Of a stretch of 33,815 nucleotides of DNA, positions 1 to 33,815 are shown in pieces. Source of the stretch: a virus. The notes under the pieces are model-generated. The model made no database searches. It was not told the origin of the DNA and saw only the letters and a program-made list of their open reading frames with translations. Position numbers and translations under genes: made by a program. The stretch spans positions 1 to 33,815 of the IMG/VR virus record IMGVR_UViG_3300038701_001851, one strand, 5' to 3'. Each line of letters begins with the position of its first letter. The first letter of the stretch is position 1.

Positions 1-264
1 AAGGTCTACGCCCCCGGCACGACGATCACCGACGAACTGCTCGAAGAGATCGTGCGGGCGTCTGACGGGGCGGCCCGGCGGATATCGCACAACATCGCCG
101 ATGCGCAGGAGCTGGCACGGTCCAAGGGCCGCAAGACGGCCGATCTTGAGCTCTGGGGCGATCGGTCCTTCCACACGGGACAACCGCCGGTCGCCAAGCG
201 GGCGATCACCGCGCCAACGCCCGCCCCTGCCAAGGTGCAGCCGCTTGGCCGGAGGTCAGCATGA
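1..264 (+). CDS. C-terminal part of MuB-like DNA transposition AAA ATPase (partial)
   Basis: The first 87 codons visible in this frame are the C-terminal tail of a protein that begins before the window. The part seen is helical (LLEEIVRASDGAARRISHNI) and ends in a basic, proline-rich tail. It resembles the C-terminal end of the AAA ATPase that Mu-like phages of alphaproteobacteria use as the MuB equivalent, which binds target DNA and activates the transposase. No Walker motif is in view, so the call rests on position (first gene of the early block) and on family memory. Its stop codon overlaps the next gene as ATGA, so the two are translationally coupled. Confidence 0.55.
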   Translation, partial: KVYAPGTTITDELLEEIVRASDGAARRISHNIADAQELARSKGRKTADLELWGDRSFHTGQPPVAKRAITAPTPAPAKVQPLGRRSA

Positions 265-821
265 TGGGCATCGCAACGTCGGATCTTCAGACGTCGATCT
301 GGGCACGGGCCAAGACGCTTGAGAGCTTCACGACGCTGGAGCTGGCCGAGCTGGGCATCAGCGAAGCCACGGCGCGCGACTATTGCCGCCGCTGGTTGCG
401 GAAGGGGCACATCCGGCTGGCGGGCAAGGGAAAGAATGGGCGGCTGATCTATGCGCCAAACAAGCGCCCGGCGCTGGACCAGGACGGTCAGCCGATCGTT
501 CCGACGCCGGAGGGCAACATGTGGCGCGCGATGCGTCTTCTGAGCCAGTTCTCGCCCACGGACATCGCCGCGCATGCCAATGCCGGTGGCATCACCGTCG
601 ATGTGAAGGCGGCGCAGGCCTATTGCCGCGATCTTCTGACGGCCGGGTACCTGACGGTGCGCGTGAAGGCCAAGCCGCCAAAGCGCGAAGCGGTCTATGC
701 GCTGGTCAACAACACCGGCCCGGCTGCGCCGGTGCATCGCCGCATCGCGGGTGTTCTGGACCCGAACACCGAGAGCTTCATTCCCAATCTCAAGGAGAAC
801 ATGCCATGGCAGCGCTTCTGA
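261..821 (+). CDS. Winged-helix DNA-binding early protein, hypothetical
   Basis: A protein of 186 residues with two probable helix-turn-helix or winged-helix segments. The first is around residues 25-60 (LAELGISEATARDYCRRWLR followed by a strand-turn-strand RLAGKGKNGRLIY). The second is around 95-135, with a similar beta wing (YLTVRVKAKPPKREAVYALV). This looks like an internally duplicated DNA-binding fold. The start at 261 has GGAGG at 251-255 and overlaps the previous stop; ATG at 264 is an alternative. It probably belongs to the early replication or regulation set of Mu-like phages, but no named function can be given. Confidence 0.75.
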   Translation: MMGIATSDLQTSIWARAKTLESFTTLELAELGISEATARDYCRRWLRKGHIRLAGKGKNGRLIYAPNKRPALDQDGQPIVPTPEGNMWRAMRLLSQFSPTDIAAHANAGGITVDVKAAQAYCRDLLTAGYLTVRVKAKPPKREAVYALVNNTGPAAPVHRRIAGVLDPNTESFIPNLKENMPWQRF

Positions 822-1234
822 AGGCCCGCGAGGCATGGGGCAACGACATGCCGGACTGGGTTCATGTCCTGGCGGCGGCCTGTGATGAGACCAGCCAGAA
901 CAAGGTCGCCAAGCGCCTGGAGCGCAGCGCACCGCTGGTCAGCCAGGTGCTGGGCAAGAAATACCCCGGCGACATGGTGCTGATCGAGGACCTCGTTCGC
1001 GGTGTGCTCATGAAGGAGACCATCAGCTGCCCGGTGCTTGGGGAGACCCCAAAGCAGACCTGCCGCAAGTGGCGCGCCCGCGCGGGCCGCTTCCAGAACG
1101 TCAACACGCAGTACGTGCAGATGTACCGGGCCTGCAATGCCTGCCCGGTCCACCTGGCCGAAACCGACACCGAAACCCCCAACCCAGAGGACGCTCCCAA
1201 TGACCTCGACCAAGACGATATCCGGGCTTCCTGA
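806..1234 (+). CDS. XRE/Cro-like HTH early regulator with four-cysteine tail
   Basis: A protein of 142 residues. Residues 25-55 form a lambda-repressor-like helix-turn-helix (SQNKVAKRLERSAPLVSQVL), suggesting sequence-specific DNA binding. The C-terminal half holds spaced cysteines (SCP...QTC...RACNACP), which could bind zinc, then an acidic tail. The chosen ATG at 806 follows AAGGAG at 793-798 and overlaps the previous gene in another frame. Proteins of this kind occur in the early operons of Mu-like phages of Rhodobacterales. A role as a Cro- or Ner-type modulator is inference. Confidence 0.75.
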   Translation: MAALLKAREAWGNDMPDWVHVLAAACDETSQNKVAKRLERSAPLVSQVLGKKYPGDMVLIEDLVRGVLMKETISCPVLGETPKQTCRKWRARAGRFQNVNTQYVQMYRACNACPVHLAETDTETPNPEDAPNDLDQDDIRAS

Positions 1235-1457
1235 CAAGCCCACGATCACGGCGGCGCGCAATGCAGGCCGTCACCACGCCACGGAGGCCGCAGACAAGCC
1301 GCTGGCAGCCGTGGCGATCTGCCAGGCGTATTTCCGCATGGTCGCATCGATGGCGCTGAAAAGCGCCAATCCGCAGGACGCGCTTCGCGAGCTTCTGGTC
1401 ATTCACAACCAGTCGGCCGAGATCGAGCTGCGCGAGATGATCGAGGCGCGGTCATGA
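1200..1457 (+). CDS. Hypothetical early protein (85 aa)
   Basis: Small, mainly helical protein without a recognised domain. The start ATG at 1200 lies inside the end of the preceding gene and has AGAGG about ten bases upstream. The stop overlaps the next ATG (ATGA at 1454-1457). The body (residues 33-80) has an alanine- and leucine-rich amphipathic pattern ending in EIELREMIEA, so it may form a helical bundle or dimer. Only the operon position is informative. Confidence 0.65.
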   Translation: MTSTKTISGLPDKPTITAARNAGRHHATEAADKPLAAVAICQAYFRMVASMALKSANPQDALRELLVIHNQSAEIELREMIEARS

Positions 1458-1801
1458 ACACGCTTCAGGTAACCGTCATCGGAATGGCCAAAGCGCTGAC
1501 CCCGCCGCGCGAGATCGCGGTCGAACTGGGGATGGACCCGCAGAAGGTGCGCGACATCCTGTGCAATGCGCGCAGGCGCGGTGAAAACATCCCCGTGTTC
1601 AAGGCCCCGCCGCGCGAGCAGATCATGACGCCCGAACGGCCCACGAACCTTGTCATCGGCTTGCGCCTTTACCGGCTTCTGGAATGCGCGGCCAGGCGCA
1701 AGGGGATCAGCCCGCATGAACTGGCCCGTGACATCATCGAGGCGAAGCTTCTGAATACCGAAGCCCCGCGCCAGATCGAGGAGGTGCGGCATGCCCGATG
1801 A
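1454..1801 (+). CDS. HTH-containing hypothetical early protein (115 aa)
   Basis: Residues 16-40 (PPREIAVELGMDPQKVRDIL) read as a helix-turn-helix like those of sigma-70 region 4 or GcrA-type proteins. The second half (residues 65-105) contains a motif with ISPHELARDIIEAKLL, similar to the short helical DNA-binding segments found in phage regulators. It is coupled to both neighbours by overlaps (ATGA upstream; 1791-1801 downstream). The combination suggests a small DNA-binding protein of the early operon; the target is unknown. Confidence 0.65.
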   Translation: MNTLQVTVIGMAKALTPPREIAVELGMDPQKVRDILCNARRRGENIPVFKAPPREQIMTPERPTNLVIGLRLYRLLECAARRKGISPHELARDIIEAKLLNTEAPRQIEEVRHAR

Positions 1802-2036
1802 TGCGGCGCGCTGGAGCACAGCCGAGATGTATCGGCTGGCCCGCGCAGGTGCGGCCAAGTGCGACCTGAACGGCGTCCGCGGGGCGACCCTTGTCAGCAC
1901 CGAGGAGTGTCTGGCGATGGCAGCGGTCCTGCTGACCTCGGGCGTGCTGCCGACGCAGGACCAACTGAACCGGATGATCGCGGCGGAAGAGGCCGCGGGC
2001 GTCACTGAAACACCGAAAGCCAAGGAGGCATCTTAG
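1791..2036 (+). CDS. Hypothetical early protein (81 aa)
   Basis: Small acidic helical protein with no recognised motif. The start at 1791 is preceded by GAGGTG at 1780-1785 and overlaps the end of the upstream gene. One hydrophobic stretch (LAMAAVLLTSGVL, residues 41-53) is too short and too flanked by charge to be a convincing membrane span. The stop TAG at 2034-2036 is followed after two bases by the next start. Confidence 0.6.
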   Translation: MPDDAARWSTAEMYRLARAGAAKCDLNGVRGATLVSTEECLAMAAVLLTSGVLPTQDQLNRMIAAEEAAGVTETPKAKEAS

Positions 2037-2038
2037 GC

Positions 2039-2422
2039 ATGGACCATGACATCGAAAAACTACTGAAAACGACGATCCAGACAAAGATCATCGAGGCATT
2101 CAATGACACGCCGGAAATGATCGAAAAAATGATCCAGGCGGCGTTTGAAAAGCCAGTCGACGAGTACGGGCATAAGCCAGAGCGATTTGGCGCGAAGGGC
2201 ATCCCGTGGATCGAATGGCTTGTCGGAGAAGAGATCCGCAGAGCGACCAAAGAGGCCGTGCGAGAGTACCTTCAAGAACACGGGCAAACTGTCAAAAACA
2301 AGGTTCGCCAATCGATTGCGACTGCCGATTTTGCGACGCCTCTCGCCGATACCGTGTCCAAGATCATCTCGGAGGACCACCGCTGGCATATCAATTTGGA
2401 AATCGGCGACTGGAGGCGTTGA
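2039..2422 (+). CDS. Hypothetical AT-richer early protein (127 aa)
   Basis: A lysine- and glutamate-rich helical protein that includes a tryptophan-containing segment (GIPWIEWLVGEEIRRATKEA, residues 57-76). Its codon use is visibly more AT-rich than its neighbours (runs such as GAAAAAC, CTACTGAAAACG, GAAAAAATG), which suggests recent acquisition from a lower-GC source. AAGGAGG at 2021-2027, inside the end of the upstream gene, supports the start at 2039. No domain is recognised. An accessory or host-takeover role would fit, but this is inference. Confidence 0.65.
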   Translation: MDHDIEKLLKTTIQTKIIEAFNDTPEMIEKMIQAAFEKPVDEYGHKPERFGAKGIPWIEWLVGEEIRRATKEAVREYLQEHGQTVKNKVRQSIATADFATPLADTVSKIISEDHRWHINLEIGDWRR

Positions 2423-2424
2423 AG

Positions 2425-2727
2425 ATGCCGACGCAAACCCCGCCGATATCCGCCCTCTACGCCGTGATCGCCTGCTGGTCCGTGCAAGAGGGCATGCCGC
2501 CCCAGACGCTCTGGGAAGGTGAGACCGACGAGTGGCACGTGGTCATCAACGCCACGGGCGAGATGCAGGAGGGCCTGCCCGCGTTTGCCATGAGCCTGGC
2601 GCACAAGACCTACATGGCGTTTGCGGTGCTCGACCCGACTGGCGGGGCTGTGACCGGCCCCAGCGAGGACGAGCTGATCGCGCATTTTAACGGGCTCTTG
2701 AAAGAGCCGTTGGAGGGCGTGGCATGA
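2425..2727 (+). CDS. Hypothetical early protein (100 aa)
   Basis: A compact alpha/beta-looking protein with alternating strands (EWHVVINATGEM, AFAVLDPTGGAV) and a final helix (EDELIAHFNGLL). ATG at 2425 follows TGGAGG at 2411-2416, and the gene ends in an ATGA overlap with the next one at 2724. No family is recognised. The strand-turn-strand pattern and small size are common in phage early proteins that bind host proteins, but nothing here identifies a partner. Confidence 0.65.
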   Translation: MPTQTPPISALYAVIACWSVQEGMPPQTLWEGETDEWHVVINATGEMQEGLPAFAMSLAHKTYMAFAVLDPTGGAVTGPSEDELIAHFNGLLKEPLEGVA

Positions 2728-3212
2728 GCGCTTTCGCCATCGATGACCTGGTGCCGCACCTGATGGCCTCGACACGGCCGTCGCGCGACGTGCCGGAAGA
2801 CCGTGTGCCGCTGATCCTGATCCCCATGCCCAATGGCGGCTGGGTGATCGCCGAAAAGAAACGCCCCGGTGAACTGAACGATCCGGTCGGGGCCTATTCC
2901 AACACCGAACAGATGATGGACGGGCTGGCCCGGCTTGTGCTGCCGCTCATGGTGCCACCCACTGCAGAGGAGCCTGACATGGCCAGTGACTACAGTTTCG
3001 AAACGGACGTGCTGCGCGGCCAGATGGCGCGCGTGCTGTCAGGAAATGAGGAGCAGTTCGTCCACGTCCTGAGCGATGCGCTGATCGACATCGATGTCGA
3101 TCGCGCCATCGAACAGGGCCAGCTTGGCGACACCGCCGAGAACTATCCGACCGAAGTGGTGACCGCGCTGCGCAAGATCGCCGACGCGATCGAAGACGGG
3201 AAGATCGTATGA
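2724..3212 (+). CDS. Hypothetical early protein (162 aa)
   Basis: The protein appears to have two parts. Residues 1-80 contain a short beta hairpin around PLILIPMPNGGWVIAEKKRP. Residues 85-162 are acidic and helical (QFVHVLSDALIDIDVDRAIE, then VVTALRKIADAIEDGKIV). The in-frame ATG at 2979, where MASDYSFETD begins, is preceded by GAGGAG, so a shorter second product or an ancestral fusion of two small genes is possible. Overlaps at both ends (ATGA at 2724 and 3209) place it in the early operon. The function is unknown. Confidence 0.6.
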   Translation: MSAFAIDDLVPHLMASTRPSRDVPEDRVPLILIPMPNGGWVIAEKKRPGELNDPVGAYSNTEQMMDGLARLVLPLMVPPTAEEPDMASDYSFETDVLRGQMARVLSGNEEQFVHVLSDALIDIDVDRAIEQGQLGDTAENYPTEVVTALRKIADAIEDGKIV

Positions 3213-3403
3213 GCAAGAAGCCTGTCGACATAGAGGGCGTGATCCACCGCGAAACGGAGAAGGCGGTGCTGGTGTCCGACACCGGCGATCCCAAGGACGC
3301 AAAGTGGCTTCCTCTATCACAAATCGAAATCGAGTTCGGCAAGAGTGACGTGGTCACGATCACCTTGCCGGAAGAACTGGCCATCGAAAAAGGCCTCGTC
3401 TGA
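3209..3403 (+). CDS. Hypothetical small early protein (64 aa)
   Basis: A small beta-rich protein with an SH3-like or phage single-strand pattern: HRETEKAVLVSDTGDPKDAK followed by WLPLSQIEIEF and VVTITLPEELA. Similar small proteins in phages carry an alternating hydrophobic pattern ending with a helix (LPEELAIEKGLV). It overlaps the upstream gene as ATGA. No function can be assigned. Confidence 0.65.
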   Translation: MSKKPVDIEGVIHRETEKAVLVSDTGDPKDAKWLPLSQIEIEFGKSDVVTITLPEELAIEKGLV

Positions 3404-3416
3404 AGGACATCGAGCA

Positions 3417-4079
3417 ATGACACACCAACCGACTGACTTTACCCCGGCGCCGATCCCGAGCGGGCGGCGCGAGATCGATGGCACCGAGTTCATCCAGGAC
3501 GCCAAGGGCGGCTGGGTTCCCGTCTCTGCCGTCAAACCGCAGGATCTGCTGATGGACGAGGTGGTCCGCAAGGTCATGGGCTTCGCCGTCGCGCTTAGCA
3601 ACCAGATCGAGCGGTTCAAGGGCCACACGGTCACCGACCTGGGCGAGTTCGAGGCGCTGCTGGAGCAGGAGTACAATTCCAGCGTCGGCGGGGCCAAGGG
3701 CAACAAGACCTTCATGAGCCATGACGGCAAGCTGAAGGTGCAGGTGCAGGTGCAGGATCACATCGACTTCGGTCCCGAGTTGCAGGTCGCGAAGGGCCTG
3801 ATCGACCAGTGCCTGAACGAATGGGCGGCGGATGCCCGGCCCGAGATCAAGGCCATCGTCACCCGCGCGTTCAACACCGACAAGGCCGGCCAGATCAACC
3901 GGTCCGAGATCTTCATGCTCCTGCGGCTGGACATCGACGATCAGCGATGGCGTTCGGCAATGGACGCGATCCGCGATGCCATGCGGGTGGTCGGGTCGAA
4001 GACCTACATCCGCTTTTACACCCGCCCCCAGCCCGACGCTGGCTGGGAAGCTGTGACCATCGACCTGGCAAAGGCGTGA
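3417..4079 (+). CDS. DUF3164 family phage protein
   Basis: A protein of 220 residues matching the DUF3164 family found in the early region of Mu-like phages. Recognisable parts are the N-terminal WVPVSAVKPQDLLMDEVV segment, a central charged helix (residues 45-85), and the C-terminal half with RAFNTDKAGQINRSEIFMLL followed by IDDQRWRSAMDAI and the strand KTYIRFYTRP. The family is thought to act in phage DNA metabolism near the gp16 region, but no biochemistry is known to me. A spacer of 13 bases separates it from the upstream gene, and the start at 3417 was chosen because family members begin just before this conserved segment. Confidence 0.85.
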   Translation: MTHQPTDFTPAPIPSGRREIDGTEFIQDAKGGWVPVSAVKPQDLLMDEVVRKVMGFAVALSNQIERFKGHTVTDLGEFEALLEQEYNSSVGGAKGNKTFMSHDGKLKVQVQVQDHIDFGPELQVAKGLIDQCLNEWAADARPEIKAIVTRAFNTDKAGQINRSEIFMLLRLDIDDQRWRSAMDAIRDAMRVVGSKTYIRFYTRPQPDAGWEAVTIDLAKA

Positions 4080-4083
4080 GGCG

Positions 4084-4344
4084 ATGTTTTACCTGACCGA
4101 TCACCCGGACGCGACGCTGCGGCTCAAGTCGTTTTCGTCGCGGTCGAACACCTCTGGCAAGGCGACGATCAGCATCACGGTCGAAACCGAAGACCCGTAC
4201 CAGCTTGCCTACGCGCTCAAGACGCTGGGCGAGGTCCAGACCGGGCAGAAAAAGACGCAGCGCGCCAAGGCAAAAAGCACCCGACCAAAGGCGCTGGCAT
4301 CCGACCGGCCCCTTCTGCAACTCCCCGCACCGGAGGATGACTGA
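4084..4344 (+). CDS. Hypothetical small basic early protein (86 aa)
   Basis: Residues 1-50 look like two beta strands and a helix (KATISITVETEDPYQLAYAL); residues 55-75 form a lysine/arginine-rich linker (QKKTQRAKAKSTRPK). The basic linker could contact nucleic acid. ATG at 4084 follows GAGGCG at 4078-4083, and the stop overlaps the next start at 4344. No family is recognised. Confidence 0.65.
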   Translation: MFYLTDHPDATLRLKSFSSRSNTSGKATISITVETEDPYQLAYALKTLGEVQTGQKKTQRAKAKSTRPKALASDRPLLQLPAPEDD

Positions 4345-4757
4345 TGGTCGCCTACAGCTTCAAGAAGGAGTTCGGGCCACCGATCCAGTCCGGTCAGAAG
4401 ACCGGCACCATCCGGGGGCCGCGCAAGCGCCATGCCCGCGAGGGTGAGCACCTTCAGCTCTTCACCGGCATGCGGACGAAGCATTGCGCGAAGATCATTC
4501 CGGATCCGGTGTGCCGGATGGTGATGCCGATTGCGATGGATGTCCGGTCCACCCGGATCGATCAGATCGTCGTGGGCGAGGCGAAATGGGAGCTGCACCG
4601 TCACGGCGCGGACCTCTTCGCACGGCGGGACGGGTTCGAGGACATGGGCGCGATGCATGCGTTCTGGCTGAAGGAACATGGGTCCGGCCTGTTCCGGGGC
4701 TTCTGGATTTGCTGGGTGCACTGGAAGGACAACGGGCTGTCGAGGTACTTTCAATGA
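4344..4757 (+). CDS. ASCH-domain (PUA-like) protein
   Basis: A protein of 137 residues whose N-terminal half fits the ASCH fold, a PUA-like beta barrel that binds RNA or modified bases. Visible elements are the first strand YSFKKEFGPPI, the K-x-x-T-I-R-G motif (residues 18-25, KTGTIRG), RHAREGEHLQLFTGMRTKHC with the conserved G-x-x-L-x-L-F pattern, and a C-terminal FWICWVHW strand. ASCH proteins are common in phages and some are nucleases or base-binding regulators; no catalytic set is certain here. It is coupled to both neighbours by overlaps. The molecular role in this phage is open. Confidence 0.75.
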   Translation: MVAYSFKKEFGPPIQSGQKTGTIRGPRKRHAREGEHLQLFTGMRTKHCAKIIPDPVCRMVMPIAMDVRSTRIDQIVVGEAKWELHRHGADLFARRDGFEDMGAMHAFWLKEHGSGLFRGFWICWVHWKDNGLSRYFQ

Positions 4758-5209
4758 CCCGCGCGCTGCAGAAGAAAATCCACGTCGCCTGCCGCCAGCT
4801 TGGGCTGGACAATGACGCGCGCCGCGACCTGCAGCTGGCCGCGACGGGCAAGGCGTCCATGAAGGACATGAACGAGGCCGATCTGACGCTTGTGATCGAC
4901 CGGTTGACCGCAAGCGGCTTTGTGGACCGGAAGCCGTCCAAATCCAAACACAAGCCAGCGCCCCGTGCCGACCTGCGTCTCTGCCACGTGCTCTGGAAGA
5001 AGCTGGGCGAGGCGGGCGCGCTGGAGCGGCCCGACCGGGCCGGGCTGAACGCCTTTGTCCGGGCCCGGTTCGAGGCCACCTGGTCGAGCGTGCCCGCCGA
5101 TATCGACATGCTGCGCGATCACGCCCAGATCGACGCGGTGGTCAACGCGCTCGTCCAGTGGGGCAAGCGCGCCAAGATCGACTTTGACTGGGAAAGGATC
5201 GGAAAATGA
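4754..5209 (+). CDS. Phage Mu gp16-like protein (DUF1018)
   Basis: A protein of 151 residues similar to the Mu gp16 family. The N-terminal segment (KIHVACRQLGLDNDARRDLQ) is the family signature, followed by a conserved patch around MKDMNEADLTLVIDRL. After a basic linker (residues 55-70) comes a helical C-terminal domain (LCHVLWKKLGEAGAL ... AFVRARF) typical of the family. The role of gp16 is unknown, but it is a reliable marker of Mu-type early regions. It overlaps the ASCH gene and the XRE gene by four bases each. Confidence 0.85.
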   Translation: MTRALQKKIHVACRQLGLDNDARRDLQLAATGKASMKDMNEADLTLVIDRLTASGFVDRKPSKSKHKPAPRADLRLCHVLWKKLGEAGALERPDRAGLNAFVRARFEATWSSVPADIDMLRDHAQIDAVVNALVQWGKRAKIDFDWERIGK

Positions 5210-5589
5210 GCGAGCTTTTCGTGACGCGCATCCGCGCCCGCAAGGACGCCCTCGGCCTGACCATGCCGCAGATCGCGGAGCGGTCGCAGATCCCGGTTTC
5301 GACGCTGGAGACCTATTTCCAGAACCAGAGCCTGCCGAACTTCCGCAAGCTGGTGGCGCTGTGCATCGCGCTGGAGTGCAGTGTCGATTACCTTGCCGGC
5401 CTGTCGGACCAGCCGCGCAGCCATGGGCCTGCCGACACCGATATCGAAACGCGTGAGGCCTATGCCCGCGTCGAGGCCGATCTGCGCGACTACCAGAGCT
5501 ATCTGGCCACGATCAATTCGCTGCACGTGGCCACCCTCGTGGCGGAGGTGCGGGGTCACCTGCGCACACTGTCGGCGCGCCTGCCATGA
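5206..5589 (+). CDS. XRE-family helix-turn-helix regulator
   Basis: A protein of 127 residues. Residues 5-68 form a complete lambda-repressor-like fold: RIRARKDALGLTMPQIAERS, then the recognition segment IPVSTLETYFQNQSLPNFRK and the closing LALECSVDYLAGLSD. A helical tail (residues 80-125) may mediate dimerisation. Its position, two genes before the Mor-like activator, suggests that it modulates the early-to-late switch or host genes. It is translationally coupled by four-base overlaps at both ends. Confidence 0.85.
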   Translation: MSELFVTRIRARKDALGLTMPQIAERSQIPVSTLETYFQNQSLPNFRKLVALCIALECSVDYLAGLSDQPRSHGPADTDIETREAYARVEADLRDYQSYLATINSLHVATLVAEVRGHLRTLSARLP

Positions 5590-5840
5590 AAAAGCCCCTC
5601 TACCACGTCACGGATCACGCGATTGTCCGCTACCTGGAACGGGTGGAGGGCATGGATGTGGAGGCGCTGCGCCGCCGGATCGGGCACACCGTTCAAGACG
5701 GTATTGAACTGGGTGCGAACGGCGTCGTGTCCGGCGGCTATGTCTACCGGATCGAGGGCGTCAGCGTCGTCACCATCGCGCCCCAGAACGAGGTCGACCG
5801 AGGCCGCAAGAAGCGCCGGGGGCGCAAGCCCCGTGAATGA
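5586..5840 (+). CDS. Hypothetical protein preceding the late activator (84 aa)
   Basis: The pattern H-x-x-x-R-Y-L-E-R-V (residues 11-20), a central helix and a beta hairpin (GGYVYRIEGVSVVTIAP) followed by a basic tail (RGRKKRRGRKPRE) recall small RelE/ParE-like or DUF4258-like proteins. That comparison is weak and based only on order of secondary structure. Proteins like this are repeatedly found next to the Mor-like gene in Mu-like phages of Rhodobacterales. It overlaps the activator gene by eight bases. Confidence 0.65.
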   Translation: MKKPLYHVTDHAIVRYLERVEGMDVEALRRRIGHTVQDGIELGANGVVSGGYVYRIEGVSVVTIAPQNEVDRGRKKRRGRKPRE

Positions 5841-6189
5841 CGTTCCCGCCCATCTGCGGATCTTCGTCGAGACGCTGGGCGAAGACGACGCGGTCACGTT
5901 CCTGCTGGCCTTCGGGGGCGCGCGGCTGAACATCGGGGCGCAGGTGCAGACCAACAACCCGATCGCGCAGGAGCTGGGGCCGGACATCGCGCGCAAACTG
6001 GCGGCGGTGTCGGACCGGCTTCCGGCCGACATTCCGCTGGGCAAGGCGTGGATCGCCCGCGTGCTCAAATCAAGGGGCTTGTCCAACGCGAAAATTGCGC
6101 GCAAGCTGCACCAGACCGAAGCGACGGTCCGTCGGCACCTGAACGATGTGCACGACCCGAACGATCTCAAACAGCTGAAGCTCTTCTGA
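5833..6189 (+). CDS. Mor/C-like late transcription activator
   Basis: A protein of 118 residues starting at GTG 5833. The N-terminal part (VPAHLRIFVETLGEDDAVTF) is a dimerisation-type helical segment. The C-terminal part has the Mor layout: a strand and loop (ADIPLGKAWIARVLKSRGLS) followed by a helix-turn-helix (NAKIARKLHQTEATVRRHLN, residues 86-105). In Mu, Mor activates the middle promoter and its relative C activates Plys, PI, PP and Pmom by binding dyad sites. Here the gene is the last of the early operon, and a perfect palindrome begins nine bases after its stop, so it is the best candidate to bind that palindrome and its copy at 14884. Confidence 0.8.
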   Translation: MNDVPAHLRIFVETLGEDDAVTFLLAFGGARLNIGAQVQTNNPIAQELGPDIARKLAAVSDRLPADIPLGKAWIARVLKSRGLSNAKIARKLHQTEATVRRHLNDVHDPNDLKQLKLF

Positions 6190-6198
6190 AGACCAGTC

Positions 6199-6218
6199 AT
6201 CCGATCACGTGATCGGAT
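6199..6218. promoter_or_regulatory. Perfect 20-bp palindrome, probable late activator site (Plys-like)
   Basis: ATCCGATCACGTGATCGGAT is a perfect inverted repeat centred between 6208 and 6209. Its core and right half (18 bases from 6203 to 6220) recur identically at 14884-14901. It sits between the activator gene and the endolysin gene, where Mu has Plys. A CATGCT hexamer at 6240-6245 begins 31.5 bases from the centre, close to the Mor-dyad to -10 spacing in Mu Pm, but the hexamer itself is a poor -10. A repressor operator is the main alternative. Confidence 0.75.
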
Positions 6219-6242
6219 ATCTCGTTTGACGAATTTCGCCAT

Positions 6243-6256
6243 GCTGCTTTCGCAGC
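6243..6256 (+). other. Small hairpin in the lysis operon leader
   Basis: GCTGC-TTTC-GCAGC forms a five-base stem with a four-base loop within the 108-base gap between the activator and endolysin genes. It would lie at the start of the predicted late transcript. There is no T-tract, so it is not a convincing terminator; it may simply structure the leader. Confidence 0.35.
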
Positions 6257-6297
6257 GTCCCGGCTCCTCGGGTCGCGTGACAGCAGCGAGGCTCCCC

Positions 6298-6912
6298 ATG
6301 ACATCTGTCCGCCAGATCGCCGAAGAGATCGTCGCCCGTGAGGGCGGGTATGTGAACGACCCCGACGATCCGGGCGGGGCCACGAAGTTCGGCGTCACGA
6401 TCCACACGATGCGGCGTCTGGGGCTCGACCTGGACGGCGACGGCGATGTGGACACGCGCGATGTGCGGGCGCTGACGATGGACATGGCTGTCGATATCTT
6501 CATCCGGCACTATTTCGAACGCCCCCGCATCGACGATCTGCCCGATCCGCTGCATGCCACCGTCTTCGACATGTCGGTGAATGCCGGGCCCAGCCGGGCT
6601 GTCCGCATCCTTCAGCAGCTGTTCGTGGAGATGGGCTATGACATCGCCGTCGATGGTGTGATCGGGCCGCAGACCATCCGCACCGCCTTTGCCGCGCTGG
6701 ACGAGGCCGGGCCGTTCCTGGTCGATGCCTACGGGATCGCGCGGCGGGATTATTACTACCGGATCGCCGATGCCCGGCCCGCGTCCCGCAAGTACGCCCG
6801 CCGTCAGAATGGCGGCAAGGCGGGCTGGATCACCCGCGCCGAGGAATTCATTTCGCCCAGGTATCACCTGACGCTGGAAGAGCACCACGCCCGCACCGCG
6901 AGGTGGCGCTGA
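6298..6912 (+). CDS. GH108 endolysin (N-acetylmuramidase) with peptidoglycan-binding C-terminus
   Basis: A 204-residue lysin that cleaves peptidoglycan at lysis. The N-terminus carries the glycoside hydrolase 108 signature EGGYVNDPDDPGGATKFGVT, with catalytic glutamate E15. The C-terminal half matches the PG_binding_3 domain (GVIGPQTIRTAF). Between them, residues 42-56 contain a D-x-D-x-D-G-like acidic loop (DLDGDGDVDTRD) resembling a calcium-binding dockerin loop. There is no signal peptide, so release depends on the holin next door. The ATG at 6298 was chosen because the GH108 domain starts five residues later; the open frame upstream to TTG 6226 would cover the promoter region. Confidence 0.9.
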   Translation: MTSVRQIAEEIVAREGGYVNDPDDPGGATKFGVTIHTMRRLGLDLDGDGDVDTRDVRALTMDMAVDIFIRHYFERPRIDDLPDPLHATVFDMSVNAGPSRAVRILQQLFVEMGYDIAVDGVIGPQTIRTAFAALDEAGPFLVDAYGIARRDYYYRIADARPASRKYARRQNGGKAGWITRAEEFISPRYHLTLEEHHARTARWR

Positions 6913-7478
6913 TGTTCCGCTGGCTGGGCAAGTTGCTGGGGTTCGGGTCTTCCGGCCCCGCCCCGGTCACGACGCTGGCCGAGGCGGCGACCGGCGTGGC
7001 CGAGGTGTTCACCGAGAACAAGACGAAGCGGATGCAGCTGGATGCATCGGCCCGGGCCGCGGCACTGGCGCAGTTCGCGGCCGAGTTCAATCACCAGCGC
7101 CTGGGCTGGTTCGACCGGTTCGTCGACAGTCTGAACCGCCTGCCCCGCCCGGTCATGGCGCTGATGACGCTCTGGCTCTTCTATCAGGCCTGGTCCGATC
7201 CCGCGACGTTCGCGAGCGTGATGGGCGCGTTCGACACGGTGCCAGAACAGCTGTGGTGGCTGCTTGGCGCGGTGGTCGCGTTCTACTTTGGCGCGCGCGA
7301 GACGCACCATTTCCGCCGCAACACCCAGACCCGCGAGGTCATCCGCGCCGCCTCCGAGGGGCTGCCGGATGTGCCGCGCCCCCCGCCCGGCGATCCGGAC
7401 GCACCGGACGACACATCTCCCCCCAATGCCGCGCTCGAGGAGTGGCGGTCCACCAGATCCCGAGAGAGGACATCATGA
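6912..7478 (+). CDS. Holin of the GTA/3TM type
   Basis: A protein of 188 residues that should form inner-membrane lesions to release the endolysin. Hydrophobic segments are visible around residues 75-95 (RPVMALMTLWLFYQAW) and 108-130 (LWWLLGAVVAFYFGARE), with a weaker amphipathic N-terminal segment (FRWLGKLLGFG). A hydrophilic, proline-rich C-terminal tail follows. The arrangement matches the holin_3TM family of gene transfer agents and Rhodobacterales phages. Start and previous stop overlap as TGATG, with GAGGTGG at 6899-6905 as the binding site. Confidence 0.8.
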   Translation: MFRWLGKLLGFGSSGPAPVTTLAEAATGVAEVFTENKTKRMQLDASARAAALAQFAAEFNHQRLGWFDRFVDSLNRLPRPVMALMTLWLFYQAWSDPATFASVMGAFDTVPEQLWWLLGAVVAFYFGARETHHFRRNTQTREVIRAASEGLPDVPRPPPGDPDAPDDTSPPNAALEEWRSTRSRERTS

Positions 7479-7783
7479 GACGCTTATTTCCGATTTTCAC
7501 CCTTTTGGTAGGCGCGTTCCTGATGGCCGCTCCGGCACAGGCACAACAGAACTGCGCGCCCCGTCAGCAGGTGATTGAACGGCTGGCCGAACGGTACGGC
7601 GAGACCCCGCGCGGCGTCGGGTTGGGCAATCGCAACAGCATGGTCGAAATCTACGCCTCTGATGCGACCGGGACGTGGTCCATCGTGGTCACCAGCGCGC
7701 GGGGTCTGTCCTGCCTCGTCGCATCCGGTCAGGCGTGGGAGGTGATTGCCCCGGTCGCAGCGCCCGAAGGGGGCGAGCTGTGA
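7475..7783 (+). CDS. Small exported protein of the lysis cassette
   Basis: A protein of 102 residues with a clear signal peptide: MRR, a hydrophobic core (LFPIFTLLVGAFLMAA), then an A-x-A cleavage site near residue 23. The mature part has two cysteines (QQNC, GLSC) likely to form a disulphide, and a conserved segment VIERLAERYGETPRGVGLG. Similar small periplasmic proteins are widespread in Rhodobacterales genomes without known function. Next to holin and endolysin it could assist lysis of the outer envelope, or be a captured host gene. It overlaps the holin gene by four bases and has GAGAGAGGA upstream. Confidence 0.75.
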   Translation: MRRLFPIFTLLVGAFLMAAPAQAQQNCAPRQQVIERLAERYGETPRGVGLGNRNSMVEIYASDATGTWSIVVTSARGLSCLVASGQAWEVIAPVAAPEGGEL

Positions 7784-8121
7784 GCATCGATCCCAAGCTG
7801 TTTGTCGATGTGCTGGCGCTGCTGATTTCAGTGGGCGCCTGCGTCTACGCATTCTTCGTGAACCGCCGGAAGGACGTGGACCAGCGCTTCACCGAAGGGT
7901 CGCGCCGGATGGACCGGATCGACGCCCGCGTGGCCAAGCTGGAAAGCGCGCTCGAAGCGATGCCTGGCAAGGACGATGTGCACAGCCTGCGCCTGCTTCT
8001 GGCCGATATGGGCGGCGAGATGAAGGCGATCCACGCCACGATGGGCGGCATGTCCGAAACGATGAAGCGGCTGGAGAACTCGGTCGCGCGTCACGACGAT
8101 CATTTGAGGAACGGCACATGA
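7780..8121 (+). CDS. DUF2730 family protein (Mu gp25-like)
   Basis: A 113-residue protein beginning at GTG 7780. An N-terminal membrane segment (VLALLISVGACVYAFFVNRR, residues 10-29) is followed by a long coiled coil with heptad-like spacing (RMDRIDARVAKLESALEAM and MKRLENSVARHDDHL). This is the pattern of DUF2730, encoded in Mu-like phages between lysis and packaging genes. Its exact function is not known; a membrane-anchored coiled coil could act as a spanin-like element, but that is speculation. Confidence 0.8.
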   Translation: MSIDPKLFVDVLALLISVGACVYAFFVNRRKDVDQRFTEGSRRMDRIDARVAKLESALEAMPGKDDVHSLRLLLADMGGEMKAIHATMGGMSETMKRLENSVARHDDHLRNGT

Positions 8122-8420
8122 ACGCCTACGAAGCCAAGCTCGCCACCATCCGCCGTGCGATCCTGCTCGACTTCCTTGAGAAGTCCAAGGATTACACCTC
8201 GAATGCGGATATCCTGCTGCACGTGATCAACAGCACGCCCGACGGCGTGTCGGCCTATTACAAGGATGTGGTCGCGGACCTGCGCTGGCTGGAGACCAAG
8301 GGCTATGTCACGCTGTCCGGTGAGACCACCGTCGTCGCGGTGGCCACGCCGTCCGGCCTGCGCATCGCCCGCCGTGATGACCGCGACGAAAACATCGCCC
8401 GCGACATTCCGGGGGTCTGA
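8118..8420 (+). CDS. Mu gp26-like protein (VpaChn25_0724 family)
   Basis: A 100-residue protein with a winged-helix layout. Helices in MNAYEAKLATIRRAILLDFL and NADILLHVINS are followed by a recognition-type helix (YYKDVVADLRWLETKGYVTL) and a beta wing ending TPSGLRIARRDDR. The match is to the small winged-helix protein encoded between DUF2730 and the small terminase in Mu-like phages. It may take part in packaging initiation, but this is unproven. It overlaps DUF2730 by four bases. Confidence 0.8.
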   Translation: MNAYEAKLATIRRAILLDFLEKSKDYTSNADILLHVINSTPDGVSAYYKDVVADLRWLETKGYVTLSGETTVVAVATPSGLRIARRDDRDENIARDIPGV

Positions 8421-8423
8421 GCC

Positions 8424-9005
8424 ATGCCCCCGCCCCGCAAGGTCGATCTGCTCCCGGCCGAACTGAAGCGATATCTGCAGGACGCGCTCAAGGCGCGCGG
8501 CTTTGCCGGGTACGAGGAGCTGGCCGAGGACCTGAACTGGCGGCTGGAAGAGGCCGGCCAGACGCTGCGCATCGGCAAGTCGGCGCTGCATGCCTACGGG
8601 CAGGAATATGCCGAGTTCGTGAAGTACCAGGAAGAGGCCTCTGCCTGGGCGGCCGACTGGATGAACGACAACGGGCTGGAGGAAGAGGCGCAGCGCCACA
8701 ACGTGCTGTTCCAGATGATCACCACGCTCGCGTTCAAGGTGATGCAAAGCCAGATGCTGATGGACGGCAAAGAGATTGATGCGCGCGAGCTGCACTTCCT
8801 GGGTAAGATGCTGAAGGACGTGATGTCGAGTTCCGGCATGCGCGAAAAGCTGGTGGCGGATGAACGCGCCCGGATCGCCAAGGAGGCGCGCGAGGCGGCG
8901 CAGACCGAGGCCGAGGAACGGTTCGAGGCCGTGGTCACCGAGGCGGGCCTCGGCGACGAGGTGATCGCCCGGATGCGCACCGGCTTCCTCGGGGTGCGGT
9001 CATGA
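8424..9005 (+). CDS. Small terminase subunit, DUF3486 (Mu gp27-like)
   Basis: A 193-residue protein, close to the length of Mu gp27. The N-terminus (VDLLPAELKRYLQDAL) and the helix-turn-helix region (YEELAEDLNWRLEEAGQTLRIGKSALHAYGQ) are characteristic of DUF3486. A long C-terminal coiled coil (residues 125-175, REKLVADERARIAKEAREAA) probably drives oligomerisation. In Mu-like phages this subunit recognises the pac site near the left phage end and brings DNA to the large terminase. GAG/GAGCC bases precede the ATG. Confidence 0.88.
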   Translation: MPPPRKVDLLPAELKRYLQDALKARGFAGYEELAEDLNWRLEEAGQTLRIGKSALHAYGQEYAEFVKYQEEASAWAADWMNDNGLEEEAQRHNVLFQMITTLAFKVMQSQMLMDGKEIDARELHFLGKMLKDVMSSSGMREKLVADERARIAKEAREAAQTEAEERFEAVVTEAGLGDEVIARMRTGFLGVRS

Positions 9006-9301
9006 CCCTGCGCGCGATTGTCTACACCGACCGGGCCCAGCACCGGGCCGATCAGAAGCCGGGGTCCATCTGGCTGTCGGAGGATCCGGCCCGCGAGCGT
9101 GTCCGCGCGCTCTGGTTCTGGTGCCCCTGCGGCTGCGGTCACCTGTCCCGGATCGACGTGGGCGAGGAACACAAGCCGGTCACCACCCCGAGCTGGAACT
9201 GGAACGGATCGGACACCGACCCGACCCTGAAACCGTCGATCGATCAGAAGCTCTGCGGCTGGCACGGCTGGCTGACCGATGGCTATTGGAGTGCGTGCTG
9301 A
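9002..9301 (+). CDS. DUF6527 family zinc-binding-like protein
   Basis: A 99-residue protein. A cysteine cluster, FWCPCGCGH (residues 39-47), is followed by the conserved W-N-W-N-G-S segment, then PTLKPSI and LCGWHGWLTDG. That order of motifs is the DUF6527 pattern. The Cys/His set suggests a bound metal. Members occur in many phages, and from memory some are encoded near bacterial ubiquitin-like conjugation genes; no role is established. It sits inside the packaging operon with overlaps on both sides, so it is expressed late. Confidence 0.75.
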   Translation: MTLRAIVYTDRAQHRADQKPGSIWLSEDPARERVRALWFWCPCGCGHLSRIDVGEEHKPVTTPSWNWNGSDTDPTLKPSIDQKLCGWHGWLTDGYWSAC

Positions 9302-9561
9302 TGGCCAGCCTGAACCAGATCGCCAATGACCTCATTGCGCAGTCCAACCTGATCACGAAGCGCGGTTTCAATATCGCGAACATGCGCCAGTCCCTGAGCC
9401 GCGCCGCATACGCGCTGCGTCAGGCCGCAACTGACCTTGAGGAACGCGACCGCACGATCAGGGAACTGAAGGCCAAGTGCGCTGATCTCGAACGCGCTGC
9501 CGAGGACGAAACGCTGCGCTTTGAGCGGTATCGCAACGGGGACGATCTGCATGCAAACTAG
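9301..9561 (+). CDS. Hypothetical coiled-coil protein (86 aa)
   Basis: A small helical protein. Residues 30-78 have heptad spacing (LSRAAYALRQAATDLEERDR, then ELKAKCADLERAAEDETLRF), predicting a coiled coil. ATG at 9301 overlaps the previous stop, and its own stop lies inside the start of the terminase gene (overlap of 11 bases). Genes of this kind are often small packaging accessory factors, but no family is recognised. Confidence 0.65.
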   Translation: MASLNQIANDLIAQSNLITKRGFNIANMRQSLSRAAYALRQAATDLEERDRTIRELKAKCADLERAAEDETLRFERYRNGDDLHAN

Positions 9562-11194
9562 CGCCGTTCTTTCCCGCAATCCTGACGAGCTGCCAAAGGA
9601 CCTGCCGCGCGGGGCCGAGGTGCCCGACGATCTCGACCCGCTGGCCGAGGGCATCCTGATGCGCCACCAGGCGGAATGGCTGGAGGACACATCCGACCTC
9701 AAGATCGCCGAGAAGGGACGCCGCACGGGCATCACGTTCGCCGAGGCGCTGGACGACACGCTGATCGCCGCGGCCAAGCGCAGCGCGGGCGGGCAGAACG
9801 TGTTCTATATCGGCGACACGAAGGACAAGGGCCGCGAGTTCATCGGCTATGTCGCCAAGTTCGCCCAGACCATCGCCGGGGAACTGCACCCGATCGAGGA
9901 GTTCATCTTCAAGGACGAGCGCGAGGACGGCACGTCGAAGGACATCACCGCCTTCCGGATCACCTTCCGGTCGGGGTTCCGGGTTGAGGCGCTGTCCTCG
10001 AACCCGGCCAACATCCGGGGTCTTCAGGGTGTGGTGGTGATCGACGAGGCGGCGTTCCACAAGGATGTCCGCCAAGTGATCGACGCGGTGAACGCCCTGC
10101 TGATCTGGGGCGGCAAGGTGCGCGTGATCTCGACCCATAACGGGCGGCTCAATCCGTTCAACGAGCTGATCCGAGAGGCGCTGGCGGGCAAGAACCCGTT
10201 CAAGGTGCATCACATCCCGTTCGGGGCTGCGGTGAAGAACGGCCTCTTCAAGCGCGTCTGTCTGATGAAGGGCACCGAGTGGACGCAGGAGGCCGAGGAT
10301 GCCTGGGAAGCGCAGATCCGGGGGTCCTACGGGGCCCGCACCGCGCAGATGCAACAGGAGCTCGACGCGATCCCGTCCGACATGGAAGGGGCGGCGCTGA
10401 CCCGCGTCCAGATCGAGAGCGTGATGCGCAAGGGCATCCCGTTCCTGCGCTGGACCGCCGAGGATGCGCTCAAGGACGCGCCCGAGGACGAGCGCAAACG
10501 CCGGGTTAAAGACTGGTGTGAAGAACACTTGAAGCCGGTGTTGAAGGGCCTGAACGAGAACCGCAAGCATTTCGTGGGCGAGGACTTTGCCCGCTCGGGT
10601 GACGTGACCGACATCGTAATCTTCGAGGAGACCGAGCTGCTGGTCCGCGAGAGCAAGCTGATCCTCGAATTGCGCAACATGCCCTTCGAGGTGCAGCGCG
10701 ACGTGCTCTTCTACCTGCTCGACCGGGTGCCGAACTTCACCAAGGGCGCGATGGACAAGACCGGCAACGGCGCCTACCTCGCCGAGGTCGCTGCACAGCG
10801 CTATGGCAGCCGGATCGTCGAGGTGGCGCTGTCGCGCCAATGGTACGAGCTGGAGATGCCGCCCTATATCGAGGCGTTCGGCGACAAGACGATCATCCTG
10901 CCCGAACATGCCGACATCCTGAGCGATCACCAGGCACTGCAATACGTGGACGGGCTTATCCGGGTGCCCAAGGATTTCCGGTTCAAGGGATCGGACGGGT
11001 TCAACCGCCACGGCGACAGCGCGGTGGCCTGCGCGCTGGCGTGGTTCGCCAGCCGCCAGGACTATGCCGAATACGATTACCGGGGCGTATCGCGCGGCGG
11101 GCAGTCGGGCAATTCCGACCTGCCGCCCGAGGAGGACGACACCCGCAACTGGTTCCGCCCGCCGCTGGGCGCGGGTTTGAGGGGGTTCATGTGA
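9551..11194 (+). CDS. Large terminase subunit (Mu gp28-like)
   Basis: A 547-residue packaging motor, almost the length of Mu gp28. The ATPase half shows a variant Walker A (EKGRRTGIT, residues 54-62) and Walker B (GVVVIDEAAF, about 159-168), then the coupling segment VRVISTHNGR. The nuclease half has the acidic motif GEDFARSGDVTDIVIFEE around residues 342-359 and a later conserved DGFNRHGDSAVACALAWFA. It translocates DNA into proheads and cuts it headful-wise. The start at ATG 9551 gives the family-typical N-terminus; its stop overlaps the next gene as TGATG. Confidence 0.93.
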   Translation: MQTSAVLSRNPDELPKDLPRGAEVPDDLDPLAEGILMRHQAEWLEDTSDLKIAEKGRRTGITFAEALDDTLIAAAKRSAGGQNVFYIGDTKDKGREFIGYVAKFAQTIAGELHPIEEFIFKDEREDGTSKDITAFRITFRSGFRVEALSSNPANIRGLQGVVVIDEAAFHKDVRQVIDAVNALLIWGGKVRVISTHNGRLNPFNELIREALAGKNPFKVHHIPFGAAVKNGLFKRVCLMKGTEWTQEAEDAWEAQIRGSYGARTAQMQQELDAIPSDMEGAALTRVQIESVMRKGIPFLRWTAEDALKDAPEDERKRRVKDWCEEHLKPVLKGLNENRKHFVGEDFARSGDVTDIVIFEETELLVRESKLILELRNMPFEVQRDVLFYLLDRVPNFTKGAMDKTGNGAYLAEVAAQRYGSRIVEVALSRQWYELEMPPYIEAFGDKTIILPEHADILSDHQALQYVDGLIRVPKDFRFKGSDGFNRHGDSAVACALAWFASRQDYAEYDYRGVSRGGQSGNSDLPPEEDDTRNWFRPPLGAGLRGFM

Positions 11195-11418
11195 TGGCCG
11201 AGAAAGATGACGTCGAGACGATCCTGGACGAGCTGGAGCTCGACCGCACCCGACCGACCTGGGTGAACTTTTACGAACTGGGCAACGCGAGCTGTCATTT
11301 CACGCGGGACGGGGCCGACGAGATGGCCCGCAGCCTGCGCGGCAGCAATGCACGTGTCGCCTGCATCGAGGTGGACGCCGTGATCGGCGAAGGGCTGAGC
11401 GACGAGGAGAGCTGGTGA
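11194..11418 (+). CDS. Hypothetical small acidic protein after terminase (74 aa)
   Basis: Small protein with a helix at the N-terminus (DDVETILDELELDRT) and alternating strands after it (TWVNFYELGNASCHF). It is the first of three small genes lying between terminase and portal, a site where accessory genes are often inserted in Mu-like phages. TGATG overlaps on both sides indicate translational coupling. No family is recognised. Confidence 0.65.
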   Translation: MAEKDDVETILDELELDRTRPTWVNFYELGNASCHFTRDGADEMARSLRGSNARVACIEVDAVIGEGLSDEESW

Positions 11419-11576
11419 TGGACTTCGTCTGGATCATTTCCGGCACGGGTGCCGTTGTCTTGTGGCTGTGGATTGTCTCGTGGGCCATTCTCGACTGCGC
11501 ATCGACCGGACCCGGAAACCGCCGCCCCATCGCCGCCGCCCCCAAAGCCCCGCCACCCCCAAAACCGAAGAGGTAG
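11418..11576 (+). CDS. Small single-span membrane protein (52 aa)
   Basis: A short open frame with ATG at 11418 overlapping the previous stop. Residues 4-25 (VWIISGTGAVVLWLWIVSWA) form one hydrophobic span, followed by LDC, a short linker and a proline/lysine-rich cytoplasmic-looking tail (APKAPPPPKPKR). The LDC cysteine does not fit a lipobox well. The next gene begins three bases after its stop. The tight fit between coupled neighbours supports that it is real; its function is unknown. Confidence 0.55.
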   Translation: MDFVWIISGTGAVVLWLWIVSWAILDCASTGPGNRRPIAAAPKAPPPPKPKR

Positions 11577-11578
11577 AA

Positions 11579-11836
11579 ATGCCCGATTTTGTGAAAAGCA
11601 CCTCCGACGCCCGCACCGTCAACAACGCGACCCGGCAGCACTACCGCGTCCTGACCGACGCCGAGAAGGCGCAGGTCGATATCGTCAAGCAGCGCGGGGC
11701 CGAGTTCATCGCCTTCCTTCACGAGATCGGCGGCACCGATCCGGAGGCCGAGCGCATGGCCAGCCGCGACCTCTCGCTGTCGATGACCCACATGGAAGAC
11801 GCCGTGATGCGCGCTGTCCGCCACATCACGAAGTAA
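11579..11836 (+). CDS. acb2: Acb2-type anti-CBASS cyclic-nucleotide sponge
   Basis: An 85-residue protein matching the Acb2/Tad1 hairpin family. Residues 17-60 read ATRQHYRVLTDAEKAQVDIV and a second helix with GAEFIAFLHEIGG, and the end LSMTHMEDAVMRAVRHITK fits the conserved EEAVMWAVKHIT-like end of Acb2. Tyr22 and Lys37 are 15 residues apart, the same spacing as the ligand-contacting Tyr11 and Lys26 that I recall from Acb2 of phage PaMx33. Acb2 sequesters cyclic di- and trinucleotides made by CBASS cyclases and so blocks abortive defence. It lies in the late operon between terminase and portal. Binding range cannot be read from sequence. Confidence 0.82.
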   Translation: MPDFVKSTSDARTVNNATRQHYRVLTDAEKAQVDIVKQRGAEFIAFLHEIGGTDPEAERMASRDLSLSMTHMEDAVMRAVRHITK

Positions 11837-11849
11837 CAGGAGGCACCGC

Positions 11850-13484
11850 ATGGGCCGCAAACCACAACTGCTCGACCGCTGGGGCAACCCGGTGCGCCGG
11901 GCCGAACTGACGCAAGAGGTCGCGGCCCCGACCCTGACGGGCATCCGGTCGCCGCTGTCGGGCTATCCGGCGGATGGGCTGAACCCGGTGCGGCTGGGCC
12001 AGATCCTGCGCGAGGCCGATATCGGCGATCCGATCCGGTATTTCGAACTGGCCGAGACCGTCGAGGAGCGAGATCTGCATTACCTGGGCGTGCTGGGCAC
12101 GCGGCGGCGGTCGGTCAGCCAGCTGCAGATCACGGTCGAGGACGGCGACGAAAGCGACCAGGCGGTCAAGATCGGCGACGAGCTGCGCAAGTGGGTCGCC
12201 CGCCAGGAACTGCAGACCGAACTGTTCCACATCCTCGACGCCATCGGCAAAGGGCACAGCCACACCGAAATCGTCTGGGACGTGTCCATGGGGCAATACT
12301 GGCCCGAGCGGCTGGAATGGCGCGACCCGCGCTGGTTCCGCTTTGCGCGTCACGACCTGACGACGCCGATGATGCTGGACGACAACGGGCAGGAGCAGCC
12401 CTATCCGGCGTTCAAGTTCATCCACGCCCGGATGCAGGCCAAGTCGGGTCTGCCCCTGCGGTCGGGCATCGCGCGTGCCGTGATGTGGGGCTGGATGTTC
12501 AAGGCGTACACCCAGCGCGACTGGGCGATCTTTACCCAGACCTATGGCCAGCCGCTGCGGGTGGGCAAGTACGGGGCCGGCGCGTCGGAGAAAGACCAGG
12601 ACACGCTCTTCCGGGCGGTGGCGAATATCGGCGGCGACTGCGCGGCGATCATCCCCGAAAGCATGTTGATCGAGTTCGTGGAGACCGGGAACCTCGGTTC
12701 CTCGACCGACCACTACGAGAAACGGTCGGACTGGCTCGACAAGCAGGTGTCGAAGGCGGTGCTGGGCCAGACCGCGACCACCGATGCCGAAACCGGCGGT
12801 CTGGGGTCGGGCAAGGAACACCGCCAGGTGCAGGAGGACATCGAGCAGGCCGACGCCAACGACCTCGGCGCGATCCTGACCCGCGACATCGCGATCCCGT
12901 TCGTCAAGCTGAACTGGGGCGACCAGCCGGTCTATCCCAAGATCAAGATCGGCCGACCCGAGGAGGAGGACCTCAAGGCGTTCGGAGAGGCGCTGGCCCC
13001 GTTCATCGATCGCGGGCTCAAGGTTGCGGCCAAGCCGATCTACGACAAGTTCGGCCTGTCGGCCCCCGAGGCCAACGACGAAATCCTGCGCCCGGCGGGC
13101 AAATCCGACCCGCAGATGCAATCGCACCCGACCAATGGGGGCGAAATGCCACCTGAGAGCGCCGTTAAATACCCATTTAATACCCGTCTCGCTCCGGAAC
13201 GATCGGTGGCCGCAGAACAGGCGGAAGGCCCCTCAGCGGGCAATACAGCGCCTCACGTGATTTTGGGGGAAACCCTGTCGGCCGCGATGCAGCCCGAGAT
13301 GTCCCGACTTATGGCACGGATCGAGGCGATTGTCACCTCTGCCACGTCTTTCGAGGAAATGCGCGAGGCGCTGTTCGCGGCGTTCCCCGACCTGATGACG
13401 GACGCCTTCGTCGATGAGCTTGCGCAGGGTCTGGCCGCCGCCGAGCTGGGCGGCCGCGCGGCGCTGGAGGACGACAGTGCTTGA
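11850..13484 (+). CDS. Portal protein, DUF935 (Mu gp29-like)
   Basis: A 544-residue portal that forms the dodecameric ring for DNA packaging and tail joining. Family landmarks are the N-terminal RWGNPVRR, LREADIGDPIRYFELAE and ERDLHYLGVLGTRRRSV, then DWAIFTQTYGQPLRVGKYG and the LGQTATTDAETGGLGSGKEH segment typical of DUF935. After about residue 420 a less conserved tail (residues 425-475) has weaker GC bias than the rest, then a helical end (SFEEMREALFAAFPDLM). AACAGGAGG at 11835-11843 precedes the ATG. The gene ends eight bases inside the next one. Confidence 0.93.
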   Translation: MGRKPQLLDRWGNPVRRAELTQEVAAPTLTGIRSPLSGYPADGLNPVRLGQILREADIGDPIRYFELAETVEERDLHYLGVLGTRRRSVSQLQITVEDGDESDQAVKIGDELRKWVARQELQTELFHILDAIGKGHSHTEIVWDVSMGQYWPERLEWRDPRWFRFARHDLTTPMMLDDNGQEQPYPAFKFIHARMQAKSGLPLRSGIARAVMWGWMFKAYTQRDWAIFTQTYGQPLRVGKYGAGASEKDQDTLFRAVANIGGDCAAIIPESMLIEFVETGNLGSSTDHYEKRSDWLDKQVSKAVLGQTATTDAETGGLGSGKEHRQVQEDIEQADANDLGAILTRDIAIPFVKLNWGDQPVYPKIKIGRPEEEDLKAFGEALAPFIDRGLKVAAKPIYDKFGLSAPEANDEILRPAGKSDPQMQSHPTNGGEMPPESAVKYPFNTRLAPERSVAAEQAEGPSAGNTAPHVILGETLSAAMQPEMSRLMARIEAIVTSATSFEEMREALFAAFPDLMTDAFVDELAQGLAAAELGGRAALEDDSA

Positions 13485-14319
13485 AGGCCAGTTCCGCAAG
13501 CCGTTCCCCGAACAGATCGCGGCCTTCCGGCTGCGGCTGGGCGATCTGGTCCCGACCAGCGCCTGGGATGACATCCAGAAGTCGGCGCATGACCGCGCGT
13601 TCATGGTGGCCGGTGCGACGCAAGCCGATCTGCTGGCCGATCTGGGCGGCGCGGTCGATGCGGCGATCTCGGAGGGGGAGACGCTGGACCAGTTCCGCGC
13701 CCGGTTCCGCGACATCGTCGAGACGCGCGGCTGGCACGGCTGGACCGGCGAAGGCACCCGGGCGGGCGAGAACTGGCGCACCCGGGTCATCTACCGCACG
13801 AACATGAAGACCAGTTACGCGGCGGGCCGTCTGGCCCAGCTGCGCAAGGGCAATTTCCCGCTGTGGGTCTATCGCCATGGCGGGTCCGAGCATCCGCGCG
13901 AAGATCACCTGGCGCTGGACGGGCTGATCCTGCCGTCCGACCACGCCTTCTGGTCGGTCTTCTACCCGCCCAACGGCTGGGGGTGCAGCTGTTACGTTTT
14001 GGGTGCGCGGTCCATGGCGGCCGCGCAGCGCCTGGGCGGCAAGCCGGGTGTGACGCTGCCCGACGACTGGCAAAAGATCGATCCGCGCACCGGAGAACCT
14101 GCCGGCATCGGCAAGGGCTGGGGCTATGCGCCCGGCGGCACCATCTCCGAGGCCATCAACATGCTGGCCCCCAAGTTCCGCCAGTGGCCCGACGAGCTGG
14201 CCATGGCGGTGCTGCGCGAATGGCTGAGCCAGCCCGAGATTGCCCGCGCTCTTGGCTTCGAAGGCGGCGAGATCACCGACGCGGCGATCCGCGCGATCCT
14301 GACCGGGCTTCGGGCATGA
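13477..14319 (+). CDS. F-like minor head protein (Mu gp30-like, phage head morphogenesis)
   Basis: A 280-residue SPP1 gp7/Mu F-type protein that binds the portal during head assembly. The start is GTG 13477 with GGAGG at 13467-13471. Motifs are the IYRTNMKTSYAAGRLAQLRK segment (residues 105-124), PREDHLALDGLILPSDHAFW, and the cysteine-containing YPPNGWGCSCYV, all typical of the family. It is shorter than Mu F, lacking the long C-terminal part, which is usual for this phage group. It overlaps the portal and the gpG gene. Confidence 0.9.
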   Translation: MLEGQFRKPFPEQIAAFRLRLGDLVPTSAWDDIQKSAHDRAFMVAGATQADLLADLGGAVDAAISEGETLDQFRARFRDIVETRGWHGWTGEGTRAGENWRTRVIYRTNMKTSYAAGRLAQLRKGNFPLWVYRHGGSEHPREDHLALDGLILPSDHAFWSVFYPPNGWGCSCYVLGARSMAAAQRLGGKPGVTLPDDWQKIDPRTGEPAGIGKGWGYAPGGTISEAINMLAPKFRQWPDELAMAVLREWLSQPEIARALGFEGGEITDAAIRAILTGLRA

Positions 14320-14831
14320 AGATCGATCTGAACACGGCAGAGGCCGACGCCGTCCTCGCCGAGCTGGAGCGGCGGCTTCTGGACAAGACCGAGCTGATGC
14401 AGGACATCGGCGAGTTGATGGTCGAAAGCACCCGGCAGAACTTTGTCGTCGGCACGTCCCCGGACGGCATTCCCTGGGCCCCGAAGTCGCAGGCCACGCT
14501 CGACGCCTACGAGGCGCGCGGCGAAACCGTCAGCACCAAGCCCCTGATCGGCCCGTCCAAGACGCTGTCCACCACGATCTTTGCGCAACCGACACCGACC
14601 AGCGTTGCGTGGGGCTCGAACATGATCCAGGCGGCCGTGATGCAGTTCGGCGCGCAGGCCGGGCAGTTCGGCGCGCGGATCGGGCGCGACAAGAACGGGC
14701 GCGACTTCATCATGTCCATCCCCTGGGGCGATATTCCGGCCCGTCCGTTCATCGGCGTCGGCACGGATGACAGGGACGCCATCATCGCCACGACCAAAGA
14801 GTTTCTGGAGCGCGCGGGCGACGCCAGTTGA
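14316..14831 (+). CDS. Phage virion morphogenesis protein (Mu gpG-like)
   Basis: A 171-residue protein of the gpG/tail completion family. The N-terminus pattern (LAELERRLLDKTELMQDIGE) and NFVVGTSPDGIPWAPKS, with the conserved SPDGxPWAP motif, identify the family. The C-terminus has IPWGDIPARPFIGVG, the ARPFxG signature. In Mu the family acts late in head assembly or tail attachment. The stop at 14829-14831 lies within a hairpin, and a 102-base regulatory gap follows. Confidence 0.9.
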   Translation: MKIDLNTAEADAVLAELERRLLDKTELMQDIGELMVESTRQNFVVGTSPDGIPWAPKSQATLDAYEARGETVSTKPLIGPSKTLSTTIFAQPTPTSVAWGSNMIQAAVMQFGAQAGQFGARIGRDKNGRDFIMSIPWGDIPARPFIGVGTDDRDAIIATTKEFLERAGDAS

Positions 14832-14842
14832 CGGATCGTCAA
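14828..14842 (+). terminator. Short hairpin at the end of the first late operon
   Basis: TTGACG-GAT-CGTCAA is a perfect six-base stem with a three-base loop that overlaps the stop codon of the gpG-like gene. A second weaker stem (CAGGG ... CCCTG, about 14852-14872) follows. Neither has a T-tract, so this is a weak or Rho-assisted end of transcription at best, just before the next promoter-like palindrome. Confidence 0.4.
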
Positions 14843-14883
14843 AGCCGGTTCAGGGTGGCGTGACAGCCCTGCGACACAGGTCA

Positions 14884-14901
14884 GATCACGTGATCGGATA
14901 T
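14884..14901. promoter_or_regulatory. Second copy of the late palindrome (PI-like promoter site)
   Basis: GATCACGTGATCGGATAT repeats 18 bases identical to 6203-6220. The 12-base core GATCACGTGATC is a perfect dyad centred between 14889 and 14890; the left outer arm is not conserved here. It lies 33 bases before the protease gene, the position of PI in phage Mu. A weak -10-like CATAAA at 14922-14927 begins 32.5 bases from the centre, nearly the same offset as at the first site. The likely binder is the Mor/C-like protein encoded at 5833. Confidence 0.72.
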
Positions 14902-14933
14902 ATCGCGACGGGCTGAGCAGCCATAAACGCTGC

Positions 14934-15992
14934 ATGACAAAAGCCAGCTCCATTGCCCTCATGTCCGCGCTCGCCTTGCCCGATCCGGGTGAAGGTCAGG
15001 CCGCGCCTGAATGGGTCCACATCCTGCCCACCGCCAGCGGCAAGCTGGAAACGGTGGACGGGCGCGGGCCTTATTTCGTGACGGACGCCCAGGCGATCAT
15101 CGCCGCATCCATGGCGGACGGCGAAATCCCGATCGACCAGGACCATTCCATCGCCAAGGCCGCACCGAATGGCCAGCCCGCCCCCGCGCGCGGCTGGATC
15201 ACCGAGATGGCCGCCCGTGCCGATGGCATCTGGGCACGTGTCCGCTGGACGGACGAAGGCCGCGACCTGGTCGCATCCCAATCCTACCGCAAGCTGTCCC
15301 CGGTGATCCGTCACAAGCGGTCGGGCGAGATCGTCGCGGTTCGTGAAGTCAGCCTGGTCAACAGGCCCAATCTGCGCGGGCTGGCCGCGCTCAACCAGGA
15401 GAGCACAGAGATGCTTCGAGAAGAGCTGGCCAAGATGCTTGGCCTTGATGACGATGCCACCGACAAGCAGGTCCTGTCGGCGGTGAAGTCCAAGATGGCG
15501 GACAAGGGTGGCGACATGGCCGCGCAGTCCGTCCTCGACCCGATTGCCAAGGCGGCAGGGCTGGACGAAGGGGCCACTGCCGACGCGATCATCGTGGCCG
15601 TTCAGGCGGCAACGACGGCGAGTTCGGAAAGCTCGGACGAGCTGACATCGCTGCAGGCGCGCATTGACGAGCTGGAAACAGCCGGCAAGCGGCGCGCGTC
15701 CGAAGAGTTCGTCGATGCCGCGATCCGCGAGGGCCGCGTGGGCGTGAAGGCGCAGCGCGACGAGTTCGTGTCGTTGCACATGGCCGATGCAGCCGCCGCC
15801 GAAAAGATCGTCTCCGGCCTGCCGTCCATCGCCGGGCGCACCGGCACCGACAGCACACCGCCCAAATCCAGCGCCGCCGGAAAGGCCGGCCTGACCGCCG
15901 AGCAGGCGCATGTCTGTTCGCTCATGGGCATGAACCCCGAAGACTACGCCAAGTCCCTGACCGAGCTTGGTGAACGCGAGGAGGCACTCTGA
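14934..15992 (+). CDS. Head maturation protease (Mu gene I-like)
   Basis: A 352-residue protease-scaffold protein. The N-terminal 150 residues match the Mu I family: PEWVHILPTASGKLETVDGR, then ITEMAARADGIWARVRWTDE and SYRKLSPVIRHKRSGEIVAV, with the closing EVSLVNRPNLRGLAAL motif. The remaining 190 residues are helical and repetitive, as expected for a scaffold (LQARIDELETAGKRRASEEF). ATG at 14934 has no convincing Shine-Dalgarno sequence and lies close to the predicted transcription start, so a leaderless message is possible; ATG 14961 is an alternative. The gene opens the second late operon. Confidence 0.88.
   Translation: MTKASSIALMSALALPDPGEGQAAPEWVHILPTASGKLETVDGRGPYFVTDAQAIIAASMADGEIPIDQDHSIAKAAPNGQPAPARGWITEMAARADGIWARVRWTDEGRDLVASQSYRKLSPVIRHKRSGEIVAVREVSLVNRPNLRGLAALNQESTEMLREELAKMLGLDDDATDKQVLSAVKSKMADKGGDMAAQSVLDPIAKAAGLDEGATADAIIVAVQAATTASSESSDELTSLQARIDELETAGKRRASEEFVDAAIREGRVGVKAQRDEFVSLHMADAAAAEKIVSGLPSIAGRTGTDSTPPKSSAAGKAGLTAEQAHVCSLMGMNPEDYAKSLTELGEREEAL
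15411..15992 (+). CDS. Probable nested in-frame scaffold (Mu Z-like)
   Basis: An internal ATG at 15411, in the same frame as the protease, follows AGGAG at 15397-15401 with a nine-base spacer. It falls exactly after the conserved end of the protease domain. Translation from here would give a 193-residue helical protein equal to the C-terminal part (MLREELAKMLGLDDDATDKQ onward). In Mu, gene I similarly yields protease plus a scaffold, Z, from a nested start. The site is seen directly; use of the start is inference. Confidence 0.55.
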   Translation: MLREELAKMLGLDDDATDKQVLSAVKSKMADKGGDMAAQSVLDPIAKAAGLDEGATADAIIVAVQAATTASSESSDELTSLQARIDELETAGKRRASEEFVDAAIREGRVGVKAQRDEFVSLHMADAAAAEKIVSGLPSIAGRTGTDSTPPKSSAAGKAGLTAEQAHVCSLMGMNPEDYAKSLTELGEREEAL

Positions 15993-16429
15993 TGGCTGCT
16001 TTGACCGAAGGCCGCAACACCCCCGAAGCGCTGGGCGATGTCCGCTCAGCCGGCGTCGCAGCGGGCACAACCCTGTTTCCCGGCGCGATCGTCATGATCA
16101 ACGCCGCCGGCTTCCTGGTCGAAGGCCAGACTGCCACCGGTCTGATCGGCGTGGGCCGCTCCGAAAGCCTGGCGAACAACGCGGGCGGCTCGAACGGCGA
16201 CATCACCGGCGATTACAAGCCGGGCACGTATCGCGTCAACAACTCGGCCGGGGCCGACGAGATCACCGACGCCGACCGGGGCAAGCCCTGCTACGCCGTC
16301 GATGATCAGACCGTCGCGAAGACCGATGGCACCGCCTCGCGCAGCCCGGCCGGCATTGTCGATCACGTCGATGCCCACGGCGTCTGGGTCACCTTCGACG
16401 TGGCCCTGACCCGCGCCGCAACCGCTTAA
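15992..16429 (+). CDS. Probable head decoration protein (capsid cement-like)
   Basis: A 145-residue protein rich in glycine and alanine with a beta-barrel pattern: LFPGAIVMINAAGFLVEGQT, then TGLIGVGRSES, TYRVNNSAGADEI and SPAGIVDHVDAHGVWVTFDV. This layout is that of the small proteins encoded between scaffold and major head protein, which decorate or cement the capsid surface. The family name is uncertain. GAGGAGG at 15978-15984 precedes the ATG, which overlaps the protease stop. Confidence 0.7.
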   Translation: MAALTEGRNTPEALGDVRSAGVAAGTTLFPGAIVMINAAGFLVEGQTATGLIGVGRSESLANNAGGSNGDITGDYKPGTYRVNNSAGADEITDADRGKPCYAVDDQTVAKTDGTASRSPAGIVDHVDAHGVWVTFDVALTRAATA

Positions 16430-16443
16430 CCGGAGATCCCGAA

Positions 16444-17337
16444 ATGATCATCAACTCTGCAAACCTCGAAGCGCTGCGCGTTGCCTTCAACGCCTCGTTT
16501 AAGCGCGGCCTCGAACAGGCGGAAAGCCAGTACGGCCGCATCGCGACAACCGTTCCGTCCTCGACCAAGGAAAACCGCTACGGCTGGCTGGGCAAGATGC
16601 CCAACATGCGCGAATGGATCGGAGCCCGTGTCGTGCATGGCATCGCCGAGCATGACTACAGCATCAAGAACAAACCGTTCGAACTGACCATCGGCGTCGA
16701 TCGCGACGACATCGAGGACGACAATATCGGCGTCTACGATCCGATGTTCGTCGAAATGGGCGAGAGCGTGGCTGCACATCCCGACCAGCTGGTCTGGGAG
16801 CTGCTGGCGGCGGGCTTTGCCACCGAGTGCTACGACGGCCAGTACTTCTTCGACACCGACCACCCGGTGCTGGACAAGGACGGAAACCCGGCCACAGTGT
16901 CGAACTTCCAGGGCGGCTCCGGCACGCCGTGGTACCTGCTGAACACCAAGCGGTCGCTGAAGCCCCTGATCTTCCAGGAGCGCAAGACGCCGATGTTCGT
17001 CGCCAAGGACAAGGTCACCGACGACAACGTGTTCTCGCGCAAGGAATACGTCTACGGCACCGAGAGCCGCTGCAACGTGGGCTTCGGGTTCTGGCAGATG
17101 GCCTACGCGTCCAGACAGACGCTGAACGCCGCGAACTTTGCCTCGGCCCGCCAGGCGATGATGAGCCTCAAGGGGGACTACGGCCGTCCGCTGGGCATCA
17201 AGCCCGATCTGTTGATCGTCCCGCCGTCGCTGGAGGACGAGGCCGAGGAAATCCTCAAGGCCGATCGCAACGCGGCCGGGGCCACCAACACCCAGAAGGG
17301 CAAGACAGAGCTGCTTGTCGTTCCGTGGCTGGCGTGA
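16444..17337 (+). CDS. Major head protein (Mu gpT-like)
   Basis: A 297-residue capsid subunit, close to the length of Mu T. It begins with the family N-terminus (NSANLEALRVAFNASFKRGL) and contains STKENRYGWLGKMPNMREWI, the signature of the gpT family, followed by a core fold with YDGQYFFDTDHPV. The end, DLLIVPPSLEDEAEEILKAD, is also conserved. Hundreds of copies build the icosahedral shell. It lies 14 bases after the decoration gene, with CGGAGATCC as a weak ribosome site. Confidence 0.93.
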   Translation: MIINSANLEALRVAFNASFKRGLEQAESQYGRIATTVPSSTKENRYGWLGKMPNMREWIGARVVHGIAEHDYSIKNKPFELTIGVDRDDIEDDNIGVYDPMFVEMGESVAAHPDQLVWELLAAGFATECYDGQYFFDTDHPVLDKDGNPATVSNFQGGSGTPWYLLNTKRSLKPLIFQERKTPMFVAKDKVTDDNVFSRKEYVYGTESRCNVGFGFWQMAYASRQTLNAANFASARQAMMSLKGDYGRPLGIKPDLLIVPPSLEDEAEEILKADRNAAGATNTQKGKTELLVVPWLA

Positions 17338-17348
17338 GGGGCTGAGCG

Positions 17349-17642
17349 ATGACCGACAAGACCCCTGACACAGCCGCTGCAAACGCAGCCAAGGACGCGG
17401 AGGCCAAAACGGCCCCCGCACCCGCCAAGACGGACGACAAGGCGAAGGCCGCAGCCAAGCCCAAGGGCAAGGCGAAAGCCGCCGCAGGCTCGATCACCGT
17501 TATCGGCCCCAAAGCGGGGTTTTGGCGGGCAGGCATCCGCTTTGGCGCGGAGCCGCAGACCTTTGAGCCGGGCGATCTGAGCCCGGCCCAGATCAAGGCG
17601 ATCAAGGCAGAACCCAAGCTGTCGATCACCAACACCGAATAG
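17349..17642 (+). CDS. FluMu N-terminal-domain protein (Mu gp35-like)
   Basis: A 97-residue protein with a long alanine/lysine-rich N-terminal arm (residues 1-47; repeated AKA and PKGKA elements) and a small C-terminal fold: VIGPKAGFWRAGIRFG, then LSPAQIKAIKAEPKLSI. The second part matches the FluMu N-terminal domain found in gp35/HI1506-type proteins downstream of the Mu-like major head protein. Here the disordered basic arm is unusually prominent. The stop codon itself is part of a hairpin. Confidence 0.75.
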   Translation: MTDKTPDTAAANAAKDAEAKTAPAPAKTDDKAKAAAKPKGKAKAAAGSITVIGPKAGFWRAGIRFGAEPQTFEPGDLSPAQIKAIKAEPKLSITNTE

Positions 17643-17717
17643 CGGGCTGCTCCGCTATGTCCCTGTGGAGCGAGGGACACCCCCGGTGGCCGTGCTGAAC
17701 GGTGTGGCCGCCGGGGG
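17640..17717 (+). terminator. Three consecutive hairpins between head and connector genes
   Basis: Three inverted repeats follow each other: TAGCGG/CCGCTA (17640-17657, including the stop codon), TGTCCCT/AGGGACA (17658-17679) and CCCCCGGTGGCC/GGCCGCCGGGGG (17680-17717, twelve pairs with one G-U). The whole 95-base gap is consumed by them. No T-tract follows the last stem. They may attenuate transcription or protect the abundant head mRNA from 3' exonucleases. Confidence 0.6.
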
Positions 17718-17737
17718 CCATACAAAGGACGGACCCC

Positions 17738-18166
17738 ATGACCACCTACGCCACGGAAGAAGACCTGATCGATCGCTACGGCGAGCGGCTTCTTGTGGAC
17801 CTGACGGACCGGGGGGACGTGTCGACCGGCGTGACTGACAGCGACACGATCGCGCGCGCGCTGACCGACGCGACGGTCGAGGTGGACGGGTACCTGCGGC
17901 TTTACAAGCTGCCACTCACGGAGATCCCGCCTGCCCTGGTCGCGATCACCTGCGCGCTGGCGATCTTCCAGCTGCACGTGCATGCGCCGTCCGAGAAGAT
18001 CAAGATGGACTACGAGACCGCGCAGCGCCGCCTGCGGGAAATCTCGGCCGGGACGTTCAAGCTGCCGATCGCGGGGGTGGAGCCCGACACGTCCGGATCC
18101 GGCGGGGCGCGCACCACGGATCGTGAACGCCCCTTCACCGAGACCAACCTGAAGGGCTTCATCTGA
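17738..18166 (+). CDS. Head-tail connector, DUF1320 (Mu gp36-like)
   Basis: A 142-residue protein with the DUF1320 signature: YATEEDLIDRYGERLLVDLT at the N-terminus, TIARALTDATVEVDGYLRLY and the ALVAITCALAIFQLH helix, ending with a flexible tail. Members are thought to be adaptor proteins sitting on the portal or neck. ATG at 17738 follows AAGGACGGA at 17724-17732 and comes 20 bases after the hairpin cluster. Confidence 0.88.
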   Translation: MTTYATEEDLIDRYGERLLVDLTDRGDVSTGVTDSDTIARALTDATVEVDGYLRLYKLPLTEIPPALVAITCALAIFQLHVHAPSEKIKMDYETAQRRLREISAGTFKLPIAGVEPDTSGSGGARTTDRERPFTETNLKGFI

Positions 18167-18603
18167 TGATCGTTGAGCCCGTCATCGCCCGCCTCAAGGC
18201 CCGCGTGCCGGCGTTCAGTGGCCGGGTGCGCGGCGGCACCGATTACCTGGCGGTGATCGCGTCCCGGTCGCTGCCCGATGCGCCGGTCTTTGCCTACGTG
18301 CTGTACGGCGGCATCGCCCAGGACGGCACTCCGAAGCTGGCGCGCGGCTCTTACATCCACGGCGTGCGGCGCGGCATCAAGGTGGCCGTGGTCATCCGCA
18401 CCACCGATCCGACCGGCGCAAAAGCCGTCGACGATCTGGAGGGCACGGTCGAGCAGGTGCTGACCGCGCTGTGCGGCTGGCGGCCCGGTGCGCAGACCGG
18501 CGTCTTCGAGATGACCGGCGCATCGGTCGGCGGCGTCAACAACGGTCTGCTGATCCTGCAGATCGATTTCACAATCATGGACCAGCTGAGGTTTCACCAA
18601 TGA
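18166..18603 (+). CDS. Mu gp37-like / tail terminator-type protein
   Basis: A 145-residue protein. The order RLKARVPAFSGRVRGGTDYL, a strand with VFAYVLYGG, then RGIKVAVVIRTTDPTG and a helix (VDDLEGTVEQVLTALCGW) with a final beta segment is that of the gp37/DUF1834-type and tail terminator proteins. It probably caps the tail tube and joins it to the head. It overlaps both neighbours (TGATG upstream; ATG at 18600 downstream). Confidence 0.75.
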   Translation: MIVEPVIARLKARVPAFSGRVRGGTDYLAVIASRSLPDAPVFAYVLYGGIAQDGTPKLARGSYIHGVRRGIKVAVVIRTTDPTGAKAVDDLEGTVEQVLTALCGWRPGAQTGVFEMTGASVGGVNNGLLILQIDFTIMDQLRFHQ

Positions 18604-18761
18604 CCAAGCGCAAGCGCATCCCGCTGCCCGGCACGGGCGGCCAGTTCACGCTGAAGGGCGGTGAGCTGACCCAGACCCAAAAGCCGACCGAACCCCGCAA
18701 GCCGGGGCCGAAAACCCCCGTTAAACCGCCCGTTAAACCCGCGCAGGAGACCGGCAAATGA
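18600..18761 (+). CDS. Small basic proline-rich protein (53 aa)
   Basis: A very short coding region coupled by overlaps to both neighbours. The sequence is basic and proline-rich (MTKRKRIPLPGTGGQFTLKG, then TPVKPPVKPAQETGK), probably disordered. A direct DNA repeat (CCCGTTAAACC, from 18718) encodes the two VKP elements. Small proteins of this type are common next to tail tube genes in this phage group. No function is known to me. Confidence 0.6.
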   Translation: MTKRKRIPLPGTGGQFTLKGGELTQTQKPTEPRKPGPKTPVKPPVKPAQETGK

Positions 18762-19693
18762 CACTCAGCTGGACCGACAAGTTCATCGTGGCGGCGCTGG
18801 AAAGCAGCTACGGCGTGGACGCCTCCCCCACCGGCAGCAATGCCATCGAAGCCATCGATGTCCGCCTGACGCCGATGCAGGGTCAGGACCTGAGCCGCAA
18901 CCGCGAGCGCGACATCATGGTCGGGAACACCACGATCCCGGTCGATCTGCACATGGAGCTGGCGTTCAAGGTCGAACTGCAGGGCTCGGGCACGGCAGGC
19001 ACTGCACCCGCCTGGGGGCCGCTGATGCGCGCCTGCGGCTTTGCCGAAACCATCGTGGCCAACACCTCGGTGACGTACAACCCGGTGCGGCGCAACACGA
19101 CGCATGACAGCATCACGCTGCACATGTTCATCGACGACGAACGGTTCGTCCTGGTGGGCGCGCGCGGCAATGTGCGGATCGTCGCCAATGCCTCGGGCAT
19201 CCCGATGCTGGAATTCTCGTTCAAGGGTCTGTGGACGTTGCCGGCCTCGGCCACGGCGCCGAACCCGGTCTACACCGCCTACCTGGCCCCGCAGGCCGTC
19301 AGCGACGCGACCACCCCGACCTTCACGCTCGATGGCACGGACTTTGTGATGAACACCTTCGCCGTCGATATCGGCAATTCGGTCGAGGGCCGGTTCCGCG
19401 TCAACAGCCAACTGATCATGATCGCGTCGCGCCAGGGCACGGTCGAGATGCAGGTCGAGGCGCAGGCGCTGTCGGTGTTCAACCCGTTCGACAAGGCCGA
19501 GAAGGCCGCAATGGTCGATGTGCAGATCGTGCACGGCACAACGGCGGGCCGGATTTGCACCGTCAACGTCGATGCGATGCAGATGCAGCGCCCGGACGCG
19601 CCCAGCGGATCGCAGGGCATCACCGACTGGAACCTGCGCGGCATCCCGACCGAGGTCAGCGGCAACGACCAGGTCCTTTTGACCCTCACCTGA
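18758..19693 (+). CDS. Tail tube (major tail) protein
   Basis: A 311-residue protein with the beta-rich composition of siphophage tube proteins. The N-terminus (TDKFIVAALESSYGVDASPT) and the RDIMVGNTTIPVDLHMELAF strand, followed by WGPLMRACGF, resemble tube proteins of B3/RcapMu-type phages. Several segments rich in T, V and F follow. Position between the connector genes and the frameshifting chaperone supports the call, because tube genes almost always precede the chaperone pair. Confidence 0.85.
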   Translation: MTLSWTDKFIVAALESSYGVDASPTGSNAIEAIDVRLTPMQGQDLSRNRERDIMVGNTTIPVDLHMELAFKVELQGSGTAGTAPAWGPLMRACGFAETIVANTSVTYNPVRRNTTHDSITLHMFIDDERFVLVGARGNVRIVANASGIPMLEFSFKGLWTLPASATAPNPVYTAYLAPQAVSDATTPTFTLDGTDFVMNTFAVDIGNSVEGRFRVNSQLIMIASRQGTVEMQVEAQALSVFNPFDKAEKAAMVDVQIVHGTTAGRICTVNVDAMQMQRPDAPSGSQGITDWNLRGIPTEVSGNDQVLLTLT

Positions 19694-19711
19694 TGTTCCG
19701 GAGCGCTCCAG

Positions 19712-20041
19712 ATGTTCAAGATCGATCCCAACCCGACCTTCAAGCACAAAGTCACCATCCCCACGCCCAGCAACGGCGCGTTCGTCAACCAGGAGCTGGA
19801 GGTCACGTACACCGCGCTGACCGATGACGTGACGGCCGAGTTCAATTTCAACACCACCCAGGGCGAGCGCGACTTCCTTCGGGCCGCCATCGCCGATCTG
19901 AGCGATGTGCAGGGGCCGGACGGCAAGGAAATCACCGACACCGACGAAAAGATCGACACGGTGATCGCGCTGCCCTACGCGCGCCAGCCGCTGATCGTGG
20001 GCTACGCGGCGGGCATCGTGCGGGGCCGCGTGGGAAACTGA
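19712..20041 (+). CDS. Tail assembly chaperone, short form
   Basis: A 109-residue protein between tail tube and tape measure genes, the usual place of the gpG-like chaperone that coats the tape measure during tail assembly. It starts with FKIDPNPTFKHKVTIPTPSN and contains VTYTALTDDVTAEFNF. Its last sense codons, GGA AAC, form the slippery heptamer GGGAAAC directly before the TGA stop, so part of the ribosomes should shift and make a longer form with the next frame. CCGGAG at 19698-19703 precedes the ATG. Confidence 0.8.
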   Translation: MFKIDPNPTFKHKVTIPTPSNGAFVNQELEVTYTALTDDVTAEFNFNTTQGERDFLRAAIADLSDVQGPDGKEITDTDEKIDTVIALPYARQPLIVGYAAGIVRGRVGN

Positions 20042-20080
20042 AATGGGCCGGTGCTGCGATGGTCAAAGGCACACTGGCCC
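20032..20080 (+). other. Predicted programmed -1 ribosomal frameshift signal
   Basis: The heptamer GGGAAAC (20032-20038) is in the X-XXY-YYZ register of the chaperone gene and is followed directly by TGA. Six bases later, GGGCCGGTG (20045-20053) can pair with CACTGGCCC (20072-20080) as a nine-base stem with one G-U pair. A -1 shift enters the frame of the following DUF1799-like gene, giving a fusion of about 222 residues. Lambda G/GT uses the closely related GGGAAAG. Confidence 0.75.
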
Positions 20081-20379
20081 GGAACGCCGCCCCGGAAGAC
20101 AACGCCGCCTCGGACGCCGCAAGGCTCGGCATCCCCTATGCCCCGCGTGACGGCGCATCCGGGGTCTGGCCGCAGAACCTGACAGCGGTGCAGGCGTTCA
20201 ACCGCATCCTGCGGCTCTTTCGCAGGCCGGGGGCGTTCGGTGGCCCCTGCGGGCTGGACTACGCCGGGGTGCGCGACGGGCTGGAACTGGCCGGCTTCGA
20301 GGTGACCGAGGCGCTCTGGTGCGAGATCCAGTGCATCGAGGCCGGTGCCGTTGAAGAGACGATGAGGAAGCAGTCATGA
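20059..20379 (+). CDS. Chaperone extension domain, DUF1799-like (T-like part)
   Basis: An open frame of 106 codons from ATG 20059, or a 113-residue extension when entered by -1 frameshift from the chaperone. The segment WPQNLTAVQAFNRILRLFRR and the later CGLDYAGVRDGLELAG resemble DUF1799 proteins, encoded just before tape measure genes. There is no good Shine-Dalgarno sequence before ATG 20059, which favours expression as the frameshift fusion. It would bind tube subunits as lambda gpT does. The stop overlaps the tape measure start as ATGA. Confidence 0.75.
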   Translation: MVKGTLARNAAPEDNAASDAARLGIPYAPRDGASGVWPQNLTAVQAFNRILRLFRRPGAFGGPCGLDYAGVRDGLELAGFEVTEALWCEIQCIEAGAVEETMRKQS

Positions 20380-22418
20380 CCGCGCCTTTCAAGATCTACG
20401 GCGAGATCGAGATCGACGGCAAGAAAGCCCAGGTCGAGATCAAGGGCGTCGATGACGCGCTCCAGAAAGCCGCGGGCGGTGCCGACAAGTTCACCTTCGC
20501 GGGCAAGGGCGCGGCGGGCGCATCGGACGATTTCGGCAAGAAAACCAACTTTGCCGCCGGGTCCGTCGCCAACATGGGCGCGCAGCTGAACGACATCGGT
20601 GTGATGCTGGCGGCCGGTCAAAGCCCGCTGATGCTGGCCGTTCAGCAGGGCACGCAGATCAACCAGGTCTTCGGCAACGCCGGCGTCGCGCAGCGCATGG
20701 CGCTGTTGCGCAGCTCGATCACCAGCATCATCAACCCCGCCAGCCTGATGACCATCGGCCTGATCGCCGGCGGCGCGGCGCTGGTCCAGTGGGGCATCAG
20801 CGCGGTCCGGGCCGGAGAGGACGTCGAGGACTTTGCAGAGAAAATTGAGGCCGCTGAAAACCGGATCAAAAGCCTTCAGACCGAGGTCCGCACACTCGAA
20901 CTGGGTGTCAGTAGCGAAGAATTGACGTTGCTGGATGCAATTGCTGCGTCACGCGAAAAGGTTCGCGACCTGCAGGCGGAAGTAAACGCAGCCGATGTCG
21001 AAGGGGTGATTTTTGCCGACCAGAAGTTGGCAGCTGAAAAAGAGAACCTAGAGACCCTTGAAGCCCAACTCGCACAATTGCGAGGTTTGTCTGCCGAAGC
21101 AGAAAGGCTGGCCGCAGTTCGCGATGCGGAAGAGAGCGCTCGAGAGGAACTGGCCGACCTGAGGGCGAAGGCCGAGATCACGCAGTTAATCAACCGCTAT
21201 GGCGAAGACAGTCGACGCGTAACGGTCGCGCGTGTGCAGGCAGAACGCGACGCTTTCCTCCAAACCAAGCTCTCGGAGGGCATCGCAGCGGACCTCGTTG
21301 TGCAGTTGCTACAAGCCTGGGACGCAGCGAAGGGCGTTGCCAGCGTCGATATGGCCGGGAACATCACGCTGGCGGCGAATGAGGCCAATCGGCTGATGGA
21401 CAATCTGCTGATGGCGTCAAGGATCGGTCTGAGCGCAGACCTTGCCGACGAAGATGCCGCGATGTCGCAGAACGTCATTCCAACGGCAGATGATCGCGCA
21501 GGACAGCGAAATGCCGTCCAAAACTTCATCCGATTGACGACACCTCCCGCAGTGAGCGGCGGCGGCCGTCGTGGCGGCGGTGTCAGCGGGGTCGACCGCG
21601 AGCGCGAGGCGGTGCAGGACCTGATCTCCACGCTGCAGGAGCAGCTGGACGTCGTGCGCGAGACCGATCCCGTCCAAAAGGAAATGATCCGCAACCGGGA
21701 AACGCTGGCGGCGGCGACCGACACCGAAAAGCAGTCTGTCGAGCAGCTGATCGCCGCACGGATCGCCGAAGAGGCCGAGATCGAGGCCGCGACAGAGCGG
21801 GCCGAGGCGTTCAAGGACGCAGCCTACGACGCGCTGGAAGGCGTTATCCTGCGCAGCGAGGACGGTGCGGACGCGGTCGCCAACCTGGCCGACGCGCTGG
21901 CCGATGCGGCGCTGCAGGCGGCCCTGCTGGGCACCGGGCCGCTGGCGGGGCTGTTCGGCACGGCGGATGGCGGCGGGTTCCTGACGGCTGCGGCCGCTGC
22001 CCTGTTTCCGACCGTGGGACCGGGCAAGGCGGGGGGCGGGATGATCTACGGCCCCGGCGGGCCACGGGATGACAAGGTTCTCACCCCCATGAGCGCGGGC
22101 GAATTCGCGGTCAACGCCGTCGCCACCGCGCAGAACCGCGCGCTGCTGGAATACATCAACGGCGGTGGGCAGGTCAGCAGCCGCGGCTTTGCGGATGGCG
22201 GCATGCCGTTTCCGGTGGCCGTGCCGGCGGCCGTGTCGGGTGGCGCGGGCGGCGGTGGCCGGCTGGTGGTCGATCTGCGGATCAACGACGCCCTGCTCGA
22301 GGCGCGCGTGTCTGAAGTGTCGCAGGGCATCACGGTCGAGGCGTTCGAGACCTTCCGCGCCGATGTGCTGCCCGGTGACATCGCGACGATCTCGGCCGAT
22401 CCGGGGAGGATTGGCTGA
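20376..22418 (+). CDS. Tail tape measure protein
   Basis: A 680-residue protein that sets tail length. The N-terminus (FKIYGEIEIDGKKAQVEIKG and KFTFAGKGAAGASDDF) and the segment LAVQQGTQINQVFGNAGVAQ are typical of alphaproteobacterial siphophage tape measures. A hydrophobic region lies near residues 115-145, then a long coiled coil (residues 150-360), a glycine-rich linker near 390-405 and a GPGG-containing C-terminal region (GKAGGGMIYGPGG). The central coiled coil (about 20830-21590) is visibly more AT-rich than both ends, indicating a mosaic gene. It overlaps both neighbours. Confidence 0.9.
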   Translation: MTAPFKIYGEIEIDGKKAQVEIKGVDDALQKAAGGADKFTFAGKGAAGASDDFGKKTNFAAGSVANMGAQLNDIGVMLAAGQSPLMLAVQQGTQINQVFGNAGVAQRMALLRSSITSIINPASLMTIGLIAGGAALVQWGISAVRAGEDVEDFAEKIEAAENRIKSLQTEVRTLELGVSSEELTLLDAIAASREKVRDLQAEVNAADVEGVIFADQKLAAEKENLETLEAQLAQLRGLSAEAERLAAVRDAEESAREELADLRAKAEITQLINRYGEDSRRVTVARVQAERDAFLQTKLSEGIAADLVVQLLQAWDAAKGVASVDMAGNITLAANEANRLMDNLLMASRIGLSADLADEDAAMSQNVIPTADDRAGQRNAVQNFIRLTTPPAVSGGGRRGGGVSGVDREREAVQDLISTLQEQLDVVRETDPVQKEMIRNRETLAAATDTEKQSVEQLIAARIAEEAEIEAATERAEAFKDAAYDALEGVILRSEDGADAVANLADALADAALQAALLGTGPLAGLFGTADGGGFLTAAAAALFPTVGPGKAGGGMIYGPGGPRDDKVLTPMSAGEFAVNAVATAQNRALLEYINGGGQVSSRGFADGGMPFPVAVPAAVSGGAGGGGRLVVDLRINDALLEARVSEVSQGITVEAFETFRADVLPGDIATISADPGRIG

Positions 22419-23068
22419 TGGCCCGCACCTACCCGCTTTCGACATCCGCATTCTTTGACACCCTGCCGCTGGCCGGCATCAGCTGCACGCTGGGCGATCA
22501 CCGAACGTTTTCCGAAACCGGGGGCGGCGAAGTGATCGCGGCCGGCGCGGGCAAGCGGCTGTGGGGCGGGCAGATCACGCTGGACCGCGACGTGCACGAT
22601 CTGATCGCGGCGATCGACGCCGACCTGGCGGCGCTGGAGGAACCCGGCGCGTCGTTCCTGATCTATGACGCGCGCAAGGAATACCCGACCGCCGATCCGG
22701 ACGGATCGATCCTGGGCGCGGCCACGCCGCAGATCGCCGTGCTGGACAACAACAACCGCGAGATGCGCATCAACGGCCTGCCCGCCGGATACGTGCTGTC
22801 CAAGGGCGATTACATCGGCTGGGCCTATGCCTCCAACCCGGTGCGTTACGCGCTGCACAGGATCGTGGTCGGCGGGCCTGCGGATGGCGGCGGGCTGTCG
22901 GCCAAGTTCGAGGTGACGCCGTATATCCGCGAGGGCGTGACCGTCGGCACCCCCGTGAGCCTGATCCGGCCCGTGTGCAAGGCGGTCATTCCGCAGGCCA
23001 GCTATGGCCGGGGCCGGTCGATTGTGTCGGACGGCGGCAGCTTTGCCTGGCGACAGACGCTGAGGTGA
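22418..23068 (+). CDS. Distal tail protein-like structural protein (216 aa)
   Basis: Encoded directly after the tape measure, where siphophages place the distal tail protein. It is beta-rich, with elements such as AGAGKRLWGGQITLDRDVHD, SFLIYDARKEYPTADPDGS and YVLSKGDYIGWAYASNPVRY. The C-terminal part (YIREGVTVGTPVSLIRPVCK) looks like a hub-joining extension. TGATG overlap and GGGGAGGA at 22402-22409 support the start. The family name is not certain. Confidence 0.7.
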   Translation: MARTYPLSTSAFFDTLPLAGISCTLGDHRTFSETGGGEVIAAGAGKRLWGGQITLDRDVHDLIAAIDADLAALEEPGASFLIYDARKEYPTADPDGSILGAATPQIAVLDNNNREMRINGLPAGYVLSKGDYIGWAYASNPVRYALHRIVVGGPADGGGLSAKFEVTPYIREGVTVGTPVSLIRPVCKAVIPQASYGRGRSIVSDGGSFAWRQTLR

Positions 23069-23072
23069 CGCT

Positions 23073-23675
23073 GTGACCGAGTTTCCCACAAATGTCATCA
23101 CCCAGTTCCAGGAGCGGCGCGGCGTTCAGGGCGAGGTGCTGATCTGGATCGGCGCGCGCGACCGGGCCACCGGCAACCGCGAATGGCTCGGGTTCTGGAC
23201 GGGCGACGATCACCGCCAGTTCACGATCAACGGCGAAGCGCGGACGTATTTCGGGGCGGGCAACGTGGTCGGGGTGCCGCCCGTGCGCTCCAAGACGGGG
23301 CTGGACGTGATCTATCACACGATCACGCTGCCCCGCTTTAGCGACGAACTGCGCATCGCGCTGGAGCAGTACGACCCGCGCCTGGCCCCGGTTCAGGTGC
23401 ACAGCGTTGCCATCGATATCGACACCGGCGCGCCGCTGTCCGATCCGATCCGCCGGATCAAGGGCACGCTGCAGGAAGCGCCCAGCACCTTCGGGGCGAA
23501 GGGCAGCAGCGGGTCCAAGTTCGCGCTCAAGATCGCGTCCTCGGCGCGGCTGCTGCACCAGGGGCTGCCGATCTACAAGAGCGACGAGGCGCAGCAATCC
23601 GCCTATCCGGGCGATCTGGGCCGCGAATTCGTGGGCATTGCCGGGGAATGGCCGGTCGAATGGGGGGAGGACTGA
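23073..23675 (+). CDS. Baseplate hub-like tail protein (200 aa)
   Basis: Starts at GTG 23073 with GAGGTG at 23063-23068. The protein has a hub-type beta pattern (EVLIWIGARDRATGNREWLG, DVIYHTITLPRFSDEL) and ends with the motif SAYPGDLGREFVGIAGEWPV, similar to the SDA-PGD-WG ends of proteins that precede the NlpC/P60 gene in gene transfer agents and lambda-like phages. It probably forms part of the tail tip ring. No exact family is claimed. Confidence 0.65.
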   Translation: MTEFPTNVITQFQERRGVQGEVLIWIGARDRATGNREWLGFWTGDDHRQFTINGEARTYFGAGNVVGVPPVRSKTGLDVIYHTITLPRFSDELRIALEQYDPRLAPVQVHSVAIDIDTGAPLSDPIRRIKGTLQEAPSTFGAKGSSGSKFALKIASSARLLHQGLPIYKSDEAQQSAYPGDLGREFVGIAGEWPVEWGED

Positions 23676-24073
23676 TGGACCGGATCCCCGCCCTGACGCG
23701 TTACCTTGCCATCGCGGCGCGCCGGTCGATCGATCCGGGCCAGTTCGACTGCGCGCTGTTCGTGGCGGGCTGGGTCGATACCGTCAAGGGCACGGACCAC
23801 ACCGCGCGCTGGGTGGGCCGGTACACGTCCTTTGCCGAGGGCCGCGCCCTGCTCAGGGCCGAGGGGCTGCGGTCGCTGCGCGATCTGGCCCGCCGCGAGC
23901 TGGGACCAGAGCAAGGCTGGATGGCGGCGCAGCCGGGCGATGTGGCGCTGATCAGGGACGGATCGCTGGCCTTTGGCATCGTCGGTGTCGGCGGACATGT
24001 CCACGTGCTGCACGCGCAATCGGGCCTCGATGTCGTGCGGCTTGATCGCGTTTGGGGGGTGTTCCGCCCATGA
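23675..24073 (+). CDS. NlpC/P60-like tail-tip protein (DUF6950-like)
   Basis: A 132-residue protein. The motif FDCALFVAGWVD (residues 24-35) with its catalytic-type cysteine, followed by the conserved histidine region GVGGHVHVLHA (residues 107-117), matches the cysteine peptidase arrangement of small NlpC/P60 and DUF6950 proteins. These locally cleave peptidoglycan during DNA injection and assist tail assembly. The third catalytic residue cannot be fixed by eye. It overlaps the hub-like gene by one base and the tail-tip gene by four. Confidence 0.75.
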   Translation: MDRIPALTRYLAIAARRSIDPGQFDCALFVAGWVDTVKGTDHTARWVGRYTSFAEGRALLRAEGLRSLRDLARRELGPEQGWMAAQPGDVALIRDGSLAFGIVGVGGHVHVLHAQSGLDVVRLDRVWGVFRP

Positions 24074-27000
24074 TGCGCCTTCTGATCCTCAGCCTGACCA
24101 GCCTGCTGATCCTGTCGGCCCCGGCCCATGCCGATCCGGTCACGGGCATCATCGCCGCCGGCAAGGCGTTCCTGGCGACGAAGATCGGCGCGTTCGTGGC
24201 CCAGATCGCGCTCAGCAAGGGGCTGAGCCTGATCGCGCAGAAACTGCGCAAAACGCCCGAGCGGCCGGGCCTGCAGAACCAGTTCAAGGGGCGCGGCGCG
24301 TCTGAACCCGATGGCTTCATCCTTGGCCGGGCCCCGACCATGGGCCACTGGGTCTGGCACGGATCGTCAGGCGACAACAACAAGTGGTATCACGAGGTGA
24401 TCGAGCTGGGCGGCCTGCCCGGGCAGACGCTGCAGCGGCTGATCATCGATGGCGAATACACCGAGCTGGGCGATGTCTATTCCGAAGGCGATGACGTGTT
24501 CGGCAACATCATCGTGGCCAAGAACAAGGACAGCGACAGCCATCGCGCCTTCATCAAGGTCTATGACGGTACCCAGACCGCCGCCGACCCGATGCTGGTC
24601 GCGCGCTGCGGCACCGGTGACCGCGCCTGGACCGCCGCCCACGTGCTGCGCGGCAAGCCCTATGCCGTTCTGAGCTACTATTTCGACCGCAAGCGGTTCC
24701 CGCGTGGCGTTCCGGAGCTGCGCTTCGAGTGTATGGGCATCCCGGTTTACGACCCGCGCAAGGACAGCACTGTCGGCGGCACTGGCGCGCATCGCTGGGC
24801 CGATCCCGCAACGTGGGAGCCGTCCGAGAACCTTGTCGTTCTGATCTACAACATCATGCGCGGGATCGCGGCACCGGGTGGCGGCATCTGGGGCGGCAAT
24901 GTCGATGCCGAGGACCTGCCGATCGCCAACTGGGTCGCGGCGATGAACGACTGCGACGCCACCTTCGAAGGGCGCCCGAAATATCGCGGCGGCCTCGAGG
25001 TCAAGTGGACCGACCTGCCCAAGGACGTGATCGACAAGCTGCTGGCGGCCTGTGGCGGGCAGATGGTCGATGTGGGCGGGTTCTGGTACATCCAGGTGGA
25101 CGCGCCCGAGACCGCGACCGTGGCGATCACCGACGACGATGTGCTGGTGTCCGAGCCGTCCGAGCGCAAGCCGTTTCCCGGCCTTGAAGGGACGTTTAAC
25201 GGGGTCACGCTGACCTTTCCCGACCCCGAACTGCTGTGGAACGCGAACCCGGATTTCACGCTGCGCAACGAAGACTGGGCGGCGGAAGACGGGTCCGAGC
25301 GGATCTTCGACCTGCAGCTGTCGGCCTGCCCCTATCCCGAGCAGGGCAAGCAGCTGGCGAACGCGCTGGCCGAAGACAATCGCCGCTTTCTGGCGCACAA
25401 CCTGCCCCTGCCGCCCGAATACACGATCCTGCGACCGCTCAACACGCTGGCCTGGACCAGCGCGTTCAACGGCTACGACGCCAAGCTGTTCGAGATCGCC
25501 GAGATGTCCTACGACCTGCGGACGTTCAACAGCACGGTGTCGGTGCGGGAACGCGACCCGAACGACTTTACCCCGCTGGTTGGGCTGGAGCTGCCCTCCT
25601 TGCCCCCAGCCAGCACCACTCCGGCACGCCTCGATGCAGGTCTGCCCGGTTTTGATTTTGTCCCGGTCACCGTCGATGACGGTAACGGCAACCGGCGCAT
25701 CGCCTTCAAGCTGATTTGGAACGCAGGTGACATCGAAAACACGGTGTCAGGACTTGCCTACGAATTGCGCCTCACGGGCAACGAAGAGCTCGTTCTGAAC
25801 GGTGATATCGCCGATGTCAGCCGCGGTGAGCTGGTTCTGCCAGGTCAGTTTATTCCAGCGGCCGGTTATGACGTGCGTGGCCGTGCACTAAGCCGTGTGC
25901 GCGACACAGACTGGACTTTATGGATCAGCCGGACCGCTCCTGCCGTCTCTGACCAAGTGCGCCTTGTCCAGCTCGCCACCGGAGCGCAGGTTTTCACCTA
26001 TGACGCAGCCGGCGCCAATCCGTCGCCAGCAACCACCATCTTTACCACATCCGTACGCGGAGCTATCGAGACGCCTTATTTTGAGTGGTTTGTGGATGAT
26101 GTGAGCCAAGGGGCGCCCAGCATCGCGAGCAGTTTTGCCTACACACCCAAAGCCAGCGCCAGCGCCATGCCCGATGTGGTGCGGGTTGAGTTGCGCGACG
26201 GCGGACCTACAGCTGACATTGTGGCTAGTGACCGGATTACAGTGATCGGCCTGACGCCGGGTGAGCAATCCGTGGCGATGATCCTCACCAACGAAGCCCA
26301 CACAGTGCCGGCCGCCCCCGATGGGTCTGGCGAAGACCTTGCCGGGGCCTTCACTGATGTGCAGGTCTATGTCGGAACGCAGCTCGATACGTCAAACTGG
26401 TCAATCAGTCGGGTCAATGGCCCAGGTGTCAGCTCCTCGCTCAGCGGCAATCGGATCACTATCACCGACCTCAACGTAGATGCGGGCTACGTGGACATCA
26501 CGGCGGGCAGCACGGGGTATTCGTCAATCACCAAGCGGTTCACTCTGACGAAAGCACGTCGCGGTGTGCCAGGGATCGACGGCGACAACGGGCAGAGCAT
26601 CGCGCAGCTGATGATCTTTCGTCGCGCATCAACACCGCCCGCAACTCCGATAGGCGGCTCTTACGAGTTTGGTGTTAATACGCTGACGCCACCGACAAAC
26701 TGGTCGGTGTCACCACCGGCAGGCGCCGACCCGCTCTACACCTCGCTCGCATCTGCCTCGATTGTCGGGCAAACGGGAACGGACAGCAACCTGACCTGGT
26801 CTGACCCGGAAGTCTTTGCGGTCGACGGCTCGGCGGGGAGATCGACCTATCAGGCGGCCATCTATCGTCGGGCAGCTTCGCAGCCGGCAACACCATCGGG
26901 CGGCTCCTTCAACTTTGGCACCAACACTTTGACACCGCCCTCCGGTTGGTCGATCGATGTGCCAAATGGCACAGATCCGGTCTGGGTGTGTCGCGAACTG

Positions 27001-28113
27001 TTCTCGGTGATCGGGGATACAGGGACCGATAGCGCAGGGAGCTGGTCGACACCGACGAAGTTTGCGGAAGACGGAACTGACGGTCGATCCACCTTCCAGA
27101 TCACAGTTTATCGTCGGTCAACTGTGCAGTTGAGCACGCCGTCGGGTGGGTCGTATAACTTCGGCACCCAGGCGATCAGCGCGCCTTCTGGTTGGTCAAG
27201 TACCATCCCGTCGGGGTCTTCACCTATCTACGCATCGACGGCCCTCGCAAGTGTGCAGGGAACGACAGGGACGGATTTCTCCCTGTCATGGTCATACCCG
27301 CGGGTGATCGCCCAGAACGGGGAGGACGGCGACCCTGGTGCGCCCGGCGATCGCGGCCCGGGTCGCTGGCATATCTCCCGCAGCCCACTGCCCAACAGTT
27401 CCTACAACGCTCAGCAGGGTTGGCGCTTTGGTGGAGGTAGTCACCCATCAACGCCTGTGGTTGGTGATCAGGCATGGTTCTATACGGGTTCTCTATCAAA
27501 CCCGACAGGCCAGAGTGTCTGGATTTGTACCTCCGTGTCCAGCAGCACGTCTCATAGCTGGGTCGAGCAAAATGAGGTCATCGACGGCAATCTTCTTGTC
27601 ACTGATACCATCACTGCGAGCGTCTTGCGTATCGACGGTATTACCATCGACAGCGATGGCAGCGGGCGACTGATCGTCAAGGATGGTGGGATCGATACGG
27701 ATCAGCTGCAAAATAGCTCGGTCACCGAGATCGAATACGAATTCGACAGCTACTGGCGCAACACATCTACAAATGGATGGAGAACGGCGCTTAGTGTGAA
27801 TCCTTGGGTTAATCCGCAAGGTAATCCATTGATGATCAACGTATCTTTTCAGCTTGATCAAATGGGGACGCAGACGGGTGTCGATGCGGCCAGATGGCGT
27901 CTCAGATTTGATGATCCGCCGTATACAATTCACCAGGAGCCATATTCGCCTCAATGGTCCGATTATGACACCTGGCACTCAGCTTCCGTCTTCCTTCCCA
28001 CTCCCGGAACGGGCGGTAAGAGGATTGCCTTGGATTTCTTCAATCCACTGGGCGCTGCTTTTGGCGAAATTCTCAGAGACATCACAATCACACCAATGAG
28101 GGTGAAGAAATGA
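24070..28113 (+). CDS. Tail tip / host specificity protein (J-like)
   Basis: A 1347-residue protein, the largest of the window. The N-terminus is hydrophobic and signal-peptide-like (MMRLLILSLTSLLILSAPAHA) and is followed by a second hydrophobic stretch. Residues 70-500 carry the conserved hub core (HWVWHGSSGDNNKWYHEVIE, YDPRKDSTVGGTGAHRWADP). After about residue 520 base composition falls and fibronectin-like and repeat regions begin, including three exact-length 82-residue repeats (26578-27315), then a GDPGAPGDRGPG collagen-like turn and a J-type segment NLLVTDTITASVLRIDG. It should contact the host receptor; the C-terminal third is the variable part. Confidence 0.88.
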   Translation: MMRLLILSLTSLLILSAPAHADPVTGIIAAGKAFLATKIGAFVAQIALSKGLSLIAQKLRKTPERPGLQNQFKGRGASEPDGFILGRAPTMGHWVWHGSSGDNNKWYHEVIELGGLPGQTLQRLIIDGEYTELGDVYSEGDDVFGNIIVAKNKDSDSHRAFIKVYDGTQTAADPMLVARCGTGDRAWTAAHVLRGKPYAVLSYYFDRKRFPRGVPELRFECMGIPVYDPRKDSTVGGTGAHRWADPATWEPSENLVVLIYNIMRGIAAPGGGIWGGNVDAEDLPIANWVAAMNDCDATFEGRPKYRGGLEVKWTDLPKDVIDKLLAACGGQMVDVGGFWYIQVDAPETATVAITDDDVLVSEPSERKPFPGLEGTFNGVTLTFPDPELLWNANPDFTLRNEDWAAEDGSERIFDLQLSACPYPEQGKQLANALAEDNRRFLAHNLPLPPEYTILRPLNTLAWTSAFNGYDAKLFEIAEMSYDLRTFNSTVSVRERDPNDFTPLVGLELPSLPPASTTPARLDAGLPGFDFVPVTVDDGNGNRRIAFKLIWNAGDIENTVSGLAYELRLTGNEELVLNGDIADVSRGELVLPGQFIPAAGYDVRGRALSRVRDTDWTLWISRTAPAVSDQVRLVQLATGAQVFTYDAAGANPSPATTIFTTSVRGAIETPYFEWFVDDVSQGAPSIASSFAYTPKASASAMPDVVRVELRDGGPTADIVASDRITVIGLTPGEQSVAMILTNEAHTVPAAPDGSGEDLAGAFTDVQVYVGTQLDTSNWSISRVNGPGVSSSLSGNRITITDLNVDAGYVDITAGSTGYSSITKRFTLTKARRGVPGIDGDNGQSIAQLMIFRRASTPPATPIGGSYEFGVNTLTPPTNWSVSPPAGADPLYTSLASASIVGQTGTDSNLTWSDPEVFAVDGSAGRSTYQAAIYRRAASQPATPSGGSFNFGTNTLTPPSGWSIDVPNGTDPVWVCRELFSVIGDTGTDSAGSWSTPTKFAEDGTDGRSTFQITVYRRSTVQLSTPSGGSYNFGTQAISAPSGWSSTIPSGSSPIYASTALASVQGTTGTDFSLSWSYPRVIAQNGEDGDPGAPGDRGPGRWHISRSPLPNSSYNAQQGWRFGGGSHPSTPVVGDQAWFYTGSLSNPTGQSVWICTSVSSSTSHSWVEQNEVIDGNLLVTDTITASVLRIDGITIDSDGSGRLIVKDGGIDTDQLQNSSVTEIEYEFDSYWRNTSTNGWRTALSVNPWVNPQGNPLMINVSFQLDQMGTQTGVDAARWRLRFDDPPYTIHQEPYSPQWSDYDTWHSASVFLPTPGTGGKRIALDFFNPLGAAFGEILRDITITPMRVKK
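26578..27315 (+). repeat. Three tandem 246-base (82-residue) repeats in the tail-tip gene
   Basis: Units at 26578-26823, 26824-27069 and 27070-27315 have exactly equal length. Each begins D-G-x-x-G-x-S, then has a Y/F-R-R-x element, P-S-G-G-S-F/Y-x-F-G, a P-x-x-W-S element and T-G-T-D-x-x-x-x-W. The DNA has diverged while length is kept, so the repeats are old protein modules, probably stacked beta domains in the fibre. Confidence 0.9.
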
Positions 28114-28505
28114 TCCGATGGGCGCTTGTGCGAAAATCAGATGGCAAGATCGTCAAGTCTGGAGGCTCCAGCGCCTCACGAGCGGTTCTTCTTCCTGATC
28201 TCGAAGACGTGGATTTCGATATGTTCATGGACGTACCTGAACATGTTCGAAGCGACACGCATATGTTTGATTACGCGACGCAGAGCTGGGCCTTGCGCCC
28301 AACCCTGCCGGCCCCGTCCGCTTCTTATGATCTGACACAGCTTCCAGCAGGCACGGTTCTGCGCGTGCATGACGAAAGTGGTCAAATTCACGAAATATCA
28401 GATCTGTCCGAGACACTCACCCTGATAGGTCCGCAGACCTATCGGATTACCGCAGAGTCACCTTTTCCATTTCAGCGCCTGAAGGCGGATATCGAGGTAT
28501 CGTAA
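28110..28505 (+). CDS. Hypothetical tail-fibre-associated protein (131 aa)
   Basis: A beta-rich protein coupled by overlap to the tail-tip gene and to the next gene. It begins IRWALVRKSDGKIVKSGGSS and contains YDLTQLPAGTVLRVHDESGQ, a pattern seen in small proteins encoded right after J-like tail-tip genes in Rhodobacterales prophages. Its base composition is moderate, like the 3' part of the tail-tip gene, suggesting that they are exchanged together. The function is unknown. Confidence 0.65.
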   Translation: MIRWALVRKSDGKIVKSGGSSASRAVLLPDLEDVDFDMFMDVPEHVRSDTHMFDYATQSWALRPTLPAPSASYDLTQLPAGTVLRVHDESGQIHEISDLSETLTLIGPQTYRITAESPFPFQRLKADIEVS

Positions 28506-28924
28506 TGCCAACAATCACCCCCAACTTGGAATGGCATAAGGCTGAAGCAATCAGCCGCGTCAATGATGCAATCGGCGCAGCCCGCTGCGCCATCGCAACG
28601 GATACAGCATTCCAGTCGGAAGCTTATCGCAACAAGCGCTCCGAGGCTAAAGCCTATTTGGCCCTGACACCGCCGCCGGCATCGCTCGACGCCTTTCCTC
28701 TGCTTAAGGCGTTGACCGTCGTGCGGGGCATGTCGGCGGCTGATCTGGCGCAGCTCTGGCTCGACACGAACGATGACTGGACACCGGTTCTCAACCAGAC
28801 CGAAACCATCCGTGACAGCGCTGTCTTCGCCATCAAAGCCGCACCGACGCGCGCAGGGATCGACGCGGCGCTGACAGACTTCCATGCCGCGCTTGCGGTT
28901 TTTTCTACAGTAAGGAGGGACTAA
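28505..28924 (+). CDS. DUF4376-like tail accessory protein (139 aa)
   Basis: A mostly helical protein (LEWHKAEAISRVNDAIGAAR; NKRSEAKAYLAL) with an ending typical of small phage proteins in tail fibre modules. The conserved K-x-E-A-I-x-x-x-x-x-x-I pattern resembles DUF4376-type sequences, which are often fused to or near tail fibre assembly factors. The call is tentative. It ends just before a strong ribosome binding site that serves the broken gene downstream. Confidence 0.55.
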   Translation: MPTITPNLEWHKAEAISRVNDAIGAARCAIATDTAFQSEAYRNKRSEAKAYLALTPPPASLDAFPLLKALTVVRGMSAADLAQLWLDTNDDWTPVLNQTETIRDSAVFAIKAAPTRAGIDAALTDFHAALAVFSTVRRD

Positions 28925-28925
28925 C

Positions 28926-29188
28926 ATGCCCAGACACGAAACGATTTCTTTGCCGTAAGGTCAGTGGACAGAGCTGACGAGTTCGGATGTCGCCAACATC
29001 ACATTCCAAAATACAAGAGCACCGATGGTGCCGTGACGTGGTCCGGTGCCACCGAAGACTTCGACGGACAAGGTCATCCAAATGCTCCGGCCATCGGTGC
29101 TCACGGCTTTGCCACCGGAGCAACCGCCACCGTCAGCGTAACCACGACATCTACACAAACACACCTGCTTGTTGGGCAGTGGAGGTAA
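28926..29188 (+). pseudogene. Broken small tail protein gene (stop plus frameshift)
   Basis: A strong ribosome site (AAGGAGGG at 28912-28919) leads to ATG 28926. The frame reads ten residues (MPRHETISLP), a TAA at 28956-28958, then in the same frame GQWTELTSSDVANITFQNTR, the normal continuation of a common small tail protein. Near 29010-29030 the meaningful sequence moves to the -1 frame (TDGAVTWSGATEDF onward, to the TAA at 29186-29188). Two lesions in 260 bases point to decay. The uninterrupted frame beginning at 28964 is not an independent gene, because its first twenty codons are the wrong frame. Confidence 0.7.
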
Positions 29189-29192
29189 CGGC

Positions 29193-29567
29193 ATGAACCG
29201 ACCCATCCATACATCATTCCGCGGCGCGACCCTGCGTCTTTTCCTTGAGGTCTACCAGGACCCCGACACGCAGATCGACGGCACCGAGACCGTGACGGCA
29301 GACCTCAAATTGCTGCCGGGCAACAACCCGCAGGCCGCGCTGCCGGGCGATGCAGCCCCCGTTGTCGCGTCCCTGACGGTCACGTGGCAGGCAGCGTCCG
29401 GGGGCGATCCGGCGGGCTGGCACATCGTCGGCGGCGCGGCCGACACGGATGGCCTGGCCCCGGCCTTTTACGTGACCGACGCGCGCATTGTCCTGGGCAA
29501 TGGCGAGGTCGAGCGCGCCGCCCCGATCACCATCGATCTGCACCAGCATGTGACAAGGCCGACATGA
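29193..29567 (+). CDS. Hypothetical beta-rich tail protein (124 aa)
   Basis: The first gene after base composition returns to GC-rich. Strands such as LRLFLEVYQDPDTQIDGTET, ASLTVTWQAASGG and YVTDARIVLGNGEVERAAPI suggest an immunoglobulin-like or tail-decorating domain. GGAGG at 29181-29185 precedes ATG 29193. It overlaps the next gene as ATGA. The position within the fibre module suggests a structural role. Confidence 0.65.
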   Translation: MNRPIHTSFRGATLRLFLEVYQDPDTQIDGTETVTADLKLLPGNNPQAALPGDAAPVVASLTVTWQAASGGDPAGWHIVGGAADTDGLAPAFYVTDARIVLGNGEVERAAPITIDLHQHVTRPT

Positions 29568-29791
29568 CCGTGATCCTGCGCTGGCACCTGTCACGAAAGA
29601 TCGGCCTGCGCTGGCGTGGGCAAGGCTTCAAGCCGCCCGTCACCGCAGAGCAGGCGACGGCCCTGGCGGCGGTCATCGGGCCGTCCGGAGGTGCTGCATC
29701 GATCAGCGCCGCGCCCGACAATCAACTGACCATCGATCAAGCGGGCGGGCTCTATGTCGGCCCGCCGCAACTCAAATCCGTCCAGTGGTAA
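29564..29791 (+). CDS. Small basic tail-module protein (75 aa)
   Basis: Begins MTVILRWHLSRKIGLRWRGQ, a basic amphipathic segment, followed by VTAEQATALAAVIGPSGGAA and a short beta pattern. It is coupled to the preceding gene. The stop TAA at 29789-29791 forms part of TAAGGAG, the ribosome site of the next gene. No family is recognised. Confidence 0.6.
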   Translation: MTVILRWHLSRKIGLRWRGQGFKPPVTAEQATALAAVIGPSGGAASISAAPDNQLTIDQAGGLYVGPPQLKSVQW

Positions 29792-29804
29792 GGAGACCCT
29801 GACA

Positions 29805-30368
29805 ATGGCGACCTATTCGCTTTTCAAAGAAACCGCCCTTCCGGGCAGTCTGGTGGCAAACGCCATCTACCTGATCGCCCCGGCGGCGAACCCCGGCTTC
29901 CTCGAAATCTATGTCACCGACAGCGCCGGGTCGGCCCAGCGGCGCATCCCGACGATTGCCGATATCCAGACCCTGATCGACACAAGCGTCGCCGGGGCCA
30001 ACAGCACGGTGATCGTCGATGACATTGCCGCCCGTGATGCGCTGGCCCCGAACAACGGCGTGACAGCCGTGGTGCTGGATGCGAGCGCCGATCCGAACGT
30101 GACCTCGGGCGCTGCGACCTACATCTACCGCGCGTCCAACACGAGCTGGATCAAGATTTCCGAGGCCGAGAGCATGGACCTGACCCTTGCCTGGTCCAGC
30201 ATCGTCGGCCGCCCCAGCAGCGCGGTGGCCGATATCGATGACGCCGTCTCGAAGCGGCACACGCACGCCAACAAGACACAGCTTGACCTGATCGGAGAGG
30301 ATGGCGACCAGAACCTGACCTACCGCGGCAGCAACATCGCGCCCCGCCTGTCGAGCGCGGGCTGGTAA
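29805..30368 (+). CDS. Probable tail fibre protein with shared N-terminal module (187 aa)
   Basis: Residues 1-50 (MATYSLFKETALPGSLVANA, then GFLEIYVTDSAGSAQRR) form a module that recurs at the start of the next gene. Residues 70-125 contain a DIAARDALAPNNGVTAVVLD and YIYRASNTSWIKIS element known from phage fibres and side-tail proteins, and the end (HTHANKTQLDLIGEDGD) resembles a trimerisation neck. TAAGGAGACC at 29789-29798 gives a strong ribosome site. It is likely part of the receptor-binding apparatus. Confidence 0.7.
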   Translation: MATYSLFKETALPGSLVANAIYLIAPAANPGFLEIYVTDSAGSAQRRIPTIADIQTLIDTSVAGANSTVIVDDIAARDALAPNNGVTAVVLDASADPNVTSGAATYIYRASNTSWIKISEAESMDLTLAWSSIVGRPSSAVADIDDAVSKRHTHANKTQLDLIGEDGDQNLTYRGSNIAPRLSSAGW

Positions 30369-30371
30369 CCC

Positions 30372-30980
30372 ATGGCCACCTTCGCAGTCCACAAGGTTGT
30401 CGCCACCCTGCCCGGCACGCTGGAGCCGAACACGTTCTACGCCGTGCGGGTCGGGGCCGGGTTCGACCTCTACCTGTCGGACAGCACCGGGTCGGTCGCT
30501 CACAAGCACAACGACGCTGTCGGGTCTGGCGGCGGTGGCGCGACCTATGCCGTCATCCAGCACCGCGAAAACTCCGGCGTGGATGGCGGCTGGGCCGATC
30601 CGCCAAGCGCGCAGCGGACGCTCAACCATGTCCAATACAGCAACATCACAGGGCTGTCGCTGGCGTCGAACTACGTGACCCTGCCCGCTGGCACATACCT
30701 TTTGAGCGGCTGGGCCGCGTTCTACAGAACCGCAGATAGCCGGGTGTTTTTCGAGACAATAACGAACGCGACACTGGTTGAAAGCGGGCTGGCGCATTCG
30801 AGGTTCAACGCAGGGCTTCACTGCCCAATCGACGGCGTGTTCACGCTCGCGTCAGAGATGCCCTGTCGCCTTTGGTACGAGGTTGATGAGAGTCAAGGCA
30901 TCGAAGATCTCGGGATTTCCAGATCGAACTTCGGCGAGGACGAAGTGCACGTCTCGCTGACACTGACCAAGATCGCGTGA
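30372..30980 (+). CDS. Probable receptor-binding or fibre protein with paralogous N-terminus (202 aa)
   Basis: The N-terminal 50 residues (MATFAVHKVVATLPGTLEPN; GFDLYLSDSTGSVAHKHND) are paralogous to those of the preceding gene. A glycine linker (VGSGGGGATYAV) joins them to a C-terminal beta domain of about 140 residues (YVTLPAGTYLLSGWAAFYRT; EVHVSLTLTKIA), with the strand order of a C1q/TNF-like jelly roll as found in phage fibre tips. The gene probably encodes an exchangeable tip attached by a shared anchor. Confidence 0.7.
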   Translation: MATFAVHKVVATLPGTLEPNTFYAVRVGAGFDLYLSDSTGSVAHKHNDAVGSGGGGATYAVIQHRENSGVDGGWADPPSAQRTLNHVQYSNITGLSLASNYVTLPAGTYLLSGWAAFYRTADSRVFFETITNATLVESGLAHSRFNAGLHCPIDGVFTLASEMPCRLWYEVDESQGIEDLGISRSNFGEDEVHVSLTLTKIA

Positions 30981-30988
30981 GGACCCTC

Positions 30989-31603
30989 ATGGACCAGTAC
31001 CACAATGCCGCCTCAAACCGCGTCGTGGATGGCACTCGCGCGCTGTCCAAGGTGTACGGCGGGCCACTACCCGACCCGCTGACCGAAGCCGCGCTGGCGG
31101 CAGACGGCTGGTACATCGTGCAGCCGGACGCGCCCCCTGCGATTGCAGCGGGTCAGGTCGCGCAACGCAGTGCCTTGCCCGTGCACCTCGACGGCGTCTC
31201 ACGGCATCGCTGGACGGTGCGGGACATGACGCGCGCCGAACTTCATGATGCCGTCGACCAGGAGCGCGACAGACGGGTGGACCTCGGGGCCGCGTTCATG
31301 GTGCCCGGCGTGGCTGAACCTGTGCCTGTTCCGGGGCGGCAACCTTATCGCGAGATCATCCAGGCCAAGTTTTCAGCCGCGCAAGGCTTCAAGGCGCAGG
31401 GCGTGACCGAAGCCAGTGTGCTTTTCAGGGATGGGAACAACGTTAATCACCTGTTTACGCCCGACCAGATGCTCGCGCTCTGCCTGCAATCGATGCGCTG
31501 GTACGAGGCGACGATGAAAGTGTCCTGGGACATGAAAGACGGCACAGGCGCCTTCGCAGACGGCATCCCCCTCAACTTCACAAGCGACGAGTATTGGACA
31601 TGA
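30989..31603 (+). CDS. DUF4376-type tail fibre accessory protein (204 aa)
   Basis: A protein of 204 residues. The central and C-terminal part (MTRAELHDAVDQERDRRVDL, then VNHLFTPDQMLALCLQSMRW) matches the DUF4376 pattern, in which a segment of RDxR-type helices precedes an insert and a final helix. The N-terminal part (YHNAASNRVVDGTRALSKVY) is specific to this phage group. ATG 30989 follows GAGGACC; the frame also allows GTG 30977, which overlaps the previous stop. It probably assists fibre folding or attachment. Confidence 0.7.
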   Translation: MDQYHNAASNRVVDGTRALSKVYGGPLPDPLTEAALAADGWYIVQPDAPPAIAAGQVAQRSALPVHLDGVSRHRWTVRDMTRAELHDAVDQERDRRVDLGAAFMVPGVAEPVPVPGRQPYREIIQAKFSAAQGFKAQGVTEASVLFRDGNNVNHLFTPDQMLALCLQSMRWYEATMKVSWDMKDGTGAFADGIPLNFTSDEYWT

Positions 31604-32094
31604 CAAACCCCATCGAAGCGCAGATGCGCGCGCTGTTCCCTGACTACGAGCTGACCGACGAGGACCGCAAGGAGATCGAGCAGGCCGGGGACGATGCCGT
31701 CCAGATCGCCGCGTCCCTGCCGGACCGCGTGGCGGCGCTGCGGCGCATCTGTGACGGGCATTTCGGGGCGGGCGTGGTGACCGATCACGACATCGCGCGC
31801 ATTCTCGCCTTGGGTCACTTCCGCGTGCTTGGGCAGTTGTCCAGGGACTACATCTACCGCCATCTCGGCTTTCAGCGGACGTTCGAGTTGGGCCAGCGGT
31901 CGGTGGCGACGGCTGCGGCCGATGACGCGCGCAGCGAACAGGAAGAGGCCGCAGCGGCGCTCTACACGCTGATCCTCGGCCGCGCGCCCCGGCCCACCGG
32001 GCTGCGCAACATGCTGCGCCAGATCGATGCCGGCACGCCCATCTCGACGCTGGCCACCCGCATGGAAGCCAATGCCGCGAAGGGGGCAAAGTGA
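31600..32094 (+). CDS. Hypothetical helical late protein (164 aa)
   Basis: A mostly helical protein: EAQMRALFPDYELTDEDRKE, VAALRRICDGHFGAGVVTDH, then LGQLSRDYIYRHLGFQRTFE and a C-terminal ALYTLILGRAPRPTGLRNML. It lies between the DUF4376 and DUF1353 genes and overlaps both. No family is recognised; the conserved position suggests a late accessory role. Confidence 0.6.
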   Translation: MTNPIEAQMRALFPDYELTDEDRKEIEQAGDDAVQIAASLPDRVAALRRICDGHFGAGVVTDHDIARILALGHFRVLGQLSRDYIYRHLGFQRTFELGQRSVATAAADDARSEQEEAAAALYTLILGRAPRPTGLRNMLRQIDAGTPISTLATRMEANAAKGAK

Positions 32095-32480
32095 TGGACT
32101 ACACGCGCCCCGGTACATGGTCTCTGCCCGCGGGCGGGATCCGGTACCGGACCACCGAAAAGATCGACTGGGGCCTTGGACACCCCCTTTCAAACACCCG
32201 TTTAAAGATCGACGCGGGACAGGTGTTCGACGTGTCCGTGCCGCGCGGTCTGCGCTGGTTGTTCGACCCACACGACCCACGGTACCGGCTCGCCGGTCTG
32301 ATCCACGACGAGCTGCTCCACGTCAATCGATGGACCCGCATGCGCGCCGGTGGCGAGTTCCACGACGCCCTGCGGGCCGGTGGAACGCCCGTCTGGCGTG
32401 CCCTGGTGATGTGGTTGGCGGTGTCGGTGTTCCGCTATCCCCTGCAACCAACGACCGCACCAACGCGCCCCGCCGAATAG
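32091..32480 (+). CDS. DUF1353 family protein
   Basis: A 129-residue protein matching DUF1353, a family common in phages. Signature segments are FDVSVPRGLRWLFDPHDPRY, RLAGLIHDELLHVNRW (residues 66-81, with the H-D-E-x-x-H arrangement) and REGG-like RAGGTPVWRALVMW. The H-D-E-L-L-H element looks metal-binding, as in metallopeptidases, though no activity is established to my knowledge. It is the last gene of the late operon before a hairpin. ATG 32094 is an alternative start. Confidence 0.85.
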   Translation: MMDYTRPGTWSLPAGGIRYRTTEKIDWGLGHPLSNTRLKIDAGQVFDVSVPRGLRWLFDPHDPRYRLAGLIHDELLHVNRWTRMRAGGEFHDALRAGGTPVWRALVMWLAVSVFRYPLQPTTAPTRPAE

Positions 32481-32488
32481 TGAGGGGC

Positions 32489-32510
32489 CGGTGGCGTTGC
32501 ACCGCCACCG
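32489..32510 (+). terminator. Strong hairpin after the tail operon
   Basis: CGGTGGCG-TTGCAC-CGCCACCG is a perfect eight-base stem with a six-base loop, eight bases after the DUF1353 stop. No T-run follows, so termination would be weak or factor-dependent. It separates the tail operon from the com-methyltransferase pair. The rest of the 126-base gap (to 32606) shows no copy of the late palindrome. Confidence 0.55.
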
Positions 32511-32606
32511 ACACGGGGTCTGGTTCTGACGCAACCCCCGCCGACCCGGAACGGTTCAAGGCCGCCCTCTGCCCGATCGAGCGTGGCCAGTGTTGGACCG
32601 GAACCC

Positions 32607-32813
32607 TTGAGAAAAGATGAACTGCGTTGTGCGAATTGTTCGAGACTGCTAATGAAACTGGAGCCCGGCGCGATCTGCGGCGGCATCGAGATCAAGTGCC
32701 CGCGATGCCGGGCGATCAACACCCTGAGGCCCACACAGAGCCCTTTGCCAGAGCGTCCGGAACGCGACGGAATTGAGGTTTCATGTGGCTGTTCATCCCC
32801 CCACAAGACATGA
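32607..32813 (+). CDS. com: Com-like zinc-finger translational regulator
   Basis: A 68-residue protein with the Com signature: LRCANCSRLLMKLE, an insert, then IEIKCPRCRAINTL, giving two CxxC pairs that bind zinc. In Mu, Com binds the mom mRNA and opens its hidden ribosome site. Here the downstream partner is a cytosine methyltransferase, not Mom, and the genes overlap (32785-32813), so the same regulation may apply. The TTG start at 32607 gives the family-typical short N-terminus; GTG at 32583 would add eight residues. It is slightly less GC-rich than the tail genes. Confidence 0.8.
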   Translation: MRKDELRCANCSRLLMKLEPGAICGGIEIKCPRCRAINTLRPTQSPLPERPERDGIEVSCGCSSPHKT

Positions 32814-33664
32814 CGACATTCGCGGCATCAGCCTTTGCACCGGTGTCGGAGGACTGGATCTCGGATTGCATCTCGCGATGCCCCGATATCGAACTGTTTG
32901 CTTTGTCGAGCGAAACGCTCACGCCGCGGCGGCTCTCGTGGCGCGGATGGCAGACGCGTCCCTGGCTGCGGCTCCTGTGTGGGACGATCTGCGATCCTTC
33001 GACGGCCGACCGTGGCGCGGTCGCGTTCATATCGTCTCTGCCGGTTATCCATGCCAGCCATTCACCCTGTCAGGTCTTCGCAAAGGCGAGAACGACCCCC
33101 GCCACCTATGGCCGGAGGTCGCGCGCATCGTCAGCGAGGTCGCCCCGCCCGTCGTGTTCTTCGAGAACGTCCCCGGCCATCTCACCCTCGGCTTCCAGGA
33201 CGTCGCCCGAGACCTTCAGGGAATGGGCTACCGGGTTGCAGCGCGCGTCGTATCAGCGGCGGAAGTCGGCGGGACGCATACCCGCGAAAGGATGTTCATT
33301 CTGGGCCACGCCGACGTTCAAGGGGTCGGGCAATCGCGCCTGCATCCAGCTGAGCCCGTCGGGGATTGCCTTCCGGAACGATCAGAACCAGACCGGCAGC
33401 CAGATGGGGCTCAAGAACCAGGTGGTGTCCTGGACGCTCCTGCGGCAGCTGCTCGAGGCGGCCGGGTGGAGGGGCAAGCGCTTCCGCTCTTCCCACCCGA
33501 ACCGGGTTGTCTTGCTGAATGGCGAGAAACACTCCGAACGCGGCCTGACCTTGAACCCGGACTTCACCGATTGGCTGATGGGCTGGCCGGTGGGCTGGAC
33601 CGAACCTCTGAAGCCGGTAACGGGGTGGTCCCACTGGCTGCGGCAAGGGCGTTCGTCGATTTGA
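32783..33664 (+). CDS. Overlapping gene in the +2 frame of the methyltransferase (293 aa)
   Basis: A second long frame covers almost the whole methyltransferase gene. ATG 32783 shares the GAGG site with GTG 32785. The N-terminal hundred residues (MWLFIPPQDMTTF; LSWRGWQTRPWLRLLCGTIC, DPSTADRGAVAFISSL) and the C-terminal hundred (FKGSGNRACIQLSPSGIAFR; LTLNPDFTDWLMGWPVGWTE) resemble a protein family I recall from other phages, while the middle is low-complexity R/S/P/T. Codon use in the 3' third favours this frame over the methyltransferase. It could be a true overprinted protein or an alternative-frame remnant. The function is unknown. Confidence 0.55.
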   Translation: MWLFIPPQDMTTFAASAFAPVSEDWISDCISRCPDIELFALSSETLTPRRLSWRGWQTRPWLRLLCGTICDPSTADRGAVAFISSLPVIHASHSPCQVFAKARTTPATYGRRSRASSARSPRPSCSSRTSPAISPSASRTSPETFREWATGLQRASYQRRKSAGRIPAKGCSFWATPTFKGSGNRACIQLSPSGIAFRNDQNQTGSQMGLKNQVVSWTLLRQLLEAAGWRGKRFRSSHPNRVVLLNGEKHSERGLTLNPDFTDWLMGWPVGWTEPLKPVTGWSHWLRQGRSSI

Positions 33665-33687
33665 ATGAGGTGTTAATGTGTCGTTAA
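32785..33687 (+). CDS. DNA (cytosine-5) methyltransferase
   Basis: A 300-residue enzyme that would methylate C5 of cytosine, probably to protect phage DNA from restriction. Motifs run in order: I, GISLCTGVGGLDLGL; IV, GYPCQPFTLSG with the catalytic cysteine; VI, FFENVPGH; VIII, THTRERMFIL; and X, GNGVVPLAAARAF. The target recognition region between VIII and X is short. The GTG start at 32785 follows GAGG (32775-32778); TTG 32773 is possible. Third-position GC is 29 of 30 codons at 33115-33204 but only 12 of 30 at 33481-33570 (hand counts), where the overlapping frame has 24 of 30. Confidence 0.88.
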   Translation: MAVHPPTRHDDIRGISLCTGVGGLDLGLHLAMPRYRTVCFVERNAHAAAALVARMADASLAAAPVWDDLRSFDGRPWRGRVHIVSAGYPCQPFTLSGLRKGENDPRHLWPEVARIVSEVAPPVVFFENVPGHLTLGFQDVARDLQGMGYRVAARVVSAAEVGGTHTRERMFILGHADVQGVGQSRLHPAEPVGDCLPERSEPDRQPDGAQEPGGVLDAPAAAARGGRVEGQALPLFPPEPGCLAEWRETLRTRPDLEPGLHRLADGLAGGLDRTSEAGNGVVPLAAARAFVDLNEVLMCR

Positions 33688-33702
33688 ACAGAAATACGCT
33701 TG

Positions 33703-33749
33703 CTGAAAAAATCAGTGTTATTCACTGAAAAAATTAACGTCACGCTACA
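33703..33749. repeat. Probable right phage end with 22-bp spaced transposase sites
   Basis: CTGAAAAAAT occurs at 33703-33712 and 33725-33734, 22 bases apart, the periodicity of adjacent MuA sites R1 and R2. The two units also share A, GT and A at equivalent positions after the A-tract. CAGTG-TTATT-CACTG (33713-33727) forms a small dyad between them. The likely terminus is CTACA ending at 33749 (TGTAG read inward), consistent with the TG...CA ends of Mu-type elements. The region is strikingly AT-rich. Confidence 0.6.
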
Positions 33750-33815
33750 GATGCGGTGGCCTAGATGGCGGACACCGCCCCCGGCGCACGGGATCACCGG
33801 ATCACGCCTGTCGCC
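33750..33815. other. Probable host flank beyond the phage end
   Basis: GC-rich sequence with no coding frame that can be judged in 66 bases. GCGGTG (33753-33758) and CACCGC (33773-33778) form an inverted repeat that could be part of a host terminator. If the phage end is correct, GATGC at 33750-33754 would be the five-base target duplication, to be matched at the left end outside this window. Confidence 0.4.

Follow-up and report, generated by a model that had tools for sequence, protein, structure and literature searches.

The C5 cytosine methyltransferase (MTase) M.EcoHK31I consists of two polypeptides, as does M.EaeI. The beta chain of M.EcoHK31I has 176 residues and is embedded, and work from 1995 reportedly located the small gene inside the large gene, in another reading frame. 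In phage Mu, com sits directly upstream of, and overlaps, the DNA-modification gene mom, the translation of which is controlled by Com. The large chain of M.EcoHK31I carries motifs I-VIII and X and was also assigned the target-recognition domain (TRD), and motif IX resides in the small polypeptide; M.AquI alpha/beta is a further natural two-polypeptide C5 MTase (PMC3404938). In addition, an out-of-frame HNH endonuclease has been described in phage methylases for ShiLan (PMC11855218).

Here, we analyzed positions 1 to 33,815 of the IMG/VR virus record IMGVR_UViG_3300038701_001851, and this whole stretch of 33,815 nt is referred to as the window. It harbors a C5 MTase gene (alpha) that shares its DNA with a second open reading frame (beta). 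We read the locus as an alpha/beta two-polypeptide C5 cytosine methyltransferase similar to M.EcoHK31I, with near-coincident starts and an upstream com, and give this reading a probability of about 85%. The two-frame arrangement is conserved in well over a hundred related phage and prophage genes, and has drawn hardly any notice, with the exception of one bacterial enzyme described in the 1990s. A search of the open-access literature found no paper on a widespread overprinted class, most subscription journals and REBASE being outside its scope. DNA phages rarely have long genes that code in two frames of the same strand; in this case, the pair of products is apparently made up of complementary halves of one enzyme.

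Organization of the locus

According to the ORF list, the MTase frame is uninterrupted from 32773 (TTG) or 32785 (GTG) up to 33687, and an intact ATG-initiated ORF of 293 residues occupies 32783-33664 in the frame 1 nt ahead of it. This frame, termed +2 in an earlier sequence-only reading, is the +1 frame, hereafter the beta frame. Both the 293 open codons over the same DNA and the MTase motifs I, IV, VI, VIII and X noted in that reading were confirmed, the latter by a PF00145 match and invariant motif residues (Table 1).

Table 1. Features of the overprinted methyltransferase locus in the window
Feature	Position	Strand	Evidence or remark
Com-like gene (Mu Com zinc ribbon)	32583..32813	+	PF10122 E 4e-9; 3' end overlaps alpha and beta start codons
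Beta, overprinted ORF (293 aa), putative subunit with TRD and motif IX	32783..33664	+	Stop depletion, phrog_1008, phrog_27243
Double start ATGTG	32783..32787	+	ATG (32783), beta start; GTG (32785), alpha start
Alpha, C5 MTase catalytic chain	32785..33687; alternative TTG start 32773	+	PF00145 E 9e-29, phrog_363 E 7e-55
Triple-frame segment, 29 nt (com end, alpha start, beta start)	32785..32813	+	ORF coordinates
Alpha motifs	I 32830-32853; IV 33043-33063; VI 33163-33171; VIII around 33283-33291; X 33616-33654	+	
TRD stretch, constrained in beta frame	33271..33541	+	Substitution classes, beta dN/dS about 0.1
Motif IX in beta frame, LNPDFTDWLMGWPVGW	33551..33598	+	Invariant residues; shared with single-chain actinophage MTases, which have it in frame

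As the com-like gene ends inside the start region of alpha and beta, the segment 32785-32813 lies in three open frames. Among 93 relatives examined, 61 share the start pattern xTGTGG, in which the xTG of beta is followed 2 nt later by the GTG of alpha, and most of the remaining ones have GTGAATG, with the alpha start 4 nt upstream of the beta start. Shine-Dalgarno matches of at least four bases were found in 79 of the 93, compared to 52 in shuffles. A com-like ORF lies directly upstream in 46 of the 93, and in most of these com-bearing relatives it overlaps the pair by 31 nt, as in the window.

Elsewhere in the window, at 9458-11194, two antiparallel long ORFs cover nearly the same DNA (9521-11194 on the plus strand, 557 aa; 9458-11011 on the minus strand, 517 aa), which is probably a GC-rich shadow.

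The beta frame is kept free of stop codons

Relatives of the MTase were collected from IMG/VR and GTDB contigs using the MTase frame as the query, together with relatives from a scan with the beta protein. Removal of those above 85% amino acid identity left 123 genes, and in almost all of them 240 to 430 codons could be compared. The expected number of stops was derived by shuffling synonymous codons within each gene. The beta frames of these C5 MTase genes contain 62 stops against 424.8 (SD 14.5) expected, whereas the other same-strand frame (the third frame) contains 1252 against 1326. Most of the 62 are at the extreme 3' end, where the beta ORF finishes: by gene decile, there are 5 stops against 75 expected in the first, none against about 208 in deciles 2-7, and a normal count only in the last. 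Phylogenetic non-independence inflates the z-scores of this depletion and leaves the near-absence of stops unaffected. An assembly error was rejected as well, the arrangement being present in over a hundred separate loci.

The neighboring genes of the window were sought in the relatives as a control and none was shared, so canonical C5 MTases were taken instead. In 18 C5 MTases that belong to the same bacterial family and have motif IX in frame, we counted 215 stops against 198 expected, that is, no depletion, which indicates that C5 MTases are not inherently open in the +1 frame.

These counts bear on whether the beta frame might be a mere shadow that GC-rich DNA left open by chance, its apparent homologues being themselves mis-annotated shadow frames. 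The window alone would allow it, as 2 stops against 3.3 expected are not significant (p 0.25) and both are the ORF's own end or beyond; the caution that length by itself is weak evidence in GC-rich DNA was thus well placed. In some public records, too, it is the beta frame and not the MTase that is annotated. However, the depletion over 123 genes with a third frame near expectation, its absence from the control MTases, the open beta frames of relatives with only 45-57% GC, and a beta dN/dS of about 0.1 over 33271-33541 refute this explanation with near certainty. Stop codons in close relatives, which had been named as grounds for giving up the second gene, are essentially absent, and the overprinting of the MTase gene by a second gene is borne out.

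The two frames are constrained in different parts of the gene

To map constraint, substitutions were sorted by their effect in both frames over 1313 pairs of 62-90% identity, which are not independent of each other. From 32821 to 33271 the MTase frame dominates: changes that are silent in the MTase and alter beta reach d 0.40-0.58, and MTase-changing substitutions are rare. From 33271 to 33541 the pattern is reversed, with d 0.27-0.47 for changes that alter the MTase and are silent in beta, versus 0.13 for the opposite class, in line with the beta dN/dS given above. Both frames are held from 33541 to 33685. When distant pairs were set against codon-shuffled copies, the beta frame likewise showed an excess conservation over the third frame, which is clear from near 33196.

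The 5' half of the beta frame is stop-free, yet its residues are conserved no better than those of the third frame and mostly follow the MTase sequence. An exception is the start segment MWLxxP, of which W2 and P6 are invariant in 52 sequences, and there the MTase frame is more variable. The sequence-only reading had both ends of the gene ruled by the beta frame; this holds for the 3' part, with the reversal at about 33271, and fails for the 5' end. Likewise, free synonymous variation of the MTase frame, proposed there as counter-evidence if seen across both ends, is present at the 5' end only. The third-position GC counts behind that proposal were right to within one codon, with small differences in two of the four counts: our recount gave 29/30 (33115-33204), 16/30 (32824-32913; earlier 17) and 12/30 (33481-33570) for the MTase frame, and 25/30 (33481-33570; earlier 24) for the beta frame.

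A switch of the constrained frame near 33196-33271 is also what programmed frameshifting would produce, if ribosomes left the alpha frame after motif VIII and continued in the beta frame through the TRD and motif IX to make one fused enzyme, and actinophages do have single-chain fusions of the same modules. Such a mechanism has no need of an open beta frame upstream, yet deciles 2-5 have 0 stops against 167 expected, and a conserved start and MWLxxP stand at the head of the beta frame. Moreover, motif X lies in frame 0 downstream of motif IX, so that a second shift would be required. We consider frameshifting very improbable.

Methyltransferase motifs are divided between alpha and beta

Alpha is a C5 cytosine DNA methyltransferase by the presence of motifs I, IV, VI, VIII and X in one chain. 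Its alignment has invariant P89, C90 and Q91 (motif IV, PCQ), E127, N128 and V129 (motif VI, ENV), R167, R169, G278 and N279. The PF00145 match spans motifs I-VIII only, and motif IX is absent from frame 0. Alpha therefore does not unite motif IX and TRD in one chain, and its TRD stretch is under weak constraint, with disorder predicted. In the AF2 model, the catalytic domain has pLDDT above 85 and the motif X helices above 90, in contrast to values below 40 for residues 181-231, which sit where the TRD is expected. In a structural comparison by Foldseek, about 170 residues of alpha, corresponding roughly to the large domain, aligned to M.HaeIII and M.HhaI.

The missing motif is found in beta, where LNPDFTDWLMGWPVGW is placed just 5' of motif X, with invariant P259, M266 and G267 and near-invariant N258, F261, W268 and P269. 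It is without the canonical R-E, and motif X follows it after a shorter interval, 8.7 codon equivalents at the nucleotide level compared to 16 residues in canonical enzymes. The window's beta matches phrog_1008 (E 1e-11) and phrog_27243 (E 9e-7). Annotated as 'DNA methyltransferase', phrog_1008 matches all 52 of the 52 aligned beta proteins, and also the C-termini of the MTases of phages Papez (E 5e-30), A1SD1 (E 2e-31) and CheeseTouch (E 6e-43). This link, together with motif IX, makes beta best read as a TRD/motif IX subunit of the enzyme of alpha. An hhalign comparison between the C-termini of beta and those of canonical C5 enzymes was not significant, and the phrog_1008 link is used in its stead. 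Single beta proteins gave few tblastn matches in phage records, owing to the fast divergence of this frame. When a beta profile was searched against 200 genomes of one phylum, it was found in 12, and each of the 18 loci newly extracted from these 12 genomes has a C5 MTase with beta in its +1 frame, so that no beta was standalone.

Beta might instead be an independent overprinted protein outside the enzyme, for example a regulator or an anti-restriction factor. A Pfam search of the beta proteins gave nothing convincing, a PDB search with their profile no meaningful match, and the N-terminal half is without a known counterpart, all of which would suit such a protein. In the extracted loci, beta was nevertheless found only alongside an alpha, and it has a motif IX/TRD-like module that is missing from alpha and lies in frame in single-chain enzymes, so we regard independence as improbable. 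AF2 predicted no confident fold for beta alone (pLDDT 48), which would be consistent with an obligate subunit and proves nothing. The sequence-only reading had supposed an enzyme and an unrelated protein made from one locus. The conserved dual frames speak for two products, and we infer that both frames are translated; the supposed lack of relation was not borne out, as beta has the motif IX and TRD stretch that the MTase frame misses.

Single-chain relatives and spread of the arrangement

In Mycobacterium phages Papez, A1SD1 and KyMonks1A, motif IX is in frame with motif X in a single chain, and Gordonia phage CheeseTouch and one Streptomyces plasmid have the same layout. The +1 frames of these single-chain MTases are not kept open, with a summed 34 stops against 38 expected. 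Viral sequences scanned for single-chain relatives yielded one near-identical locus only. Upstream of the in-frame motif IX, single-chain actinophage MTases (loci L235, L259 and L262) have a beta-like stretch, LPTPLARDSKG..., in the +1 frame, which looks as if it came from fusion of an overprinted ancestor.

The overprinted arrangement is present in one Acidovorax phage, one Synechococcus phage, Salmonella phage S9-5, Acinetobacter phage ABMM1, Vibrio phage 1.236.O and Pseudomonas phage PS-1, as well as one Salmonella plasmid and alphaproteobacterial plasmids. The length of beta varies: it is full-length in the clade of the window, and internal with 236 aa in Paenibacillus phage HB10c2. The annotated 'cytosine-specific methyltransferase' of Acidovorax phage Alfacinha3 (locus L185, 1501-2667) is the beta frame, and in Synechococcus phage Ssp-JY39 (locus L190, 1002-2117) the beta frame alone is annotated, as hypothetical.

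Two other forms were observed. One bacterial genome has a short remnant (locus L200, 1410-1658) that retains only the 3' ends of both frames, of 75 and 73 aa, still in register. A distinct MTase class of the YNEIDPFAAQWLRNLI type (locus L194, 1052-2447 on the minus strand; locus L232, 984-2016) is overprinted in the same offset; the motif reads NPDLSRWLMGLP, and the start is internal.

Overprinted two-chain C5 MTases quite likely constitute a large and mostly unrecognized class, distributed among phages and prophages whose hosts are alpha- and gammaproteobacteria, cyanobacteria, actinobacteria and Firmicutes; M.EcoHK31I would be a special shortened case of this class. The catalytic and specificity chains would be locked base by base over the full length of the gene, so that any change of specificity must suit the catalytic frame. 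Many genes that bear a single annotation as 'DNA cytosine methyltransferase' may then be half annotated, sometimes in the wrong frame. Recoding the codons of one frame for cloning or synthesis would destroy the other chain, and the evolution of a specificity module overprinted on a catalytic domain becomes testable.

Proposed assembly and comparison with known systems

We propose that alpha, in frame 0, would form the SAM-binding catalytic large domain plus motif X, and beta, in frame +1, would supply the target-recognition stretch and motif IX. Both chains would be produced from one mRNA by ribosomes initiating at start codons offset by 2 nt, after which alpha and beta would assemble into a heterodimer, a single active enzyme methylating phage, and perhaps host, DNA against restriction. 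By analogy with the action of Mu Com on mom, the com product may control the translation of alpha and beta by gating access to both starts.

The two-chain enzyme is favored by the reversal of constraint at about 33271, with an alpha that lacks motif IX and is predicted to be disordered at the TRD; by the beta stop depletion, absent from the 18 MTases with in-frame motif IX; by phrog_1008, which joins beta to single-chain C-termini, and the pairing of all 18 extracted beta loci with an alpha; and by the conserved double start, the invariant W2 and P6 of beta and the precedent of M.EcoHK31I (PMC3404938). Counted against it are the beta fold, the hhalign result, the missing R-E, the short IX-X spacing and the weak 5' constraint on beta.

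Among known systems, the single-chain actinophage MTases (Papez gp46 and CheeseTouch gp88) have the same module order, with EWLMGLPxGW before motif X; they differ in that their TRD/IX module is in frame with the catalytic domain and their +1 frame is not kept open. As in ShiLan, a phage methylase gene has a second protein encoded out of frame, but the ShiLan case is a mobile insertion with a homing endonuclease that is no part of the enzyme. Similar to com-mom of Mu, a Com zinc ribbon gene sits just upstream of, and overlaps, a modification gene, which here is a C5 MTase pair rather than mom. M.AquI differs in being split within the variable region, with motifs IX and X in its small chain, whereas motif X here is on the catalytic chain.

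The second chain is encoded in an overlapping frame, as is said of M.EcoHK31I, and here the overlap covers 32785-33664 and is conserved in 123 genes. Unlike the embedded chain of M.EcoHK31I, beta (293 aa) extends over the whole of the alpha gene, has its start 2 nt ahead of that of alpha and follows com. By the published description, the division of motifs is alike, with IX on the second polypeptide and I-VIII plus X on the first. The TRD of M.EcoHK31I is placed in the large chain (PMC3404938), whereas the constraint at the present locus puts it in beta, which calls the TRD location in M.EcoHK31I into question.
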